Source of the DNA: Brevinema andersonii
GTDB taxonomy: Bacteria; Spirochaetota; DYKD01
Assembly: GCA_020722765.1 (NCBI GenBank)
Contig: DYKD01000011.1
Span: 1 to 60,649, forward strand
Length of the DNA: 60,649 nt
Direction of reading: 5' to 3'
The position numbers were made by a program, and so were the translations under genes. The notes beneath the pieces were generated by a model. It made no database searches. It was not told the origin of the DNA and worked only from the letters and a program-made list of their open reading frames with translations. Of the stretch, positions 1 to 60,649 are shown in pieces. Each line of letters begins with the position of its first letter. Within the stretch, counting starts at the first letter, position 1.

Positions 1-6
1 AACAAA

Positions 7-35
7 TTGACTTAACATGTTTTATTGGTTATATT
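7..35 (+). promoter_or_regulatory. Promoter of ilvB
   Basis: TTGACT at 7-12, a 17-bp spacer, and TATATT at 30-35. The predicted transcription start is near position 42, leaving a 23-nt leader that contains AGGAG at 53-57 before the ilvB ATG at 65. This also argues against an in-frame ATG at 17, which lies upstream of the predicted transcript. Confidence 0.7.
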
Positions 36-64
36 ATTACCTAATTCTCAATAGGAGTGTTCTA

Positions 65-1789
65 ATGGCAGAAATGACTGGCGCAGAAATAGCAATCAGA
101 TGCCTTCTAGAAGAAGGTGTTACCGAAGTGTTTGGTTACCCTGGTGGCCAGGTGATCCCCTTTTTTGACAAACTTTATGACTTCAACGGACAGATCAATT
201 TTATCCTTCCTCGTCATGAGCAGGGAGCTGCCCACATGGCTGATGGCTATGCCCGCGCTACTGGTAAAGTGGGTGTATGCCTTGCAACTTCCGGCCCTGG
301 TGCAACAAATCTTGTTACTGGTATTGCCACAGCGTTCATGGATTCCATTCCCATGGTCGCTATTACAGGGCAGGTTCCAACTCACATGATTGGTAATGAT
401 GCCTTCCAGGAAGCTGACATGACTGGAATCACACGCCCCATAACAAAACATAATTTCCTAGTCAAGGATGTTTCCCAGCTTGCACAGACTTTCAAGGATG
501 CCTTTTACATAGCGCGAAGCGGAAGACCTGGTCCTGTTCTTATAGATTTCCCTTCAGACATACAACGTGCCAAATATGAGTTTGTTTATCCGAAAGAGAC
601 TTCTATAAAAACCTATAAACCAACAATCAAAGGCAATTCCTTACAGATAAAAAAAGCCGCAGAAATGATAGCCGTTTCCAAAAAACCACTCATTTATGCG
701 GGTGGGGGAGTGATTCATTCTGAGGCCTCAGACGAACTTCGAACTCTTGTTGAAAAATCCGGTATTCCGATTACGACTACCTTGCTATCACTTGGTGTTG
801 TCTCGGAAGACCATCTCCTGTCTTTGCACATGTTAGGAATGCACGGAACCCAATATGCGAACAAAGCTGTCATGGAATGTGATCTCATCATCGCTGTGGG
901 AGCACGTTTTGATGACCGTGTTACTGGTAAGATGGATGCGTTCGCCCCAGATGCCAAAATCATCCACATTGATATTGATCCCACTTCGATTGGAAAAAGT
1001 ATTGAAGTGGATTTGCCCATTGTTGGTGATGTGAAAGAGGTTCTGAAAGAATTGAACAAGATCATCAAAAAACCTGATTCGACAGAATGGGTGAGGCATG
1101 TGCTTGATATGAAGGAAAAGCTTCCTTTGAAATATGAGCATTCAAATAATGTGATCAAGCCCCAGTATGCTATTGAAAAACTTCACGATCTGACAAAAGG
1201 CAAAGCGATTATTGTGACAGATGTGGGTCAGCATCAGATGTGGGCAGCGCAATTTTATAAATATACTTTGCCTCGTCATTTTATTTCCAGTGGCGGTTTG
1301 GGTACTATGGGGTTCGGTCTTCCTGCTGGTATTGGTGCCAAGCTCGGATGTCCAGACCAGGAAGTTGTTGTCATCGCAGGTGATGGTGGCATTCAGATGA
1401 ACATTCAGGAACTGGCCACCGTCGCATTGTACAATATCAATGTGAAGGTGATGATTCTGAATAACACTTTTTTAGGTATGGTTCGCCAGTGGCAACAGTT
1501 GATGTATGATAGAAGATATTCAGCCACGGATTTGCAGGCTAATGGAAAGAACATCATCAATTATACTGGTGAAACAAAGAAAAACCCTTATCTTCCAGTT
1601 TTTTCAAAAGTGGCGGAAGCGTATGGAATCAAGAGTGCGGAAGTCCATACCATGAAAGAGTTGGATGAGAAGATGAAAGAGATGATAGCCTACAAAGGTC
1701 CTTATATAGTTGATATCCGCATAGAGCCTGAAGAAAATGTTTTCCCTTTTGTTCCTTCAGGAAAACCTCTCAATGAAATGTTGGCGTAA
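65..1789 (+). CDS. ilvB: Acetolactate synthase large (catalytic) subunit
   Basis: ThDP- and FAD-dependent acetohydroxyacid synthase, first common step of valine, leucine and isoleucine synthesis: condenses pyruvate with pyruvate or 2-ketobutyrate. The protein is 574 aa, usual for the family. An N-terminal ThDP PYR domain carries the RHEQGAAHMADGYAR motif with the cofactor-activating Glu at residue 52. A central FAD/Rossmann-like domain follows, then a ThDP PP domain with GDGG (439-442) and the paired Asn at 466-467. The C-terminus PFVPSGKPLNEML is typical. I chose ATG 65 because AGGAG lies 7 nt upstream; the frame is open back to an ATG at 17 but that lies before the predicted transcription start. 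The regulatory subunit gene follows after 122 bp. Confidence 0.97.
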   Translation: MAEMTGAEIAIRCLLEEGVTEVFGYPGGQVIPFFDKLYDFNGQINFILPRHEQGAAHMADGYARATGKVGVCLATSGPGATNLVTGIATAFMDSIPMVAITGQVPTHMIGNDAFQEADMTGITRPITKHNFLVKDVSQLAQTFKDAFYIARSGRPGPVLIDFPSDIQRAKYEFVYPKETSIKTYKPTIKGNSLQIKKAAEMIAVSKKPLIYAGGGVIHSEASDELRTLVEKSGIPITTTLLSLGVVSEDHLLSLHMLGMHGTQYANKAVMECDLIIAVGARFDDRVTGKMDAFAPDAKIIHIDIDPTSIGKSIEVDLPIVGDVKEVLKELNKIIKKPDSTEWVRHVLDMKEKLPLKYEHSNNVIKPQYAIEKLHDLTKGKAIIVTDVGQHQMWAAQFYKYTLPRHFISSGGLGTMGFGLPAGIGAKLGCPDQEVVVIAGDGGIQMNIQELATVALYNINVKVMILNNTFLGMVRQWQQLMYDRRYSATDLQANGKNIINYTGETKKNPYLPVFSKVAEAYGIKSAEVHTMKELDEKMKEMIAYKGPYIVDIRIEPEENVFPFVPSGKPLNEMLA

Positions 1790-1911
1790 GCGGATTTCAA
1801 TATGATAACAAACACTATGATGGTTTTGATACTCAGTCGACAAAAAACCGTCCTCTTTTATGGAAAGAAAAGCTCATGAACCTAATTTTAGAAATCAAAA
1901 AGGATTAAAAT
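1790..1911 (+). other. ilvB-ilvN intergenic spacer
   Basis: A 122-bp gap, long for a subunit pair that is often adjacent or overlapping. It holds a possible 25-codon reading frame (1801-1878) without a convincing ribosome binding site, and GGTTTT/AAAACC arms that could form only a weak stem. AAGGA lies just before the ilvN ATG. I see no clear promoter or terminator in it. Confidence 0.5.
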
Positions 1912-2382
1912 ATGGAACATACAATATCTGTTCTTGTAGAAAATCATTTCGGTGTGCTGGCCAAGATTTCGGGTCTCTTTAGCGCACGTGGATTCAATAT
2001 CAGAAGTCTTAGTGTCGGGGAGACGGAAGACACCAAGCTTTCAAGGATGACAATCGTTGTTGATGCAGATGACAAGATCCTTGACCAGGTAAAAAAACAG
2101 CTCAACAAGCTGATTGATGTCCACAAGGTCGTTGATCTGACTGGTATCGAATCCGTAGAACGGGAACTCGTCTTCGTCAAAGTGAACAGGAAAGATAAGA
2201 TGTCTGAGATTCTCCAGATAGCTGACCTTTTCAGAGGAAAAGTGATAGATGTGGCTGCTGAGACTCTTGTCATTGAATTGACTGGTGGCACAGCCAAGGT
2301 GGAAGCATTCATTAATCTTCTACATCCTTTTGGAATCATTGAGATTGCACGGACTGGAAAAGTGGCTATGGGAAGAGGCTAA
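1912..2382 (+). CDS. ilvN: Acetolactate synthase small (regulatory) subunit
   Basis: Regulatory subunit of acetohydroxyacid synthase. It starts directly with an ACT domain (residues about 4-75; HTISVLVENHFGVLAKISGLFSARGFNIRSL, split here as HTISVLVENHFGVL and ISGLFSARGFNIRSL), which binds valine for feedback inhibition in known members. A second ferredoxin-like ALS_ss_C domain ends in FGIIEIARTGKVAMGRG, a typical terminus. At 156 aa it matches the short IlvN/IlvH form. AAGGA is 6-8 nt before the ATG. It lies downstream of ilvB and probably shares its transcript. Confidence 0.96.
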   Translation: MEHTISVLVENHFGVLAKISGLFSARGFNIRSLSVGETEDTKLSRMTIVVDADDKILDQVKKQLNKLIDVHKVVDLTGIESVERELVFVKVNRKDKMSEILQIADLFRGKVIDVAAETLVIELTGGTAKVEAFINLLHPFGIIEIARTGKVAMGRG

Positions 2383-2577
2383 TCTTTTCCCCTACCAAAG
2401 GGAGTATCATTCAAATCTGTTATCGCCAAGGAATATATCCGTCGTCATTACGCAGCAGGCAAGGTGCGCAAGTTCGCATCCTTCCCAATGCCAAACTTCG
2501 GTGTCAATAGTGTCTCTCAAACTCCTAAATCCTATGTCATCCACAATCCACCACCCAAGGGAGTCTCTCATGAATAA
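2383..2577 (+). other. ORF-like stretch after ilvN, in ilvN frame
   Basis: After the ilvN stop the same frame stays open for 64 codons to TAA at 2575-2577 and reads as protein-like sequence (for example KEYIRRHYAAGKVRKFASFP and SYVIHNPPPKGVSHE). There is no good start codon or ribosome binding site, so it is not called as a gene. It could be the remnant of a gene that preceded the broken lipoprotein gene at 2570, or chance. AAGGGAG near its end serves the lipoprotein ATG. Confidence 0.25.
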
Positions 2578-2802
2578 TAAAATTCTTTCCTGTGTTTTTT
2601 TTCTTTCGTTCCTGATCTCTTTGTCTTTTTACACTGGATGTGCCAGCAGGAATGCTGTTATGAACCCCATTTTCTGGGGCAGGATAAAGATAAGAACATC
2701 TACCTCCTGTTTGAACCTGACAGGCGTTCTCCTATTGTCAAAATGTTAAGAGTTTGGCTTGGTCCGACAAATGCAAGAAAATGGAATTCCTGTTTGATTT
2801 GA
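2570..2802 (+). pseudogene. Frameshifted small lipoprotein gene
   Basis: ATG 2570 has AAGGGAG 5-6 nt upstream and encodes a lipoprotein signal peptide: MNNKILSC, a hydrophobic run, then SFYTGC at residues 19-24 as lipobox. The 59-codon frame ends at 2749 in unconvincing residues after NPIFWGR. Shifting frame near 2675-2690 gives QDKDKNIYLLFEPDRRSPIV and further sequence to a TGA at 2800-2802, which reads more like protein. A one-base deletion (or two-base insertion) would explain it. Either the gene is broken or there is a sequencing error. The intact product is unknown. Confidence 0.45.
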
Positions 2803-2859
2803 TGGGAAGCATTATATTATTAAGGAATAGACAATGGGTGAAAGCAGACTTTTAAAAAC

Positions 2860-2888
2860 TTGCAAATTTCCACTTTTCCCATTATATT
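2860..2888 (+). promoter_or_regulatory. Promoter of dapL-folK
   Basis: TTGCAA at 2860-2865, 17-bp spacer, TATATT at 2883-2888. The predicted start near 2895 leaves a 24-nt leader with AAGGAG upstream of ATG 2919. Confidence 0.6.
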
Positions 2889-2918
2889 TATACCAACTTA
2901 ATATTTCAAGGAGCCCTC

Positions 2919-4085
2919 ATGAAGTTTTCACAGGCGAAGAGACTCCAAGTCCTTCCTCCATACCTTTTTGCAGAAATAGACCGTATCAAACAGAAGCTGA
3001 TCCAGTCTGGAAAACAGCTTATCAGCCTAGGTATTGGCGATCCTGATCAGCCTACACCAACGTTCATAATTGACAAGGCCAAGGAACAGATTTATAACTC
3101 AGAACATCACAAATATCCTTCTTATGATGGAATGAAGTCTTACAAGCAGGCTGTTGCTAACTGGTATAAGCGTAGGTTCAACGTTGATCTTGACGCTGGT
3201 TCTGAAGTTTTGGCTTTGATCGGTTCCAAAGAAGGGATTGCCCATATGCCTCTTGCTTTTGTTGACCAGGGAGATATCGTCCTTTGCCCTGACCCTGGCT
3301 ATCCTGTCTATAAAATAGCCACGATTTTTGCCGGTGGTACGCCTTATTTTATGCCTCTCAAGGAGGAGAACGGTTTCCTGCCAGAGCTAGACAAGATACC
3401 TGAAGATGTCCTGAAAAAGGCAAAGCTGATGTTTCTCAACTATCCAAATAATCCAACGAGTGCTACGGCCTCTCTCGGTTTTTTTGAGAAAGTTGTGGCT
3501 CTTGCACAGAAATATGAAATCGCCATCTGCCATGACAATGCTTACTCTGAAATGTATTATGACAATCAACCACAACCAAGTTTTCTCCAGGTCCCTGGCG
3601 CAAAGGAAGTAGGCATAGAATTCCACTCCTTGTCAAAGACTTACAATATGACAGGATGGCGTGTCGGTTTCGCTGTTGGTAATATTGATCTCATCAAAGG
3701 ATTAGGCAAAATCAAGGAAAATGTCGATTCAGGACTTTTCCAGGCCATCCAAGCTGCAGGTATCGAAGCTCTTGATTCTGACCAATCCAGCGTTGAAAAA
3801 TCCAGAAAGATGTATCAGGAACGCAGGGATATTTTCTGTAAAGGTCTTGATGAGATGGGATGGAAGTATTTTGCTAGCAAAGCCACTTTCTATATCTGGG
3901 TGAAAACTCCCAACGGTATCAAGTCGATTGATATGACAATGAAACTCATGAATGATGCAGGAATCGTTTCAACTCCTGGAAGTGGTTTCGGAGAATTTGG
4001 AGAAGGCTACATCCGTTTCTCCCTGACTGTTGACAAGGAAGTCCTTAAGAAAGTCATAGAAAAACTGAAGGAAGTGAAATTCTAA
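2919..4085 (+). CDS. dapL: LL-diaminopimelate aminotransferase
   Basis: PLP-dependent class I/II aminotransferase of 388 aa. The N-terminus (RLQVLPPYLFAEIDRIKQKL then SLGIGDPDQPTP) is characteristic of the bacterial DapL group, which converts tetrahydrodipicolinate to LL-diaminopimelate in one step for lysine and peptidoglycan. The Schiff-base lysine is K240 in SLSKTYNMTGWRVGF; NYPNNPTSATA is the conserved PLP/carboxylate-binding region and the C-terminus carries YIRFSLT with the substrate-binding Arg. AAGGAG precedes the ATG. The stop overlaps the folK start by one base (TAATG). DapL occurs in Chlamydiae, Leptospira and several candidate phyla as well as plants. A related aminotransferase specificity cannot be excluded by eye. 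Confidence 0.88.
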   Translation: MKFSQAKRLQVLPPYLFAEIDRIKQKLIQSGKQLISLGIGDPDQPTPTFIIDKAKEQIYNSEHHKYPSYDGMKSYKQAVANWYKRRFNVDLDAGSEVLALIGSKEGIAHMPLAFVDQGDIVLCPDPGYPVYKIATIFAGGTPYFMPLKEENGFLPELDKIPEDVLKKAKLMFLNYPNNPTSATASLGFFEKVVALAQKYEIAICHDNAYSEMYYDNQPQPSFLQVPGAKEVGIEFHSLSKTYNMTGWRVGFAVGNIDLIKGLGKIKENVDSGLFQAIQAAGIEALDSDQSSVEKSRKMYQERRDIFCKGLDEMGWKYFASKATFYIWVKTPNGIKSIDMTMKLMNDAGIVSTPGSGFGEFGEGYIRFSLTVDKEVLKKVIEKLKEVKF

Positions 4086-4576
4086 TGCTGAAAAGAGAAG
4101 TTGTTTACCTTTCATTAGGTTCGAATGTCGCTAACAAGAAAGAGATGATTGCCAAGGCCAAAAAGGAACTTATCAAACTTAAGATCTCTGTGGACAAGGA
4201 GTCTCATTTCTATAAGACAGAACCTGTTGGCAACAAGGACCAGGATTTTTTCATAAATCAGGTCATCAGGATTAAGACAAGCCTTGAACCTTTGAAACTC
4301 CTCATCTTTATCAAGAACATTGAATCCAAACTGGGACGCACATCCTTTGAGAAGTGGGGTCCCCGGGAAATTGATATCGACATACTTTTCTATAATGAAA
4401 TAATGATGAATGCTCCGCAGCTCACAATTCCTCATCCTGAAATTCCTAACAGGCGGTTTGTGCTTGTCCCTTTCTGTGATATAGATAAGAATTTCATGCA
4501 TCCCGCATTGAAAAAAAATATCACTGAATTGTTACAAGAGACCAGCGATACCAGTTCAGTGGAGAAAATACGCTAA
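4085..4576 (+). CDS. folK: 6-hydroxymethyl-7,8-dihydropterin pyrophosphokinase (HPPK)
   Basis: Folate synthesis kinase that transfers pyrophosphate from ATP to 6-hydroxymethyldihydropterin. 163 aa, normal length. Motifs: YLSLGSNV (8-15), YKTEPVGNKDQDFFINQV (43-60), the metal/ATP site GPREIDIDIL (92-101) and HPEIPNRRFVLVPF (117-130). Translation is coupled to dapL through a one-base TAATG overlap. No folP or folB is nearby. Confidence 0.95.
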   Translation: MLKREVVYLSLGSNVANKKEMIAKAKKELIKLKISVDKESHFYKTEPVGNKDQDFFINQVIRIKTSLEPLKLLIFIKNIESKLGRTSFEKWGPREIDIDILFYNEIMMNAPQLTIPHPEIPNRRFVLVPFCDIDKNFMHPALKKNITELLQETSDTSSVEKIR

Positions 4577-4587
4577 GTCTGATTCTG

Positions 4588-5304
4588 TTATTTTGAACCT
4601 TTCTTAGCCATTGGGGGAGTGTATATCCTGTATTCGAATCCCAACGATATGGATATGTAGTGGTTCAAGTAAAGCTTTTCAAGAGTGCTCTCAGGAATCA
4701 TATAAGAATATTGTATTTTAAGATTGAGCTTAGCTTTGTCAGACAAGATAATTCTTGTCCCAATCCTTGCTGAAGCTCCGATGGTTGGAATCAAAAACCG
4801 GTTCTGGTTCTTATATGAGTCATAAAGCACATCAGGTATGACTCCTGCTTGCAGATCTGTTTTCCTGTTCAGGATTGGAAAGTAATAGTTCAAATCCAGA
4901 CCTATGTAGGGCAGGAAGAGTTTCAAAAATGACCTGTTCTCATCTTGCCAGTTGAAAGGGAATGTAAAATCAAAACCTGTAGCAAAAACAGGAGTGTGGT
5001 AGGTGTCATCAGTATTGACTCGGACACTCTTATTGCTTGATGTAAGCGGATCTTTCCAATTCAGATCAAATCCTGATTTACCTGTAAGACGGCTATACTG
5101 CAGTGTGATAATAAAGGCCGTATTATAGTATATTTCAGAATAGATTCCTGATATAGGTACAGAAAACCCTTTATAAAATGCCTTTATGTCCGCGCTATGG
5201 CCCATTATATAGCCTGGGTCTCCCCCCATTCTAATCATCCCCGATGCTTGCGTCTGTATTATTACCATGGCATTTAATAGAAGGAACAGCAGTGTTTTTT
5301 TCAT
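4588..5304 (-). CDS. Putative outer-membrane beta-barrel protein
   Basis: 238-aa exported protein with a Sec signal peptide (MKKTLLFLLLNAMVIIQTQAS). The rest is rich in alternating aromatic/hydrophobic strands (for example YNTAFIITLQYSRL, FLKLFLPYIGLDLNYYFPIL, AKLNLKIQYSYMIP, YISISLGFEYRI), suggesting about eight to ten beta strands; the last strand is followed by a short basic tail. I recognise no family. It starts 4 nt after the panC stop with AAGGTGAGG before the ATG, so it is likely cotranscribed with panBC, and it converges on folK. No functional link to pantothenate is evident. Confidence 0.7.
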   Translation of the reverse strand: MKKTLLFLLLNAMVIIQTQASGMIRMGGDPGYIMGHSADIKAFYKGFSVPISGIYSEIYYNTAFIITLQYSRLTGKSGFDLNWKDPLTSSNKSVRVNTDDTYHTPVFATGFDFTFPFNWQDENRSFLKLFLPYIGLDLNYYFPILNRKTDLQAGVIPDVLYDSYKNQNRFLIPTIGASARIGTRIILSDKAKLNLKIQYSYMIPESTLEKLYLNHYISISLGFEYRIYTPPMAKKGSK

Positions 5305-5308
5305 GTCC

Positions 5309-6166
5309 TCACCTTAATAGGATGTTGTCAATTAGCCTTGTTTTCCCAATATGAACAGCAACTGCAAGTAAAGACTGTTTTTTGATATCTGGCACTTCTT
5401 CAAGTGTTTCCGCATCAACAAGACTTATATAATCGATCCTATCTGTTTTTATTATACTTTCTTTAATCGATTTCCTCACAATTTTTATTATTTTTAGAGC
5501 ATTTCTTTCTCCGGTTTTTACCATCCTTTTGGCAGTCTGAAGGGAAGATGAAAGGCAGAGGGCTCTCCCCCTTTCATCAGGTGTTAGGTATCTGTTCCTT
5601 GACGAAAGTGCCAATCCATCCTTGTCCCTTACGATAGGACAGGCTATGATTTTGATGGGGAAGTCCAGATCTTTTACCATTTTTTTTATCACTGTCAGTT
5701 GTTGATAATCTTTTTGTCCGAAATATGCATGATCAGGTAAGACAGTGTTGAAAAGTTTTGCTACAACTGTGGTCACACCTCTGAAATGTCCAGGTCTTGA
5801 ATGTCCACACAAGGGTTCTGTTATCTCTTCAACATCAACATACGTATGGAAATTCTTGCCATAAAAACTTCCACTGTCTGGCAGGAAAATGATGTCTGCA
5901 CCCATCTTCTCACATATTTCTTTGTCATTCTTGAATGTCCGAGGATATTTTGAAAAATCTTCTTGGGGACCGAATTGGAGCGGGTTGACAAAAATACTCA
6001 CAACCGTAACATCATTATCATGTACTGATTTTTGTATCAAACTGGCATGACCTTCATGAAGAGCACCCATTGTAGGTACAAAACCTATTCTTTTCCCTTT
6101 TGATTTGTATTTCATAACGCTCTTTTGCATCTGCTGTGATGTGCGCAGAACCGTTAACTTACCCAA
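5309..6166 (-). CDS. panC: Pantothenate synthetase
   Basis: ATP-dependent condensation of pantoate with beta-alanine, the last step of pantothenate synthesis. 285 aa. The nucleotidyltransferase signature VPTMGALHEGH (30-40) holds the HxxH pair H37/H40; FVNPLQFGPQEDFSKYPR binds substrate, and LSSRNRYL stands in the KMSKS-like loop. The start is TTG at 6166, overlapping the last 8 nt of panB, with AAGGAT about 7 nt upstream inside panB. A GKTRLIDN element near the C-terminus is typical. Confidence 0.96.
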   Translation of the reverse strand: MGKLTVLRTSQQMQKSVMKYKSKGKRIGFVPTMGALHEGHASLIQKSVHDNDVTVVSIFVNPLQFGPQEDFSKYPRTFKNDKEICEKMGADIIFLPDSGSFYGKNFHTYVDVEEITEPLCGHSRPGHFRGVTTVVAKLFNTVLPDHAYFGQKDYQQLTVIKKMVKDLDFPIKIIACPIVRDKDGLALSSRNRYLTPDERGRALCLSSSLQTAKRMVKTGERNALKIIKIVRKSIKESIIKTDRIDYISLVDAETLEEVPDIKKQSLLAVAVHIGKTRLIDNILLR

Positions 6167-7004
6167 TTTTCAGATCCTTGCGGATTTTATCTGTAACATC
6201 CTTGTCAAGATGGACACTTTGAATATCCTGCGGGAAAAGCCCTTTCTCAACATCTTCCTTATATTGTTTGACTGCTTTCATTACAATAGAACCTACATCA
6301 GCATATTTTTTTGCATGTTTTGGCATATTGTCTGAATCCATCCCAAGCATATCATTCAGTACAAGGACTTGTCCGTCACAGTCATTCCCTGCACCTATGC
6401 CGATTGTTGGAACTGGTATTCTTGCAGTGATGAATCCTGCAAGTTCAGCAGGGATTCCTTCCAGCACAATGCCAAAAACTCCTGCATCAGCCAAGTTTTC
6501 TGCTGCACGTATCAGTTTGAAAGCCTCTTCAGATGTCTTCCCTTGGATCTTATATCCGCCCATTCTTTTGACTGACTGGGGTGTTAGTCCTATATGGCCC
6601 ATTACAGGAATGTCTATATCAATAATAGCCTTGATGATATCCAAGGTGTTGTGACTGTTCTCGACTTTCACTGCATCAGCTCCGGCTTCCTTCAAAAACC
6701 TTCCTGCATTCATGCGTGCTGTGCTGGTATCTGTCTGATAGGATAGGAAAGGCATGTCTGCAACCACCAGTGCTTTCGTACTGGCTCTTGAGACTGCTGA
6801 TGTGACTGTCAGCATTTCCTGCATTGTCACGGGAAGCGTGTTTTGATACCCTAGATGCGTCATCCCATAGGAATCACCTACAAGAAAAATGTCTATTCCA
6901 GCATGATCCAATATTTTGGCAAATGTGTAATCATAGACAGTTAACATGGAGATCTTGCGTTTTCCCTTTGCAGATATGATATTTTGAATTGTTGACTTTT
7001 CCAT
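6159..7004 (-). CDS. panB: 3-methyl-2-oxobutanoate hydroxymethyltransferase (ketopantoate)
   Basis: Uses methylene-THF to hydroxymethylate 2-oxoisovalerate (an ilv pathway product) to ketopantoate. 281 aa TIM barrel: LTVYDYTFAKILD (21-33), LVGDSYGM (41-48), KVENS (113-117), GHIGLTPQS and PTIGIGAGNDCDGQVLV are family hallmarks. First gene of panB-panC-(OMP). It has no real Shine-Dalgarno; the -10 box ends 6 nt before the ATG, so the transcript is predicted to begin at the A of the start codon (leaderless). Confidence 0.96.
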   Translation of the reverse strand: MEKSTIQNIISAKGKRKISMLTVYDYTFAKILDHAGIDIFLVGDSYGMTHLGYQNTLPVTMQEMLTVTSAVSRASTKALVVADMPFLSYQTDTSTARMNAGRFLKEAGADAVKVENSHNTLDIIKAIIDIDIPVMGHIGLTPQSVKRMGGYKIQGKTSEEAFKLIRAAENLADAGVFGIVLEGIPAELAGFITARIPVPTIGIGAGNDCDGQVLVLNDMLGMDSDNMPKHAKKYADVGSIVMKAVKQYKEDVEKGLFPQDIQSVHLDKDVTDKIRKDLKIG

Positions 7005-7010
7005 TCTTCA

Positions 7011-7039
7011 AATATAATTGGATTTGTGGTAAATGTCAA
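7011..7039 (-). promoter_or_regulatory. Promoter of panB, predicted leaderless
   Basis: On the minus strand TTGACA (7039-7034), 17-bp spacer, TATATT (7016-7011), then the six bases TGAAGA and the panB ATG at 7004. Standard sigma-70 spacing puts +1 on the A of the ATG. Confidence 0.75.
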
Positions 7040-7060
7040 AAGTAAAAAACAGTTTTAAAG

Positions 7061-7089
7061 TTGACTATTTCATCTAAACATTATATATT
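7061..7089 (+). promoter_or_regulatory. Promoter of the 7.1-15 kb envelope operon
   Basis: TTGACT (7061-7066), 17-bp spacer, TATATT (7084-7089). Predicted +1 near 7096, leader about 35 nt with GGAG before the ATG. It is divergent from the panB promoter, with 21 bp between the two -35 boxes. Confidence 0.72.
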
Positions 7090-7130
7090 TAATGAAATAA
7101 TAGCTGTGGGTTTTCAATTGGAGTAAAATG

Positions 7131-7607
7131 ATGAAAACAGTTTTAAATCTGGGTCTCATAATAATAACGATGTTTTTCTTGGCTTCTTGTGGAAGTACAA
7201 CTGATAAGGGGCAGTCTATCAAATTGAATGGCAAATATTCCAAAGCTGATGTTGCTTTCTTTCAGGATTTCTATGCAGGCATGGTTCAAGCTGCTCAAAA
7301 TGAGGACATTGACAAGTCTCTCGCTTTTTATTCATCTTCTTTCAAAGGGGCTTCCCCAGGTTATCTGGATAAGCTCAGGGCGAATATCCAGAGCCTATAT
7401 GTCAACTATAAGAATATAACCTATGTTCCCAAGAATGTCTCACTTACTATAGAAGGTGATGATGCCATGGCATCTGATGAATATACCTATACTGCCCAGC
7501 CCGAAGCTGGCTCCAGATTCAAACCTCTTGATTATTCCGGAAAAGAACGAATTTATTGGAAGAAAGAAAATAATTCCTGGAGGATTGTAGAGTGGATTTA
7601 TTTCTGA
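7131..7607 (+). CDS. Lipoprotein with NTF2/SnoaL-like domain
   Basis: 158 aa from ATG 7131 (an adjacent ATG at 7128 sits only 4 nt from GGAG; 7131 has 7 nt). Lipoprotein signal MKTVLNLGLIIITMFFLASC with LASC lipobox. The mature part reads like a cystatin/NTF2-like cone fold: a helical DFYAGMVQAAQNEDIDKSLAFY segment (seen as FFQDFYAGMVQAAQNEDIDK), then beta strands ending GKERIYWKKENNSWRIVEWI, the usual W-x-I-x-x-W ending of SnoaL/DUF4440-like proteins. Such domains bind small ligands or are structural; function here is unknown. First gene of a five-gene envelope operon and overlaps the next gene. Confidence 0.75.
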   Translation: MKTVLNLGLIIITMFFLASCGSTTDKGQSIKLNGKYSKADVAFFQDFYAGMVQAAQNEDIDKSLAFYSSSFKGASPGYLDKLRANIQSLYVNYKNITYVPKNVSLTIEGDDAMASDEYTYTAQPEAGSRFKPLDYSGKERIYWKKENNSWRIVEWIYF

Positions 7608-10600
7608 CCTTAAAACATGGTTGGATGAGATTGAAACCTGCACTTCTACTGCTGTCTATTCTTCTTTTTTTTACAGCTCCCTTGTCTGCTGGTTTGAAAC
7701 AATATGATCTTAAAAATGTCAATATTCCTCTTCAAGATGCAATAAAGAAAAAAATATCGGATTATACGAATTCATGGTATCAATTGTCTGATGAACAGAA
7801 AAAAACACGTAACACAGCGGGGAAAATTGCCAATGATGCTCTCTCCTTATATAAGGCAGGGAAGTTTGCCGAATCCCTTTCAAAATATGAATTAGCCTAT
7901 CAGACATGGCCTGATCTTCTCGAAACACTTCCTGGATACGCAGCCACTCTGGTTGAACAGAATGATTTCACTAAAGCCATCACTTCACTGGAAAAATATC
8001 TGGACAAATATGATTCGTTGGACATAAATGCCAACAGGCTTTTAGGATTCGCTTATGTAAAAAACAAGGAGCCTGCAAAAGCATTGCCTTTCTATTTTAA
8101 GGCTGCAAAGCTGAATCCTAAAGACAAGACCATCTGGATTGAAATTGCCAATATCTATTATGAAGACGCTTCATACGATTATGCGTATGGATTGTACCAG
8201 AACGCTCTTAAACTGAATGCTACGGATCTTCGTATATATCAAGGTTTAGGAAACATCCTCCTTTTTTCAAAAGATTACGAAGAAGCAAGGAAAATTTTTG
8301 AACGTGGTCTGAAAATCGATTCTAAGAATATCAATCTAAAAGATGGTTATGACCAGGCTTCCGCTTTCATTCTTATCAGAAAGGCAGATGAGGCTCTGAA
8401 AAAAAACAAGAAGGCTGAAGCTCTCAAACTTCTTCTTCAAGCAGATTCTATAGTCTCAGGGTATTATCCACTTCTCGTCCAAATAGGAAAACTATATATT
8501 GATGACAAACAGTTCCAAAAAGCAAAACCATATTTTGAAGAAGCTTCTAGAATTCAAGCCCAGCAATATGTTCCATGGTATTTTTTAGGATTCATCAATC
8601 AGCTCGATGGTAACTTTACGGATGCTATGACTTTTTACAAGAATGCGCAGACAGTTGCTCCCAATAATCCGCAGCTTCTTACACGTATGGGCGAAATCCA
8701 GATAGAGTGGGGATTCCCGGAAAAAGCATTGGAATTCCTCAAGCGTAGTTATTACATAACTAACAGTTCTGTCCCAAATCTGACTGCCTTAGGTGTTGCT
8801 AACTATAAAATGGAAGATTACAAGTCATCTTTTACTTATTTCAGTAATGCCTCTGTTTTAGATCCAAAAAACCAGGTTGTTTGGAATTATCTTAACCGTG
8901 TGCGTTCCATGATTCTTGTTCAAGAAGGTAATAGTCATTTTGAACAGAAAGAGTACCCAGCAGCCCTGACCAGTTTCCAACAAGCTTTGAAATTTAATTC
9001 TTCTTTTACGGATGCGAGGATAAATCTCGCGAATACATATATCGAATTAGGACAGATAAAATCCGGATTGCCTATTCTTACATCCCTATATAAAGCGAAT
9101 ACGAATTCCTTGGTATTGATAGAGTCCTTGGCTGCGGCCTATGAAAGGAATAATCAACCTGAATTAGCTAAGCCTTTCCATGAAAAGATAGAAAGGTTGA
9201 AAGGTTCTGACCCGATGGCTTACTATAGGATTGGATTGAGCTTTGAAATCAATAACAGGCTGGATGATGCTATCAGCTCTTACCAGGAAGTACTTAAACT
9301 TGACAAAGGTTTCATAAAAGCTGAAAAGAGGTTGGCAACTGTCTATTATAAGCAGGGGATTGACGCTTACAATATAGGGAATATGGACTTGGCCTTGGAT
9401 TTATTAGGGAAATCCCTTGAACATGATCCTACTAATATTGATATAGTTGCAAGAATCGCATATATTAAGGCATTCAGGGTCATTAAAGAAGCGATTTCCC
9501 ATTTCAAAGCTGAAAACTATGGGAAAGCCCTTGAATCTTATCTGGCTGCTGAAAAAATTTCCGACAAGATACCAGAACTCTATTATGGTCTAGGCCAGAC
9601 CTATTATGAATTAGAAGAGCCATCAAAAGCTGTTGATAGCCTTTTAAAAGCTATTGATCTCAATCCTGAAATGTTGGATGCCTACAAATTGGCTGCCGAA
9701 ATCGAAAGAAGACGTGCCAATTATACTGAAGCTTCCAAGTATCTGAATCTTGCTATTGCTTTTTATCCTGTTGATCCTGAACTATATAATTCATTAGGTT
9801 ATGTTTTTTTTCAGAATAATGACCTTGAAAATGCCACTGCCATGTATAAAAAAGCGATCACATTGGATCCTTTGAAATCTGATTTTCATGTGAACCTAGG
9901 ACTTGTCTATTTCAAAGAAGGTCACTATGAATTGTCTGAAACATCCTTTCGTGCTGCTGATACTCTTAAACCTGGGCAAGATGATGTCTACTATAATATC
10001 GGGCTTACCTTGTATAAACAGAACAGGTTCCAAGAATCTGAACAGGCTTTCATCACTTCCATTACCATCAAGTCCGATATTCCTGACAAGTTTTTTTCTC
10101 TGGCAAGGACATTGTATTATATTGATGGCAGGATAAATGATTCCATACAGAATGCGGAAAAAGCCTTAAGCATGAGGGATGCTCCTCATTATTATTATGG
10201 GCTTGGAAAAATACTTGAAAAAAAAATGGAAACGGCAAGACAAGTGGATATTGAAAAATTCCGAGAAGCTGCCATCAATGCCTATAAGACTGTTGTATCA
10301 CGTTTGCCAGATACTCAGCTTGCTTTCTGGTCCGAAGAACGTCTTAAAATCCTTTTGCAAGAAGTAAGGCTGGTCAAATTTTATGAATCTCCAGAACCTT
10401 TGAATTCCTCTGTTCTTGTTTCTGGATCTGATGTCTTTGTTGCAGGAATTTATGGAGGTCTATTTGACTTTAATCCTGATATTGAAGATGAAAGTGGAAT
10501 GAAATGGGAATTCAGAAGTGATGCCCCAATAAATCACCCAATCATCATGCAGAATGAGAGCCTTTTTGTGGCAGATGATTCAACTCTCTACAGATTAGAT

Positions 10601-11329
10601 AAGACATCAGGTGAACTGTCAGGCTCATTCAGACCTGATGCTGAAATCTCTTCTCCATTGTACCTTTCCCCTGACAATACTATTTATTTTGGTACAGAAA
10701 AAGGGAAAATTTTGGGTGTAAAGGATAATTCCTTGGTTTTTGAAGCCTTAATCGGTACTACAATAAATTCAAAACCTGTCATTTCTGGGAAAAACATCAT
10801 CGTTTCAACCATCGATGGGACGGTTTATGCTGTTGATATGCAGGATTCTTCTATAAAATGGCGTTTTCTTGCTCCAGGACCAATAAAAGCTGATATACTT
10901 CTTTGGAATAACAATGTCATTGTAGGGGATCAAGAAGGGAATATCATTGCTCTTGATAACGCATCAGGTAAAATCAAATGGAAAATACGCACAGACGCAC
11001 CTGTCATTAAGGCAGGGATTGTTTCAAAAAACACTCTCTATTATCCATCTGGTAACACTCTTAATGCCATAGCAGAAAATGGACAATATTTATGGAAACA
11101 CATGTTCATTGAAAAGATAAGTACCTTGACACCACCAAATTCTAAAAACATGCTGTTTTTAGGTGGTGATGCAGGCGCATTATACGGTTATAATTTGGAT
11201 GAAAAACGTTTGCTATGGACATATAGGATAGATGCACCGGCTTCTGGAGATTCTGTGCTAATCGCTGATAATATGGGGCTTTTCCCCTCCGTGAATGGCA
11301 GAATCTATCAGTTGGAGTTTTTACAATGA
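7592..11329 (+). CDS. Large exported TPR protein with C-terminal PQQ-type beta-propeller
   Basis: 1245 aa. The start is GTG 7592 with GGAGG 8 nt upstream, inside the previous gene; ATG 7625 is an alternative that gives a compact signal peptide (MRLKPALLLLSILLFF then TAPLSA). Residues about 60-920 are a long array of tetratricopeptide repeats (many A-x-x-x-Y-x-x-A-L-x-L-x-P units such as ALPFYFKAAKLNPKDKTIW). Residues about 940-1245 form PQQ/BamB-like propeller blades (YGGLFDFNPD, GKILGVKDNSLVF, GTVYAVDMQDSSIKWRF, GNIIALDNASGKIKWKI). The combination suggests a periplasmic scaffold. I cannot name a family. It sits between an NTF2-like lipoprotein and a CsgG-like protein, with a PorV-like barrel downstream. 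Confidence 0.85.
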   Translation: MDLFLTLKHGWMRLKPALLLLSILLFFTAPLSAGLKQYDLKNVNIPLQDAIKKKISDYTNSWYQLSDEQKKTRNTAGKIANDALSLYKAGKFAESLSKYELAYQTWPDLLETLPGYAATLVEQNDFTKAITSLEKYLDKYDSLDINANRLLGFAYVKNKEPAKALPFYFKAAKLNPKDKTIWIEIANIYYEDASYDYAYGLYQNALKLNATDLRIYQGLGNILLFSKDYEEARKIFERGLKIDSKNINLKDGYDQASAFILIRKADEALKKNKKAEALKLLLQADSIVSGYYPLLVQIGKLYIDDKQFQKAKPYFEEASRIQAQQYVPWYFLGFINQLDGNFTDAMTFYKNAQTVAPNNPQLLTRMGEIQIEWGFPEKALEFLKRSYYITNSSVPNLTALGVANYKMEDYKSSFTYFSNASVLDPKNQVVWNYLNRVRSMILVQEGNSHFEQKEYPAALTSFQQALKFNSSFTDARINLANTYIELGQIKSGLPILTSLYKANTNSLVLIESLAAAYERNNQPELAKPFHEKIERLKGSDPMAYYRIGLSFEINNRLDDAISSYQEVLKLDKGFIKAEKRLATVYYKQGIDAYNIGNMDLALDLLGKSLEHDPTNIDIVARIAYIKAFRVIKEAISHFKAENYGKALESYLAAEKISDKIPELYYGLGQTYYELEEPSKAVDSLLKAIDLNPEMLDAYKLAAEIERRRANYTEASKYLNLAIAFYPVDPELYNSLGYVFFQNNDLENATAMYKKAITLDPLKSDFHVNLGLVYFKEGHYELSETSFRAADTLKPGQDDVYYNIGLTLYKQNRFQESEQAFITSITIKSDIPDKFFSLARTLYYIDGRINDSIQNAEKALSMRDAPHYYYGLGKILEKKMETARQVDIEKFREAAINAYKTVVSRLPDTQLAFWSEERLKILLQEVRLVKFYESPEPLNSSVLVSGSDVFVAGIYGGLFDFNPDIEDESGMKWEFRSDAPINHPIIMQNESLFVADDSTLYRLDKTSGELSGSFRPDAEISSPLYLSPDNTIYFGTEKGKILGVKDNSLVFEALIGTTINSKPVISGKNIIVSTIDGTVYAVDMQDSSIKWRFLAPGPIKADILLWNNNVIVGDQEGNIIALDNASGKIKWKIRTDAPVIKAGIVSKNTLYYPSGNTLNAIAENGQYLWKHMFIEKISTLTPPNSKNMLFLGGDAGALYGYNLDEKRLLWTYRIDAPASGDSVLIADNMGLFPSVNGRIYQLEFLQ

Positions 11330-11385
11330 GTAATTTTGGGGTTTTTCCCAAAAAAGATATATATTACCTTAAGGAGGAGCATTCC

Positions 11386-12123
11386 ATGGTCAATAAACTT
11401 ATTTCAGGAAGTGTCATTCTGGCTGTTATCCTATTTCTTGGTAACGGAATTTCCTTGGCGAAATCCAAGGAGATTTTTATTGACACAAAAATCAAACCAA
11501 CAACAAAATTTGAAGAAGCTAAGATTAAATCAGTAGCTATAATGAATTTTGATGCTAAAGACCTTCAGTTTGTAGGTGGAAGCAAGGTTGATTATGTCCG
11601 TCTAAGCAAGATGTTCGCTGATGATATAATCAAACGGATTTATACGCTTGGCAAGATTGAAGTTGCCCTAGGACAGTATGAGGATTTTGTCATTGAAACA
11701 GACATCATTGATAAGAAAAAAGGTGATTTGTATATCAATAGCTCATCATCAGAAAGAAGTGTACGATATAATTGTATACCTTTTAAGAAAATCAATGCTG
11801 TTCTTACAGGAACGCTAAACAAATATAGGGCTATTGGAGATGGTCGTGGGACATCTTTCATAAACATTACCCTGAAGCTTACTGATTCTTATGATGGGAC
11901 AGTCTATTGGATTACTGAAATGGAAGGCTTTTACAAGGATGTCATTCATACGATTGCGTACACATTGAGTTCTGGGAAATATGAGGAACCTGTAGAAATC
12001 ATTGATGTAGCAACAACAAAGGGCTCAAAAGCGACAAAGTCTCCTAAAAAAGAAGAGACTCCAAAGACTGAAGAGACTAAGCCTGAAGAACCAAAAGCGG
12101 ATTCCCAAACAGAAGGGAATTAA
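11386..12123 (+). CDS. Exported CsgG/TolB-N-fold-like protein with acidic-basic tail
   Basis: 245 aa from ATG 11386, chosen because AAGGAGGAG lies directly upstream; the frame is open to 11326. Signal peptide MVNKLISGSVILAVILFL then GNGISLA. The body has the pattern seen in CsgG/LpoB-like proteins: strand IKSVAIMNFDA, a helix with LSKMFADDIIKRIYTLGKI, INAVLTGTLNKYRAI, and a closing INITLKLTDSYDGTVYWITE. Such proteins typically sit in the periplasm or outer membrane and oligomerise or bind partners. The last 40 residues are low-complexity Lys/Glu/Pro/Thr. No lipobox Cys is visible, unlike CsgG. Family assignment is by pattern only. Confidence 0.6.
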   Translation: MVNKLISGSVILAVILFLGNGISLAKSKEIFIDTKIKPTTKFEEAKIKSVAIMNFDAKDLQFVGGSKVDYVRLSKMFADDIIKRIYTLGKIEVALGQYEDFVIETDIIDKKKGDLYINSSSSERSVRYNCIPFKKINAVLTGTLNKYRAIGDGRGTSFINITLKLTDSYDGTVYWITEMEGFYKDVIHTIAYTLSSGKYEEPVEIIDVATTKGSKATKSPKKEETPKTEETKPEEPKADSQTEGN

Positions 12124-12135
12124 TTGAGGTTATCT

Positions 12136-13386
12136 ATGGGAAACAATAAGAATCCCGGTTTATCCAGGAAAATATTTCTTCTCCTCTCATTTATCCTGGT
12201 TTTTAGTTCGTTTTTCCTGTCTTGTAATATATTCAGCCTATTCAGTAAGGTTTCCTTCTCATCGACTACCTCCTTGCTAAATGAGGCAGATATGTACTAC
12301 CAACGTGCTAATTTCAAGGCTGCTATGGAGAATTACCAAAAAGTAATGGAGAAGGATCCTGAAAACAGCAAGGCTCGTCTCGGATATGTCAATTCATTTG
12401 CAAGATTACGGTTTGTTGATTTCCTTTATATAGCACAGGAAGTGAGTAAGACAAATTTCAACCCCAAGAATCTGTTGAATGACCCTATTGTCAGAGACAA
12501 TGTTGTTGGAACATCCGGTGTTTTCCAAGTCTCAATAGATGTCCTCTCAAAAATTGTGAATGGTGAATGTGATGGTGCTGTGCCTGTTGATGATTTCAGT
12601 GTGAACATCCAATTAGCCTGTTCCCATCTGTTGCGTGGACTAATCTTAATAGGTGATTCTGACAATGATGGTGTCATTGCTTCCTCAAATGATCTCATGA
12701 TATTTGATGATGAGGGGATGCCAACTGTTAACATGGATGTGATCAATTTTTCTAACATAATGATGAGTATGAATACAGCTGCCACAATGTCTTCACAGAC
12801 GAATGGTCGGGGAGACCCTTTCGCCCTGCTTTTTTCTTTGACGACTGTTGAAGCGTTGACAAATCTTCAAACTGGATCTAATTCTTCAATGCGTTATTTT
12901 TTAGAAGGGTTACATGATTCTATAGAAGCAAGCCTATCTCTGTTCAAAGTAGCAATGACATCCATATCTTCATTTGACAATGCTGTAGCTGCTGTGAACA
13001 GGCTGGTTACAAGATATTCCTCAAGTCCGACAGTAGGGGAGATGGCTAGAAATATTTCAAAAGTCAATGATGACATACGTTATGTTTCTGACCAGATTGA
13101 AACCCCTTTCGCATCTACCTTGAACGATTTTCATAAGCAAATAACAGGTCAATTCGCATATAGTGGAAGCGTGCGTAATTTCAATCAGACTTCATTCGCA
13201 AGTCATATGGCTTCACCCGGGGGGATGATCGGTATTTTGGCAATTGGATCAAATGTATCTAAAGTCAACCTTAATGATGCAGAATCCATAGTATCCATGT
13301 TTTCAAATTTTATGACATCTGTTACAAACCCTGAGATGACAGCTATTGTTGACTACTGGATGAATTATTTCTCACAGACAAATTAA
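12136..13386 (+). CDS. Probable lipoprotein with one TPR unit
   Basis: 416 aa from ATG 12136, which has GAGG 6 nt upstream; the frame is open back to a TTG at 12124. N-terminus: basic segment, hydrophobic run and FFLSC, a loose lipobox (Phe at -3) of the kind accepted in some non-proteobacterial phyla. Just after it is one TPR (NEADMYYQRANFKAAMENYQ then KVMEKDPENSKARLGYV). The remainder (residues about 90-416) is Ser/Asn/Met-rich, predicted helical, unrecognised. Fourth gene of the operon, between the CsgG-like protein and the barrel. Confidence 0.65.
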   Translation: MGNNKNPGLSRKIFLLLSFILVFSSFFLSCNIFSLFSKVSFSSTTSLLNEADMYYQRANFKAAMENYQKVMEKDPENSKARLGYVNSFARLRFVDFLYIAQEVSKTNFNPKNLLNDPIVRDNVVGTSGVFQVSIDVLSKIVNGECDGAVPVDDFSVNIQLACSHLLRGLILIGDSDNDGVIASSNDLMIFDDEGMPTVNMDVINFSNIMMSMNTAATMSSQTNGRGDPFALLFSLTTVEALTNLQTGSNSSMRYFLEGLHDSIEASLSLFKVAMTSISSFDNAVAAVNRLVTRYSSSPTVGEMARNISKVNDDIRYVSDQIETPFASTLNDFHKQITGQFAYSGSVRNFNQTSFASHMASPGGMIGILAIGSNVSKVNLNDAESIVSMFSNFMTSVTNPEMTAIVDYWMNYFSQTN

Positions 13387-13398
13387 CTAGGATAATCG

Positions 13399-14964
13399 AT
13401 GATAAAAAACATCATTTTCCACATTCTTTCTTTTTTGTTGCTGGTTACAGCCTGTTTGTCTGCAGACGTGCAACCACCACTCAAATTCAATGATTCCCGT
13501 GTTATGGGTCTTGGCAATGCTTTTACTGCTGTTGCTGATGATAAGAACCTTCTATTCTATAATCCTGCAGGATTGGCAAATTACGGTAGAAAAAAGACTT
13601 CCCTGCACCAGGCATTGTTTAATCCTACAGAATGGAAACCAAGATACAGGAATCTAGGTGAGTTGAATATTTTTTCATCTGAAATCCGGGTCTATAACAA
13701 CATCACCCAGGATTATGTGGACGCTGTCCAGACATTGTTTGATCTTGGTATTGTTCCTGTAAGTCCAGCTACGTATAACTCAGGTATTTCAAATTATAAC
13801 AACATATACCATTTCAGTCCTTTTCTCACTGGTTTGTTAGGTTTGCCAGAACTCAAATTCTTGGACAGTAACGCTACAAACCTAGGGTGGGGGAATTTGA
13901 CCTATTCCCAATTGTCCAATTTTAATGATGCTTTCAACAAATTGACCCAGTCAGCAGTCAGTTTTTCTTTAGATACGACAATCATGTCTTACATAAACCG
14001 ATTCTTCGGTTTTGGTTTTTTTACAACAACTGATATGGCCATGATTTTTGGGCTTCAAGGAATTTTACCGGATATCAGGACAAGGATACACCAGGATGTT
14101 ATATGGCTTGGTTCTTTCGGCATGAACTGGCCAAGTATGAAGCGGTTGAGTGTGGGGGTGACTTATAAGCACTTCCATAGACTTTATATCAATATGGATA
14201 ATATCAATGATTACATTGACTTTTCATTGTTTATGGAAGAGAACTCCTCCATTTTTTCAGATATTTTAAAAGAAGCCTCAGCGCATCCTCAAAGCAGTGC
14301 TTGGTCGGGCTTGGAGTTTGACAAAGTTTTGCCAGATTCTGTATTCCTTGGAACTGGTAATGGCTTTGATCTGGGTGCTATGTATAAATTGAAACATAAC
14401 CTCAATGTAGGTCTCCAGATTAGTGATGTCTATACAAGAATCAGGATGTGGGATGGAAAACAGTCTGCCTTTATTCCCATAAACGCCAGTGCAGGTATTG
14501 CATGGAAGCCTGATATAAGTCTTTGGGGGCTTTTTGAAGAGCCTCTTTTGGCAATGGATATCGATGACATGTTTTTTCAGCAGAATAGCAATTTTTGGAT
14601 GAAGCTTCATGCTGGAGCTGAATTCAAGATGTTATTCAAAATTATCAATCTCAGAATGGGTATCAACCAGGGTTACATCACTTATAGTGGTGGTATTGAT
14701 TTGTCCTTATATGTCTTAAGTAAGATTCCTGTATTAAAATGGTTTAGGCCTGATTCTGTCTATTTCCCTCAGTTCAATCCCAATAAGAAGGATTTTCTTG
14801 AAAGGAATCCATGCTGTTGTATGATGACAGGATTGCTTGCGGTTGTTACTTATGCACATTTGAAGGTAGATTTCCTGAGTTATACACGTGAATTAGGTTC
14901 CTATGCGGGTGCTATCCCTGACAGGCAACTTTCCATCAGAGCTAGCCTCTCATATTCATATTAG
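13399..14964 (+). CDS. PorV/UPF0164-like outer-membrane beta-barrel protein
   Basis: 521 aa with signal peptide MIKNIIFHILSFLLLVTACLSA. The mature N-terminus DSRVMGLGNAFTAVADDKN followed by LLFYNPAGLA is the hallmark of the UPF0164/PorV/FadL-like barrels, where this segment plugs or leads into a barrel of about 14 strands. Later strands (for example NLNVGLQISDVYTRIRMWDG, INLRMGINQGYITYSGGIDL) and a final RASLSYSY with a terminal aromatic fit outer-membrane insertion. GGATAATCG precedes the ATG. Last gene of the operon; probably its outer-membrane component. Cargo or ligand is unknown. Confidence 0.78.
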   Translation: MIKNIIFHILSFLLLVTACLSADVQPPLKFNDSRVMGLGNAFTAVADDKNLLFYNPAGLANYGRKKTSLHQALFNPTEWKPRYRNLGELNIFSSEIRVYNNITQDYVDAVQTLFDLGIVPVSPATYNSGISNYNNIYHFSPFLTGLLGLPELKFLDSNATNLGWGNLTYSQLSNFNDAFNKLTQSAVSFSLDTTIMSYINRFFGFGFFTTTDMAMIFGLQGILPDIRTRIHQDVIWLGSFGMNWPSMKRLSVGVTYKHFHRLYINMDNINDYIDFSLFMEENSSIFSDILKEASAHPQSSAWSGLEFDKVLPDSVFLGTGNGFDLGAMYKLKHNLNVGLQISDVYTRIRMWDGKQSAFIPINASAGIAWKPDISLWGLFEEPLLAMDIDDMFFQQNSNFWMKLHAGAEFKMLFKIINLRMGINQGYITYSGGIDLSLYVLSKIPVLKWFRPDSVYFPQFNPNKKDFLERNPCCCMMTGLLAVVTYAHLKVDFLSYTRELGSYAGAIPDRQLSIRASLSYSY

Positions 14965-15098
14965 GGAGAAATTTCCAGAAACCATTTAGTCTTCGTTTAC
15001 GATTTGTCATTTAATCATCTCTTTTTCTTTCCTGTTTTTTCCTGTTTTTGCCGATATATTCATGGTACAACCTATTTTATTACATACAGGAGTCATCC

Positions 15099-15230
15099 AT
15101 GAAATATGTCACACCAGAAACACTCAAATCCGAAATCATGAAGAATTTCAAGTCATTCCTTTCCCAAAAAACAGAGACAGAGCCTGCAAACCTCAGGATC
15201 CGAGACATAATGAAATCACTCGATGAGTAA
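15099..15230 (+). CDS. Small 43-aa protein
   Basis: ATG 15099 with AGGAG 6-7 nt upstream. The protein is soluble, helical and charged: MKYVTPETLKSEIMKNFKSF, a Thr/Glu-rich hinge, then NLRIRDIMKSLDE. No family recognised. It ends 11 nt before the methyltransferase start and may be cotranslated with it; the methyltransferase lacks its own ribosome binding site, consistent with coupling. A good ribosome binding site and a codon-like composition support it as real, but its shortness limits certainty. Confidence 0.55.
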   Translation: MKYVTPETLKSEIMKNFKSFLSQKTETEPANLRIRDIMKSLDE

Positions 15231-15241
15231 TTGACGTTATT

Positions 15242-16048
15242 ATGATTGAAACGTTCTGCAATTTCTGTAAATCAAAGGATAATTTCCAGGTTATAAGATC
15301 CGAAGAATTCAGGTATGTGAAATGCAGGAAATGTGGGCTGGTCTACCAGAACCCTCAACCTGATTTCAAGCACCTTAAGTCCAAGGTTTATGTTGACAAA
15401 TACTTCCAATATGAGTTACGTAATGAAACAAATTTTGTCAATCTTATGGAACTCAACCTTCGTGACTTGGGCTTTCATGACCTTTTTAATCTAAACAGGA
15501 TAGAGGGGAAAAAATTCCTTGATATCGGTTCAGCGACTGGACTTCTACTTTCCAAAATGAGAAAAAAAGGGTGGGATGTAGAAGGTGTCGAGCTCACAAA
15601 ACGTTCAGCGTCCTATGCAATAAGCAAATATAAGGTTAAAGTGCATAATAAGACTTTAGAAAAAGTAGGATATAAGAGCGGAACGTTTGATGCGGTCCAT
15701 ATGTCTCATGTCATAGAACATGTGCCTGATCCTAAAGAAACCTTAAACGAGATTTACAGGATCCTTAAAAAGGGCGGTTATTTTGTCATTGTAACACCTA
15801 ATATTGACAGTTTTCAGGCACGTATATTCAATGCAAAATGGAGATCAGCACATAAGGATCATCTTACACTGTTTTCCATTAAAACACTTAAAAAATATCT
15901 AAAAAATTCAGGATTTAAAATTATAAGACAATTCTCATATGGTGGACTGGCTAAAGGACTTCCTCCTGAATTCCTTAAAAAACCTATTGATACTTTGGTC
16001 CGGATTTTGAATATAGGCGATGTGATGGCTTTCCTCTGTAAAAAATAA
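15242..16048 (+). CDS. Class I SAM-dependent methyltransferase with N-terminal zinc ribbon
   Basis: 268 aa. Residues 6-36 hold two CxxC pairs (CNFCKSKD and CRKCGLVYQNP), a zinc-ribbon-like start common in Methyltransf_23-type sugar or lipid methyltransferases. Motif I is FLDIGSATGLLLSKMRKKGW, followed by VEGVELTKRS (post-I acid), DAVHMSHVIEHVPDP and LKKGGYFVIVTPN. The segment AKWRSAHKDHLTLFSIKTLK is typical of methyltransferases in polysaccharide loci. Substrate unknown. No strong Shine-Dalgarno before ATG 15242. Confidence 0.8.
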   Translation: MIETFCNFCKSKDNFQVIRSEEFRYVKCRKCGLVYQNPQPDFKHLKSKVYVDKYFQYELRNETNFVNLMELNLRDLGFHDLFNLNRIEGKKFLDIGSATGLLLSKMRKKGWDVEGVELTKRSASYAISKYKVKVHNKTLEKVGYKSGTFDAVHMSHVIEHVPDPKETLNEIYRILKKGGYFVIVTPNIDSFQARIFNAKWRSAHKDHLTLFSIKTLKKYLKNSGFKIIRQFSYGGLAKGLPPEFLKKPIDTLVRILNIGDVMAFLCKK

Positions 16049-16077
16049 ACGTTGTCCCAAATTTACCCTTCTCTTTT

Positions 16078-16103
16078 CTCCAGCGGGGCATGCCCCGCTG
16101 GAG
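16078..16103. terminator. Perfect 26-bp GC-rich palindrome between convergent genes
   Basis: A perfect inverted repeat centred on GCATGC; as RNA, an 11-bp stem (CTCCAGCGGGG) closed by a CATG loop, readable on either strand. It lies between the converging ends of the methyltransferase gene (16048) and comM (16196). No U-tract follows on either strand, so it is not a classical intrinsic terminator; it may protect 3' ends, end transcription weakly, or bind a dimeric protein. Confidence 0.5.
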
Positions 16104-16195
16104 GTGAAATCATAGAAGCAGATAAGAACATGAAAATGATGTCGTTTATCACATTGTAACTAACAGGGGGACATTATCAAAAAATAATCATTCAA

Positions 16196-17776
16196 TCATG
16201 CAGCACCAGACTCTTCCATGCCGTACATTTGTCCATACCTGTCCAAGACCCTGAATTGTATGGCTTCACTGAGATGATAGATATTCAGGTCTTCCGCATT
16301 GTCCAAATCCGCAATCGTCCTTGCCACTTTCAGTATTTTGAAGTATGCCCTTAAGCTTAATCCCAATTTCTCTATGGTTTTGTTAAGGAATGACTGCATT
16401 TCTGGTGTCAATTTACAGTAAGAATAGACATCATCATTGGAAAGCTGTGAATTGAATCTTACGCCGTTTTTACTGTTTCGCTCTTTCTGTTTCTGAACCG
16501 CGGCATTAATCCTTTCCTGCATGGATTTTGATGAGTAGTAATCATCCCGTTCCTTGGTATTCAGACGGGAAACATCAACACGTGGTACATTGACATGGAT
16601 ATCGATTCTGTCCAGTATAGGTCCGGAAATTTTCTGGTAATATTTCTGTATGGATAACTGCGAACAGGTGCAAGCCCGTTTCTCATCTCCTAGAAAACCG
16701 CAGACGCACGGATTCATAGCTGCCACAAGCAGGATATTCGCAGGGAAAGCGATTGTTCCTGAAACCCTTGAAATTGTGATCGACCTGTTTTCCAAAGGTT
16801 CCCTAAGGGCTTGAATGACGTTCTTATTGAATTCAGGAAACTCGTCAAGAAAAAGCACGCCATTGTGAGCCAATGAAATCTCGCCACAACGGATATTTGT
16901 TCCGCCACCAATCAAGGCAGGTTCAGAAGAACTGTGATGGGGATCCCTAAATGGACGTTTTGTAATGAAATATTTTTCCTCATTCAGCAATCCTCTGGAA
17001 CTATATATCCGGGTCGTTTCCAAAGCTTCCTCGAAAGTCAATCCTGGCATGATGCCTGGAATACGTCCTGCAAGCATAGTCTTACCAGAACCTGGAGGAC
17101 CTATCATGAGGATATTGTGTCTTCCTGCCACAGCCACCTCTATAGCACGTTTCACCTCGTGTTGTCCAATGATATCACTGAAATCTTTTATCGTATCTAT
17201 AAAATCATTGTTTTCTTTTATGATTTCCTCATATTCCCTAACAGGGGAAATTGTTTTTTCCTGTTCGCCATTCAAGATGGCAGCCACTTCCTGCAAAGAA
17301 ATGACTGGAATGATATTGATCCCATTGATTATTGAGGCTTCTTTTCCATTTTCTCGCGGGACAAATATATTTTCAATGCCCAGTTCCTTGGCCTTAAGGA
17401 CAATAGGTAAGACCCCTTCAGCTTTCTGTATTAGACCATCCAGGGAAAGTTCTCCAATAAAAAGGTTCTGTGTTTCATCAAATTCCCCAATGAATCCAGC
17501 AGTTTTTAGAATACTGATAGCAATAGCCAGATCAAGAAATGAACCTGTTTTTCTTACATGTGCAGGTGCCAGGTTTACAGTCACCCGTCCCATAGGGAAC
17601 TTGAATCCTGAATTGATTATTGATGATTTGACCCTGTCTTTGGCTTCTTTTACAGCATTATCAGGCAGACCAATCATATTGAATTTGTTAAGACTTCGTT
17701 TATAAATATCTGTTTCTACATGGATTAACGCCCCATCAATACCCTCTGTAATAGCTGAAATGACCTTACATATCAT
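16196..17776 (-). CDS. comM: ComM/YifB family AAA+ ATPase (Mg-chelatase-like)
   Basis: 526 aa from ATG 17776, which has AAGGAG upstream; the frame is open to 17845. N-terminal ChlI domain (FNMIGLPDNAVKEAKDRVKS, INLAPAHVRKTGS-type segment seen as VNLAPAHVRKTGSFLDLAIA), central AAA+ domain with Walker A GPPGSGKT near residue 225 and Walker B VLFLDEFPEF, and C-terminal Mg_chelatase_C. In Vibrio and Haemophilus ComM is a hexameric helicase that promotes branch migration during natural transformation; the family is very widespread, so competence here is not implied. Stop is TGA at 16196-16198. Confidence 0.93.
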   Translation of the reverse strand: MICKVISAITEGIDGALIHVETDIYKRSLNKFNMIGLPDNAVKEAKDRVKSSIINSGFKFPMGRVTVNLAPAHVRKTGSFLDLAIAISILKTAGFIGEFDETQNLFIGELSLDGLIQKAEGVLPIVLKAKELGIENIFVPRENGKEASIINGINIIPVISLQEVAAILNGEQEKTISPVREYEEIIKENNDFIDTIKDFSDIIGQHEVKRAIEVAVAGRHNILMIGPPGSGKTMLAGRIPGIMPGLTFEEALETTRIYSSRGLLNEEKYFITKRPFRDPHHSSSEPALIGGGTNIRCGEISLAHNGVLFLDEFPEFNKNVIQALREPLENRSITISRVSGTIAFPANILLVAAMNPCVCGFLGDEKRACTCSQLSIQKYYQKISGPILDRIDIHVNVPRVDVSRLNTKERDDYYSSKSMQERINAAVQKQKERNSKNGVRFNSQLSNDDVYSYCKLTPEMQSFLNKTIEKLGLSLRAYFKILKVARTIADLDNAEDLNIYHLSEAIQFRVLDRYGQMYGMEESGAA

Positions 17777-17902
17777 TTTTTTCTCCTTCGTGTTTAAATC
17801 TTTAGATATATAACAACTTGTATACAAAAAATGTCCTGAAAACAAACTTTTTTTGGGAAAACAGGAGTAAAAAAGAGTATATTTATGATGAGAGGTGATT
17901 TC

Positions 17903-19372
17903 ATGGATGATACATCCAGTCAGAACAAACAGGTTATCAAATTTAAGACATCAAAACTTACCAAGGACGAAGAGCAGAAATATACAGAAACTTTGCAGAA
18001 TTACCTCGCCACATTCAATAAAAGCGACTTGTTCCAACCATTGGAATATAGCCTAAAAGAGATCCTGGAAAATGCGAAAAAAGCGAACCTGAAAAGGATT
18101 TATTTCACTGAAAAGAAACTGAACATCAACAATATAATGGATTATGAGAATGGGATGGTCCAATTCCGGGATGAAATGAGTGTGAATTTAGAGCATTATG
18201 AGAACCAGCTTGAAAAGTTCAACCTCTATGTAAAACTCTTCTATTATGTGAAGGAAAATGACATCTATATAGATGTCATCAATAATACCAAGATTTTGGA
18301 TGAGGAATATTCACGGATTACAGAACGGATCAGAAAAGCTCATTCTATCCGAACCTTGGCAGAAGCTTTCATGCAGTTTGAAGATGATTCTGAAAGTGCA
18401 GGTCTTGGTATCATAACCATCATGCTGATGATGCGTAAGTTAGGTCTTCCTGACAACAGTTTCAATGTTTTCAGGTTAGAAGAAAAAGGGGAGACACTGA
18501 CTCGTCTTAAAGTGCCTCTTAATGCCATTACTGATACACAGGCAGAAGACCTGGCAACCAAGATTGCTGAAGAAATCGACATGATACCGAAATTTCCTGA
18601 TAATATCAGGGAATTGGAAAAGATGATTATTGATCCAGAAATCCATTTTGCAGAGCTCTCAAAAGTAATAATGCGGGATCCAGGGGTTACGGCAGATCTT
18701 TTGAAGATAGTCAATTCTGTGCAGTTCATGTTGCCCAACAAGGTGAGTAATATCAACCAGGCTGTGGCCTTGATCGGTAAAAAAGGACTACGGGATCTTC
18801 TTTACTCGTATGGAGCTCAGAAGATCATGAATGAAAAATATAACACACTGCAATCCTTCTGGGTTCATTCTTCCAAGACAGCTTTTTATGCATACTCGCT
18901 CGCACGTAATCTTCGACTGACACAAATCATTGATGATGTCTATGTTGCTGGAATCCTTCATGATATTGGAAAAATCATAATCAATTATTTCACACCAGGA
19001 TTGCTTGACAAACTCCGTTCTTTCTGCAAGGAAAAAGGGCTTACTGTCAATTTTCTGGAGGACTTATCAATAGGGTTTTCTCATGCAAAAATCGGTTCAA
19101 TGGTCGCCAAAAAGTGGCTTGTTCCTGAACATGTTGTTTCTGCCATTGAATTCCATCATACCCCGCTTCTAGCTCCAGAAAAGAACAAATTGCTTGTTTT
19201 TACTGTCTATACTGCAGATTTTATGATTGGCATGGAAGAAGGAACAAAGGATTTCAATGATTTCCATCTGGATGTGTTGTCAGGTCTGAATATTCCAAAT
19301 ATTGATTCATTTAAATTGTTATGGAGCAAGATTCAGAAACTTTATAAGGAACAGGAAGAACGTTTTAAATAA
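17903..19372 (+). CDS. HDOD domain regulator with N-terminal histidine-kinase-like ATPase domain
   Basis: 489 aa from ATG 17903 (GAGGTGA 7 nt upstream; earlier ATGs at 17885/17888 lack one). Residues about 40-210 resemble a GHKL/HATPase fold: N-box-like SLKEILENAKKAN (E53, N57), G1-like IYIDVINNTKI (121-131) and G2-like SAGLGIITI (165-173). Residues about 220-480 are HDOD (NIRELEKMIIDPEIHFAELS; VIMRDPGVTADLLKIVNS; LHDIGKIIINYF; IEFHHTP). HDOD proteins act in signalling and stress or motility control. The ATPase signature is degenerate, and I call it by pattern only. Ends convergently with queC, overlapping 8 nt. Confidence 0.78.
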   Translation: MDDTSSQNKQVIKFKTSKLTKDEEQKYTETLQNYLATFNKSDLFQPLEYSLKEILENAKKANLKRIYFTEKKLNINNIMDYENGMVQFRDEMSVNLEHYENQLEKFNLYVKLFYYVKENDIYIDVINNTKILDEEYSRITERIRKAHSIRTLAEAFMQFEDDSESAGLGIITIMLMMRKLGLPDNSFNVFRLEEKGETLTRLKVPLNAITDTQAEDLATKIAEEIDMIPKFPDNIRELEKMIIDPEIHFAELSKVIMRDPGVTADLLKIVNSVQFMLPNKVSNINQAVALIGKKGLRDLLYSYGAQKIMNEKYNTLQSFWVHSSKTAFYAYSLARNLRLTQIIDDVYVAGILHDIGKIIINYFTPGLLDKLRSFCKEKGLTVNFLEDLSIGFSHAKIGSMVAKKWLVPEHVVSAIEFHHTPLLAPEKNKLLVFTVYTADFMIGMEEGTKDFNDFHLDVLSGLNIPNIDSFKLLWSKIQKLYKEQEERFK

Positions 19373-20045
19373 GATTTTTTCGGGAATAGGGGAGCGGATC
19401 CTCTTTTTTGGCGATTTTGAACCCTTTTAATCTTAATTGACAACTGTCACAGATTCCACACGCTTTCCTGCTTTCGCCATAACAGGACCAACTCAATTCA
19501 AAGGGGACTTTTAATCCAATCCCCTTTTTTACGATACTGGCCTTTGACATGTTGATGAGTGGTGTCTCAATCTTTATGCCTGATCCAGGTTTGGTCCCTT
19601 CTTTTATCAGTTGATTGTAAGCCTTGTAGTAGCTTTTCCTGCAGTCAGGATATCCTGAACCGTCCTCTTCAACTGCACCTATGAATATCCTTTTTGCGCC
19701 AATCACTTCTGCCCAAGAAACAGCAATAGCTATGATATTACTGTTTCTAAAAGGTACATAGGTAATGGGGATTTTTTTTGAAGGTTTGGCATGTCCCTTT
19801 GGAATGGAAAGGTTCCTGTCTGTAAGCGCAGAACCGCCGATTTTTGAAAGATGGGAGATGTCGATCACAAGCCGGTTTTGGATTTTGTAATGGTTACAGA
19901 TGTCATGGAAAGCCTTGAGTTCACGTTTTTGAGTGCGTTGCCCATAGTTCACATGTAATGCTGATACGTCATATTTTTTTCTAGCAATGGCAAGTGTTAC
20001 AAGACTGTCCATACCTCCAGATAGGAGTGTGATGGCTTTCTGCAT
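19365..20045 (-). CDS. queC: 7-cyano-7-deazaguanine synthase
   Basis: Converts 7-carboxy-7-deazaguanine to preQ0 with ATP and ammonia, on the path to tRNA queuosine. 226 aa. PP-loop ATP pyrophosphatase motif LLSGGMDSLVTLAIA (8-22), LHVNYGQRTQKRELKAF, VPFRNSN, VEEDGSGYPDCR, and the zinc-binding C-terminus WSCYGESRKACGICDSCQLR with four Cys. AGGAG precedes the ATG. It lies 27 nt downstream of a tRNA-Arg gene on the same strand and probably shares its promoter. No queD, queE or queF in the window. Confidence 0.96.
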   Translation of the reverse strand: MQKAITLLSGGMDSLVTLAIARKKYDVSALHVNYGQRTQKRELKAFHDICNHYKIQNRLVIDISHLSKIGGSALTDRNLSIPKGHAKPSKKIPITYVPFRNSNIIAIAVSWAEVIGAKRIFIGAVEEDGSGYPDCRKSYYKAYNQLIKEGTKPGSGIKIETPLINMSKASIVKKGIGLKVPFELSWSCYGESRKACGICDSCQLRLKGFKIAKKEDPLPYSRKNLI

Positions 20046-20072
20046 TGAGGAATCTCCTGGAAAGTAAAAAAA

Positions 20073-20146
20073 TGAGCCTGGCGCGAATTGAACGCGCGAC
20101 CTCAGGATTAGGAATCCAGCGCTCTATCCACCTGAGCTACAGGCTC
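20073..20146 (-). tRNA. tRNA-Arg (anticodon CCT)
   Basis: 74-nt cloverleaf: acceptor GAGCCTG/CAGGCTC, D-stem GCTC/GAGC, anticodon loop TTCCTAA, T-stem GCGCG/CGCGC with loop TTCAATT, discriminator A. The anticodon stem has a T-T mismatch at its second pair (28:42). CCA is not encoded. Seven T residues follow the 3' end, a possible partial terminator before queC. Confidence 0.93.
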
Positions 20147-20157
20147 ATTAAGGTTTG

Positions 20158-20186
20158 AATATAAACAAAAAAAAAGGTTCTGTCAA
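20158..20186 (-). promoter_or_regulatory. Promoter of tRNA-Arg and queC
   Basis: Minus strand TTGACA (20186-20181), 17-bp spacer, TATATT (20163-20158); predicted +1 near 20151, five bases before the mature tRNA 5' end. Confidence 0.78.
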
Positions 20187-20201
20187 GTAAATGGCATAGT
20201 T

Positions 20202-20230
20202 TTGACAACTTGCATTATTATCCTTATTAT
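20202..20230 (+). promoter_or_regulatory. Promoter of the S55-protein operon, predicted leaderless
   Basis: TTGACA (20202-20207), 17-bp spacer, TATTAT (20225-20230), then seven bases and ATG at 20238. The predicted +1 is at 20237-20238. It is divergent from the tRNA-Arg promoter, with 15 bp between the -35 boxes. Confidence 0.75.
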
Positions 20231-20237
20231 AACACTC

Positions 20238-21998
20238 ATGAATAAGATACTGTTTCTAATAGCCTTCGTGTGTCTGCCAATATTTCTTCAAGCTCAGGAA
20301 ATCATGCTCCCTGACGATATCCAACCTGGAATGAAAGGATATGGGCTTACTGTTTTTCAAGGTGATAAAATTGAAAGATTTGATGCTGAAATACTGGGAG
20401 TCATGAAAAATGTACGTACAAAAGGGGATATCATATTGGCTCGTCTGGCAGGAGGTCCACTCGAAAAAACCGGTGTTATTGCAGGGATGAGCGGTAGTCC
20501 AGTCTATATAAGCAACAAGCTTATTGGAGCTGTGGCTTTCTCTTGGGCTTTTTCAAAGGAACCTATTGCAGGCATTACACCTATAAACGATATGTTAGGC
20601 GTTTTGGACTATCAAGCTCCAACAAATACTTTTAAAGATCCTGAATTTTATAAAAAATATGATGTTGAGAGGAAAACTGAAAAACGCTCAACCCAAGGCG
20701 GTTCATTGGAACGTATCTCAACGCCTCTTGTTTTTAGCGGTATTGACGACCGTCTTTTGGCATCATTAAAGGATTACTGGAATGATGAAGGATTCATTCC
20801 TGTGCAGGGAGGCACCTCTGCCATATCTACATTTGATCACAACAGGGAGAATCTCTTTTTGCCAGGTTCAGCTGTGGCAATCAAACTAGTCACAGGAGAC
20901 CTGAATGTCAGTGGAGTAGGGACAGTCACTTATAAAAAGGATGACAGGATCCTGATTTTTGGTCACAGGATGTTTTTTAGAGGAGCATGCAACTATCCCA
21001 TAGGTACGGCCAATATCATCTCTGTTTTTCCTGGATATCAGCTTTCCTTTAAAATTGCATCAGCAGGTGAGACTTTTGGCGTGACTGAACAGGATAGGGA
21101 ATATGCGGTTTCCTGCAGGATTGGTCCAGAACCAAGCATGGTTCCAGTCAAGGTCGTCCAGCATTATTCTGGAAAGTCAGTCGAATATAAATACAATATC
21201 ATAGATGACTATCTCTATTTTCACAGTTATTTGGCTACTTGCATAGCAAATTCAATAATCCATGACAAGGCACCACTCGAAAAAAACAGTTATTTCATTA
21301 AAATGAAAGTCACTCTCAGTGATGGGAATATTGTTGAATGGAAAAACATGTATTCAGAGCTTACTACCTCAGTCAACCTGATGAGTACGCTCATGGATCT
21401 CAGTAGACCAATCATACAAATCATGCTTAACCAGTTCAAATCCGTATCCATACGAAGCATAGATGTGGAAATTGACCAGTCTGACAGGATCAGTGTGGCA
21501 GTTCTTAAGAATATGAGGCTTAACACCGCAGGGGACATCTTTCCTGGAGATGAGATTTCCCTTACCCTGACAATGGCCAATTATCAGGGTGCTGAATGGA
21601 CGACCAACGTCTCTGTCCAATTGCCATCTCACCTCACACCAGGGCCTGTCATGCTTTTTGCTACAAGTGGCAGGGAAGACAGGATGGGAGATGAGATTTT
21701 AGCATCTGCAGCCATGATTCCACGGACATACGAACAGTTGCTTGATAGTGTTGAAGAGTTCCCTATGAACAACGAGATTGTGATTTGGGGAGTGACTCGT
21801 GAGCCTGGTTTGGTCATCAATGGTGAACGGTTCCATAACCTCCCTCAATCCCGCTTTTCTGTAATGAAGAATGACAAGGAAGACTCGTCAGCCTCAATGG
21901 TGATGCGGTTCAGAAAAAAAATCCCCACAGGACATTATATCTTTGACATGAGAAAACTTATGATCAATGTGAAAAGTCCTAAATTCTGGAGAGAATGA
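20238..21998 (+). CDS. Exported SpoIVB peptidase S55-like domain protein
   Basis: 586 aa from ATG 20238; signal peptide MNKILFLIAFVCLPIFLQAQ. Residues 28-115 match the S55-like signature: DIQPGMKGYGLTVFQGDKIE, ILARLAGGPLEKTGVIAGMS and GMSGSPVYISNKLIGAVAFS with GMSGSP at 83-88. Residues 205-290 add LPGSAVAIKLVTGDLNVSGV and ILIFGHRMFF with His243. In Bacillus SpoIVB the GH motif precedes the GMSGSP serine motif; here the order is reversed, as I recall for related exported proteins of Acidobacteria. The C-terminal half is beta-rich and unassigned. No Shine-Dalgarno: the -10 box ends 7 nt before the ATG. Protease activity is not shown. The next gene overlaps by ATGA. Confidence 0.8.
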   Translation: MNKILFLIAFVCLPIFLQAQEIMLPDDIQPGMKGYGLTVFQGDKIERFDAEILGVMKNVRTKGDIILARLAGGPLEKTGVIAGMSGSPVYISNKLIGAVAFSWAFSKEPIAGITPINDMLGVLDYQAPTNTFKDPEFYKKYDVERKTEKRSTQGGSLERISTPLVFSGIDDRLLASLKDYWNDEGFIPVQGGTSAISTFDHNRENLFLPGSAVAIKLVTGDLNVSGVGTVTYKKDDRILIFGHRMFFRGACNYPIGTANIISVFPGYQLSFKIASAGETFGVTEQDREYAVSCRIGPEPSMVPVKVVQHYSGKSVEYKYNIIDDYLYFHSYLATCIANSIIHDKAPLEKNSYFIKMKVTLSDGNIVEWKNMYSELTTSVNLMSTLMDLSRPIIQIMLNQFKSVSIRSIDVEIDQSDRISVAVLKNMRLNTAGDIFPGDEISLTLTMANYQGAEWTTNVSVQLPSHLTPGPVMLFATSGREDRMGDEILASAAMIPRTYEQLLDSVEEFPMNNEIVIWGVTREPGLVINGERFHNLPQSRFSVMKNDKEDSSASMVMRFRKKIPTGHYIFDMRKLMINVKSPKFWRE

Positions 21999-24067
21999 TG
22001 AAACTGACAACACGGTCCTTGATTTATCTTTTACTATGTTTCCAATTTCCCCTTTCTGCTGTCACAACAAAATATGTGGAACATAATTCCTATTTCCAGT
22101 TTGTGGGAGGCCAGTTTAACGGAATTTCACTGGATGACCAAGGATTTCTTCTTCTTTCTCCTTCCTTCAACTCTATCCATGGCTTCTCTGAAAGTTTTGT
22201 CTGGAAAATGGCAGAGACTTCCAAGGGCGATATTCTCTGTGCCACAGGAAACGATGGAAAAATCAGAATCATATCAGGAACAAATTCAAAGGTCTTCCAC
22301 AGCTTCGAATCAAGCCAAGTTACTGCCATTGCCATAGACAAGGATGATACGGTCTATGCAGGGGTTTCCCCTTCGGGAACAGTTTACAGGATTTCAGCAG
22401 ATGGGAAAAGTTCGAAAGTCCACCTTATTTCCGAATCAAGCCACATTTGGGATTTGAAAATCGATTCCAAAGGGAATCTGTTTGTGGCAGCAGGGGATGA
22501 TGCGCAACTTTTGAAAGTGGACAGGGCAGGAAAGAAAGAATCAGTATTCAAACCTGCTGAAGGGAATTTTGTGAGTCTGGCGATTGATAAGCATGACAAC
22601 GTCTATGTCGCAGGAGCTGATAGCGGACTTGTCTATAAGGTGACTCCCTCAGGGGAAAAGAGTGTTGTTTTCGATACGGGAAGCCAGGAAATCACAGCTA
22701 TCGAAATAGATACAGCAGGAAACCTTTATGTAGCCACAAGTCCTGGTGCAAGTTCCCAGCTTTTTGTAAAACCGCAGGAACAGAAACAGGAATTGAAACC
22801 TCAGGCTACCTCCATTTTTGAAGAAGAAAAATTCACATCCTTCCAGACTAAGAAAAAAGCGATGAATACGGTCTATAAGGTAAATTCCAACCTTGATTTT
22901 ACAAAGATTATTGAGTTGGAAAATATCGTTTTTCTCTCACTTGTGAAAGATTCTGATGACAATATCTTTGTTGGATGTGGTAATAATGGTGATATTTTCA
23001 AGATTTCCAAAGATGAACTTGTCACAAAAATATTCAATATTGACTCTTCCCAGGTGCTTTCCCTCCTGATTTCCAAAAAAAAGAGACTTTATGCAGGAAC
23101 TGGAAATCTCGGCAGTGTCTACATGGTTGACCCGGTATATGCGAAATCCGGTTCCTATTATTCGGAAATAATTGATGCAGGCTTTCTTGCCGTCCCAGGT
23201 AGCCTTTCCTGGGTTGCTGAAACTCCCCCTGGTACTTCTGTGAAGTTCCAGACGCGTAGTGGCAATTCCAGCATACCAGACCCTTTCTGGAGTCAATGGT
23301 CTGATGATGTTACGATTCCTGGGAAATCAATACAAAGCCCACGAGCCAGGTTTTTTCAGTATAGACTGACACTTATGTCTGAAAAAAACAACAGCACTCC
23401 AAAAGTCACTTCCATAAACCTATCCTACAGGCAGAACAATCAAAAACCTGTCATTCAATCTGTAAATATGGAGTTCCCAGGGGAGAAGACAGACCCCAAA
23501 AAGATTACCAAAATCAAGCAACCTTTGGCTAAGAATGAAAGGCGGCTTTACTGGGAAGCTACGGATCCAAACGAGGATGAGCTTCTCTATTCAGTTTTTT
23601 TCAAGGATCAGGCTTTCCCCCAATGGATGCTTCTCAAAGATGGGATCAAGGATACTTCTTATGTTTTTGATTCACTTGTTCTTCCAGATGGGTATTATCA
23701 TTTCAAAGTTGTAGCATCAGATATGCCTTCAAACACTGTGGAAGACGCCCTATCCGCAGAGATCTCAACATCCCTGCTTGTGATTGATAACGCTCCGCCT
23801 GCATTGCAAAATGTCAAGGTTGAAAAGCAGGGTGAGAGTAGAGTTAAGATATCTGGAACGGCAGCAGACCTGTTTTCTGATGTCCAATCAGTGGAATATT
23901 CCTATAACACTTCAAGTTGGGTCTTTATTCTTCCAGAAGACAGGATTTTTGACTCAAAAACAGAAGTTTTCTCGTTTGCTATGGATCGAACCAAAGGCAT
24001 GGAAATATTGATATTAAGGCTTACAGACAAAAACGGTAACAGCGTTACATACAAGGTCAAACTTTGA
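21995..24067 (+). CDS. Exported beta-propeller protein with C-terminal Ig-like region
   Basis: 690 aa (ATG 21995; the next codon is also ATG, at 21998, with better spacing to GGAGAG). Signal peptide then, over residues about 60-400, NHL/SMP-30-like propeller repeats of the form DSKGNLFVAAGDDAQLLKVD, DKHDNVYVAGADSGLVYKVT, DTAGNLYVATSPGAS and KKKRLYAGTGNLGSVYMVDP. After about 410 come fibronectin/Ig-like strands (VTSINLSYRQN, YYHFKVVASDMPSNTVEDAL) and ENGNSVTYKVKL-like ending. Likely periplasmic or surface. It overlaps the S55-like gene by 4 nt (ATGA), so the two products are translationally coupled and probably act together. Function unknown. Confidence 0.8.
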   Translation: MMKLTTRSLIYLLLCFQFPLSAVTTKYVEHNSYFQFVGGQFNGISLDDQGFLLLSPSFNSIHGFSESFVWKMAETSKGDILCATGNDGKIRIISGTNSKVFHSFESSQVTAIAIDKDDTVYAGVSPSGTVYRISADGKSSKVHLISESSHIWDLKIDSKGNLFVAAGDDAQLLKVDRAGKKESVFKPAEGNFVSLAIDKHDNVYVAGADSGLVYKVTPSGEKSVVFDTGSQEITAIEIDTAGNLYVATSPGASSQLFVKPQEQKQELKPQATSIFEEEKFTSFQTKKKAMNTVYKVNSNLDFTKIIELENIVFLSLVKDSDDNIFVGCGNNGDIFKISKDELVTKIFNIDSSQVLSLLISKKKRLYAGTGNLGSVYMVDPVYAKSGSYYSEIIDAGFLAVPGSLSWVAETPPGTSVKFQTRSGNSSIPDPFWSQWSDDVTIPGKSIQSPRARFFQYRLTLMSEKNNSTPKVTSINLSYRQNNQKPVIQSVNMEFPGEKTDPKKITKIKQPLAKNERRLYWEATDPNEDELLYSVFFKDQAFPQWMLLKDGIKDTSYVFDSLVLPDGYYHFKVVASDMPSNTVEDALSAEISTSLLVIDNAPPALQNVKVEKQGESRVKISGTAADLFSDVQSVEYSYNTSSWVFILPEDRIFDSKTEVFSFAMDRTKGMEILILRLTDKNGNSVTYKVKL

Positions 24068-24096
24068 TATTTTTGTGTTTTTTTTTGAATTGATAT

Positions 24097-24102
24097 TATA
24101 TT
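24097..24102 (+). promoter_or_regulatory. Possible -10 box directly upstream of the BFN-domain gene
   Basis: TATATT at 24097-24102 followed by six bases and ATG 24109, the same geometry as at panB. The -35 is weak (TTGTGT at 24073-24078, 18-bp spacer) and the surroundings are very AT-rich, so this is a low-confidence leaderless promoter. No Shine-Dalgarno is present. Confidence 0.4.
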
Positions 24103-24108
24103 ATAATT

Positions 24109-24591
24109 ATGAAAGTCAAAGTAGAACTGAAAAATTTCGCCTTAGACACAGCTTTACAAGAACCAATTGCAGTCATGAAGGAATCAGGTGGAGAGCGTAT
24201 ATTACATCTTCCATTGAATGCTTTTGATCTGCCAAAAATACTATCTCTCCATTACAAGGTCCGTGAGGACAAGCATGACTTGCTCCACATCATTCATCGG
24301 ATGCATAACTCCAATCTTGTCAAACTTTTAAAAATCAGGATTTTCTATAAAAATGGGCTTTCCTGCATAGTCACATACAGGGTCCTTTTCCTTTTTTCAA
24401 GAAAATTCCTGCTTAACACGTCAGAAGCCCTTCTTCTTTCCCTAGTGACAGAAGTTCCTATTTATGTCTCTGATAACGTCTTTCATGCTATAAAACATGA
24501 TCAGCAGAAGCTCTCCCCCTATGACGCTGTCAAATTCAAGGAAGTCCTGGAAAAATGGGACCCAGGCAAAGCGGATGCCAATATCCAATGA
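24109..24591 (+). CDS. Bifunctional nuclease (BFN/DUF151) domain-like protein
   Basis: 160 aa, cytoplasmic. The layout follows the BFN fold: DTALQEPIAVMKESGGERIL (strand-turn-strand near the N-terminus), HDLLHIIHRMHNSNLVKLL, then a beta strand IFYKNGLSCIVTYRVLF and NTSEALLLSLVTEVPIYVSD, which mirrors the DARPSDAIALALR-x-x-PIYV element of the family. The canonical DxRPSDA acid residues are replaced (NTSEA), so catalytic activity is doubtful. It follows the propeller gene by 41 bp and overlaps the next gene by ATGA. The assignment is by pattern and could be wrong. Confidence 0.55.
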   Translation: MKVKVELKNFALDTALQEPIAVMKESGGERILHLPLNAFDLPKILSLHYKVREDKHDLLHIIHRMHNSNLVKLLKIRIFYKNGLSCIVTYRVLFLFSRKFLLNTSEALLLSLVTEVPIYVSDNVFHAIKHDQQKLSPYDAVKFKEVLEKWDPGKADANIQ

Positions 24592-25169
24592 AACAGATTG
24601 TCATCCTTTCCGCTCTTCTCATATTCATCCTTCAGTTTTTTATTCATGCAGAACTGAAACTTCCCTCCGAACCAGTGGCACCGTCCATTGCAGAACCTCC
24701 TTCAGATGTAACTCTTGCATCTTCTAAAAAGACCTATCCTTACAAGGTTTCTGTCATCATGGGAAACGGGAAAACCAACGTTTATACGATTTCCCTCCCA
24801 GATAATGAGATGACTTTTATTTCAGAAAAAAACGGAGGAAATAGCAAAGATACGATCTCATTCACAAACCTCCTCAAAGTCGATTTTCTCAGGTGGAAGG
24901 GATATTCACAGAAAGACGGAAGCACGATCTTTTATCCCATTAAGACAAGGATTACACTCAAGGATGATTCCTATTTTGATTGCGCTTATTACATAGAAGA
25001 ATTAGGAAAAATCCCAAGCAAGACCTGGAAAGGCGAATCAACACTTTACTCCTATTTTTATGAATACAGGGTAAAAGGCATTTGGAAGAATTCAGGCCGC
25101 AAGGAACTTTCGTATCCCGAAACCCATCCTCCAGCCCAATGCCTCAAATCCATTCTCTTCTATCAATAA
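24588..25169 (+). CDS. Exported protein of unknown function
   Basis: 193 aa from ATG 24588, which overlaps the preceding stop (ATGA); the frame is open to 24555. Signal peptide MKQIVILSALLIFILQFFIH then AELK. A Pro/Ser-rich segment is followed by a mixed alpha/beta domain (YPYKVSVIMGNGKTNVYTIS, DTISFTNLLKVDFLRWKGY, YPIKTRITLKDDSYFDCAYY, TLYSYFYEYRVKGIW). Two Cys in the mature part. No family recognised. Between the BFN-like gene and lolE. Confidence 0.65.
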   Translation: MKQIVILSALLIFILQFFIHAELKLPSEPVAPSIAEPPSDVTLASSKKTYPYKVSVIMGNGKTNVYTISLPDNEMTFISEKNGGNSKDTISFTNLLKVDFLRWKGYSQKDGSTIFYPIKTRITLKDDSYFDCAYYIEELGKIPSKTWKGESTLYSYFYEYRVKGIWKNSGRKELSYPETHPPAQCLKSILFYQ

Positions 25170-25295
25170 AGACTTGAATCAAAATCCTCTAAGTGATGCC
25201 ACATTCAACAACAATCTCAAAGAAACGTCCCATATTTCAAATCTCGCAAGGAATATCCTTTTATGTTAACGGTATCCGTACGCTTTCCTCAATTT

Positions 25296-25321
25296 TTGAC
25301 AATCAACATAACAAGTATTAT
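25296..25321 (+). promoter_or_regulatory. Possible promoter upstream of lolE
   Basis: TTGACA at 25296-25301; the best -10 candidates are TATTAT at 25316-25321 (14-bp spacer, short) or TATCCT at 25319-25324 (17-bp spacer, weak). The 183-bp gap 25170-25352 contains nothing else I can name. Confidence 0.4.
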
Positions 25322-25352
25322 CCTTAACAATCCTATATCAAGATGAGGTTCG

Positions 25353-26669
25353 ATGAAATTCCAATCATTCATAGCTTTCAGATATCTCAGATCAAAACGA
25401 CATAAAAGATCGGTCTCATTTATCTCTCTGGCCACTTTTACAGGGATTACCATAGCTGTCATGACCTTGATTGCTGTGCTTTCAGTGATCAACGGATTCC
25501 AAGAGACCATACGTGACAAGATTATCAATATGGGATTTCATGTCTATGTGACCTCCTACAAGATGGACGAGTATATTCCGGAATATAGGAAGATTGTCAA
25601 ACAGATTGAAAATATGGGGGAGGGCTATTTTGCAACTCCTTTTTTCAAAGGACAGGTCCTGGTCAGGTCAACTGGACAAAGAGTGATGGCAGCAGACCTG
25701 CAAGGTGTTGAACCTGACGTCTATGCCAAGGATCCAACACTCAAAAAAGCTGTTAGCATTGTGGAAGGGGATTTTAACTTGGATAGCAGGTCTGTTCTCA
25801 TAGGACAGGAACTTGCGAAATTCCTAGCTCTTAATGTAGGGGATTCATTGGAAGTGATTTCACCTGAAGGGAAAAAAGCACCACTTACAGGAATGCTGAT
25901 TCCTGAAACAAAGACTTTGAAAGTGAAAGGGATATTCAAATCAGGACATTATGAGAATGATATGAAAGTCATTTTTGTTTCCTTGAAGACAGCTCAGGAT
26001 CTTTATAACAAACCAGACCAAGTCTGGGGAATTGGTGTGAAAGTGAAGGATTTTTTCAAGGCAGATAGCGCTTCGTTGGACATCAAGAGGAAATTGGATT
26101 ACCAGTTCCATACATTCAGCTGGATGATGTACAATAGGAATTTTTTTATAGCTCTTAAGAACGAAAAAGCGATTATGGGGTTCATCGTTTTTCTTATCCT
26201 GCTGGTAGCAGGATTTAATATTGCAAGTAGCCTGGTCCTTCTGGTCATAGAAAAACGCCGTGATATCGGAGTCTTGCTGGCCATGGGAGCTGATCATAAT
26301 AAAGTGAACTCCATTTTCCTGCTTGAAGGAATGATGCTTGGTGGGACTGGAGTCATTCTTGGTACTATCACAGGGCTTCTTGTCAGTTTCAATATCGAAC
26401 GTATTTTCTGGTTGGTTGAAATCATAATCAACTTTTTCCTTTCCCTTTACAGGGGTGTCTGTTCTCTTTTGAAAATCTATGTGGATACAGGACATTTCTC
26501 CATACTTGCACCAGATGTCTATTATCTTGAAAAGCTTCCTGTTTCTGTGCATGCTTCAGAAGTGGCCTTGATCGCAGCAGGAGCCCTCCTGATTTCATTT
26601 CTTTCTGCATGGTTGGCTGCACGCCAGGCTTCTTCTGTGGATCCAGTGGAGGCTATCCGCTATGAATAA
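25353..26669 (+). CDS. lolE: Lipoprotein-releasing ABC transporter permease (LolC/LolE family)
   Basis: 438 aa. N-terminal FIAFRYLRSKRHKRSVSFIS then the first membrane helix (IAVMTLIAVLSVINGF), a MacB-type periplasmic domain, and three C-terminal helices in an FtsX domain (about 275-300, 320-350, 405-425) ending ARQASSVDPVEAIRYE. Extracts lipoproteins from the inner membrane for transfer to LolA. Between the second-last and last helix there is an extra hydrophobic stretch (VEIIINFFLSLYRGVC) and a loop of about 60 residues, longer than I expect. Only one permease gene is present, so it may act as a homodimer (LolF-like). GAGG precedes the ATG; overlaps lolD by 8 nt. Confidence 0.88.
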   Translation: MKFQSFIAFRYLRSKRHKRSVSFISLATFTGITIAVMTLIAVLSVINGFQETIRDKIINMGFHVYVTSYKMDEYIPEYRKIVKQIENMGEGYFATPFFKGQVLVRSTGQRVMAADLQGVEPDVYAKDPTLKKAVSIVEGDFNLDSRSVLIGQELAKFLALNVGDSLEVISPEGKKAPLTGMLIPETKTLKVKGIFKSGHYENDMKVIFVSLKTAQDLYNKPDQVWGIGVKVKDFFKADSASLDIKRKLDYQFHTFSWMMYNRNFFIALKNEKAIMGFIVFLILLVAGFNIASSLVLLVIEKRRDIGVLLAMGADHNKVNSIFLLEGMMLGGTGVILGTITGLLVSFNIERIFWLVEIIINFFLSLYRGVCSLLKIYVDTGHFSILAPDVYYLEKLPVSVHASEVALIAAGALLISFLSAWLAARQASSVDPVEAIRYE

Positions 26670-27351
26670 CAATCTCCCCATACTCTCCTTTGAAAACCTC
26701 ACGAAACAGTACCAGAATACTACACAAGATATTTGCGTCACTGTCTTTACAGGATTATCCATCACTGTGGAACAACCTGAAATTATAGCTGTCATGGGTG
26801 AGTCCGGGTCCGGGAAAAGCACGCTCCTCAATCTCCTTGGAATGCTCGATATGCCTACGGAAGGAAAAATCACTTATGCAGGGAAAAACTATTCTGATAT
26901 CAGAGATAAGTCCGCTTTTAGAAGCCAGAATATTGGGTTCATCTTCCAGAATCACATGCTTTTGGATGATTTTACAGCTTTGGAAAATGTCATGATTCCC
27001 TTTCTCATCAGAAATGAGAATTTCAGGAAAGCGAAGGAGAAAGCTGCGTTTTGGTTGAATGAAGTAGGGCTCTCCCACAGGATGCATCATAAACCAGGAG
27101 AAATGTCTGGTGGTGAAAACCAGAGAACTGCCATTGCACGTGCTTTGATTAATGATCCACCCCTCATATTGGCTGATGAACCTACTGGGAATCTGGATTT
27201 TGTGAACCAAGAAAAGATCAATGATCTTTTTATTGAAATCAACAGGAAATACGACAAACTGGTTTTTATTGCAACGCATAATGAAGGATTTGCCTCCAAA
27301 TGCAAGTCCTTGTATCAATTCCAAGAAGGGAAACTGGTGAAAAAAAGATGA
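26662..27351 (+). CDS. lolD: Lipoprotein-releasing ABC transporter ATPase
   Basis: 229 aa MacB/LolD-type ATPase. Walker A GESGSGKST (46-54), Q-loop IGFIFQNHMLLDDFTALENV, signature MSGGENQRTAIARAL (LSGGQ variant with Glu instead of Gln), Walker B LILADEPTGNLD and H-loop ATHNE. GGAGG lies 9 nt upstream of the ATG within lolE. Energises the adjacent permease. Followed with ATGA overlap by the large TPR gene. Confidence 0.93.
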   Translation: MNNNLPILSFENLTKQYQNTTQDICVTVFTGLSITVEQPEIIAVMGESGSGKSTLLNLLGMLDMPTEGKITYAGKNYSDIRDKSAFRSQNIGFIFQNHMLLDDFTALENVMIPFLIRNENFRKAKEKAAFWLNEVGLSHRMHHKPGEMSGGENQRTAIARALINDPPLILADEPTGNLDFVNQEKINDLFIEINRKYDKLVFIATHNEGFASKCKSLYQFQEGKLVKKR

Positions 27352-30176
27352 AAACAAGGTTTCTGGTTGCATTCTTATGTCTGATTCTCCCTGCAATCCT
27401 TTTGCATGCGGATAACCTACAGGAAGCGAATAAGCTCTATGAACAGGGCAACTTCGCATTTGCATATAAGCTTTATACTCAAACATTGCAGGACAAGCCC
27501 GATCATCCTGACAAAGACCTTATAACCTACAAAATGGCTGTTTGTCAGTACAAAATGGGAAATCTTTCACAGGCAGAAGCTCTTGCAAACGTCTTTTTAA
27601 GGAAGTTTTCAATAAGTGCTTACAGGATAAACACAGTCTTCCTGATAGCAGACATAGATTTAGCCAAAGGAAACCAAGTATCTGCTTTACGTAAGTATTT
27701 CAAGGCCATCAAGAAATATCCAAAAGCCCAGGAATCGTTCGAAGCCAAATTCAAAGTGGCACAAATCTATATAGATTTGGACAGACCTGAAGAAGCTGAA
27801 AAAGTCTATTCTGACGAACTAAAAAAGAACCCAAAACCAGACAACCTGATAAGATTGTATTATGGGATGGGGCAGATGTACGAGTCTAACGATAATTTTC
27901 CTCAGGCTCTTGCAAGCTATAAGAAATGTGTTATGACGGTCACTACAAATATTGGAATAACAGCAAATGCTCAGTATAGGATAGCTGATATTCTTATGAA
28001 GACAGGTGAATATGCTGAGGCGTATAACAGGTATGTCCAGATTGCGAACAATTTCCCACAATTTTTTGATAAAAACGATCTTCAATACAGGAAAGCCTAT
28101 AGCCTTCAGATGACAGGGAAGCTGGATGAGAGTCTTAATCTCTATAAAGAGCTTCAAGTCAAGGATGTTAGCAGTATGGCCCAGGTTTCCCTTCGAATCA
28201 TAGAAATACAGCTCTTAAAAGGGGATACAAACCAAGCTTTAAGCCAAATTGAAGTACTAATGACAAATGATGGAATAAATGAGAATATCAGGCAGTCCGT
28301 TATTGAGAGAAAGGCTCGAATCCTGTTCTCCCGTTCTCAGTTCGACAAAGCTCTCCAGCTCATTTCTTCTCTTTCCAACAGGGAATTGGCTCTCCTTATT
28401 TCAGCTCAAGTCTATTTTCAAAAGAACAACTTCGCAGAAGCTCTTAAAAGTTTAGTAGCTTATGAGAAAGACTTCCCTGATTCGGACAATATGGACAAGG
28501 TTCTTTTCCTGACAGGCAAGATATACTATTCCTTATCCAACTTTGACGAAGCTATTCCAAGGTTCAAATCCATTTATGAAAAATACCCATCCTCGCAGTA
28601 CTGGGATTCCAGCCTTTTTTACATGGGGCTGTGCCAAAAGGCCTTATCCAGATATGACGATGCTCTTGTCACATTTAACCGCCTTGCTGACCTTACAAAA
28701 GACACAGCCCTTAAAGCTGATGCCCGTCATGAGATTGCCATGGTCTATTATGCCAAACAGCGTTATAAGGAAGCAGCAGACCAGTATTCACTTCTTGCGA
28801 AGGAATATCCTGACAGACGGGGGATTTTCCTTTTCAATACTGGCGAATCCTATCTCCGTATGGGCTATACAAACGCTGCTATGGAGCAATTCCGTTCATC
28901 ACTTGTTGATTCCACATCACAACCTGTCATTTCAGACATCTACACACGGATCAGGAATCTTCTTGTCATGCAACGGAAATTTAATGACCTCATTAAGATT
29001 ACACGACACGCTCTCACAAACAGCATTAAGTCTGATTTGATGGTTCAGACCTTGATTACAAGCAGTTATGAACAGGGGTTATGGCAGGATTATCTGACTG
29101 ACCATTTCAGGTTTTTTGATTCTGTCAAAGATGTCAATATCAGGACAAAGCTTTCACTTCTCCATGCGAAATATCTTTACAACAACATGCTCTATCAGAA
29201 TGCAGTTGACCTTTACAAGTCTCTTATTGATGACAGCAGGATAGCTCACCTTGTAGGCGGGGAAGCCTTATATGAGATTGGGATGTGCTATCTCAATATG
29301 AATGATATCCAGAACGCTGAAACCTATTTTTCTAAAGCCTTGGATTCCAAAGACCTTCCTGAATCAATCAAAATTGACATCCACAACCAGAATGCGCTCT
29401 ATTATTACAAGAACAGGAATTATCCAAAAGCACGTTTCCATTTTTCAAACCTTGACCTTAATTTTCCATCAGATCCGAACAGGATCCAGACCTTGTACTG
29501 GATAGGGATGTGCTATTTCAATGAAAAAGAGATGGATAGGGCACTCTCATTCTTTGAAAAAGCTTCAAAAGAACAGGAAGACTCTCCAATCATGGATCAG
29601 TTGTTGCTCAGGATAGGAGATGTCTATTTCGAACTAGCCAACTATGCGCAAGCAGCCCTCACATATAAGCAGATTCTTTCACGCTTCCCAAAATCTGGCG
29701 CTCTCATTCCTGCAAAATTGAAACTCGCCCAATGTTATGAAAGGCTTAACAATCCTGAAGAGGCGCAGAAAATCCATCAGACTGTGAGTGGAACAAACAT
29801 GGGGGAGAACCCGTCTCTTTTCCCGTCCTATTTCCAGATGGCTCTCCTGCTCATGAAAAACAATGACTTTTCCAATTCCCTCCGCATTCTGGACATCCTT
29901 GAACAGAAACAGTTCCAATATGCTGACACACTCTATTATCAGGCTTCAATCCTCAGGATGACTGAAAACTATCCTGCTGCCATTGAAAAATATATCAAAA
30001 TCATTTTCAACAAGTTCGAAGGATATCTGGCTGAATCCCTCTATTACATGGGATACTGTTATGAACAGACAGGGGACAAATCCAAAGCTCTTGACTATTA
30101 TAACAGGACACAGACCTTTTATCCGGGTACATCCTGGGCTTCCATGGCTCTCATCAAATCAAGAAAATTAAAATAA
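27348..30176 (+). CDS. Large exported TPR-repeat protein
   Basis: 942 aa from ATG 27348 (ATGA overlap with lolD; the frame is open to 27300). Signal peptide MKTRFLVAFLCLILPAILLHA. Almost the whole mature protein consists of TPR/BamD-YbgF-like repeats (for example NKLYEQGNFAFAYKLYTQTL, YYSLSNFDEAIPRFKSIYEK, YYAKQRYKEAADQYSLLAKE, YYMGYCYEQTGDKSKALDYY), some twenty or more units. Likely a periplasmic scaffold. Coupling to lolED and to a barrel gene 15 nt downstream suggests a role in envelope assembly. No enzymatic domain is visible. Confidence 0.85.
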   Translation: MKTRFLVAFLCLILPAILLHADNLQEANKLYEQGNFAFAYKLYTQTLQDKPDHPDKDLITYKMAVCQYKMGNLSQAEALANVFLRKFSISAYRINTVFLIADIDLAKGNQVSALRKYFKAIKKYPKAQESFEAKFKVAQIYIDLDRPEEAEKVYSDELKKNPKPDNLIRLYYGMGQMYESNDNFPQALASYKKCVMTVTTNIGITANAQYRIADILMKTGEYAEAYNRYVQIANNFPQFFDKNDLQYRKAYSLQMTGKLDESLNLYKELQVKDVSSMAQVSLRIIEIQLLKGDTNQALSQIEVLMTNDGINENIRQSVIERKARILFSRSQFDKALQLISSLSNRELALLISAQVYFQKNNFAEALKSLVAYEKDFPDSDNMDKVLFLTGKIYYSLSNFDEAIPRFKSIYEKYPSSQYWDSSLFYMGLCQKALSRYDDALVTFNRLADLTKDTALKADARHEIAMVYYAKQRYKEAADQYSLLAKEYPDRRGIFLFNTGESYLRMGYTNAAMEQFRSSLVDSTSQPVISDIYTRIRNLLVMQRKFNDLIKITRHALTNSIKSDLMVQTLITSSYEQGLWQDYLTDHFRFFDSVKDVNIRTKLSLLHAKYLYNNMLYQNAVDLYKSLIDDSRIAHLVGGEALYEIGMCYLNMNDIQNAETYFSKALDSKDLPESIKIDIHNQNALYYYKNRNYPKARFHFSNLDLNFPSDPNRIQTLYWIGMCYFNEKEMDRALSFFEKASKEQEDSPIMDQLLLRIGDVYFELANYAQAALTYKQILSRFPKSGALIPAKLKLAQCYERLNNPEEAQKIHQTVSGTNMGENPSLFPSYFQMALLLMKNNDFSNSLRILDILEQKQFQYADTLYYQASILRMTENYPAAIEKYIKIIFNKFEGYLAESLYYMGYCYEQTGDKSKALDYYNRTQTFYPGTSWASMALIKSRKLK

Positions 30177-30191
30177 CGGACAGGACATAAT

Positions 30192-31739
30192 ATGAAGAAA
30201 CCATTTTCACTGGCTATCATTTTACTGATGGTTACCAGACTAAATGCAGCCCCTATCAGCATCCCTGATGTTGATGTACGACCTGACTCTATTGGAATCA
30301 CGAACAAGACAAGTCTCATCAATACAACAAAAGATTCCCATGTTTCCAACCTTCTTAAAATCAACCCTTCTTTTCAGCTTGATTTCAACAATGACAAGGA
30401 AGGCGCTTCTCCTGTCCGCGACCCATCAAAGAACACTTGGACCACATACTTCCAGCTTCTCTACGGACTTTACGATCATCTTGATACGAGCCTTTTTGCC
30501 GCAGCTTTCTCAGAAATCCAGTACTGGCAGATCGATGTGAAGAGGGACAAACACGATTCCTTTGATTGGAACAAGTTGAAAGTCTTCAATTCCAAGAACA
30601 GCCGTGACAGCATGAGCCTTTCCCATAACCTCACAGCAACCCGTTTTTCCATGCGCAATATGATAGGGTATGACACCTCTGAATATGGACTGCAATCGAA
30701 TCCTGACTTCAGCTTCGCTCTCAGTAAACGTTTTGAATCCCGCAATACAGGGAAGTTCTCCTTTTCAGCAGTCCAAGATGCTTCCTTGAACCTGGATTAT
30801 GAATATGTCCTGAGAAAAGTGGGCAGTTTTTCCAACGAAACAATTTCTGAAAAGCAAGCTGTCAATACAAAACTTGCAACTGACATTTTTGCAAATGACG
30901 CTTATGCGTTTTCTGGAGAGGTTGAGTGGTATTACCAGAATCTGGGAATCCCACAGTTCCTGTTAGATTCCCATTCACTCTCTGCATCCTTAAAGAACGA
31001 ATTTTCAGAATGGAATTCATTCAAACTGACGCTGCAGGCAGGTATCCATTACCAGAAGATACTTCATTTCATAGGTGATATGACTCTCGCATATATACCA
31101 TCAGATTTCTTTTACATTGACCTTTACGCTAAGCGCACCATCAAAGACAAGATGAATTCCGAACTTATGGAAAAGTGCGTCTATCTTTTCCCTCCACAGT
31201 TTCTTTTCCCTTTAGAAATCAGCACTGCAGGAGGAGCGGATTCCCATCTTCTTTTGGCTTCCAGATTCAAGATTGATACAGGAATTTCGTACAATTCCTA
31301 TTCAGAAAAAATCCTTCTCGACAGCATGAGAAACAGGCTCTATATACCGGATTTCACATCTTTGGATACTGTGGATGGCAATCTTTCCATCCGTATGCTT
31401 CTGATGAACCCATTGACTGCTGTTGTCCAATACAAAGCAATATATCCTCTTTACAGAAAGACAGGACAACCTCTGCACGATGTTGCCGTGATTCTCCAGT
31501 ACACAGGGGAAAACTTTAATGGGAATCTTGGATTTATATTCAATGAGAATAGTGTGGAAGGGTTTATGATTCCAGACACATCCACAATGGATCTGTACTT
31601 GAACATGAGAGTCAGGATTCAGAAAAATTTATGGGTAATCGCTGATAGCAAGAACCTTTTGAACTTTGATAACAACATCTCCAGATATTACAAGACAACA
31701 CCACTTTCCATTTCGTTGGGGATAAGATTCGATTTGTGA
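30192..31739 (+). CDS. Predicted outer-membrane beta-barrel protein
   Basis: 515 aa with signal peptide MKKPFSLAIILLMVTRLNA. After a short N-terminal segment (ISIPDVDVRPDSIGI), the sequence is a long series of amphipathic strands with aromatic girdles (TWTTYFQLLYGLYDHLDTSL, KFSFSAVQDASLNLDYEYVL, NSFKLTLQAGIHYQ) and ends YYKTTPLSISLGIRFDL, similar to the terminal strands of TonB-dependent receptors, though no plug domain or TonB box is seen. Follows the 942-aa TPR gene by 15 nt; likely its outer-membrane partner. Confidence 0.72.
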   Translation: MKKPFSLAIILLMVTRLNAAPISIPDVDVRPDSIGITNKTSLINTTKDSHVSNLLKINPSFQLDFNNDKEGASPVRDPSKNTWTTYFQLLYGLYDHLDTSLFAAAFSEIQYWQIDVKRDKHDSFDWNKLKVFNSKNSRDSMSLSHNLTATRFSMRNMIGYDTSEYGLQSNPDFSFALSKRFESRNTGKFSFSAVQDASLNLDYEYVLRKVGSFSNETISEKQAVNTKLATDIFANDAYAFSGEVEWYYQNLGIPQFLLDSHSLSASLKNEFSEWNSFKLTLQAGIHYQKILHFIGDMTLAYIPSDFFYIDLYAKRTIKDKMNSELMEKCVYLFPPQFLFPLEISTAGGADSHLLLASRFKIDTGISYNSYSEKILLDSMRNRLYIPDFTSLDTVDGNLSIRMLLMNPLTAVVQYKAIYPLYRKTGQPLHDVAVILQYTGENFNGNLGFIFNENSVEGFMIPDTSTMDLYLNMRVRIQKNLWVIADSKNLLNFDNNISRYYKTTPLSISLGIRFDL

Positions 31740-31762
31740 TATTCAACTCCCAAAAGAAGAGC

Positions 31763-31796
31763 TTTCAAGTTTATGTGTTATCATATAATCTTGAAA
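31763..31796 (+). terminator. Weak inverted repeat after the barrel gene
   Basis: TTTCAAG (31763-31769) and CTTGAAA (31790-31796) pair perfectly around a 20-nt loop; ATTTTTG follows shortly. A possible end of the 20-31.7 kb transcript, but the stem is AT-rich and the loop long. Confidence 0.3.
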
Positions 31797-31852
31797 CTTC
31801 ATTTTTGTGTATTAACGAAAGACTGGATTAGGATAAGATTAATATATTTTTA

Positions 31853-31881
31853 TTGAAAACCAATCCTTTTTTTGCTATATT
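31853..31881 (+). promoter_or_regulatory. Promoter of def-fmt operon
   Basis: TTGAAA (31853-31858), 17-bp spacer, TATATT (31876-31881); predicted +1 near 31888, 14 nt before the def ATG, with AAGG in between. Confidence 0.65.
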
Positions 31882-31901
31882 CCCTTCCAAGGTAAAACGT
31901 T

Positions 31902-32396
31902 ATGAAAATTATCACCATTGGACATAAAACTCTTGCAAAAAAGGCGCTTCCTGTCGTAAAAATCGATAAGACACTGAAAAACCAGGTTGATTCCATGTTC
32001 GCACTACTCGAAAACCAGAAAGGTGTTGGGCTTGCTGCACCCCAAGTCAATATTTCTTCCCGCTTTTTTATTGTAGATATCAAGGAACAAGAGCTCCAGA
32101 TGGTATGCATCAACCCTGAAATATTGAGTATGCAGAACTCTTTCGAAACACTTGATGAAGGCTGCCTCAGTATTCCAGGTGTCTATGCACCTGTCAGCCG
32201 TTCCAAAAAAGTGACTCTTAAATACCTTGACCTGGACGGAAAAGAGCAGATCACCAAGGCCACAGGACTCCTTGCCAGGATTTTTCAACATGAATATGAC
32301 CATCTCAATGGCAGGCTCTTTATTGAACTTGTCACCCCTGAGGACTTCAAAAAAATAGAAAATGAAGTTGACCAAATCAGGGAAAAGACAAAATAG
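31902..32396 (+). CDS. def: Peptide deformylase
   Basis: Metalloenzyme removing the N-formyl group from nascent proteins. 164 aa with all three motifs: GVGLAAPQV (41-49), EGCLSIP (86-92, metal ligand C88) and QHEYDHLNG (129-137, ligands H130 and H134, catalytic E131). fmt begins on the base after the stop codon. Confidence 0.97.
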   Translation: MKIITIGHKTLAKKALPVVKIDKTLKNQVDSMFALLENQKGVGLAAPQVNISSRFFIVDIKEQELQMVCINPEILSMQNSFETLDEGCLSIPGVYAPVSRSKKVTLKYLDLDGKEQITKATGLLARIFQHEYDHLNGRLFIELVTPEDFKKIENEVDQIREKTK

Positions 32397-33341
32397 ATGA
32401 GAATTCTACTTTTTGGTACAGGTGATTTCGGTATTCCAGTCCTTGAAAATCTTGTAAAGGATGGTCACAATCTGACTTTAGTCACAAATCCTGCAAAACC
32501 GAAAGGAAGAGGTCTGAAAGAGGAGATTTCCCTGATAAATAAGATTGCACTTGAAAAAAATGTTCCTGTCATCAGTGAATACAATATCCGCACTCCTGCT
32601 TTCGAGTTGCAGTTACAGGAACTGGACATAGAACTGATGGTGGTTGTCGATTATGGGAAAATTATTCCTTCACATCTCATCACGCTCCCTTCACTCCGTG
32701 CCATAAACATTCATCCCTCTTTGCTACCCCTTTATAGGGGCGCCACGCCCATCCAATCGGCTCTCATCAATGCAGAAAAACGGACTGGCGTCAGTATCCA
32801 GACACTTGCTGCTGAAGTCGATGCTGGGGACATCCTTTTACAGCAGGATATGGCAGTCGAAGAATCGGATAACTATGCAACTCTTGAGCATAAGCTGAAA
32901 ATTATTGCTGTTGATCTGATGAGAGAATTTCTCCTGGATCCAAATAGGCAAGGGGATCACCAAAATACAAAAGAGATCACAAATTGCAGTAAGATCAGTA
33001 AACAGGACTGTATTATATCATGGAATATGAAAGCACAGGAAATACATCAGAGGATCAAGGCATTCCATCCTCCTCAGCCTGGTATGAGGACTTCCTTCAG
33101 ACAGAAAAACATCAAATTCCTTTCGTCTGTTGTCAAAGACCTTTCCCTTGTTGATTCTGCCCCAAAAGAGCCTGGTATGATAGTGGAAGTCAAGAAAGAC
33201 GAGTTGCTCATTTCTACAGGTTCAGGGGTTCTTTCTGTAAGAGAGCTTCAACCTGAAAACAGGAAAAACATGCGAGTGTCAGATTTCATCAACGGATACC
33301 GCCCCCTTTTGGGCGAAAAATTTGGAGAGTCCCATGCTTGA
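32397..33341 (+). CDS. fmt: Methionyl-tRNA formyltransferase
   Basis: Formylates initiator Met-tRNA using 10-formyl-THF. 314 aa. N-terminal formyl-transferase Rossmann domain (MRILLFGTGDFGIPVLENLV), catalytic loop NIHPSLLPLYRGATPIQSAL, TGVSIQTLAAEVDAGDIL; C-terminal OB-like domain from about residue 205 (SWNMKAQEIHQRIKAFHPPQ). ATG 32397 immediately follows the def stop, so translation is coupled. Confidence 0.96.
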   Translation: MRILLFGTGDFGIPVLENLVKDGHNLTLVTNPAKPKGRGLKEEISLINKIALEKNVPVISEYNIRTPAFELQLQELDIELMVVVDYGKIIPSHLITLPSLRAINIHPSLLPLYRGATPIQSALINAEKRTGVSIQTLAAEVDAGDILLQQDMAVEESDNYATLEHKLKIIAVDLMREFLLDPNRQGDHQNTKEITNCSKISKQDCIISWNMKAQEIHQRIKAFHPPQPGMRTSFRQKNIKFLSSVVKDLSLVDSAPKEPGMIVEVKKDELLISTGSGVLSVRELQPENRKNMRVSDFINGYRPLLGEKFGESHA

Positions 33342-33999
33342 ATTTGAAAATTACAAGGATCTGAAAAAAGCCATCAAGGAATCAAAAGAAGAGAAAGTCC
33401 CTTCGCTTTCTGTGTTCCAGTCCTTCTGGAGGATGTTCCTCTTCTTGGCGTTCTATGCTGTTATTATTGTTGTTGTCACGATTGTGATGTACAAGGTTCT
33501 GGACAAATCTGCCAGGATAGTGAAAGTCCCTTCTGTAATCAATAAAACTTTCATGGAAGCCTACCAGACCCTCAGAAAAGTGAACCTGAACGTGGATGTC
33601 CAAGTACAGGATTATGAAAAGGTTCCTGAAGGAAGGGTTGCCGCACAGTCCATTCCGCCAAATTCACAGGTTAAGGAACGCAGGAAAATCGTCCTTACAG
33701 TCAGCAGTGGCAAAAAGATCTCCTCATCCAGCATGACCAATGACGAATTTGAGGTTACGATAAGGTCTATTTTCATCTCTGTCCCCATTCCAACTGATCT
33801 GTCTGAATTCAATGTGACGTCAGACCAAATACCTGTAAAAATCTATATAACAGACGAGGGCGAGCATCGGAATAGCGTAGTCTATAATTCCAAGGTTCTG
33901 GCTGGGGAGAGTGTGAGACTCCAGTTGAAGGTGACAGGAAAAGTGAGCCAAAAGGTCTACCTGAATGGTATCCTTTATCAGGAAAAGGAGATAGAATAA
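33334..33999 (+). CDS. Single-pass membrane protein with one PASTA domain
   Basis: 221 aa from ATG 33334, which has GGAGAG upstream and overlaps the fmt stop by 8 nt; the frame is open to a TTG at 33322. About 27 cytoplasmic residues, one membrane helix (MFLFLAFYAVIIVVVTIVMY), then one PASTA domain (VPSVINKTFMEAYQTLRKVN; VPEGRVAAQSIPPNSQVKER; IVLTVSSGK) and an unassigned beta-rich C-terminus. PASTA domains bind peptidoglycan fragments or penicillin-binding partners. There is no kinase or transpeptidase domain. It occupies the place between fmt and rpe where Firmicutes carry rsmB-prpC-prkC-rsgA. Confidence 0.82.
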   Translation: MLEFENYKDLKKAIKESKEEKVPSLSVFQSFWRMFLFLAFYAVIIVVVTIVMYKVLDKSARIVKVPSVINKTFMEAYQTLRKVNLNVDVQVQDYEKVPEGRVAAQSIPPNSQVKERRKIVLTVSSGKKISSSSMTNDEFEVTIRSIFISVPIPTDLSEFNVTSDQIPVKIYITDEGEHRNSVVYNSKVLAGESVRLQLKVTGKVSQKVYLNGILYQEKEIE

Positions 34000-34001
34000 G
34001 C

Positions 34002-34655
34002 ATGAAAAAAATAGAAGTTTCAGCATCCCTCCTTGCTGCTGATTTCGCAGATCTTGGAAATGACCTCAGGAAACTGGATGATTATGACATTCCTTATCTC
34101 CATATTGATGTCATGGATGGACATTATGTGCCTGGGATCTCATTTGGACCTCCTGTAGTGAGAGGTTGCCAGAAACTGACCAAAGCCGCTTTGGATGTCC
34201 ATTTGATGGTCACAAATCCAGAAAAGCATCTTGATGAATTTATACAGATGAAGCCAGCCATAATCACAGTACATCAGGAAACTGTCCATTACTACTTCAG
34301 GCTGTTTGACAGGATAAAGAAAGAGAACATCAAGTTTGGAGTGTCATTGAATCCAGGAACCCCTATATTAACTCTAAAACACATTCTTCCCATTGCAGAT
34401 GTAATTCTGTTAATGACGGTTGATCCAGGATTTTATGGTCAAACGTTTATTCCTCAAATGACAGCAAAAATCAAAGAGCTCGATGCTATAAGAAAAAATG
34501 AAGGTTATGGCTTTAAGATTGAGACCGATGGAGGCATAGATGAAAAAACGATTATGCCTATAAAGGATATGATTGACATGACAGTCTTGGGTAAGGCTTT
34601 CTTTAAAAACCCTGATTTAGAGGCTCTTTTATCTCAGCTTGGATATGGGAAATAG
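34002..34655 (+). CDS. rpe: Ribulose-phosphate 3-epimerase
   Basis: Interconverts ribulose-5-P and xylulose-5-P in the pentose phosphate pathway. 217-aa TIM barrel: VSASLLAADFADLG (6-19), LHIDVMDGHYVPGISFGPPV (metal ligands His and Asp), LDVHLMVTNPE, VNP-type loop LMTVDPGFYGQTFIP, and ETDGGID near the C-terminus. Starts 2 bp after the PASTA gene. Confidence 0.96.
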   Translation: MKKIEVSASLLAADFADLGNDLRKLDDYDIPYLHIDVMDGHYVPGISFGPPVVRGCQKLTKAALDVHLMVTNPEKHLDEFIQMKPAIITVHQETVHYYFRLFDRIKKENIKFGVSLNPGTPILTLKHILPIADVILLMTVDPGFYGQTFIPQMTAKIKELDAIRKNEGYGFKIETDGGIDEKTIMPIKDMIDMTVLGKAFFKNPDLEALLSQLGYGK

Positions 34656-34664
34656 GGGAGTTAG

Positions 34665-35309
34665 ATGATTTATACACGAAAAAAAGACGCTAAATACATA
34701 CTTGAAACATTAAAGGATGATCATTCCATATTTGTTGTAGGATGTGCGGATTGTGCTACAATCTGTCAGACAGGCGGAGAGCCTCAGGTCAAAGAGATGG
34801 CTGAGCTTCTATCTAAAAATGGTCATGCCGTAACAGGAGCTGAAGTTCTTAAAGTCCCTTGTGATAAACGTATAGATAGAAAATTTCTGAATAATAACGA
34901 AGAAATACTAAAAAAAACAGATGCGATCCTGATTTTAGCTTGCGGTTCTGGCGCAAATGCCTTGGCTGAAATTTCTACTGTTAAAGTAAGAATTGGGCTG
35001 GAATCTTCATTTTTAGGTGCAACAGAAAGAATAGGGGATTTCAAGGAATTTTGTAGTCATTGTGGTGACTGCATTATCAATGATAGCGAGACGATCTGTA
35101 CTACTACACGATGTTCTAAAGGACTTGTAAATGGTCCTTGTGGAGGCGCTCAGGGTGATCGTTGTGAAGTTGATCCTGAACGTCCTTGTATCTGGATCCA
35201 AATATACAATAAGAATCCTAATGCGCCTGTATTCAATAAAATAGTCAAACCTAGGGGTAAATCAAAATCCAAAACCCCTCAATCATCAAAGAAAGAGAAG
35301 GTTTCATAA
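34665..35309 (+). CDS. metV: MTHFR C-terminal-domain protein (MetV)
   Basis: 214 aa. Two cysteine-rich segments typical of MTHFR_C/MetV: VVGCADCATICQTGGEPQV and CSHCGDCIINDSETICTTTR, CSKGLVNGPCGGAQGDRCEV, DPERPCIWIQIY. MetV is the zinc/iron-sulfur-type partner of MetF in acetogens and other anaerobes. The last 20 residues are Lys/Ser-rich and unusual. GGGGAG precedes the ATG; the stop overlaps metF by one base (TAATG). Catalytic details rest on family knowledge. Confidence 0.9.
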   Translation: MIYTRKKDAKYILETLKDDHSIFVVGCADCATICQTGGEPQVKEMAELLSKNGHAVTGAEVLKVPCDKRIDRKFLNNNEEILKKTDAILILACGSGANALAEISTVKVRIGLESSFLGATERIGDFKEFCSHCGDCIINDSETICTTTRCSKGLVNGPCGGAQGDRCEVDPERPCIWIQIYNKNPNAPVFNKIVKPRGKSKSKTPQSSKKEKVS

Positions 35310-36163
35310 TGAGTCTAAGCGAGAAATTTAATAAAGGAGATTTCTGCTATACTGCTGAAATTTTTCCTCCCAAAGGGACTGATACTACGAAACTGAAAGA
35401 GAAAGCATCACTGCTTAAAGATGTTGTGGATGCGGTTAACGTAACTGATAACCAACGCGCTGTGATGAGACTTGGTGGAATAGCTGTTTCCAGGCTTCTT
35501 TTGGATATGGGAATAGAACCTGTATTTCAGATGACTGCCAGGGATCGGAACAGGCTGGCTCTTCAGTCGGACCTTCTAGCAGCGTATGTCTTGGGAATAA
35601 GGAATGTACTCTTGCTTAGTGGAGACCATCCGACTTTAGGAGATCATAAGGATGCGTTGCCAGTTTATGATCTAGATACAGTCCAACTGATAGGTGCTAC
35701 AAACAACCTGAACCAAGGCAAAGATATGAATGGCAAGGAGCTGCGTGGGAGGACAGATTTCCTGATTGGTGCTGTAACAAACCCTAATCTTGACCCATTT
35801 CAGCTTCAAATGATGGTAATGAAGAAAAAAATCGCTTCAGGTGCAAAATTCATACAGACACAGATCTGTTTTGATATGGAACGGCTAAAACCATTTATAC
35901 AAGAGGCGCATGAAAAAAACATAAAGATATTGCCATCCATTGCCATATTTTCATCAATAACTCAGCTGGATCTCTTCAAAAAACTTGGAATACATATTCC
36001 GGAAGTCTATTATCAGAGACTAAAAAATTCAAAAGATGTTTTGCAGGAAAGCATATCCTTAAATGCAGAGCTAATAAAAGAGATGAAAAAACTGACTGAC
36101 GGCGTCCATATCATTGCTATCAACATTGAGGAAAACATACCAAAAATCTTTAATCTTCTTTAA
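35309..36163 (+). CDS. metF: Methylenetetrahydrofolate reductase
   Basis: Flavin-dependent reduction of methylene-THF to methyl-THF. 284 aa TIM barrel: FCYTAEIFPPKGTD (catalytic Glu), VDAVNVTDNQRAVMRLGGIA, MTARDRNRLALQSDLL, NVLLLSGDHPTLGDH, GAKFIQTQICFD. Coupled to metV by a one-base overlap. The short form paired with MetV is the arrangement of the Wood-Ljungdahl methyl branch, but also of methionine synthesis in other anaerobes; no carbonyl-branch or methyltransferase genes are in the window. Confidence 0.94.
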   Translation: MSLSEKFNKGDFCYTAEIFPPKGTDTTKLKEKASLLKDVVDAVNVTDNQRAVMRLGGIAVSRLLLDMGIEPVFQMTARDRNRLALQSDLLAAYVLGIRNVLLLSGDHPTLGDHKDALPVYDLDTVQLIGATNNLNQGKDMNGKELRGRTDFLIGAVTNPNLDPFQLQMMVMKKKIASGAKFIQTQICFDMERLKPFIQEAHEKNIKILPSIAIFSSITQLDLFKKLGIHIPEVYYQRLKNSKDVLQESISLNAELIKEMKKLTDGVHIIAINIEENIPKIFNLL

Positions 36164-36452
36164 GATTTGATTAAATAACAATAGTTTTAAGCATTACCAG
36201 TTTTGGCATTCATTTTAAGCTGTATTTAAGATGATTTGAATGTTCTGTCATTTCGAAAAGTCTTGCTATGAGAAATCTGCTTATTATTATATTGAATTTT
36301 ATACACTGCCATTAACATCAAGTATATATTAGAAGTATTGTATTAGTTCCTATAATATATATTATGTTAACTAAATCATATAATTCCTAAATTGAGCTAT
36401 TAGGTATATATTCCGTGTTTTCTATTGATAATTTACATGTTAGACATACATT
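36164..36452. other. AT-rich gap between convergent metF and M23 genes
   Basis: 289 bp with high A+T and no reading frame or RNA gene that I recognise. AATCTT-CTTT-AAGATT at the metF stop could form a small stem-loop for the plus-strand transcript, without a T-run. Runs of TATATA near 36330-36410 are compositional. Confidence 0.5.
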
Positions 36453-37328
36453 TTAATTAATCACTTGAATTTTTCTAGTGGTGCTATTTGTGTTCCCATT
36501 CAAGTCTGCAACAACTATTTCAATGGTTATATCCCTGTCAATCACTATGCTTCCCCCTTTGTAAATACCGTCTGGTGTGAAAACCTCATCAAATTTCAAA
36601 AATGATTTTTTATCCTGACCAAGCTCAGACACTGTCACTAGATTGTCAAATTGATGCCTCTTAAAAAGTCTGCCATTTGTAGATACACTGAAAATATAGT
36701 TGCCATACTTATTCCCCATGTTGTCCCGTTTGTCATAGGAATCAACAAGAATCTCTATGTGTGTTCCTCTTACCAGTTTTGTAACGGGAGGCATCTCGAT
36801 CCTGTTTTTTTTACCTTCAACTGTATACAGCACCTTATTGATCACGGGCCTCACCCTGTCGTTCAACTGTTTCATAAATAATAAAGGATTTATGGATACA
36901 TTGTTTTTTAAATCAACTATCGTTAAATGGAGATGAGGTCCACCAGAATGCCCTGAATTGCCTGATAAACCTACCTGTTGACCTTCAGAGACTGAAATGA
37001 GATCCTTTGGAACACTGCCATCCTGCAAATGATAATAGAACGTCCTGTATCTGTCAGTATGTTGCATGATGACATAATTCCCATATCCGAACATCTGTTC
37101 CCTGGGATAGTCGGATTGCTGCCAGTAAAAAATGATCTGTCCAGGCATAACAGCAAACACAGGAAAATTGTCACCAAATACGTCTATCCCGTTATGAAGA
37201 TGGTCTCCTCTGGATTCCCCAAATGTTGCGGTCAATCTCATCCAACTCATGGGTAATGTGAAACTCCCCAGAACAATAAACACAAAAAACAGAATGATTA
37301 TGTTAATCGCTTTGAAATATCTTTTCAT
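36453..37328 (-). CDS. M23 (LytM-type) peptidoglycan metallopeptidase
   Basis: 291 aa with an N-terminal signal or anchor (MKRYFKAINIIILFFVFIVL). The LytM domain (about 30-160) keeps all metal ligands: HLHNGIDVFG with H and D (HxxxD) and GPHLHLTIVD (HxH), plus GYGNYVIMQH and SGNSGHSGGPHLH. Intact ligands suggest an active endopeptidase rather than an EnvC-type activator. The C-terminal 130 residues are beta-rich (IEILVDSYDKRDNMGNKYGN, ITIEIVVADLNGNT) and unassigned. Last gene of the lpxI-lpxB-37.3 kb-M23 set; starts within the stop of the upstream gene (4-nt overlap). Confidence 0.88.
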   Translation of the reverse strand: MKRYFKAINIIILFFVFIVLGSFTLPMSWMRLTATFGESRGDHLHNGIDVFGDNFPVFAVMPGQIIFYWQQSDYPREQMFGYGNYVIMQHTDRYRTFYYHLQDGSVPKDLISVSEGQQVGLSGNSGHSGGPHLHLTIVDLKNNVSINPLLFMKQLNDRVRPVINKVLYTVEGKKNRIEMPPVTKLVRGTHIEILVDSYDKRDNMGNKYGNYIFSVSTNGRLFKRHQFDNLVTVSELGQDKKSFLKFDEVFTPDGIYKGGSIVIDRDITIEIVVADLNGNTNSTTRKIQVIN

Positions 37329-38449
37329 AGGCCTTCAAACCTGTAATAATAAACATGATTGTCATCTTCAATAAGAAACTGGCTCTCTGATATCTGATCC
37401 TGAAAGATATTCTCAGAATCGAACCTTTGGAACCATAAAGGCTGTTTCCTCTCAAAAAGGATTGCAAAACAGATTCCATCCTTCAGAAATGTTGTCATAT
37501 ATCTGCCTTTTTTCATGATAGATGCCTGAAAGAATTTTTTTTCACTGAAAAAATGGCTGTTTGTGAAAAAAAGTGTTCTTCTGAATAATCCCGTAGAATA
37601 GAGATTCAACCCTTTTTCAGTCTCTTCAGCGAGGACTCGACCATCTTGGGAAAAAACAAGTTCCCTCTTATTCCTCTTGTTTTCAGTTGTCCTAATTTTT
37701 GATATTCTCCCCTTCTTTTCCAAAATGATATATTCAGGGAATGAACCATTGATATATGCGAGCATGGATTCATCCTTGGAAACAGCTATTTTTTTTATGA
37801 TATTAATACCAGAAGTGTTGATAAATTTCTTGTTGAATTCACCTGTTTCAGGAACAACTTTGACAATAATCCCTTCCAAAGCACCCAAATAGAAGTTTTT
37901 TTCCCCCTGTGCCATATCTAGCACTGGAGAGCCTGTCTGAAAAGTTGATTTCATATTTCCATTTGATATAGTATAGACAAAAAAACCTTCTGCCTCCCCT
38001 GTCATCATCAAAATATTTTTCCCATCACCTGAAAGGAATGGATACGCTTCTGTCCTTATTGAACGAATCGCTTCTCCCCTATGGAAAATAGTCACGCTTT
38101 TCCCATACGCCTTATATTTCACATACACTGGTTCTTTTTTAGATAGACTATAAAGGGTGTTTTTTCCCTTGTTGATCCTGTAATCTATGTTCCCTTCTTG
38201 GTTAAAATAGACGATTTTTTCATGGTCAATGTAATATCTTGTGAAAACATGAGGTTCAACCATAGCCTTTGAACTGTTCATATAGATTTTTCTTGCGGAT
38301 TGTTTATCAAGGCACCAGACAAGCTGGGCATGTGGTTCTAAGTTGCTTCTTGGTGTAAGAAGGATCAAGCCTGCCATGAGAAAAATGGTAATTTTAAATT
38401 TCTCAACAAGCATATCTGAAAAGAATGATCGCAGTTTTAAAAATGTCAT
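37325..38449 (-). CDS. Membrane-anchored protein, possibly beta-propeller
   Basis: 374 aa from ATG 38449, which overlaps the lpxB stop by ATGA; the frame is open to 38500. A membrane segment near residues 18-34 (FKITIFLMAGLILLTP) is followed by repeated short strands in a WD/PD40-like rhythm (YPFLSGDGKNILMMTGEAEG; KIAVSKDESMLAYINGSFPE; RELVFSQDGRVLAEETEKGL). No catalytic motif or family recognised. Placed between lpxB and an M23 peptidase, all overlapping, so an envelope role is likely. Confidence 0.65.
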   Translation of the reverse strand: MTFLKLRSFFSDMLVEKFKITIFLMAGLILLTPRSNLEPHAQLVWCLDKQSARKIYMNSSKAMVEPHVFTRYYIDHEKIVYFNQEGNIDYRINKGKNTLYSLSKKEPVYVKYKAYGKSVTIFHRGEAIRSIRTEAYPFLSGDGKNILMMTGEAEGFFVYTISNGNMKSTFQTGSPVLDMAQGEKNFYLGALEGIIVKVVPETGEFNKKFINTSGINIIKKIAVSKDESMLAYINGSFPEYIILEKKGRISKIRTTENKRNKRELVFSQDGRVLAEETEKGLNLYSTGLFRRTLFFTNSHFFSEKKFFQASIMKKGRYMTTFLKDGICFAILFERKQPLWFQRFDSENIFQDQISESQFLIEDDNHVYYYRFEGL

Positions 38450-39582
38450 TTCTTGATTTCCGATACTATGAAGGAAGCTGTTTTCCTGTAGCTTCCCCAT
38501 GCAAGTAGTATTTTACGAAGTTTTCTGAATTGCAGCCTCATTTTATTGACAGTTTCTTTGCTGTCTAAAATCTTTCGGGCTTCAGAATAAATGGAATCCC
38601 TGTTGAGTTTAGGACCAATGAATTCCTTGATGACTTCCTTACCAAGTATGATGTTTGTAAGACTTATGAAACGTATCTTTACAATCAATTTGAAAAGTAT
38701 ATAGGAAAGCCATTTCACTTTGTATAGCACAATGACTGGTGTTTCCAACAGACTGGTCTCCAAAGATGCTGTTCCTGATGCTGTAATAACAAGATGGGAA
38801 CTGCGAATCAATTCGTATGTTTTTCCCTTGATGACATCAAATCTGGTTTCTTTTCCAAATTTTTCACGTATATGATCGGGATTCATTGTGTCTGCACAAG
38901 CAAACCTGATCTCGATTTCTGGATATTGATTTTTAAGCATCTGTGAGAGAATGACCATATCTGGCAACAATGTGTCTATCTCATGTTTTCTGCTTCCAGG
39001 TAAGAAAGTAATGACTTTTCTCCCTTTTGTAGGGGCTATTTTCAACTGACGCATTTTACTTTCTATTTCATCAGCCAAAGGATGGCCAAAATAGGAGACA
39101 GGAACCCCTTCCCTCCTATAAATATCCTGTTCAAAAGGCAGGAGCGGAATCATATGTGTGACATATTTTTTTATGGATTTGATTCGTCCATATTTCCAAG
39201 CCCAAATCTGAGGACTGATATAATAAATAAGAGGGATATCCAGTTTATGAATATGGGGGGCAAGCCTTAGATTGAATCCAGGAAAATCAACACAGATAAT
39301 CAATGAAGGCCTTTCTTTCCTGATAAAACCAAGAATTTTGTCAAAAATCTTCTTTAGTCGGTTATATCTTTTTATCACTTCTGAAAAACCTACAACTGAA
39401 AGTTCGTTAATGTCAGCCAGGATGGTTACGCCTTCCCGTTTAAGTGAAGGTCCTCCAGTGGCACTTATCCTGATGCCTGGAATCTTTTTTTTGATTTCAG
39501 CTACAAGCCTCCCTGCATGCATGTCTCCTGAAAGCTCGCCTGTCACGATGAGTATATGGTAAGGTGGGGTGTTTTTAATCAT
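38446..39582 (-). CDS. lpxB: Lipid-A-disaccharide synthase
   Basis: GT19 glycosyltransferase joining UDP-2,3-diacylglucosamine and lipid X. 378 aa from ATG 39582 (ATGA overlap with lpxI; a GTG at 39597 is in frame but less likely). Motifs: ILIVTGELSGDMHAGRLV (GE-x-SGD near the N-terminus), ISATGGPSLKREGV, ELSVVGFSEVIKRYNRLKKI, CVDFPGFNLRLA, IYYISPQIWAWKYGRI, LPGSRKHEI, ASGTASLETSLLETPVIVLY. All typical of LpxB. Confidence 0.96.
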   Translation of the reverse strand: MIKNTPPYHILIVTGELSGDMHAGRLVAEIKKKIPGIRISATGGPSLKREGVTILADINELSVVGFSEVIKRYNRLKKIFDKILGFIRKERPSLIICVDFPGFNLRLAPHIHKLDIPLIYYISPQIWAWKYGRIKSIKKYVTHMIPLLPFEQDIYRREGVPVSYFGHPLADEIESKMRQLKIAPTKGRKVITFLPGSRKHEIDTLLPDMVILSQMLKNQYPEIEIRFACADTMNPDHIREKFGKETRFDVIKGKTYELIRSSHLVITASGTASLETSLLETPVIVLYKVKWLSYILFKLIVKIRFISLTNIILGKEVIKEFIGPKLNRDSIYSEARKILDSKETVNKMRLQFRKLRKILLAWGSYRKTASFIVSEIKK

Positions 39583-40409
39583 AGAGAGATGATACACATA
39601 CCTGTTTTGTTCGCTTCCCTGATCAGTGTCTCTTTGTCAACCAGAATCGTCTTGTTTTTTTCAACAGCCAAAGTGTTGATATTTTTCTTTTTGAGATTAT
39701 GGATGGTTGTCAACCCTACTGTAGCGATATCAAACCTTGGATCCTGTTTTGTACGCGTAGTTTTTGCCATGAGTGCTCCCTTGGCATGCTCTGCAGGGAT
39801 TCCTAAGATGGTGGCATCTGTACCAAGAACAGTTTCAACAGCGATGACTGTTCCCCTTCTCACAACGACAGTCTGCCCAATATCGAGATCGGCCATCATT
39901 TTGGCTGTTTTCATGCCGTATCTTGCGTCTTCCATCTCCTGTCTGGATGGTCTTTTTTTTGTAAGGCAACCCGGCTTTGCTGTCTGATTTGGTAGATAAA
40001 GAAGTTGTGATACAACTTCAATGCCTTTGGCCTCTAATTTTTGTGCCAGAGCATTGAAAATGGACATGTCCCTTAAATTTGCCAATTTGATAAGTAATCC
40101 TAATGCACCTAAATCGAATTTAGTTTTTCCCAATAGAAAAGACTTATCAAATTTACCCAACATGACGAGGTGATCTACTTTTTCTTTTTTCAACAATGCA
40201 AAATTTTTGCCCATTTCACCAAGACTGATGACATGGAGAGGAAGCCCTGTCTTTTTTAAAAGGTCAATATCTGAACACTCTTGGAATGCAATGATGATAA
40301 CTTGGGTGATCCTGGAGGCTTGCATGGCCGCATGGTAGGGAAGCACCCCAGCTCCTGCCCAGATGGCCAGTTTTTTTCTTTTTATCGGAGAATTTGATGC
40401 TCTTTTCAT
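39579..40409 (-). CDS. lpxI: UDP-2,3-diacylglucosamine pyrophosphatase LpxI
   Basis: DUF1009-type enzyme that hydrolyses UDP-2,3-diacylglucosamine to lipid X, an alternative to LpxH. 276 aa from ATG 40409; the frame runs on into the antisense of a tRNA gene and is not used. Features: LAIWAGAGVLPYHAAMQASR (N-terminal Rossmann-like), VSLGEMGK, VDHLVMLGKFDKS, ARYGMKTAKMMADLDIGQTV, VVRRGTVIAVETVLGTDATI, KTTRTKQDPRFDIATVGLTT. The Gly-rich and GMKTAK/DIGQTVVVR segments are family hallmarks. Immediately upstream of lpxB with ATGA overlap, so product and consumer are coupled. Confidence 0.94.
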   Translation of the reverse strand: MKRASNSPIKRKKLAIWAGAGVLPYHAAMQASRITQVIIIAFQECSDIDLLKKTGLPLHVISLGEMGKNFALLKKEKVDHLVMLGKFDKSFLLGKTKFDLGALGLLIKLANLRDMSIFNALAQKLEAKGIEVVSQLLYLPNQTAKPGCLTKKRPSRQEMEDARYGMKTAKMMADLDIGQTVVVRRGTVIAVETVLGTDATILGIPAEHAKGALMAKTTRTKQDPRFDIATVGLTTIHNLKKKNINTLAVEKNKTILVDKETLIREANKTGMCIISL

Positions 40410-40419
40410 GATGATAAAC

Positions 40420-40448
40420 TTGACATTTTTCCTTAAATTTGATAGATT
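40420..40448 (+). promoter_or_regulatory. Promoter of tRNA-Leu
   Basis: TTGACA (40420-40425), 17-bp spacer, TAGATT (40443-40448); predicted +1 near 40455, five bases before the tRNA. Confidence 0.7.
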
Positions 40449-40459
40449 ATGTCCGTCAT

Positions 40460-40544
40460 GCCGGTGTGGCGTAATGGTAGACGCAACGGACTTAAAATCC
40501 GTCGGCTGGAAACGGCTGTGTCGGTTCAAGTCCGACCACCGGCA
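40460..40544 (+). tRNA. tRNA-Leu (anticodon TAA)
   Basis: 85-nt class II tRNA: acceptor GCCGGTG/CACCGGC, anticodon stem ACGGA/TCCGT with loop CTTAAAA (TAA), a long variable arm (CGGCTGGAAACGGCTG region), T-arm GTCGG-TTCAAGT-CCGAC, discriminator A. CCA not encoded. Divergent from lpxI. Confidence 0.95.
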
Positions 40545-40606
40545 AACGTTTCATGATAATATTTTATCACGGTTAAGTCAATTATTTCAAAAGCGGGCCT
40601 TTCAAA

Positions 40607-41260
40607 ATGGAATTAAGCACATTTCTAGACATGACAGCCCGAAAATTCAACGCTTATAGGTTGAAATTTCCTGAAGAGGTCCTCTCTTTAGACCTTGTTA
40701 GAAGGGATTTTGCAGGACGTTCTTTTGATAATTTTAACTTGGCTGGTCTAGATTTTACTGGCTGTGATTTTTCTGGATGTTCCTTCAATAAAACTGATTT
40801 CACAAAATGTATCTTGAATGAAGCTGTCCTCTCCCATTCTTCAGCTGAAAAGGCTCTTTTTTCATCAACCTCATTTTTTCAGACACGGATCGAAAGCAGC
40901 CGTTTTAATAATTGCCTCTTTTCCCTCTCAAATCTTGGAAAAGCCAATTTTTCAAAAAGCATCCTACATGCTTGCGAATTGAAAAAAACAAGATGCTTCA
41001 ATGCTATTTTTATTTCCTGTGATTTTTCAGAAGCAGACTTGTCTGAATCCGATTTCACGGGATGTGACCTTATGGATGCTGATTTCTCAGGGGCTATCCT
41101 GGTCAAGACAAACTTCTCTTTTGCAAATATGAAAAATGTATCCTTTGACGAAGTCAAATCCAAAAATCTGAAACAGATGATTCTTACTGGAGTCAACCTG
41201 AAAAACTTACGGTCGAAACTTACACCTAAAAAAATATCCCAGTATAAGATTATTATCTGA
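40607..41260 (+). CDS. Pentapeptide-repeat protein
   Basis: 217 aa. From residue about 33 the sequence follows A(D/N)LxX pentapeptides (FDNFNLAGLDFTGCDFSGCS; FNKTDFTKCILNEAVLSH; CDFSEADLSESDFTGCDLMD; ADFSGAILVKTNFSFANMKN), predicting a right-handed square beta-helix. Members range from DNA-mimicking gyrase protectors (MfpA/Qnr) to secreted effectors; the Cys at the i-1 position in several repeats is notable. No signal peptide and no good ribosome binding site before ATG 40607 (ATG 40631 is an alternative). Converges on etfA with 8-nt overlap. Confidence 0.82.
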   Translation: MELSTFLDMTARKFNAYRLKFPEEVLSLDLVRRDFAGRSFDNFNLAGLDFTGCDFSGCSFNKTDFTKCILNEAVLSHSSAEKALFSSTSFFQTRIESSRFNNCLFSLSNLGKANFSKSILHACELKKTRCFNAIFISCDFSEADLSESDFTGCDLMDADFSGAILVKTNFSFANMKNVSFDEVKSKNLKQMILTGVNLKNLRSKLTPKKISQYKIII

Positions 41261-42284
41261 CTTCGATTTCCAATTTTTTTTCAAGCTGATTAATAAGGCT
41301 GGAAACAATTTCCAGGACATCTCCGATCATTCCATAATGGGCCACCTTGAAAATAGGTGCATTCCGATCCTTGTTGATGGCAACAATCATCTCACTGGTC
41401 TGCATTCCTACAAGATGTTGTATGGATCCAGAAATGCCACATGCCAGATAAAGACGGGGGGAGACTGTCAGTCCTGTCTGGCCTACTTGATATTCGGAGC
41501 CTATCCATCCAGCATCTACAACTGCCCTTGATGCCGCCACAGTCCCACCCATAAGTCTAGCCAGTTTTTCCAGGAGTATAAAATTTTCAGCTTTTTGAAG
41601 ACCATATCCTCCAGCAATGATTATCTCAGATTCTGAAATATCTATGACTTCCCTCTTCCTTTTAAATGAAATTGTCCGTATAAGAGGTTTTGAAACCATC
41701 GTATGTTCAAGGTCGAAAATCTCCCCTCTCCTGTCATGCTGGATTTGTGCTTTTTTGAATACATGAGGTCGGACTGTTGCAATTTGGGGGAAATGTCTGG
41801 GACAGATGATCGTTGCCAGGATGTTTCCACCAAAAGCAGGTCGAGTTTGTAAAAGTTTTTTACTGTCAGGATCAATATCAAGTTCTGTGCAGTCTGCTGT
41901 GAGCCCTGTTCCTAATCGTACTGCAATCCGAGCCGCTACCTCTTTCCCTGTCATGGTTCCTGCAAAAAGCATAATTGAAGGTTTCAGTTCACTTGCGATT
42001 TTGTATGCTATCTCAGTATGTATCTCATTGTTATATTCAAAAAAATCAGGGTTTGAAAATCGATATACTTTATCTGCTCCGTATAGGATACATTCATTTG
42101 AAATGGCTGTATCATCTGACCCTATTAAGATACAGGAAAGCGTCTCACCAGTCGTATCTGCCAATTCACGTCCTTTTGCGAGCAACTCAAGTGTAACAGG
42201 ATTTAATGATCTCCTATTCGCTTGTCCTGATTGTACAAACTCTCCAAAAACTATGACACCCTGTTGATCATTGTTACTAGACAT
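41253..42284 (-). CDS. etfA: Electron transfer flavoprotein alpha subunit
   Basis: FAD-binding subunit of an ETF heterodimer. 343 aa; N-terminal ETF domain I, then the C-terminal FAD domain with LARLMGGTVAASRAVVDAGW, VGQTGLTVSPRLYLACGISG and VAINKDRNAPIFKVAHYGMI, all diagnostic. Overlaps etfB by 8 nt. ETFs shuttle electrons between flavin dehydrogenases and a quinone or, in anaerobes, take part in bifurcation; no dehydrogenase gene is adjacent, and I cannot tell which type this is. Confidence 0.94.
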   Translation of the reverse strand: MSSNNDQQGVIVFGEFVQSGQANRRSLNPVTLELLAKGRELADTTGETLSCILIGSDDTAISNECILYGADKVYRFSNPDFFEYNNEIHTEIAYKIASELKPSIMLFAGTMTGKEVAARIAVRLGTGLTADCTELDIDPDSKKLLQTRPAFGGNILATIICPRHFPQIATVRPHVFKKAQIQHDRRGEIFDLEHTMVSKPLIRTISFKRKREVIDISESEIIIAGGYGLQKAENFILLEKLARLMGGTVAASRAVVDAGWIGSEYQVGQTGLTVSPRLYLACGISGSIQHLVGMQTSEMIVAINKDRNAPIFKVAHYGMIGDVLEIVSSLINQLEKKLEIEVR

Positions 42285-43068
42285 TTTTCAATAAACCTTT
42301 TTTCTCCCATTCTAATAAAAAATATTCAGATTTTTCTTGGTTGGATCCTTCTATAAAATGACATGATCTGCTAAATGAGAAACCTCTAGTTTTTTTTACC
42401 CATGTGGGAGAGCCTTTAAATCCTGTGTTTTCTGGAGATAATCCCAAATCAGAAGCCTTTATTACTGTGATTTCACTTTTTATGGATTTAAGTTTTCCTG
42501 CCAAACTTGGAATCCGGGGGGTATTGGCCTCCCGTAAGACTGATATAGCACATGGCATAACTATTTCAAGGGTTTCTACTCCATCTTCTCTCACTCTTTC
42601 CGCTACAATGTTCTTATCATAAATGGCCATTTTTTTTACACATGAAGCAAATGGGATGCCCAATCTTTCAGCTACACCTGGTCCAACTTGACCTGTGTCA
42701 CCATCGATTGCTTGTTTGCCAAAAAACAGGAGATCAAAACAACCAAGATACTTTGAAAAAGCAGCCAAGACCAACGACGTGGCATAAGTATCAGACCCGG
42801 CAAAAACACTGTCATTCAACAAGTAAGCCCTATCAACTCCCATGGCGATTGAATCCCTGAGGGCTTTTTCGGCTGATTTTGGTCCCATGCATATTGCTGT
42901 TATATTACAATTTGTACTATCTTTTATTTGTAAAGCTAATTCTAATGCATGTAAATCAAAAGGATTTGTTATCTGTTGAATACCATCTCGAATAAGGGAG
43001 TTGGTCTTAAGATTGAAATGAACCTGTGGGGTATCAGGGACTTGCTTAATGAAGCAAAGGATATCCAA
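42277..43068 (-). CDS. etfB: Electron transfer flavoprotein beta subunit
   Basis: 263 aa. DILCFIKQVPDTPQVHFNLK start, NPFDLHALELALQIKDSTN, VTAICMGPKSAEKALRDSIA-type segment (seen as ITAICMGPKSAEKALRDS), MGVDRAYLL, and AIDGDTGQVGPGVAERLGIP are typical for the AMP/second-flavin binding subunit. The start codon is TTG at 43068, directly after the rnc stop, with AAAGGGGGA just upstream. It thus extends the fatty-acid operon through rnc. Confidence 0.94.
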   Translation of the reverse strand: MDILCFIKQVPDTPQVHFNLKTNSLIRDGIQQITNPFDLHALELALQIKDSTNCNITAICMGPKSAEKALRDSIAMGVDRAYLLNDSVFAGSDTYATSLVLAAFSKYLGCFDLLFFGKQAIDGDTGQVGPGVAERLGIPFASCVKKMAIYDKNIVAERVREDGVETLEIVMPCAISVLREANTPRIPSLAGKLKSIKSEITVIKASDLGLSPENTGFKGSPTWVKKTRGFSFSRSCHFIEGSNQEKSEYFLLEWEKKGLLKNV

Positions 43069-43785
43069 TCATTCCCCCTTTGTTTTCTCCTCATTGAGTT
43101 TCTGGAGAGCCACGCAAGCAGCCATGTCTTCTGCTATGATTTTTCTCTGACCTTCACCTGTTCCATAGCTTTTGTCGTTTATGAATACTTCTATAAGAAA
43201 AGTCTTATTATGATCTGGTCCTTTGGCTTCTACAAGTTTATAAACTGGCCTATTCTTGTATATTTTCTGGACAAATTCCTGGAGTTGGGATTTATAATCG
43301 AATTCAATTTTATCTGATGCCAAAGCCTTGATTTGTGGCTTTACCATCCCCAAAATGAATTTGGAAACTTCTGTCAGCCCTTGATCAAGATACGAGGCTC
43401 CTATGATAGCTTCAAAAGCATTGGCAAGGTTAGACTCTTTTTCAAGACCTTTTGTATTCAATTCCCCTTTCCCAAGCAATAAGACAGAATCGATTTTTAT
43501 AAGTTGTGCGTATCTTACAAGGTTCTTCTTGCTGACAATGTAGGATTTTATCTTGGAAAACTTATTTTCCCTGAAATTGGGATATTCACGGAAGAGGAAC
43601 TCATTCACCACAAGTTCCAATACAGAATCCCCAAGATATTCCAATGTCTCATTATTATATTTCAGCTTGTTTTCATTGGAATAGGATTTGTGCGTAAGAG
43701 CTTGATTCCAGATTTTAAGGTCATTGACCTTCATCTTAAGTGACTTGATGTAGTGTTTTAAGGCTCGTGTTCGTTCAAGGTCCAT
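43069..43785 (-). CDS. rnc: Ribonuclease III
   Basis: Double-strand-specific endoribonuclease for rRNA and mRNA processing. 238 aa. Catalytic signature NNETLEYLGDSVLELVV (Thr where most enzymes have Arg in ERLEFLGDSVL), second acidic site ANAFEAIIGASYLDQG, and a C-terminal dsRNA-binding domain (FDYKSQLQEFVQKIYKNRPV; YGTGEGQRKIIAEDMAACVA). Starts on the base after the fabF stop and ends on the base before the etfB start. Confidence 0.95.
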   Translation of the reverse strand: MDLERTRALKHYIKSLKMKVNDLKIWNQALTHKSYSNENKLKYNNETLEYLGDSVLELVVNEFLFREYPNFRENKFSKIKSYIVSKKNLVRYAQLIKIDSVLLLGKGELNTKGLEKESNLANAFEAIIGASYLDQGLTEVSKFILGMVKPQIKALASDKIEFDYKSQLQEFVQKIYKNRPVYKLVEAKGPDHNKTFLIEVFINDKSYGTGEGQRKIIAEDMAACVALQKLNEEKTKGE

Positions 43786-45024
43786 TTATGAATACTTTTT
43801 TACTACGATAACTCCGTTATGACCACCAAAACCAAAAGAATTGGACATTGCAATATCCACGCCCCTTTCTATTGCTTTATTAGGAACAATATCAAGATCA
43901 CATTCAGGATCCTGATTTTCCACATTGATGGTAGGATGAATTATGCCTGTTTCCATCATCTTAAGTGTGGCAATCAATTCAACAGCACCTGCTGCTCCCA
44001 ACATATGTCCGACCATTGATTTTGTTGAGCTTACACATAGCTTATGGGCATGATCCTTGAAAGTCTTTTTTACAGCTCGTACTTCTGCAATATCACCTGC
44101 AATAGTTGAAGTCCCATGCATATTGATATAATCTATCTGATCAGCGTTTATTTTTGCATCCTGCAAGGCCATTTCCATTGCGAGGCTGGCGCCCTCACCT
44201 TCGGGATGAGGTGCGACCATGTTATAAGCATCATCAGACATCCCCATGCCAATGATTTCACCATATATCTTCGCACCACGTTTTTTTGCCATTTCCAGTT
44301 CTTCAAGTATAAGAACACCAGCTCCATCTCCCATGACAAATCCATCACGATCCTTGTCAAAAGGTCTGGATGCTTTTTGCGGTTCACTGTTCCTTTCTGA
44401 TAACGCTTTGATCTGTATGAATCCACTGACCCCCATATTTGTTATAGCCGCTTCAGCGCCACCTGCAAACATGATGTCAGCAACACCAGACTGGATCATC
44501 TTAAAGGCCGTTCCGATGGAGTGATTTGATGTAGCACATGCTGAAGATATAGAAAAATTAGGACCTCTCAATCCAAGCTTGATGGCTATTTGTCCACTCA
44601 ACATGTTGGTTATGATTAAAGGTATAAAAAAGGGACTTACAGCCTTATAACCTCTTTGTAGGAAACCTTCGTGCTGTGTCATAAAAACCTGAATTCCGCC
44701 AATTCCAGATCCGACAACAGAACCAATCCTGGACATGTCTGGATTTGTACCATTTAATCCTGAATCATCATAAGCCATACAAGCGGCAATAAGACCATAC
44801 GTAATGAATCTGTCAAATCTTTTAACTTCAACTGCAGACATGTATTGAGTCGGGTTGAAATCATCAGAAACACGACCTCCAATTTGAGATGGATAATTCG
44901 CTTTCTGGTATTCCTCAATGATTCCTATTCCAGAACGACCGTTTATGAGTCCTTCCCAAAGTTTATCAACACTGCAACCAAGCGGTGTGACTGCACCTAA
45001 TCCTGTAATTACAACTCTTCTCAT
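43786..45024 (-). CDS. fabF: 3-oxoacyl-[ACP] synthase II
   Basis: Elongating condensing enzyme of type II fatty-acid synthesis. 412 aa. MRRVVITGLGAVTPLGCSVD start; nucleophile Cys in ISSACATSNHSIGTAFKMI; His residues in NMHGTSTIAGD and STKSMVGHMLGAAGAVELIA; FGFGGHNGVIVV at the C-terminus. Follows acpP, separated by a UUCG hairpin. Confidence 0.97.
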   Translation of the reverse strand: MRRVVITGLGAVTPLGCSVDKLWEGLINGRSGIGIIEEYQKANYPSQIGGRVSDDFNPTQYMSAVEVKRFDRFITYGLIAACMAYDDSGLNGTNPDMSRIGSVVGSGIGGIQVFMTQHEGFLQRGYKAVSPFFIPLIITNMLSGQIAIKLGLRGPNFSISSACATSNHSIGTAFKMIQSGVADIMFAGGAEAAITNMGVSGFIQIKALSERNSEPQKASRPFDKDRDGFVMGDGAGVLILEELEMAKKRGAKIYGEIIGMGMSDDAYNMVAPHPEGEGASLAMEMALQDAKINADQIDYINMHGTSTIAGDIAEVRAVKKTFKDHAHKLCVSSTKSMVGHMLGAAGAVELIATLKMMETGIIHPTINVENQDPECDLDIVPNKAIERGVDIAMSNSFGFGGHNGVIVVKKYS

Positions 45025-45091
45025 GATTCATCCTTCTTAAGAATTGATTATAATATAATCTAATTTAATGAAATTTAAAATATGCCGTATT

Positions 45092-45115
45092 GCGGACAGC
45101 CCGAAGGCTGTCCGC
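45092..45115 (-). terminator. GC-rich hairpin with UUCG tetraloop between acpP and fabF
   Basis: On the transcribed minus strand GCGGACAGCC-TTCG-GGCTGTCCGC: a perfect 10-bp stem closed by a C(UUCG)G loop, starting 6 nt after the acpP stop. It is followed by AATACGG, not a U-run, so it is better read as a 3'-end stabiliser, RNase III site or attenuator that lets acpP mRNA accumulate above fabF than as a full terminator. Confidence 0.65.
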
Positions 45116-45121
45116 TCTTGA

Positions 45122-45355
45122 TTATTTGGCTTTTGAATCGATGTAATTGATTGCGTCCTGAACCGACTTGATGTTCTGTGCATCCTCATCTGGAATCTCA
45201 ATTCCAAATTCCTTCTCAAAAGCCATGAGAAGTTCTACTGTTGCCAATGAATCAGCTCCAAGATCTTCAATGAATTTAGCTCCAGGTGTTACCTTTCCGG
45301 CATCCACACCAAGCTCGTCACAGATGATCTTTTTGACCTTTTCAAAATCAGCCAT
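45122..45355 (-). CDS. acpP: Acyl carrier protein
   Basis: 77 aa, strongly acidic four-helix protein. Phosphopantetheine attachment at Ser36 in [26 protein letters not shown] precedes the ATG. Central in the fab operon, flanked by fabG upstream and fabF downstream, the usual order. Confidence 0.97.
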
Positions 45356-45406
45356 TTTTTTTCTCCTTTGAAATAGATATTTTGAAACTATTGAATTTCT
45401 CTTGAA

Positions 45407-46153
45407 TTACGCCATCACCATGCCACCATCGACTACCAACACCTGTCCAGTCACATAAGATGAAAGGTCAGATGAAAAAAAGAGCACTGCATTGGCAACA
45501 TCATCCGGTAATCCGTATGTCTTTTTAGGGATGAGCGCTGTCATCGCATTACGTACTTCTTCAGGAAGCTTGTCTGTCATCGCAGTCTTGATGAATCCTG
45601 GAGCAATCGCGTTGACATTGATATTTCTTGACGCATATTCCTTTGCCATGGTCTTTGTGAGTGCGATCAATCCACCTTTGCTTGCAGAATAATTGGCTTG
45701 TCCGACATTTCCCATAAGCCCTATGATGGATGCAATATTGATGACTCTGCCAAAACGTGCTTTTGCCATGACAGGTAGAGCGCACTTTGCACAGTAGAAA
45801 GAGCCAGTCAGGTTTATCTTAAGAACAAATTCCCAATCTTCAGGTTTCATTTTCATGATGAGGGTATCTCTTGTGACTCCAGCATTATTGACAAGGATAT
45901 CTATCTTTCCAAACTGCTCGACTGTCTTGTTCATGAACTCTTCGACTTTGTCATATTGTGAGACATCCAAAGGTAGAAATGCGGCTCGCACACCTTTCTG
46001 CTTGATTTCTTCAGCTGTTTGCCTACCTACTTCAGGATTCACGTCACCTATCACAATATCAGCGCCTGCTTCTGCCAGTTTCATAGCTATTGACTTGCCA
46101 ATACCTTGGGCTCCGCCTGTAACTATGGCAACCTTGTTCTTAAGATCTATCAT
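45407..46153 (-). CDS. fabG: 3-oxoacyl-[ACP] reductase
   Basis: NADPH-dependent short-chain dehydrogenase. 248 aa. Cofactor motif TGGAQGIGKSIA (12-23), NNAG (89-92), catalytic S142, Y155 and K159 (YSASKGG), and terminal YVTGQVLVVDGGMVM. The ATG overlaps the fabD stop by one base (TGATG). Confidence 0.97.
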   Translation of the reverse strand: MIDLKNKVAIVTGGAQGIGKSIAMKLAEAGADIVIGDVNPEVGRQTAEEIKQKGVRAAFLPLDVSQYDKVEEFMNKTVEQFGKIDILVNNAGVTRDTLIMKMKPEDWEFVLKINLTGSFYCAKCALPVMAKARFGRVINIASIIGLMGNVGQANYSASKGGLIALTKTMAKEYASRNINVNAIAPGFIKTAMTDKLPEEVRNAMTALIPKKTYGLPDDVANAVLFFSSDLSSYVTGQVLVVDGGMVMA

Positions 46154-47076
46154 CAGTTTGCCTCCGTTTTGTATTTCTCTATGACGCTCTTGATCTCTTC
46201 AGCTGTTTTTGTCGTATCCACATTGCAGGTTGGATCAATCCGTTTCATAAGTCCTTTTAATACGTTTCCTGGTCCGACTTCAACATAATCCTTATTCCCT
46301 TCAGAACTCATCCTGTTCATCATCTTTGTCCATAACACAGGACTGCTGATCTGTTTTGACAGTTTCGTTGGAACATCCTGTTTCCCAGAATAATATTCAG
46401 CATCAACATTGGCCATGACAGGCGTTGATGGGTCATTGAAGGGAAAGGTATCCAAATAAGTCTTGAAATCGTCACCTGTTCCTTTTAAAAGACGGCTATG
46501 AAAAGCACCACTGACATTAAGCGGTACGACCATTTTAGCTTTCAATTCCTGGAATGCTTTCATGGCTTCTTGAACAGCTTGGACATCACCAGAGATGACA
46601 ACTTGTTCAGGAGCGTTAAAATTCACAGGTTCTACAGTTCCTTTTATTTTAGAGCATGTGTCAATCACAATCTCATCAGATAATCCTATAATGGCAGCCA
46701 TGGTTCCAGGAATACTTTTCCCGGATTCCTGCATCCTTTTACCACGTTCACGGACAAGTTCCACTCCTTGTTTCCAGTCAAAGACACCAGCAGAAGCCAA
46801 TGCGGAATATTCGCCAAGGCTGTGTCCTGCTGTTTTTACTGGAATGATTCCATTGTTTCGGAGTATTTTTTCTATAACAACACTTAGCAGATAAATGGCA
46901 GGTTGGGTGATGGAAGTCTGTTTAAGCTGTTCATCAGTCCCATGGAAACATATATCTCTTATATCAGGGAAAAAATCGAACATCTCTTTAGCTTCAGGGA
47001 AAGCTTCGTAGATATCCTTACCCATTCCTGTCTTTTGGGCTCCCTGCCCAGGAAAAATAAAAACTATTTTTTTCAG
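46153..47076 (-). CDS. fabD: Malonyl-CoA:ACP transacylase, apparent CTG start
   Basis: Loads malonyl groups onto ACP. 307 aa if initiated at CTG 47076: (M)KKIVFIFPGQGAQ is the standard FabD N-terminus, and AAGGAG lies exactly 6 nt upstream in the fabH-fabD gap. The only other in-frame start is a GTG at 47109 inside fabH without a ribosome binding site, giving an 11-residue extension. Nucleophile S86 in TAGHSLGEYSALA (83-95), VPLNVSGAFHSRLL with the catalytic His, and VEVGPGNVLKGL follow. Confidence 0.93.
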   Translation of the reverse strand: MKKIVFIFPGQGAQKTGMGKDIYEAFPEAKEMFDFFPDIRDICFHGTDEQLKQTSITQPAIYLLSVVIEKILRNNGIIPVKTAGHSLGEYSALASAGVFDWKQGVELVRERGKRMQESGKSIPGTMAAIIGLSDEIVIDTCSKIKGTVEPVNFNAPEQVVISGDVQAVQEAMKAFQELKAKMVVPLNVSGAFHSRLLKGTGDDFKTYLDTFPFNDPSTPVMANVDAEYYSGKQDVPTKLSKQISSPVLWTKMMNRMSSEGNKDYVEVGPGNVLKGLMKRIDPTCNVDTTKTAEEIKSVIEKYKTEAN

Positions 47077-47086
47077 AAACGACTCC

Positions 47087-48082
47087 TTAAAAAATGAAAA
47101 GGCAGGCACCCCAGGTCATGCCACCACCAAAAGAAACGGAAACAATTTTCTGTCCGCGCTTGACAATGCCGTTTTCATAGGCTTCAGCCAAAGCGATAGG
47201 AATCGTAGCTGCAGAAGTGTTCCCGTACTTTTGGATGTTGATGATTATTTTTTCTTCAGGTAAATCTATGTTTTTTGCGACCTGTTTCATGATCCGGATA
47301 TTGGCCTGATGAGGAATAAGCCAATCTATATCATCATGAGTCATGTTATACTTCTTAAGCAGTTCTGTGATTGCGGTTGACATGCTATTGGCTGCTAATT
47401 TGAAAGTTTCACTTCCTTTCATGGAGATGAAATGTTCCCTGTTTTGCACAGTTTCAATGCTTGCAGGATGCGCTGTTCCCCCTGCAGAAACATATAGTAA
47501 TTCCTTGTATTTTCCAGCTCCTCGCAAATAAAAATCTATAAGATGTCCAGGATTCCCTTCAGGAGAACGACTAATCACCGCTGCCCCTGCCCCATCACCA
47601 AACAAGACACAGGTATTTCTATCAGTCCAATCAGTAATCCGAGACATCGTTTCCACTCCAATGACAAGTACATGATTATATCTTCCTGTCTCAATGAATT
47701 GCATTCCCAATGAAGTTCCATAAATAAAACCGGTACATGCGGCCTCAATATCAACAGTGCCAGCTTTTTCAGCACCCAATTTCTCCTGAATGAGAGCTGC
47801 TGTACAGGGGAAAACAAAATCCGGGGTTATTGTACAAACAATAATCATATCAATATCTAAGGGAGTTATTCCAGCATTAGCGATAGCTTTTTTAGCCGCT
47901 TCATAACCTAAATCAGAAGTGTTTTCGCCATCTGAAACGATATGTCGTTCTTTGATTCCAGTCCGTGTGGTAATCCACTCATCTGACGTATCAACCATTT
48001 TTTCTAAATCAGCATTCGTAAGGATTTTAGCAGGGACAGCATACCCTACACCTGAATAATATGCTTTATTCCGATTGTTCAC
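47087..48082 (-). CDS. fabH: 3-oxoacyl-[ACP] synthase III
   Basis: Initiates fatty-acid synthesis by condensing acetyl- or acyl-CoA with malonyl-ACP. 331 aa. DEWITTRTGIKERHIV, nucleophile C116 in EAACTGFIYG, IDWLIPHQANIRIMKQVAKN and NIQKYGNTSAATIPIALAEA. The start is GTG 48082 within the last codons of plsX (17-nt overlap), with GAGG 6 nt upstream. Confidence 0.96.
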   Translation of the reverse strand: MNNRNKAYYSGVGYAVPAKILTNADLEKMVDTSDEWITTRTGIKERHIVSDGENTSDLGYEAAKKAIANAGITPLDIDMIIVCTITPDFVFPCTAALIQEKLGAEKAGTVDIEAACTGFIYGTSLGMQFIETGRYNHVLVIGVETMSRITDWTDRNTCVLFGDGAGAAVISRSPEGNPGHLIDFYLRGAGKYKELLYVSAGGTAHPASIETVQNREHFISMKGSETFKLAANSMSTAITELLKKYNMTHDDIDWLIPHQANIRIMKQVAKNIDLPEEKIIINIQKYGNTSAATIPIALAEAYENGIVKRGQKIVSVSFGGGMTWGACLFIF

Positions 48083-49127
48083 TGATTACCTCACCTATCA
48101 TTTTTGCCCAGAAAGGGTAATGTAAGCGTCCAACACCATATTGTTTTATTGCTTCAATAATATGGTCGCTTATCTCATTTTCTACAAAATGTCTGGTCAT
48201 CCGGATTCCACTTTGTACATCGCGCTGTCTTGAATTGCCATGTCCTACCATGGCTACGGAATTCAAACCAAGCAAAGGGGATGCCCCGTACTCTTCCGCT
48301 GCTACGCGTTTTTTTATATTCATAAGGGCTGCTTTCATCAGCAAAGCACCTGTCTGATAGAAAATGCTTTTCTTGACTTCTTTTGTAGCAATCTTTACAA
48401 GACCTTTGAAGGTCCCTTCGATTGTCTTTAATACGACATTACCGACAAAACCATCTGCAACAATAACATTCACTTTCCCTTCAAGAATCATCTTACTTTC
48501 AACATTCCCTACAAAATCGAACCCTATATGTTTCATCAGTTTATTCACTTTTTTCAAGTGTTCAGTCCCTTTGGAATCTTCTTCACCTATGTTTAAAAGA
48601 CCTATTGTAGGTTTTTCTATTTTGAAAGTTTTTTTCACCATGACTTCCCCCATCACAGCAAATTGGAGGAAATTTAAGGCATTGCATTCAGGGTTTGCAC
48701 CAATATCCAGAAGAACACAAGGCTGTTGGTTTATGGTAGGTAGGACAACAGCTAATGCAGGACGGGCAATTCCCTTAAGACGGCCATTGATCATCAACCC
48801 AGTCGTTAAAGTGGCACCTGTATTGCCTGGAGAGAAATAGCCATTGACTTTCCCTTCCTTGGCTAACATCGCTGCTTTCACTACTGATGAATCCTTTTTT
48901 CCCCGAAATCCTTTTATGGGGTCTTCATCCATACCGATAATTTGTGAAGCATGTTCTATTTCTACAAGGGACTGTTTGAACTTCATCAAAGAAAGTTTTT
49001 TCTCTATGATATTCCTATCACCAACAAGTACAATTTGAGCATTATCCTCGTTGACTGCTTTTATAGCACCTTCAATCAGGACTTCAGGTGGGTAGTCACC
49101 ACTCATTACATCAACTGCAATTTTCAA
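48066..49127 (-). CDS. plsX: Phosphate acyltransferase PlsX
   Basis: Makes acyl-phosphate from acyl-ACP for phospholipid synthesis. 353 aa. KIAVDVMSGDYPPEVLIEGA start, SSVVKAAMLAKEGKVNGYFS, SPGNTGATLTTGL, VVLPTINQQPCVLLDIGANP, VIVADGFVGNVVLKTIEGT. Typical MDxMGGD is MSGD here. The start is TTG at 49127, with AAAGGA about 6 nt upstream. Lies 16 nt after rpmF. Confidence 0.96.
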   Translation of the reverse strand: MKIAVDVMSGDYPPEVLIEGAIKAVNEDNAQIVLVGDRNIIEKKLSLMKFKQSLVEIEHASQIIGMDEDPIKGFRGKKDSSVVKAAMLAKEGKVNGYFSPGNTGATLTTGLMINGRLKGIARPALAVVLPTINQQPCVLLDIGANPECNALNFLQFAVMGEVMVKKTFKIEKPTIGLLNIGEEDSKGTEHLKKVNKLMKHIGFDFVGNVESKMILEGKVNVIVADGFVGNVVLKTIEGTFKGLVKIATKEVKKSIFYQTGALLMKAALMNIKKRVAAEEYGASPLLGLNSVAMVGHGNSRQRDVQSGIRMTRHFVENEISDHIIEAIKQYGVGRLHYPFWAKMIGEVISEQSE

Positions 49128-49143
49128 GGCAGATCCTTTATTT

Positions 49144-49335
49144 TTAGGATTTATCGGCTTTTTTAGGAGGGATTACTTGTTTGCCATCATAATAGCCACA
49201 TTCCCGACATACCCTGTGGGGTAATACAGGTTCGCCACAATTCTTGCATTTGACAAGTTGAGGCAGTTCAACCTTGTACTGAGAACGACGCATCCGTGTT
49301 TTTGATTGTGATTTCTTCTTTTTAGGTACTGCCAA
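49144..49335 (-). CDS. rpmF: 50S ribosomal protein L32
   Basis: 63 aa, basic. AVPKKKKSQSKTRMRRSQYK start and two CxxC pairs (CKNCGEPVLPHRVCRECGYY) forming the zinc-binding form. The start codon is TTG at 49335, with AAAGGAG 6 nt upstream. First gene of the rpmF-plsX-fab operon, the classical arrangement linking ribosome and lipid synthesis. Confidence 0.96.
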   Translation of the reverse strand: MAVPKKKKSQSKTRMRRSQYKVELPQLVKCKNCGEPVLPHRVCRECGYYDGKQVIPPKKADKS

Positions 49336-49370
49336 TTTTAGCTCCTTTTAGAGTTTTAAATGTGACATGT

Positions 49371-49399
49371 ATAATAATCAATATAAAATGTATAGTCAA
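49371..49399 (-). promoter_or_regulatory. Promoter of rpmF-plsX-fab-rnc-etf operon
   Basis: Minus strand TTGACT (49399-49394), 17-bp spacer, TATTAT (49376-49371); predicted +1 near 49364, leader about 29 nt. No FabR/FapR-like palindrome is obvious around it. Confidence 0.7.
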
Positions 49400-49427
49400 G
49401 TTTTTATGATTTCATCCCTGTCTCTTT

Positions 49428-51413
49428 TTAAACCATGGAAATAGGATCAATATCAATTTCACACGCGATATTATTATCCATTATATATGACTTTATGTTT
49501 TTTATTAAAGAGTTGATTTCGATTGTTCTATGGGGATACTTGATAATAAGATGATATCTATATAAATTTCCAATTTTCGGTAAAGGTGCGGGAGCAGGTC
49601 CTAGTAATAAGATTTTTGCTGTTGTGTTTCGAATAAATGAAGCAACGTCAATTGAGGATTGTTTTGCTTTTTTTTCATTTCGATCCTTAAACAGGAATCT
49701 CACAAGTCTGGAGAATGGTGGGTAAAAGGTTTCTTTACGGAGGGAGAGCTCTTTTTCTGCATATCCCATATAATCATTCGATTTCAGAAAATTAAAAAAT
49801 GAAATATCCTCGTTTGTTGCTTGGATACAGACTTCACCTGGAATTGAGCCACGGCCTGCCCTGCCTGATATTTGGAATAAAAGGGAAAGCGTGTTTTCTA
49901 CGCTTCTAAAATCTGGCCAGTTAAGCATCATTTCAAATCCGATAATGCCTACAAATGTAACTCCAGGGAAATGAAATCCATGTCCAATCATCTGCGTACC
50001 TACAAGGATATCTATCTTTTGGGCAAGGAAGTCCTGATACATGGAGGATACATCATCTTTTTTTCTTGTTGTATCAAAATCAAACCTTGCGATTAAAGCA
50101 TCAGGAAACAGTTTTTTCAGTAGCAATTCAATTTTTTGAGTTCCCGTTCCTGAAGGATGAAGTCTGACAGATTGGCAAACCGGACATTTTTCCGGGATAG
50201 GCCTTATTTGTCCGCAATAATGACACTGGAGCTTTTTTTCAGGTATACGGTGATAGGTATATGAGATGTCACATGATTCGCAGGTGAATATATGGGAACA
50301 GTCACTGCAGACCAATACATCAGAAAAACCCCTTTTATTCAAAAAAAGGATGATTTGCTCTTTTTTAGCAAGCCTGTCCTTGATTTTTTCTATCATTGTG
50401 GGATGAAAAACATCCTTAAAGGAATTATGCTTGATTGTGGTGATAAGTGGGAGTGATGCATGATTATATCTTTCTGTGAGTGATACAAGTGCATAAAAAT
50501 CTTTGTTTGCCAGATGGACACTTTCAACAGACGGGGTCGCGGATCCAAGCAGGAGAGAAGCACCGGATTCTTTTGCACGCATGTATGCCACTTGTCTTGC
50601 ATGATATCTGGGACTTGAATGCTCTTTATAGAAGGGAGAGTGTTCTTCATCTATGATAATCAATCCAAGGTCTTTAACAGGAGCAAAAACAGCGGATCTA
50701 GGACCTACCACTATCTTTTGATCACCATTTGCAATGGACTTCCATTCATTCACTTTTTGAAGAGGAGACATGCGGCTATTGAGAATCGCAACCTTTTGAA
50801 AGTGATTTTTGATATGAATCACAGTCTGATGTGAAAGACCTATTTCAGGAACTAGAAATAGGACGGATTTTCCAAGATCAAGCGTATCCTGTATAAGTTT
50901 CAGGTAAATTTCAGTTTTTCCACTACCTGTGATTCCATAAAGAAGAACCGGTTTTTTAGGCAGTCTAAAAAAACTCCGACATATTTCCTTATAGGTTTTT
51001 TCCTGTAATGCTGTAAGTCTATGAATAGGTATAAGAGGAGCGTCAGAATTCTTATTTATGTTATTTTGATTTTTTTTGGCTGGTGCAGATGATGGGAAAA
51101 GGCAGAAAAGCGCTTCGCCTATTGATGATAGGAAATATCCAGATATCCAAAGAGCCAACTTATAGAGCTCCTCTGTGATCCTTGGAATCTCATCAATGAT
51201 CATTGAAATACTTTTAATCTTATTTGTTTCCAACGAATCCAATTCAGGGAAATGTGCCCCTATTTCCAATATCAGTCCTGATAATGATCTGTTCCCAAAA
51301 GGAATTTTTACCAGCTGGAATCTTTTTATAGTATGTTGCAGATTTTGTGGAATTTCATATATGAAAGTTTTTTCGACAGGGATATTAAGAGCAACCCGTG
51401 CGAAAGAAGGCAT
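49428..51413 (-). CDS. priA: Primosomal replication-restart helicase PriA
   Basis: 661 aa superfamily 2 helicase that reloads the replisome at stalled forks. N-terminal 3'-DNA-binding domain (ALNIPVEKTFIYEIP), Walker A YGITGSGKTEIYLKLIQ, DEEH box LIIIDEEHSPFYKEHSSPRY, GSATPSVES, and the zinc-binding insertion with CSDCSHIFTCESCDISY and CHYCGQIRPIPEKCPVC (eight Cys). QISGRAGRG is motif VI. A little shorter than the usual 730 aa. Begins 5 nt after the dksA-like gene. Confidence 0.96.
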   Translation of the reverse strand: MPSFARVALNIPVEKTFIYEIPQNLQHTIKRFQLVKIPFGNRSLSGLILEIGAHFPELDSLETNKIKSISMIIDEIPRITEELYKLALWISGYFLSSIGEALFCLFPSSAPAKKNQNNINKNSDAPLIPIHRLTALQEKTYKEICRSFFRLPKKPVLLYGITGSGKTEIYLKLIQDTLDLGKSVLFLVPEIGLSHQTVIHIKNHFQKVAILNSRMSPLQKVNEWKSIANGDQKIVVGPRSAVFAPVKDLGLIIIDEEHSPFYKEHSSPRYHARQVAYMRAKESGASLLLGSATPSVESVHLANKDFYALVSLTERYNHASLPLITTIKHNSFKDVFHPTMIEKIKDRLAKKEQIILFLNKRGFSDVLVCSDCSHIFTCESCDISYTYHRIPEKKLQCHYCGQIRPIPEKCPVCQSVRLHPSGTGTQKIELLLKKLFPDALIARFDFDTTRKKDDVSSMYQDFLAQKIDILVGTQMIGHGFHFPGVTFVGIIGFEMMLNWPDFRSVENTLSLLFQISGRAGRGSIPGEVCIQATNEDISFFNFLKSNDYMGYAEKELSLRKETFYPPFSRLVRFLFKDRNEKKAKQSSIDVASFIRNTTAKILLLGPAPAPLPKIGNLYRYHLIIKYPHRTIEINSLIKNIKSYIMDNNIACEIDIDPISMV

Positions 51414-51418
51414 CAGAT

Positions 51419-51781
51419 CTATTTGTTCTTATTTTCGAATTTCTCACGGCATTTGATGCAAAGCTTGGCAAAAGGTTGTATCAGCAGACGCTGTTTAGGA
51501 ATTTCTACATGACATTCTTCACAGATTCCATAGGTACCATTATCCATTTTCTTAAGGGCGTGCTCAATATCTGCCAGTTCCTCTTTTTCATTAAGACTCA
51601 AATCATATAGAAGATACTTCTCATAGGCATCATTCGCTATATCCGCCATATCACCTTCTGCAGTATTTTTGAAGATTTCATGATATCTATTGCTGTCTTT
51701 TATAAGTTTATTCAAGATGTTCCTTTTCTTGTCCAGTAGAATATCTCTCAAGGAATCCATCTCTTTTTTCTTTATATTCAT
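51419..51781 (-). CDS. DksA/TraR family zinc-finger protein
   Basis: 120 aa. Helical coiled N-terminal two thirds (LRDILLDKKRNILNKLIKDS; LSLNEKEELADIEHALKKMD) and a C4 zinc finger YGICEECHVEIPKQRLLIQP with CIKCREKFE. Family members bind the RNA polymerase secondary channel and modulate transcription, often with ppGpp. The coiled-coil tip lacks an obvious DxxDxA motif, so it may be a DksA-like variant rather than DksA proper. AGGAG precedes the ATG. Confidence 0.88.
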   Translation of the reverse strand: MNIKKKEMDSLRDILLDKKRNILNKLIKDSNRYHEIFKNTAEGDMADIANDAYEKYLLYDLSLNEKEELADIEHALKKMDNGTYGICEECHVEIPKQRLLIQPFAKLCIKCREKFENKNK

Positions 51782-51810
51782 CGTATTCTCCTACGTATAG
51801 AGTGAACGGC

Positions 51811-51839
51811 AATATAGCCTGTTTTTGAAAAAAAGTCAA
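51811..51839 (-). promoter_or_regulatory. Promoter of dksA-like-priA
   Basis: Minus strand TTGACT (51839-51834), 17-bp spacer, TATATT (51816-51811); predicted +1 near 51804, 23 nt before the ATG. Confidence 0.72.
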
Positions 51840-51853
51840 ATAAAATTGTCAGT

Positions 51854-52801
51854 TTATTTAATGTTTTTCATGAGATTTTTGAAATAATCAATAGTCATCT
51901 TCATTCCATCCTCTACTGAGACTGCAGGGACCCATTTCAGCAAACGTCTGGCCAGGGCAATATCAGGTTGCCTCAGCTTTGGGTCATCATCAGGCAGTTT
52001 TTCATAGATAATCTTACTTTTACTGACCGTCAGTTTGATAAGCAATTTTGCAAGTTGAAGGATTGTCATTTCTGACGGATTCCCTAAGTTTACTGGAAAA
52101 TGATATTTTGAGTTCAATAACCTATTGATTCCTTCAACAAGATCGGAAACATAGCAAAAACTGCGTGTCTGTTGTCCTTTCCCATAAACCGAAATGTTTT
52201 TATTGGTCAAAGCCTGACTGATGAAATTTGGAACTACCCTGCCATCATTCAACCTCATCCTAGGTCCGTAAGTATTGAAAATCCTGACAATTTTAGTATC
52301 AATTCCATGTTTTCTATGGTAAGCAAGCATTAGGGATTCAGCAAACCGTTTGGATTCATCATACACCCCTCGTGGTCCGACAGGGTTTACATTACCCCAA
52401 TAAGTCTCTTTTTGAGGGTGTTCCAAAGGATCTCCATAAACCTCTGAAGTGGATGCCAAGATAATAGATGCTTTATGGTCTTTTGCCATTCCCAGCATGT
52501 TTAATGTCCCTACTGCACCAACTTTAAGGGTCTGTATTGGGTAATTGATATAATCAACAGGACTGGCGAGAGAAGCAAAATGAAGAATAGAGCTTATTTT
52601 CCCTTTGAGAAGCAATGGTTTTGAAATATCATGTTTTATGAAAAGAAAATCCTGGTTTTTCTCAAATGGTTTAAGGTTGTTAATGTTTCCAGTAATAAGA
52701 TTGTCAATTCCAACAACCTTATAACCTTTATTAAGATAGAATTCAACAAGGTGAGACCCTATGAATCCGGCACAACCTGAAATGACATACGTTTTTTTCA
52801 T
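51854..52801 (-). CDS. UDP-glucuronate decarboxylase (UDP-xylose synthase) family protein
   Basis: 315 aa extended SDR from ATG 52801 (AAGGA 6-7 nt upstream; a TTG at 52822 is in frame). NAD-binding [12 protein letters not shown] (8-19), [10 protein letters not shown] (116-125), [20 protein letters not shown] with catalytic Y147 and K151, and [20 protein letters not shown]. The HPQ-x-E-x-YWGNVNP-x-G-x-R signature fits UDP-glucuronate to UDP-xylose conversion, supplying pentose for surface glycans. No UDP-glucose dehydrogenase gene is in the window. Confidence 0.88.
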
Positions 52802-52880
52802 GACTGTTCCTTTAGGCTTCAATTACCTTATAATGATGATAAATTCATTCATAATCAAGAACTTTTTTTTCTGAATATGT

Positions 52881-54296
52881 TCAATAACCTGTCAATTTGA
52901 AAATTTCTTTTTTTACTGCTTGGTCTGTCATGTTGGCAATCTTTGATTCTATCCGTTTGATCTTATCAATAATAGAAGCATCATGTTTTTCAGGTTTTGC
53001 CACGAATATCTTACTGTTTTTTGTAGCCTTGATTCCTTCTGAATCTGTCATGATTTCCTCAAAGAGTTTCTCACCTGGCCTTAAACCTGTCACCTTTATT
53101 TTTATATCCTCATGAGGCTTGAATCCGCTAAGACGGATGAGGTTAACAGCTAATTCATAGATAGGAACTGGCTTCCCCATATCAAGGACGAATATTTCTC
53201 CCCCTTTTGCATTGACACCTGACTGCAGTAGCAGACTGACTGCTTCAGGAATCGTCATAAAAAACCGGACCATCTTTTTATGGGTAATGGTTACTGGACC
53301 ACCTTGCTGAATTTGCTGTTTAAAAAGGGGGATCACACTCCCCCTACTTCCAAGGACATTACCGAACCTTACGGCAGAAAAACGTATGTTCCTATATTTT
53401 TGTGAAAATATTTGTAGAAGAATTTCAGTTATCCGTTTGGAAGCCCCCATGACAGACGTCGGATTAACAGCCTTATCTGTAGAAATAAGGACAAATTGAG
53501 ACACATTATTTTTGGAAGCAAGATCCAAGAGATTTAAAGATCCCATAACATTATTCTTAAAAGCTTCTTTGGGAAAAGATTCCATCAAAGGAACATGTTT
53601 GTGGGCAGCTGCATGGAAAATGACATCGATTTTGAAGCGGGAGAACACAGAAGTTATCGCATCTAAGTCCCGCACATCTGCTATTACAGGAATGACCTCA
53701 GTTTTCGACTTTCTGTTCAAGATTTCCATGAATATCTGATAAATACTGTTCTCTCCGCGGCCCAGTAGAATGATTTTTGAAGGGTTACAAGTGATAACCT
53801 GACGTACCAGTTCCGATCCTATTGATCCACCTGCACCAGTGATAAGCACTGTTTTTGAACCGATAAATTTACTCATTTCCCTGTTGTCAATAGATATTTC
53901 TTCACGTCCTAGTAGATCTTCAACAGCAACTTCCCTTATATGATTCCAATGAACATCTCCGTTTATTATCTGTCTGGTTCCAGGAACAATCTTGATATCA
54001 ACGTCCGAAAAACGTGAACATTCCTTTATTATTTTTTGTATATCGTTCGCACTGGCAGAAGGAATAGAAATGATAAGCCTATCAAAACCTTTCTTGATAT
54101 AAATATCTCGAAGAATTGCTTGTCCGCCTACGACTTCAACTCCACGGATTTTGCGTTTCCATTTTCGTGAATCATCATCGATAAAAGCAATAACCTGAAG
54201 ACCTAATTCCGGATTTTTCCTTATTTCATTGAGGACCATCCGGCCTGCTTCACCAGCACCATATATGACAACCCGATTTTTCCTGACAACGGGCAT
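52881..54296 (-). CDS. Soluble CapD/PglF-type nucleotide-sugar 4,6-dehydratase
   Basis: 471 aa. Residues 8-110 are a CoA-binding-like Rossmann domain (VVIYGAGEAGRMVLNEIRKN), residues about 148-440 the Polysacc_synt_2 dehydratase domain: VLITGAGGSIGSELVRQVI, HAAAHKHVPLMESFPKEAF, LISTDKAVNPTSVMGASKR, RFGNVLGSRGSVIPLFKQQI, GLRPGEKLFEEIM. Members convert UDP-GlcNAc (or similar) to 4-keto-6-deoxy sugars. The four N-terminal membrane helices of the usual CapD/PglF/WbpM proteins are missing; the protein starts right at the first Rossmann domain. It begins on the base after the alaA-like stop. Confidence 0.9.
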   Translation of the reverse strand: MPVVRKNRVVIYGAGEAGRMVLNEIRKNPELGLQVIAFIDDDSRKWKRKIRGVEVVGGQAILRDIYIKKGFDRLIISIPSASANDIQKIIKECSRFSDVDIKIVPGTRQIINGDVHWNHIREVAVEDLLGREEISIDNREMSKFIGSKTVLITGAGGSIGSELVRQVITCNPSKIILLGRGENSIYQIFMEILNRKSKTEVIPVIADVRDLDAITSVFSRFKIDVIFHAAAHKHVPLMESFPKEAFKNNVMGSLNLLDLASKNNVSQFVLISTDKAVNPTSVMGASKRITEILLQIFSQKYRNIRFSAVRFGNVLGSRGSVIPLFKQQIQQGGPVTITHKKMVRFFMTIPEAVSLLLQSGVNAKGGEIFVLDMGKPVPIYELAVNLIRLSGFKPHEDIKIKVTGLRPGEKLFEEIMTDSEGIKATKNSKIFVAKPEKHDASIIDKIKRIESKIANMTDQAVKKEIFKLTGY

Positions 54297-55514
54297 TCAA
54301 ATATCCTGTTTATATGTCTGGAGGAAGTGTTTGAGCCTGGAAATGGCGATATTGATCTGTTCTACTGGTGGTAAAAAGACCATTCTGAAGTGGTCAGGAG
54401 CTGGCCAATTAAAACCAGTGCCTTGGACAATCAGGACTTTTTCTTTTTGAAGGAAATCAAAAATGAATTTCTGATCATTCTTAATGCCAAACTTCTGGGC
54501 ATCAATTTTTGGGAAAAGATATAAGGCTCCTTTGGGTTTCACACAGGTAACACCAGGGATTTTAACCAATTCCTGATACATGAGATTTCTCTGTTCATAG
54601 AGACGTCCACCAGGTTTTGTGAGGTCCTTTATGCTCTGATATCCACCTAGTGAAGTCTGAATGGCATACTGGGCCATGACATTACTGCAAAGCCTCATTG
54701 TGGAGAGCATCTCCAATCCTTCAATATAATCCATGGCTAGAGACTTGTTTCCACTGAGGACCATCCAGCCAGCCCTGAAGCCTGGAACCCTATATGTCTT
54801 TGAAAGACCATTGAACGAGACAGTGAAATGATCCCCAGCAAGAGAGGCCAAAGAATAATGTACAGCATCATCATAGAGGATCTTATCATAAATCTCATCA
54901 GCAAAAAGGACAAGATTATGTTCACGGGCAAGTTGAACAATGGCAAGAAGAATCTCTTTAGGATAGACTGCCCCGGTAGGATTATTGGGATTGATGACAA
55001 CAATACCTTTGGTTTTAGGTGTAATCTTCTTGCGCATATCTTCAATGTCTGGATTCCAATCGCTGGATTCATCACAAAGGTAATGGACAGCTTTCCCAGA
55101 GGAGAGATTGACAGCAGCCGTCCAAAGGGGATAATCCGGAGCAGGAACAAGCATCTCATCCCCGGGGTTAAGGAGGGCTTGCATGCTCATGACAATAAGT
55201 TCACTGACCCCATTTCCGAGATAAATATCATCGATTGTAACGTCAGGTATTTTCCTTTCCTGACAATACTGCATGATGGCTTTGCGTGCAGGGAAAATCC
55301 CTTTCGAATCGCTATATCCTTGGGCGTTGTTCATGTTGACTATCACATCACGTACGATCTCTTCTGGAGCCGTCAATCCGAAGATAGCAGTATTTCCAAT
55401 ATTGAGTTTGATGATGTTGAAGCCTTCTTCTTCCAAACGGATGGCTTCCTTCATGACTGGACCACGTATATCATAACATACATTGGCCAATTTTTCTGAT
55501 TTTGTGATTTTCAT
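54297..55514 (-). CDS. alaA: AlaA-like alanine aminotransferase
   Basis: 405 aa class I PLP aminotransferase that converts pyruvate and glutamate to alanine and 2-oxoglutarate in E. coli. From memory it resembles E. coli AlaA very closely along its whole length (KLANVCYDIRGPVMKEAIRL; NGVSELIVMSMQALLNPGDE; PAPDYPLWTAAVNLSSGKAV; INPNNPTGAVYPKE; FADEIYDKILYDDA; FNGLSKTYRVPGFRAGWMVL with the PLP Lys; FNWPAPDHFRMVFLPP). AGAGGAA precedes the ATG. Position inside a polysaccharide locus is odd for a central-metabolism gene. Confidence 0.9.
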   Translation of the reverse strand: MKITKSEKLANVCYDIRGPVMKEAIRLEEEGFNIIKLNIGNTAIFGLTAPEEIVRDVIVNMNNAQGYSDSKGIFPARKAIMQYCQERKIPDVTIDDIYLGNGVSELIVMSMQALLNPGDEMLVPAPDYPLWTAAVNLSSGKAVHYLCDESSDWNPDIEDMRKKITPKTKGIVVINPNNPTGAVYPKEILLAIVQLAREHNLVLFADEIYDKILYDDAVHYSLASLAGDHFTVSFNGLSKTYRVPGFRAGWMVLSGNKSLAMDYIEGLEMLSTMRLCSNVMAQYAIQTSLGGYQSIKDLTKPGGRLYEQRNLMYQELVKIPGVTCVKPKGALYLFPKIDAQKFGIKNDQKFIFDFLQKEKVLIVQGTGFNWPAPDHFRMVFLPPVEQINIAISRLKHFLQTYKQDI

Positions 55515-55548
55515 AAATTCCTCTTATCCTCAATATATCTGAAAAAAG

Positions 55549-56331
55549 CTACGATTTCAACTTGTCATGAAGTCGAAAAATCTGAACATCCCTGTAAAAA
55601 TCATCAAGATTGTCCTGAAAACACTTTTTCGTTTCCAATGTGACTTTGCAGTCTGATGGTAATAGGCTGATTATGGAGTCAAGAGGATAATCCCCATCAC
55701 CCAGATGGAGATGGGAGTCATAAGAAGAATGAAAATCCCCATCTGCCAGGTGGAATAAGGAGGGGGCCAGCTTTAAAAAATCAGAAATATATTCCAGTGG
55801 AGTCAGTTTTTGGGCATTTGCAGCACTGATTGCATGACCGAAATCAAGGCAAAAAGAGCACCCTGTTTTGTTGATGATTTCACTTATTTCGGCTATGGTA
55901 TATCCTACACATACAAGACCAACCCCATTGCCAAGCTTAGGTTTGTTTTCAATATAATATTTCTTATCTGGAAATTTGGAGATGACAATCTTTAGCTGGC
56001 GGATCGTCTCTTTGACATCCCCATTAACCCCAGGGTGGAAAATAACATCCTGCGAATTCCAAATTTTCATCATATTCATAGTCTCTTCAATCATTAGAAA
56101 ATTTGAATTCTCTTTCTCAGGTAAAGAGAGGTTGAGTCCTGCAGAATAGTGAGGCGCATGGGTAATGATTGGACTTTGTATTTCAGACCAAACATGAATT
56201 GCATTCATTGATGTCCCTGGTTTGGCATATAATTCCAAAAATTGCGCTTGTGATTCTTTATTGATCAATTTTTTTGCTGATTCAAAATAATGAATATTGG
56301 AAGAGAATAATTTAAGACCTAAAGATTTCAT
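55549..56331 (-). CDS. Xylose-isomerase-like TIM-barrel protein
   Basis: 260 aa AP-endonuclease-2/sugar-phosphate-isomerase fold. Candidate metal and catalytic residues lie at strand ends: PIITHAPHYSAGLNLS, DVIFHPGVNG, YYIENKP (Glu), CLDFGHAISA (Asp/His), SLFHLADGDFH, HLHLGDGDYPLDS and VTLETK (Glu). This pattern suggests an active divalent-metal enzyme such as an isomerase or epimerase acting on a sugar, or an endonuclease-IV relative. Overlaps the wecA-like stop by ATGA and lies in a glycan locus, favouring a sugar substrate. Reaction unknown. Confidence 0.75.
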   Translation of the reverse strand: MKSLGLKLFSSNIHYFESAKKLINKESQAQFLELYAKPGTSMNAIHVWSEIQSPIITHAPHYSAGLNLSLPEKENSNFLMIEETMNMMKIWNSQDVIFHPGVNGDVKETIRQLKIVISKFPDKKYYIENKPKLGNGVGLVCVGYTIAEISEIINKTGCSFCLDFGHAISAANAQKLTPLEYISDFLKLAPSLFHLADGDFHSSYDSHLHLGDGDYPLDSIISLLPSDCKVTLETKKCFQDNLDDFYRDVQIFRLHDKLKS

Positions 56332-57380
56332 TGATGGAGCCTCTTTTTTTCTACAGCCTCCAATATTTTAAGGGCCATAAAAAGAAGAATATAACCTGTC
56401 AAGCAAGGTAACAAGAGTACGTTTCCTGACAAGAAAAGGAAAGCTGTTGCAAGCGCAAGGATCAGAAACATGAAAAGCCAATAGAGAAAAAGGACATTGC
56501 TTGATTTTTTCAATAAAAACAATAGTCTATGGTGTAAATGTCCCCTATCTGCCTTAAAAACATCATGTTTTTCTCTTAATCGACGTATGATGGTCAGAAA
56601 CAGGTCAAAAATAGGTATTGAAAGCAGTAGTATGACAAGTAACCATGATGGGGAAAAGAGAGTTTTCTGAATGATATAAAAAGGGATGACGGCAACATAA
56701 AAACCTACGAACATGCTTCCTGTATCACCCATAAAAATCCTTGCTGGAGGCAGGTTAAAAATAAGAAACCCTGGCCATACAACAGTCAAGAGTAAAGTCA
56801 TGAGAAGGACTGTGAATTCCCCTTTTAAAAAAAGGAAAAGGGATAAAAAAAGAAGGGCGAAAAAAATCAAACTTCCAGCAAGTCCATCTATTCCGTCTAA
56901 CATGTTGACAGCGTTAATTATGGTTAGAATCCATAAAAGGAAAAAAAGAAAGAGAATAGGTATAGGAACAGTTTTTAGAAGTGATGGCAATAAACCACAA
57001 ATTTGTGGCATAACCGAGAAGAGAAGAAAGATTGAAACGGCAAGGATCTGAAACAGCAGTTTGATAAAAGGATTCAGATTAATGATATCATCAACTATGC
57101 CCAATGCAACGATAATTCCTCCTGAGAATATCAAAGGATATAGGGGAATGGGCATGTGGATAGGATCGTACTTTGCCAAAAAAACCAATCCTATGATTGT
57201 TGTAAGGGAGATGCTTAACCCACCCAAATTGGGGATGGCAAAAGAGTGGATCTTACGTTCCATAGGATGATCAAGTAGACCGACATGTGGCGAGAGGCGG
57301 ATGATTATAGATGTGATGACAAATGAGGCAAGAGCCAACGAGACAAGTAGGATGATTAGTACGGAAGAGAGACCGGTCAA
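56328..57380 (-). CDS. WecA/TagO-type polyprenyl-phosphate sugar-1-phosphate transferase
   Basis: 350 aa, about ten membrane helices. Signatures of the MraY/WecA family: HAFAIPNLGG-like segment (HSFAIPNLGGLSISL), VDDIINLNPFIKLLFQILAV, NAVNMLDGIDGLAGSL, FNLPPARIFMGDTGSMFVGF and RGHLHHRLL (the WecA-type His-rich loop). Transfers a (GlcNAc-)sugar-1-phosphate to undecaprenyl phosphate, starting the glycan repeat. The start is TTG at 57380, overlapping the rmlD stop (TTGA). Confidence 0.9.
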   Translation of the reverse strand: MTGLSSVLIILLVSLALASFVITSIIIRLSPHVGLLDHPMERKIHSFAIPNLGGLSISLTTIIGLVFLAKYDPIHMPIPLYPLIFSGGIIVALGIVDDIINLNPFIKLLFQILAVSIFLLFSVMPQICGLLPSLLKTVPIPILFLFFLLWILTIINAVNMLDGIDGLAGSLIFFALLFLSLFLFLKGEFTVLLMTLLLTVVWPGFLIFNLPPARIFMGDTGSMFVGFYVAVIPFYIIQKTLFSPSWLLVILLLSIPIFDLFLTIIRRLREKHDVFKADRGHLHHRLLFLLKKSSNVLFLYWLFMFLILALATAFLFLSGNVLLLPCLTGYILLFMALKILEAVEKKRLHQ

Positions 57381-58258
57381 AGTGATTTATCCGATTCCAA
57401 ATATTGGCGTAAAGCCTCTTTCCAGTTTTGCATCAGGTTTAGCCCGATTTTTTCGAGATGATCATTCTTCAAATCTGATCGAACCGGTCTTCTTGCTTTC
57501 ATCGGGAAATCGGCAGTCTTGCAACCGGAAATCCTGCATGGCAATTTCAGCAACCGAACAATCTCCTCAGCGAGCTCTTTTCTTGATGCGAGGCCTGTAT
57601 TGACAGCATGATAGATACCAAACTCTCCTTTTTCCAAAAGGGTCATTGTCTGGTGTACGACGTCGCGAGTCCAAGTGGGAGAACCCCATTGGTCATCAAC
57701 AATCTTAAGTTCAGGTTTTAACCTTGCCTGAGTGATGACTTTCTTTATGAAGTGATTTCCAGATTCCCCATAGAGCCAGGCAACACGGATAACATAGTGG
57801 GAACTATTATTTGCCATGGTCGCTTTCTCACCTTGAAGTTTTGAGATACCGTATTGGCTAATCGGATTAACCGGATCAGATTCAAGATAAGGACTCCCCT
57901 TCTCGCCATCAAAGACAAAATCTGTAGAATAATAGACAATGGGAACATTCAACCTTGTTGCAAGTTTGGATAGATTTTCAGCTCCTTGCACATTGACAGC
58001 ATCACAGAGGGACCTGTCATCTTCGGCTTTTTCAACGTCAGTGTAGGCAGCGCAATTGAGAATGGCTCTAACATCTTTCGGATCAAATCCTGAACTCTGG
58101 AAAGATAATTGAAGAGAACTTTCAATCTTTTCCATATTCGCAATATCCGTATTATGCCTGTCGAACTCAAGATAAGGGATATTCTGGGCAGTCAGATGCC
58201 GTTGAAATTCCTTGCCGAGCTGGCCATTAGAACCGAAAAGGAGGAAGTGATTTGACAT
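57377..58258 (-). CDS. rmlD: dTDP-4-dehydrorhamnose reductase
   Basis: Final step of dTDP-L-rhamnose synthesis. 293 aa from ATG 58258 with GAGG 7 nt upstream; a TTG at 58264 is in frame. NADPH-binding FLLFGSNGQLGKEF (5-18), AILNCAAYTDVEKAEDD, YYSTDFVFDGEKGSPYLESD, YGISKLQGEKA (catalytic Tyr and Lys), RVAWLYGESGNHFIKKV. rmlA, B and C are not in the window. Coupled to the wecA-like gene. Confidence 0.93.
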   Translation of the reverse strand: MSNHFLLFGSNGQLGKEFQRHLTAQNIPYLEFDRHNTDIANMEKIESSLQLSFQSSGFDPKDVRAILNCAAYTDVEKAEDDRSLCDAVNVQGAENLSKLATRLNVPIVYYSTDFVFDGEKGSPYLESDPVNPISQYGISKLQGEKATMANNSSHYVIRVAWLYGESGNHFIKKVITQARLKPELKIVDDQWGSPTWTRDVVHQTMTLLEKGEFGIYHAVNTGLASRKELAEEIVRLLKLPCRISGCKTADFPMKARRPVRSDLKNDHLEKIGLNLMQNWKEALRQYLESDKSL

Positions 58259-58467
58259 AAACAAACCTCAATATAAAATGTACAAATCCCTTTTGATTTG
58301 GGAACTTTCGTATCAGTCGCAAACTGACGTTAAGCACCCATTTCATGTTTTTGGGGGACATTAGATAAAAAAAGCCATATAAGATGATATTAATATAACA
58401 ACTTTTAATCGTGTTATCTATTTCTTATATTTTTTGCGGTTAAGAGAAAGATTACAACTTGTATAAT
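58259..58467. other. Divergent intergenic region of the polysaccharide locus
   Basis: About 200 bp between rmlD (minus) and the promoter of the wzz-like gene (plus). It contains a TATATT at 58275-58270 (minus) 11 nt before the rmlD ATG, without a recognisable -35, and a short inverted repeat TCAGT-CGCAA-ACTGA near 58314. No gene or known regulator site recognised. Confidence 0.45.
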
Positions 58468-58496
58468 TTGACAATGATTATAAATTTCAATATATT
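58468..58496 (+). promoter_or_regulatory. Promoter of wzz-like gene
   Basis: TTGACA (58468-58473), 17-bp spacer, TATATT (58491-58496); predicted +1 near 58503, leader about 40 nt containing GGAGAAA before ATG 58543. Confidence 0.72.
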
Positions 58497-58542
58497 TATG
58501 ATCAAAATATCATGCATTTTTTTTATTTATGGAGAAACAACA

Positions 58543-59352
58543 ATGCAGAGGAACAACGAAGAAATCAGCTTTAATGAAATGATTTATTATTTTTATAAAA
58601 ATATCAAAGTTTTCAGCATACTCGCAACATGCTTATTTATAATAGCATTATTTATTTATTTATTTATTTATTCTCAACATTATTCAGGGGTTCAGGCTTC
58701 TGTAATATATCCGTCATATGAAAAAATAGTGGATGTGACTGAAAAAATAATAGTCTCTTCTCCACGATTACAAGGGATAAAGCTGGATATAAAACAACAA
58801 GCAAATAAAACAATAATATTTTTCATGGTTAAAAAAAAAGAAACAGAGTCTGATTTAATAAAACAAGCAGAAAAATATTTATTTTATATATATTTTTATA
58901 ACAGTCTCAACGAGTATGACGAATGGTTTTCATCTTCATACAAAAAGGAAGCCTTTAGTAATGTCAAAACAGTTGCATACGATAACTTATTTTTTAAAAA
59001 CCGAAGCTTTCAAATTACGTACAAAGTAAAAATGAATGAATTCATACATTTTTTTGAACAGACAATCATGCCATCAAACAATTATTTAGATTCAATGGAG
59101 AAATTTCTCAAAACTATAGATGATATGACAATAAGAAATATATATGTGAACTTATTAAACGATTACCAGGTTCTTGTAAATCAAACAAAGCTTTCAGCTG
59201 TTGAGTCCCATTATAAGTCACAACTATCTTTTAAAACAATAATCCTGCTTTTAATCTTATCTGCTTTTTTCTCTTTTTTATTCATTTTAACACGTGATAT
59301 CTATATATCCTATCAGAATTATATAAAAAACAAATCCGACGTGAATGAATGA
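58543..59352 (+). CDS. Wzz-like chain-length determinant / two-helix membrane protein
   Basis: 269 aa from ATG 58543 (GGAGAAA upstream; the frame is open to 58459). Topology of polysaccharide co-polymerases: short cytoplasmic N-terminus, helix at about 23-44, a long periplasmic region with Lys-rich helices, helix at about 234-256, short basic tail. No sequence motif of Wzz (such as a Pro-rich second helix) is clear, so the call rests on topology and context. The gene is markedly AT-rich and contains a TTTA tandem repeat in the first helix. Opposite strand to the rest of the locus. Confidence 0.6.
   Translation: MQRNNEEISFNEMIYYFYKNIKVFSILATCLFIIALFIYLFIYSQHYSGVQASVIYPSYEKIVDVTEKIIVSSPRLQGIKLDIKQQANKTIIFFMVKKKETESDLIKQAEKYLFYIYFYNSLNEYDEWFSSSYKKEAFSNVKTVAYDNLFFKNRSFQITYKVKMNEFIHFFEQTIMPSNNYLDSMEKFLKTIDDMTIRNIYVNLLNDYQVLVNQTKLSAVESHYKSQLSFKTIILLLILSAFFSFLFILTRDIYISYQNYIKNKSDVNE
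58648..58672 (+). repeat. Tetranucleotide (TTTA) tandem repeat inside the wzz-like gene
   Basis: Five full TTTA units (58651-58670) with partial units on both sides, 25 bp in all, encoding the hydrophobic LFIYLFIY stretch of the first membrane helix. A change of one unit would shift the reading frame. Confidence 0.85.
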
Positions 59353-59405
59353 TACTAAACATTTACGAAAGATGCCAACCCTATTTATCCAGGGATATTT
59401 AGTAT
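59352..59405. terminator. Inverted repeat between convergent wzz-like and glycosyltransferase genes
   Basis: ATACTAAA (59352-59359) and TTTAGTAT (59398-59405) pair perfectly; between them CCCT/AGGG can form an inner stem. The arms touch the stop codons of both converging genes. AT-rich, so only a tentative bidirectional terminator. Confidence 0.35.
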
Positions 59406-60520
59406 TAACCATTTTTAAACATATTATATTTGTTTTCTATAAACTCTTTTATTTCATATTCAAACCTTTTTCGGGAAAATTGAAAAGCATGCGTCCGTAT
59501 ATTTTGTGGTTCAAAAATATCGATATTTTTTTCAAATTTTTCTATAGCCATTAAAAGAGCATCAACTCTTTGGTCCATAAAATGTACTCCGGTTATCATA
59601 TCGAGTACCGTCTCTTTTGTCCCGCCCTTACCTAAACATATGACAGGCGTCCCACATGCTTGAGCCTCTACTGGAGCAATTCCGAAATCCTCTTCTGCAG
59701 CAAAGACAAAAGCTTTAGCTTTTTGCATCATACTGATGAGAACATGATCATCTTGATAGCCCAAAAGTTCGATATTTTTCCCAGCTTTTGCTTTGATTTT
59801 TTCCATATCAGGACCTGTTCCGATGACTATCAGCTTTTTATCTGTTTTGCTAAAAGCCTCTACTATCAGATCGATCTTCTTATATGGAACCATCCTGGAG
59901 GCTGTCAAATAAAATTCATCTTTTTTTTCATGCAAGTTAAATTTCTCTACATCAACCGGTGGATAGATAACAGTACTTTCCTTCCCATATACTTTTTTGA
60001 TTCGCCGTGCGATATAATGGCTATTGGCAATATAATGATCCACTCTGTTGATAGTACTCATATCCCATATACGGATCTTATGTAAAAAATATTTTGCGAG
60101 TTTCCCTTTAAGCCCCTTATCAAGTCCACTCTCTTTTAAGTATTGATGATACAAATCCCAAGCATATCGTATAGGAGTATGGACATAGCTAATATGCAAC
60201 TGATTAGAATGCGTCAATATTCCTTTGGCTACAGCATGAGAACTAGACAAAATCAGATCATACCCGCTCAAATCAAATTGTTCGATAGCGAATGGGAAAA
60301 AAGGCAGATAATACCTGTATTTTACTTTAGCGTTTGGCAACTTCTGTATAAAACTGGTATGTGCAAATTTACCTTTTAAAATAATCTCCCTATCATTATC
60401 ACTTAAAAAATCAATTAAACCATATATATTAAAATCATCCCAAATATTTGTAAAACTTTCAATACACTTTTCCGCCCCTCCAAAATCTCTAAACCAATCA
60501 TGAACTAATGCCTTTTTCAT
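59405..60520 (-). CDS. Family 4 (GT-B) glycosyltransferase
   Basis: 371 aa. N-terminal KKALVHDWFRDFGGAEKCIE (sugar-acceptor domain, with the GGAE loop), ILSSSHAVAKGILTH, ISYVHTPIRYAWDLYHQYLK; C-terminal Glycos_transf_1 domain: FYLTASRMVPYKKIDLIVEA, LIVIGTGPDMEKI, LGYQDDHVLISMMQKAKAFV and the EX7E-type AEEDFGIAPVEAQACGTPVI. Probably transfers mannose or a related sugar during glycan assembly; donor unknown. Starts 4 nt after the stop of another glycosyltransferase. Confidence 0.88.
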   Translation of the reverse strand: MKKALVHDWFRDFGGAEKCIESFTNIWDDFNIYGLIDFLSDNDREIILKGKFAHTSFIQKLPNAKVKYRYYLPFFPFAIEQFDLSGYDLILSSSHAVAKGILTHSNQLHISYVHTPIRYAWDLYHQYLKESGLDKGLKGKLAKYFLHKIRIWDMSTINRVDHYIANSHYIARRIKKVYGKESTVIYPPVDVEKFNLHEKKDEFYLTASRMVPYKKIDLIVEAFSKTDKKLIVIGTGPDMEKIKAKAGKNIELLGYQDDHVLISMMQKAKAFVFAAEEDFGIAPVEAQACGTPVICLGKGGTKETVLDMITGVHFMDQRVDALLMAIEKFEKNIDIFEPQNIRTHAFQFSRKRFEYEIKEFIENKYNMFKNG

Positions 60521-60523
60521 AAG

Positions 60524-60649
60524 TTAGGTTAACCTCTCAATAACTTCTATAATCTTCTTCGCCGATTCTTCCCAGCTAAATCGTTTGATATTTTCAAAGC
60601 CTTTAAGTCTCAAATCATTTTGTAAATTTTCATCATTCAAGACCAATTC
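60524..60649 (-). CDS. C-terminal end of a further glycosyltransferase (partial)
   Basis: The last 41 codons of a gene entering from the right edge, ending in TAA at 60526-60524. The visible residues (DENLQNDLRLKGFENIKRFS; WEESAKKIIEVIERLT) match the typical tail of GT4 glycosyltransferases, where a R-x-x-G-x-x-x-x-x-x-F-x-W-x-x-x-A-x-x helix closes the GT-B fold. It ends 3 nt before the next gene's ATG, so the two are in one operon. Confidence 0.7.
   Translation of the reverse strand, partial: ELVLNDENLQNDLRLKGFENIKRFSWEESAKKIIEVIERLT

Follow-up and report, generated by a model that had tools for sequence, protein, structure and literature searches.

The locus described here raises the question of what a compact group of five genes does in the cell envelope of a spirochaete. 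The genes, g1 to g5, lie in a window (the whole stretch of DNA that was analysed) of 60,649 nucleotides from a Spirochaetota MAG, whose nearest named relatives are MAGs of Spirochaetes. A first-pass annotation had described them as a five-gene envelope operon, read them as an outer-membrane assembly or export apparatus, and found the set to match none of the systems familiar to it. The operon was borne out, the assembly or export reading fits the evidence, and no described system was found to match the five-gene set. The operon may, tentatively, encode a module that serves, in the periplasm and outer membrane, a SprA/PorV-type protein exporter of deep-branching Spirochaetota resembling the type 9 secretion system (T9SS).

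Organization of the operon

The five ORFs are present, co-directional, and tightly packed (Table 1), with intergenic spacings from g1 to g5 of -16, -4, 0, and +12 bp. Based on the reading frame and the upstream sequence, the ATG at 7625, giving 1234 aa, is more likely to be the start of g2 than the GTG at 7592. For g3 the ATG at 11386, with AAGGAGGAG just 5' of it, is more likely than the start at 11326. A single promoter at 7061 driving the operon is a guess because sites of the TTGACT-17-TATATT type are about as frequent as in shuffled sequences (48 observed vs 37.9 ± 6.8, near chance).

Table 1. Predicted features of the five-gene operon (positions in the window).
Feature	Position	Strand	Description
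Candidate sigma-70-type promoter TTGACT-17-TATATT	7061-7089	+	Consensus match 10/12
g1	7128-7607	+	ORF, 159 aa; NTF2-like (DUF4440-like) lipoprotein
g2	7592-11329	+	ORF, 1245 aa from GTG; TPR array and C-terminal PQQ/BamB-type propeller
g3	11326-12123	+	ORF, 265 aa; exported, predicted PelC/CsgG-fold protein
g4	12124-13386	+	ORF, 420 aa; lipoprotein, 1-2 TPR units, helical body, conserved D-x-D/N-x-D loop
g5	13399-14964	+	ORF, 521 aa; PorV/FadL-superfamily outer-membrane barrel, NPAG plug motif

Conservation in Spirochaetota

Three further genomes of the phylum (G035, G024, and G011), which belong to two families other than that of the window, have all five genes in the same order; in G011, g5 is on a broken contig. 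Since all three keep the order and orientation of the genes, the clustering is not due to chance, and the operon and its conservation are directly supported. The window proteins share 24-48% identity with their homologues in these genomes. Identity was 35-41% for the g1 orthologues, 28-29% for the full-length g2 orthologues, and 34-48% for the g3 orthologues. Two small outer-membrane-protein-like genes (U1 and U2) are located directly upstream in the three genomes; the window operon does not have them.

Across 393 genomes of the phylum the operon splits into modules. A profile search of these genomes placed g4 and g5 next to each other in 25 genomes of about 12 families, g4 being directly upstream of g5 wherever both were readable. 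The g3-g4-g5 group was found in five families (f1, f12, f22, f43, and, in divergent arrangement, f33) and the g2-g3 pair also in five (f1, f12, f22, f26, and f11). In genome G043 a family-2 glycosyltransferase is encoded near g2-g3. The genes keep together within families of the Spirochaetota; outside the phylum, no loci were found in one pattern-based GTDB scan of limited sensitivity, which also missed family f43.

Predicted proteins g1 to g4

Lipobox cysteines were identified in g1 (LASC) and g4 (FLSC). The g2 and g3 proteins of the window have none and some of their homologues have one. The description of g1 as an NTF2-like lipoprotein was upheld for the lipobox, while the DUF4440/NTF2-like match in the domain profile search was weak (E 5.5e-4, below the cut-off).

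The TPR array and PQQ-type propeller attributed to g2 were both recovered (Pfam TPR, E 7e-64; PQQ_2, E 1e-22). The suggested resemblance of the propeller to BamB proved nonspecific. Against the BamB equivalog TIGR03300 it scored 75.6 bits, the cut-off being 285, and nine stretches of the genome match the BamB model, none of them reaching its cut-off. As the propeller scores were generic only, g2 was rejected as BamB.

This bears on one rival explanation, that the five genes encode an accessory complex for the assembly of outer-membrane proteins or surface lipoproteins. In the extended BAM of Bacteroidota the FadL-fold barrel BamG holds the lipoprotein BamH (PMC12611786). The types of part are alike, with a BamB-like propeller, a TPR lipoprotein, and an adjoining FadL-fold barrel. 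However, the similarity to BamB is generic, no BamA-type or POTRA domain was predicted in the five proteins by domain profile search, and the operon has neither a BamA partner gene nor a BamG-like sequence match. The operon is also absent from most Spirochaetota, yet BAM is essential. A role of this kind is improbable.

No sequence family was matched by g3 in domain and family profile searches and a search of viral contigs gave no match. The CsgG/TolB-type fold proposed for it gained support from structure prediction, with PelC as the best match. The core of the AlphaFold2 model had pLDDT values mostly of 70-89 with dips near 50, making model confidence moderate. The best Foldseek match was a PelC dodecamer (E 3e-6, target-normalised TM 0.63). 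PelC dodecamers and the PelBC complex ranked first (E 3e-6 to 2e-5), with CsgG and TolB lower. The predicted structure has the PelC/CsgG-type alpha/beta fold of ring-forming outer-membrane lipoproteins. PelC and CsgG both form rings at the outer membrane, and because of this it is a reasonable inference that g3 may do the same. Searches of PDB sequences with the g3 and g5 profiles returned nothing useful.

The ranking of PelC and PelBC would also fit an exporter of exopolysaccharide or another polymer built on the PelB-PelC design, with g3 as the PelC-type ring, g2 as the TPR scaffold, and g5 as the pore in the outer membrane. In PelB an extended series of TPRs is fused to a barrel of the outer membrane, and the predicted PelC/CsgG-type core of g3 is likewise encoded beside a TPR-array protein. 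The glycosyltransferase near g2-g3 in G043 also favors this explanation. However, sequence similarity to the Pel and CsgG proteins is undetectable, no curli genes were seen in the operon, and the window operon has no synthase or glycosyltransferase. The barrel g5 is PorV/FadL-like, unlike the PelB/BcsC-type barrel. Among the Pel synthase genes PelG (PF16933) was absent from 10/10 carriers tested, and membership of the Pel system was rejected on this result. A polymer exporter is very improbable.

The TPR lipoprotein reading of g4 was confirmed: residues 46-91 hold one or two TPR units, and the helical body that follows is without a domain assignment. The aspartates of the loop (D178, D182, and D190) are invariant in 8/8 aligned sequences; calcium binding by this loop is only a guess. 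The AlphaFold2 model of g4 had a mean pLDDT of 44.5, too poor for a structure search.

The g5 barrel

The barrel had been called PorV/UPF0164-like, and the first half of this name was retained. g5 matched NCBIfam PorV_fam with E 3e-12 (46.6 bits, under the cut-off of 90) and the T9SS_OM_PorV equivalog with E 0.0038. A profile built from barrels linked to genes for cargo with a C-terminal sorting domain (CTD), with g5 left out, detected g5 (E 7e-13) and g5 homologues. On these profile scores g5 is a divergent member of the PorV/PorQ barrel superfamily, the homology being at the superfamily level only and not to PorV itself. Some g5 homologues have no PorV match. Against UPF0164 (PF03687) the score was E 0.13 (11.5 bits, cut-off 21.4), and g5 was rejected as a UPF0164 member because this is under the cut-off. 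In the literature searched, no paper linking PorV with UPF0164 was found.

FadL-type transporters are 14-stranded barrels with an N-terminal hatch and a lateral opening. The main rival explanation is FadL-type uptake (or release) of hydrophobic molecules, in which passage would be through the hatch of g5, g4 would be the periplasmic receiver, and g2, g3, and g1 would make up a bridge or docking complex. The NPA plug (hatch) motif of FadL-like proteins is present in g5 and kept in most of its homologues, and g5 has weak similarity to Toluene_X (E 0.036). The FadL-like/UPF0164 proteins of Treponema pallidum (TP0548, TP0856, TP0858, TP0859, and TP0865) belong to the same barrel superfamily, have the NPA motif, and are associated with TPRs in 3/5 cases, which the separate g4 would parallel (PMC8407342). 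They differ in that their TPR domain extends the C-terminus of the barrel protein itself, where the operon has a separate lipoprotein, and in that the UPF0164 profile misses g5. Uptake is opposed by the far better score of g5 on PorV_fam than on FadL/TodX or UPF0164, by the CTD linkage of close g5 relatives in the same genome, and by an operon with no visible lipid or hydrocarbon gene or inner-membrane permease. Uptake or release of this kind is unlikely.

SprA-like protein and CTD cargo elsewhere in the genome

SprA (Sov) is the translocon of the T9SS and GldL is a T9SS motor protein. The first-pass annotation had noted the likeness of the barrel to PorV without other parts of type 9 secretion. 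This was wrong, as a SprA-like protein and many pairs of CTD and PorV-family genes are encoded elsewhere in the genome. The SprA-like protein (C333) has 1971 aa and matched TIGR04189 with E 6e-31; its score of 106 bits is below the equivalog cut-off (200), and it has no Pfam match. A search for the SprA family found ORFs of 1900-2300 aa in 8/10 carriers, with whole-protein scores of E 3e-24 to 2e-32, under the equivalog cut-off. A profile from an alignment of seven of these proteins identified SprA-like proteins in 100/393 Spirochaetota genomes; against PDB sequences it found no SprA chain. In ten carriers GldL (TIGR03513) was not matched over the cut-off; the single weak match came from G146.

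The T9SS sorting domain (TIGR04183) had 20 matches in the window's genome, all listed ones being over the cut-off. The other nine carriers had from 2 to 51 matches each and matches were present in 2/14 control genomes. In 12/12 matches examined in the window's genome, 0-12 aa separate the end of the sorting domain from the stop codon, and a barrel-type gene of 289-401 aa comes next on the same strand. Most of these downstream proteins carry an NPx plug motif. Ten such barrels, six of them from the window's genome, were scanned against PorV_fam and all matched (8/10 over the cut-off). The domains of the CTD cargo include GH2-like, fn3, F5/8 type C, and DUF4832. Pfam scores for the sorting domain were marginal and shared with FlgD_ig. 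As the sorting domain overlaps the FlgD Ig domain in profile space, its C-terminal position and the PorV-family neighbor outweigh the score.

Profiles made from these sequences picked out an independent CTD/PorV pair in G162; it lies on a contig of 368 kb, some 5.6 kb away from g3-g4-g5, and essentially no other CTD was picked up among 749 ORFs. Contamination was set aside as an unlikely origin of the CTD and SprA genes because the combination is shared by G162 (20 contigs) and by G025, whose genome is one contig. That the genome with the operon also carries SprA-like and CTD genes is directly supported.

Co-occurrence of the operon and SprA-like proteins

A SprA-like protein was detected in 23 of the 25 genomes with g4-g5, and g4-g5 was found in only 2/293 genomes without one. 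Both of these genomes (G007 and G032) are incomplete. Of 100 SprA-positive genomes, 77 have no detectable g4-g5. The 22 best SprA-like scores are exactly those of g4-g5 carriers, a result partly built in since the SprA alignment was seeded from carriers. A Fisher test at the genus level gave p 6e-6; this is a simple test which overstates the association because the g4-g5 label needs only two changes on the SprA tree and the profile was carrier-seeded. Co-inheritance of g4-g5 and SprA-like proteins is directly supported, and judged from the tree it is largely one inherited pattern with probably few independent events. The SprA-like gene lies 12-14 kb from g3-g4-g5 in genus g50 and is unlinked elsewhere. 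In twelve further genomes the SprA-like gene stood alone, with no conserved partner operon or adjacent g4-g5.

Proposed export model and comparison with the T9SS

The SprA/PorV-type exporter remains the preferred reading, and within it a physical association with SprA, a ring, and individual roles for the parts may be inferred as follows. The barrel g5, whose homology to the PorV-family barrels that follow CTD genes is directly supported, would dock as a PorV-type barrel beside the SprA-like translocon encoded elsewhere in the genome. The g4 lipoprotein would be its dedicated partner on the periplasmic face. Like PelC and CsgG, g3 proteins would assemble into a ring or collar on the inner leaflet of the outer membrane. 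g2 would be a long TPR/propeller scaffold holding the parts and incoming cargo, a role comparable to that of SprE/PorW, and g1 would be a small accessory lipoprotein. This arrangement is physically reasonable because the extended translocon of F. johnsoniae has such a layout, in which PorV touches SprA and SprE (13 TPRs) is part of the periplasmic structure (PMC10994853).

The T9SS of Bacteroidota is a close comparison to this exporter. Encoded in the genome are a SprA-like protein, CTD-type cargo, and barrels of the PorV/PorQ family. In the operon, the genes for a TPR lipoprotein and a long TPR scaffold accompany that for a PorV-type barrel, and in the T9SS the extended translocon has SprE as its TPR scaffold. 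However, the SprA-like protein and g5 fall under the curated cut-offs, g1 to g4 match generic TPR and propeller models but otherwise no component of the T9SS, and the cargo is paired with individual PorV-type barrels, like type B cargo with PorP/SprF. The system is not classed as a T9SS because GldL was not detected in the carriers and g5 is not PorV by the equivalog; it can be said that its recognizable parts resemble a SprA/PorV exporter.

The host phylum also differs. The T9SS has been described as restricted to Bacteroidetes (PMC4793230), with BLAST hints of it in Chlorobi, Fibrobacteres, and Ignavibacteriae (PMC5837995). Among titles and abstracts, a scope outside which subscription papers and preprints fell, no report of a T9SS in Spirochaetota was found. 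The joint occurrence of a SprA-like protein, CTD cargo, and PorV-type barrels in Spirochaetota would mean that a protein-secretion system reaches into one more phylum.

The power source is the weakest point of the export model, as the lack of a detected GldL means that export must draw on a different source of energy or on a motor that is very divergent. With the operon come candidates for a scaffold, a ring, a lipoprotein, and a barrel; these could stand in for the missing motor and ring, which makes the organization and powering of such export directly testable. A more specific version, somewhat unlikely as a whole, is a T9SS-like exporter without GldL in which the g3 ring and g2 scaffold would replace the PorK-PorN ring, the PorL-PorM motor, and SprE, and cargo would pass through the SprA-like barrel via PorV-type shuttles. 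In that case the shuttles would have the treponemal FadL-like vaccine candidates among their relatives. For the PorV/UPF0164/FadL-like barrels of spirochaetes, the export reading would offer a role that can be tested and that differs from lipid uptake.

Sorting-domain genes and SprA-like proteins

Twelve genes in the genome of the window (G000) ended in a type 9 secretion (T9SS) sorting domain, each followed on the same strand by a barrel-type gene. Their cargo included glycosidase- and lectin-like domains. Proteins resembling SprA, the T9SS translocon, of about 1500-2300 aa were found in 100 of 393 Spirochaetota genomes, a quarter of those sampled, and many of these genomes lacked g4-g5 (the TPR lipoprotein and barrel genes).

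Some PorV-family shuttles carried C-terminal extensions (L230, L239, L240, L241), a TPR in the L230 shuttle and charged tails in others. These extensions recall the C-terminal TPR domain of the Treponema pallidum FadL-like proteins.

Neighbours, paralogues and possible counterparts of the operon genes

Two small outer-membrane-protein-like genes, U1 and U2, were kept directly 5' of g1 (NTF2-like lipoprotein) in the three syntenic genomes and were missing beside the window operon. One of the three, G035, had a PorV-family shuttle-type barrel roughly 3.5 kb 5' of g1.

Paralogues of g3 (predicted PelC/CsgG-fold protein) fell into two families. One is housed in a metK-DUF4398-LysM cluster. The other is a longer protein which follows a FlgT_N-like gene in relatives (L031, L032); its L031 member had a weak PagL-like match in the C-terminal part.

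In genus g50, g3-g4-g5 were adjoined by two TPR proteins lacking a propeller, also near a SprA-like gene. These are possible counterparts of g2 (TPR/propeller protein).

Other window genes

A 43-aa ORF preceded by CAGGAG was located between g5 and a methyltransferase gene. Downstream of panC a small outer-membrane protein was weakly similar to the TDE1717 family.

Positions of features in the window and in Spirochaetota genomes
Feature	Location	Strand
Sorting-domain/barrel pairs	G000 C71, C210, C51, C34, C75, C108, C94, C85, C366, C323, C89 (L223-L233)	same
TPR-extended shuttle	L230:9397-10593	
SprA-like gene	G000 C333:16-5928 (L166)	-
U1/U2	L022:14078-15523; L023:6347-7912; L024:7888-9474	-
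Shuttle-type barrel, G035	L022:17534-18481	-
g3 paralogues	L030:6978-10205 (G000 C99); L033:9644-10819 (G000 C216)	
g50 TPR proteins	L128:12671-15524; L129:12722-15976; L137:5563-8523	
43-aa ORF	window 15099-15230	+
TDE1717-like protein	window 4588-5304	-
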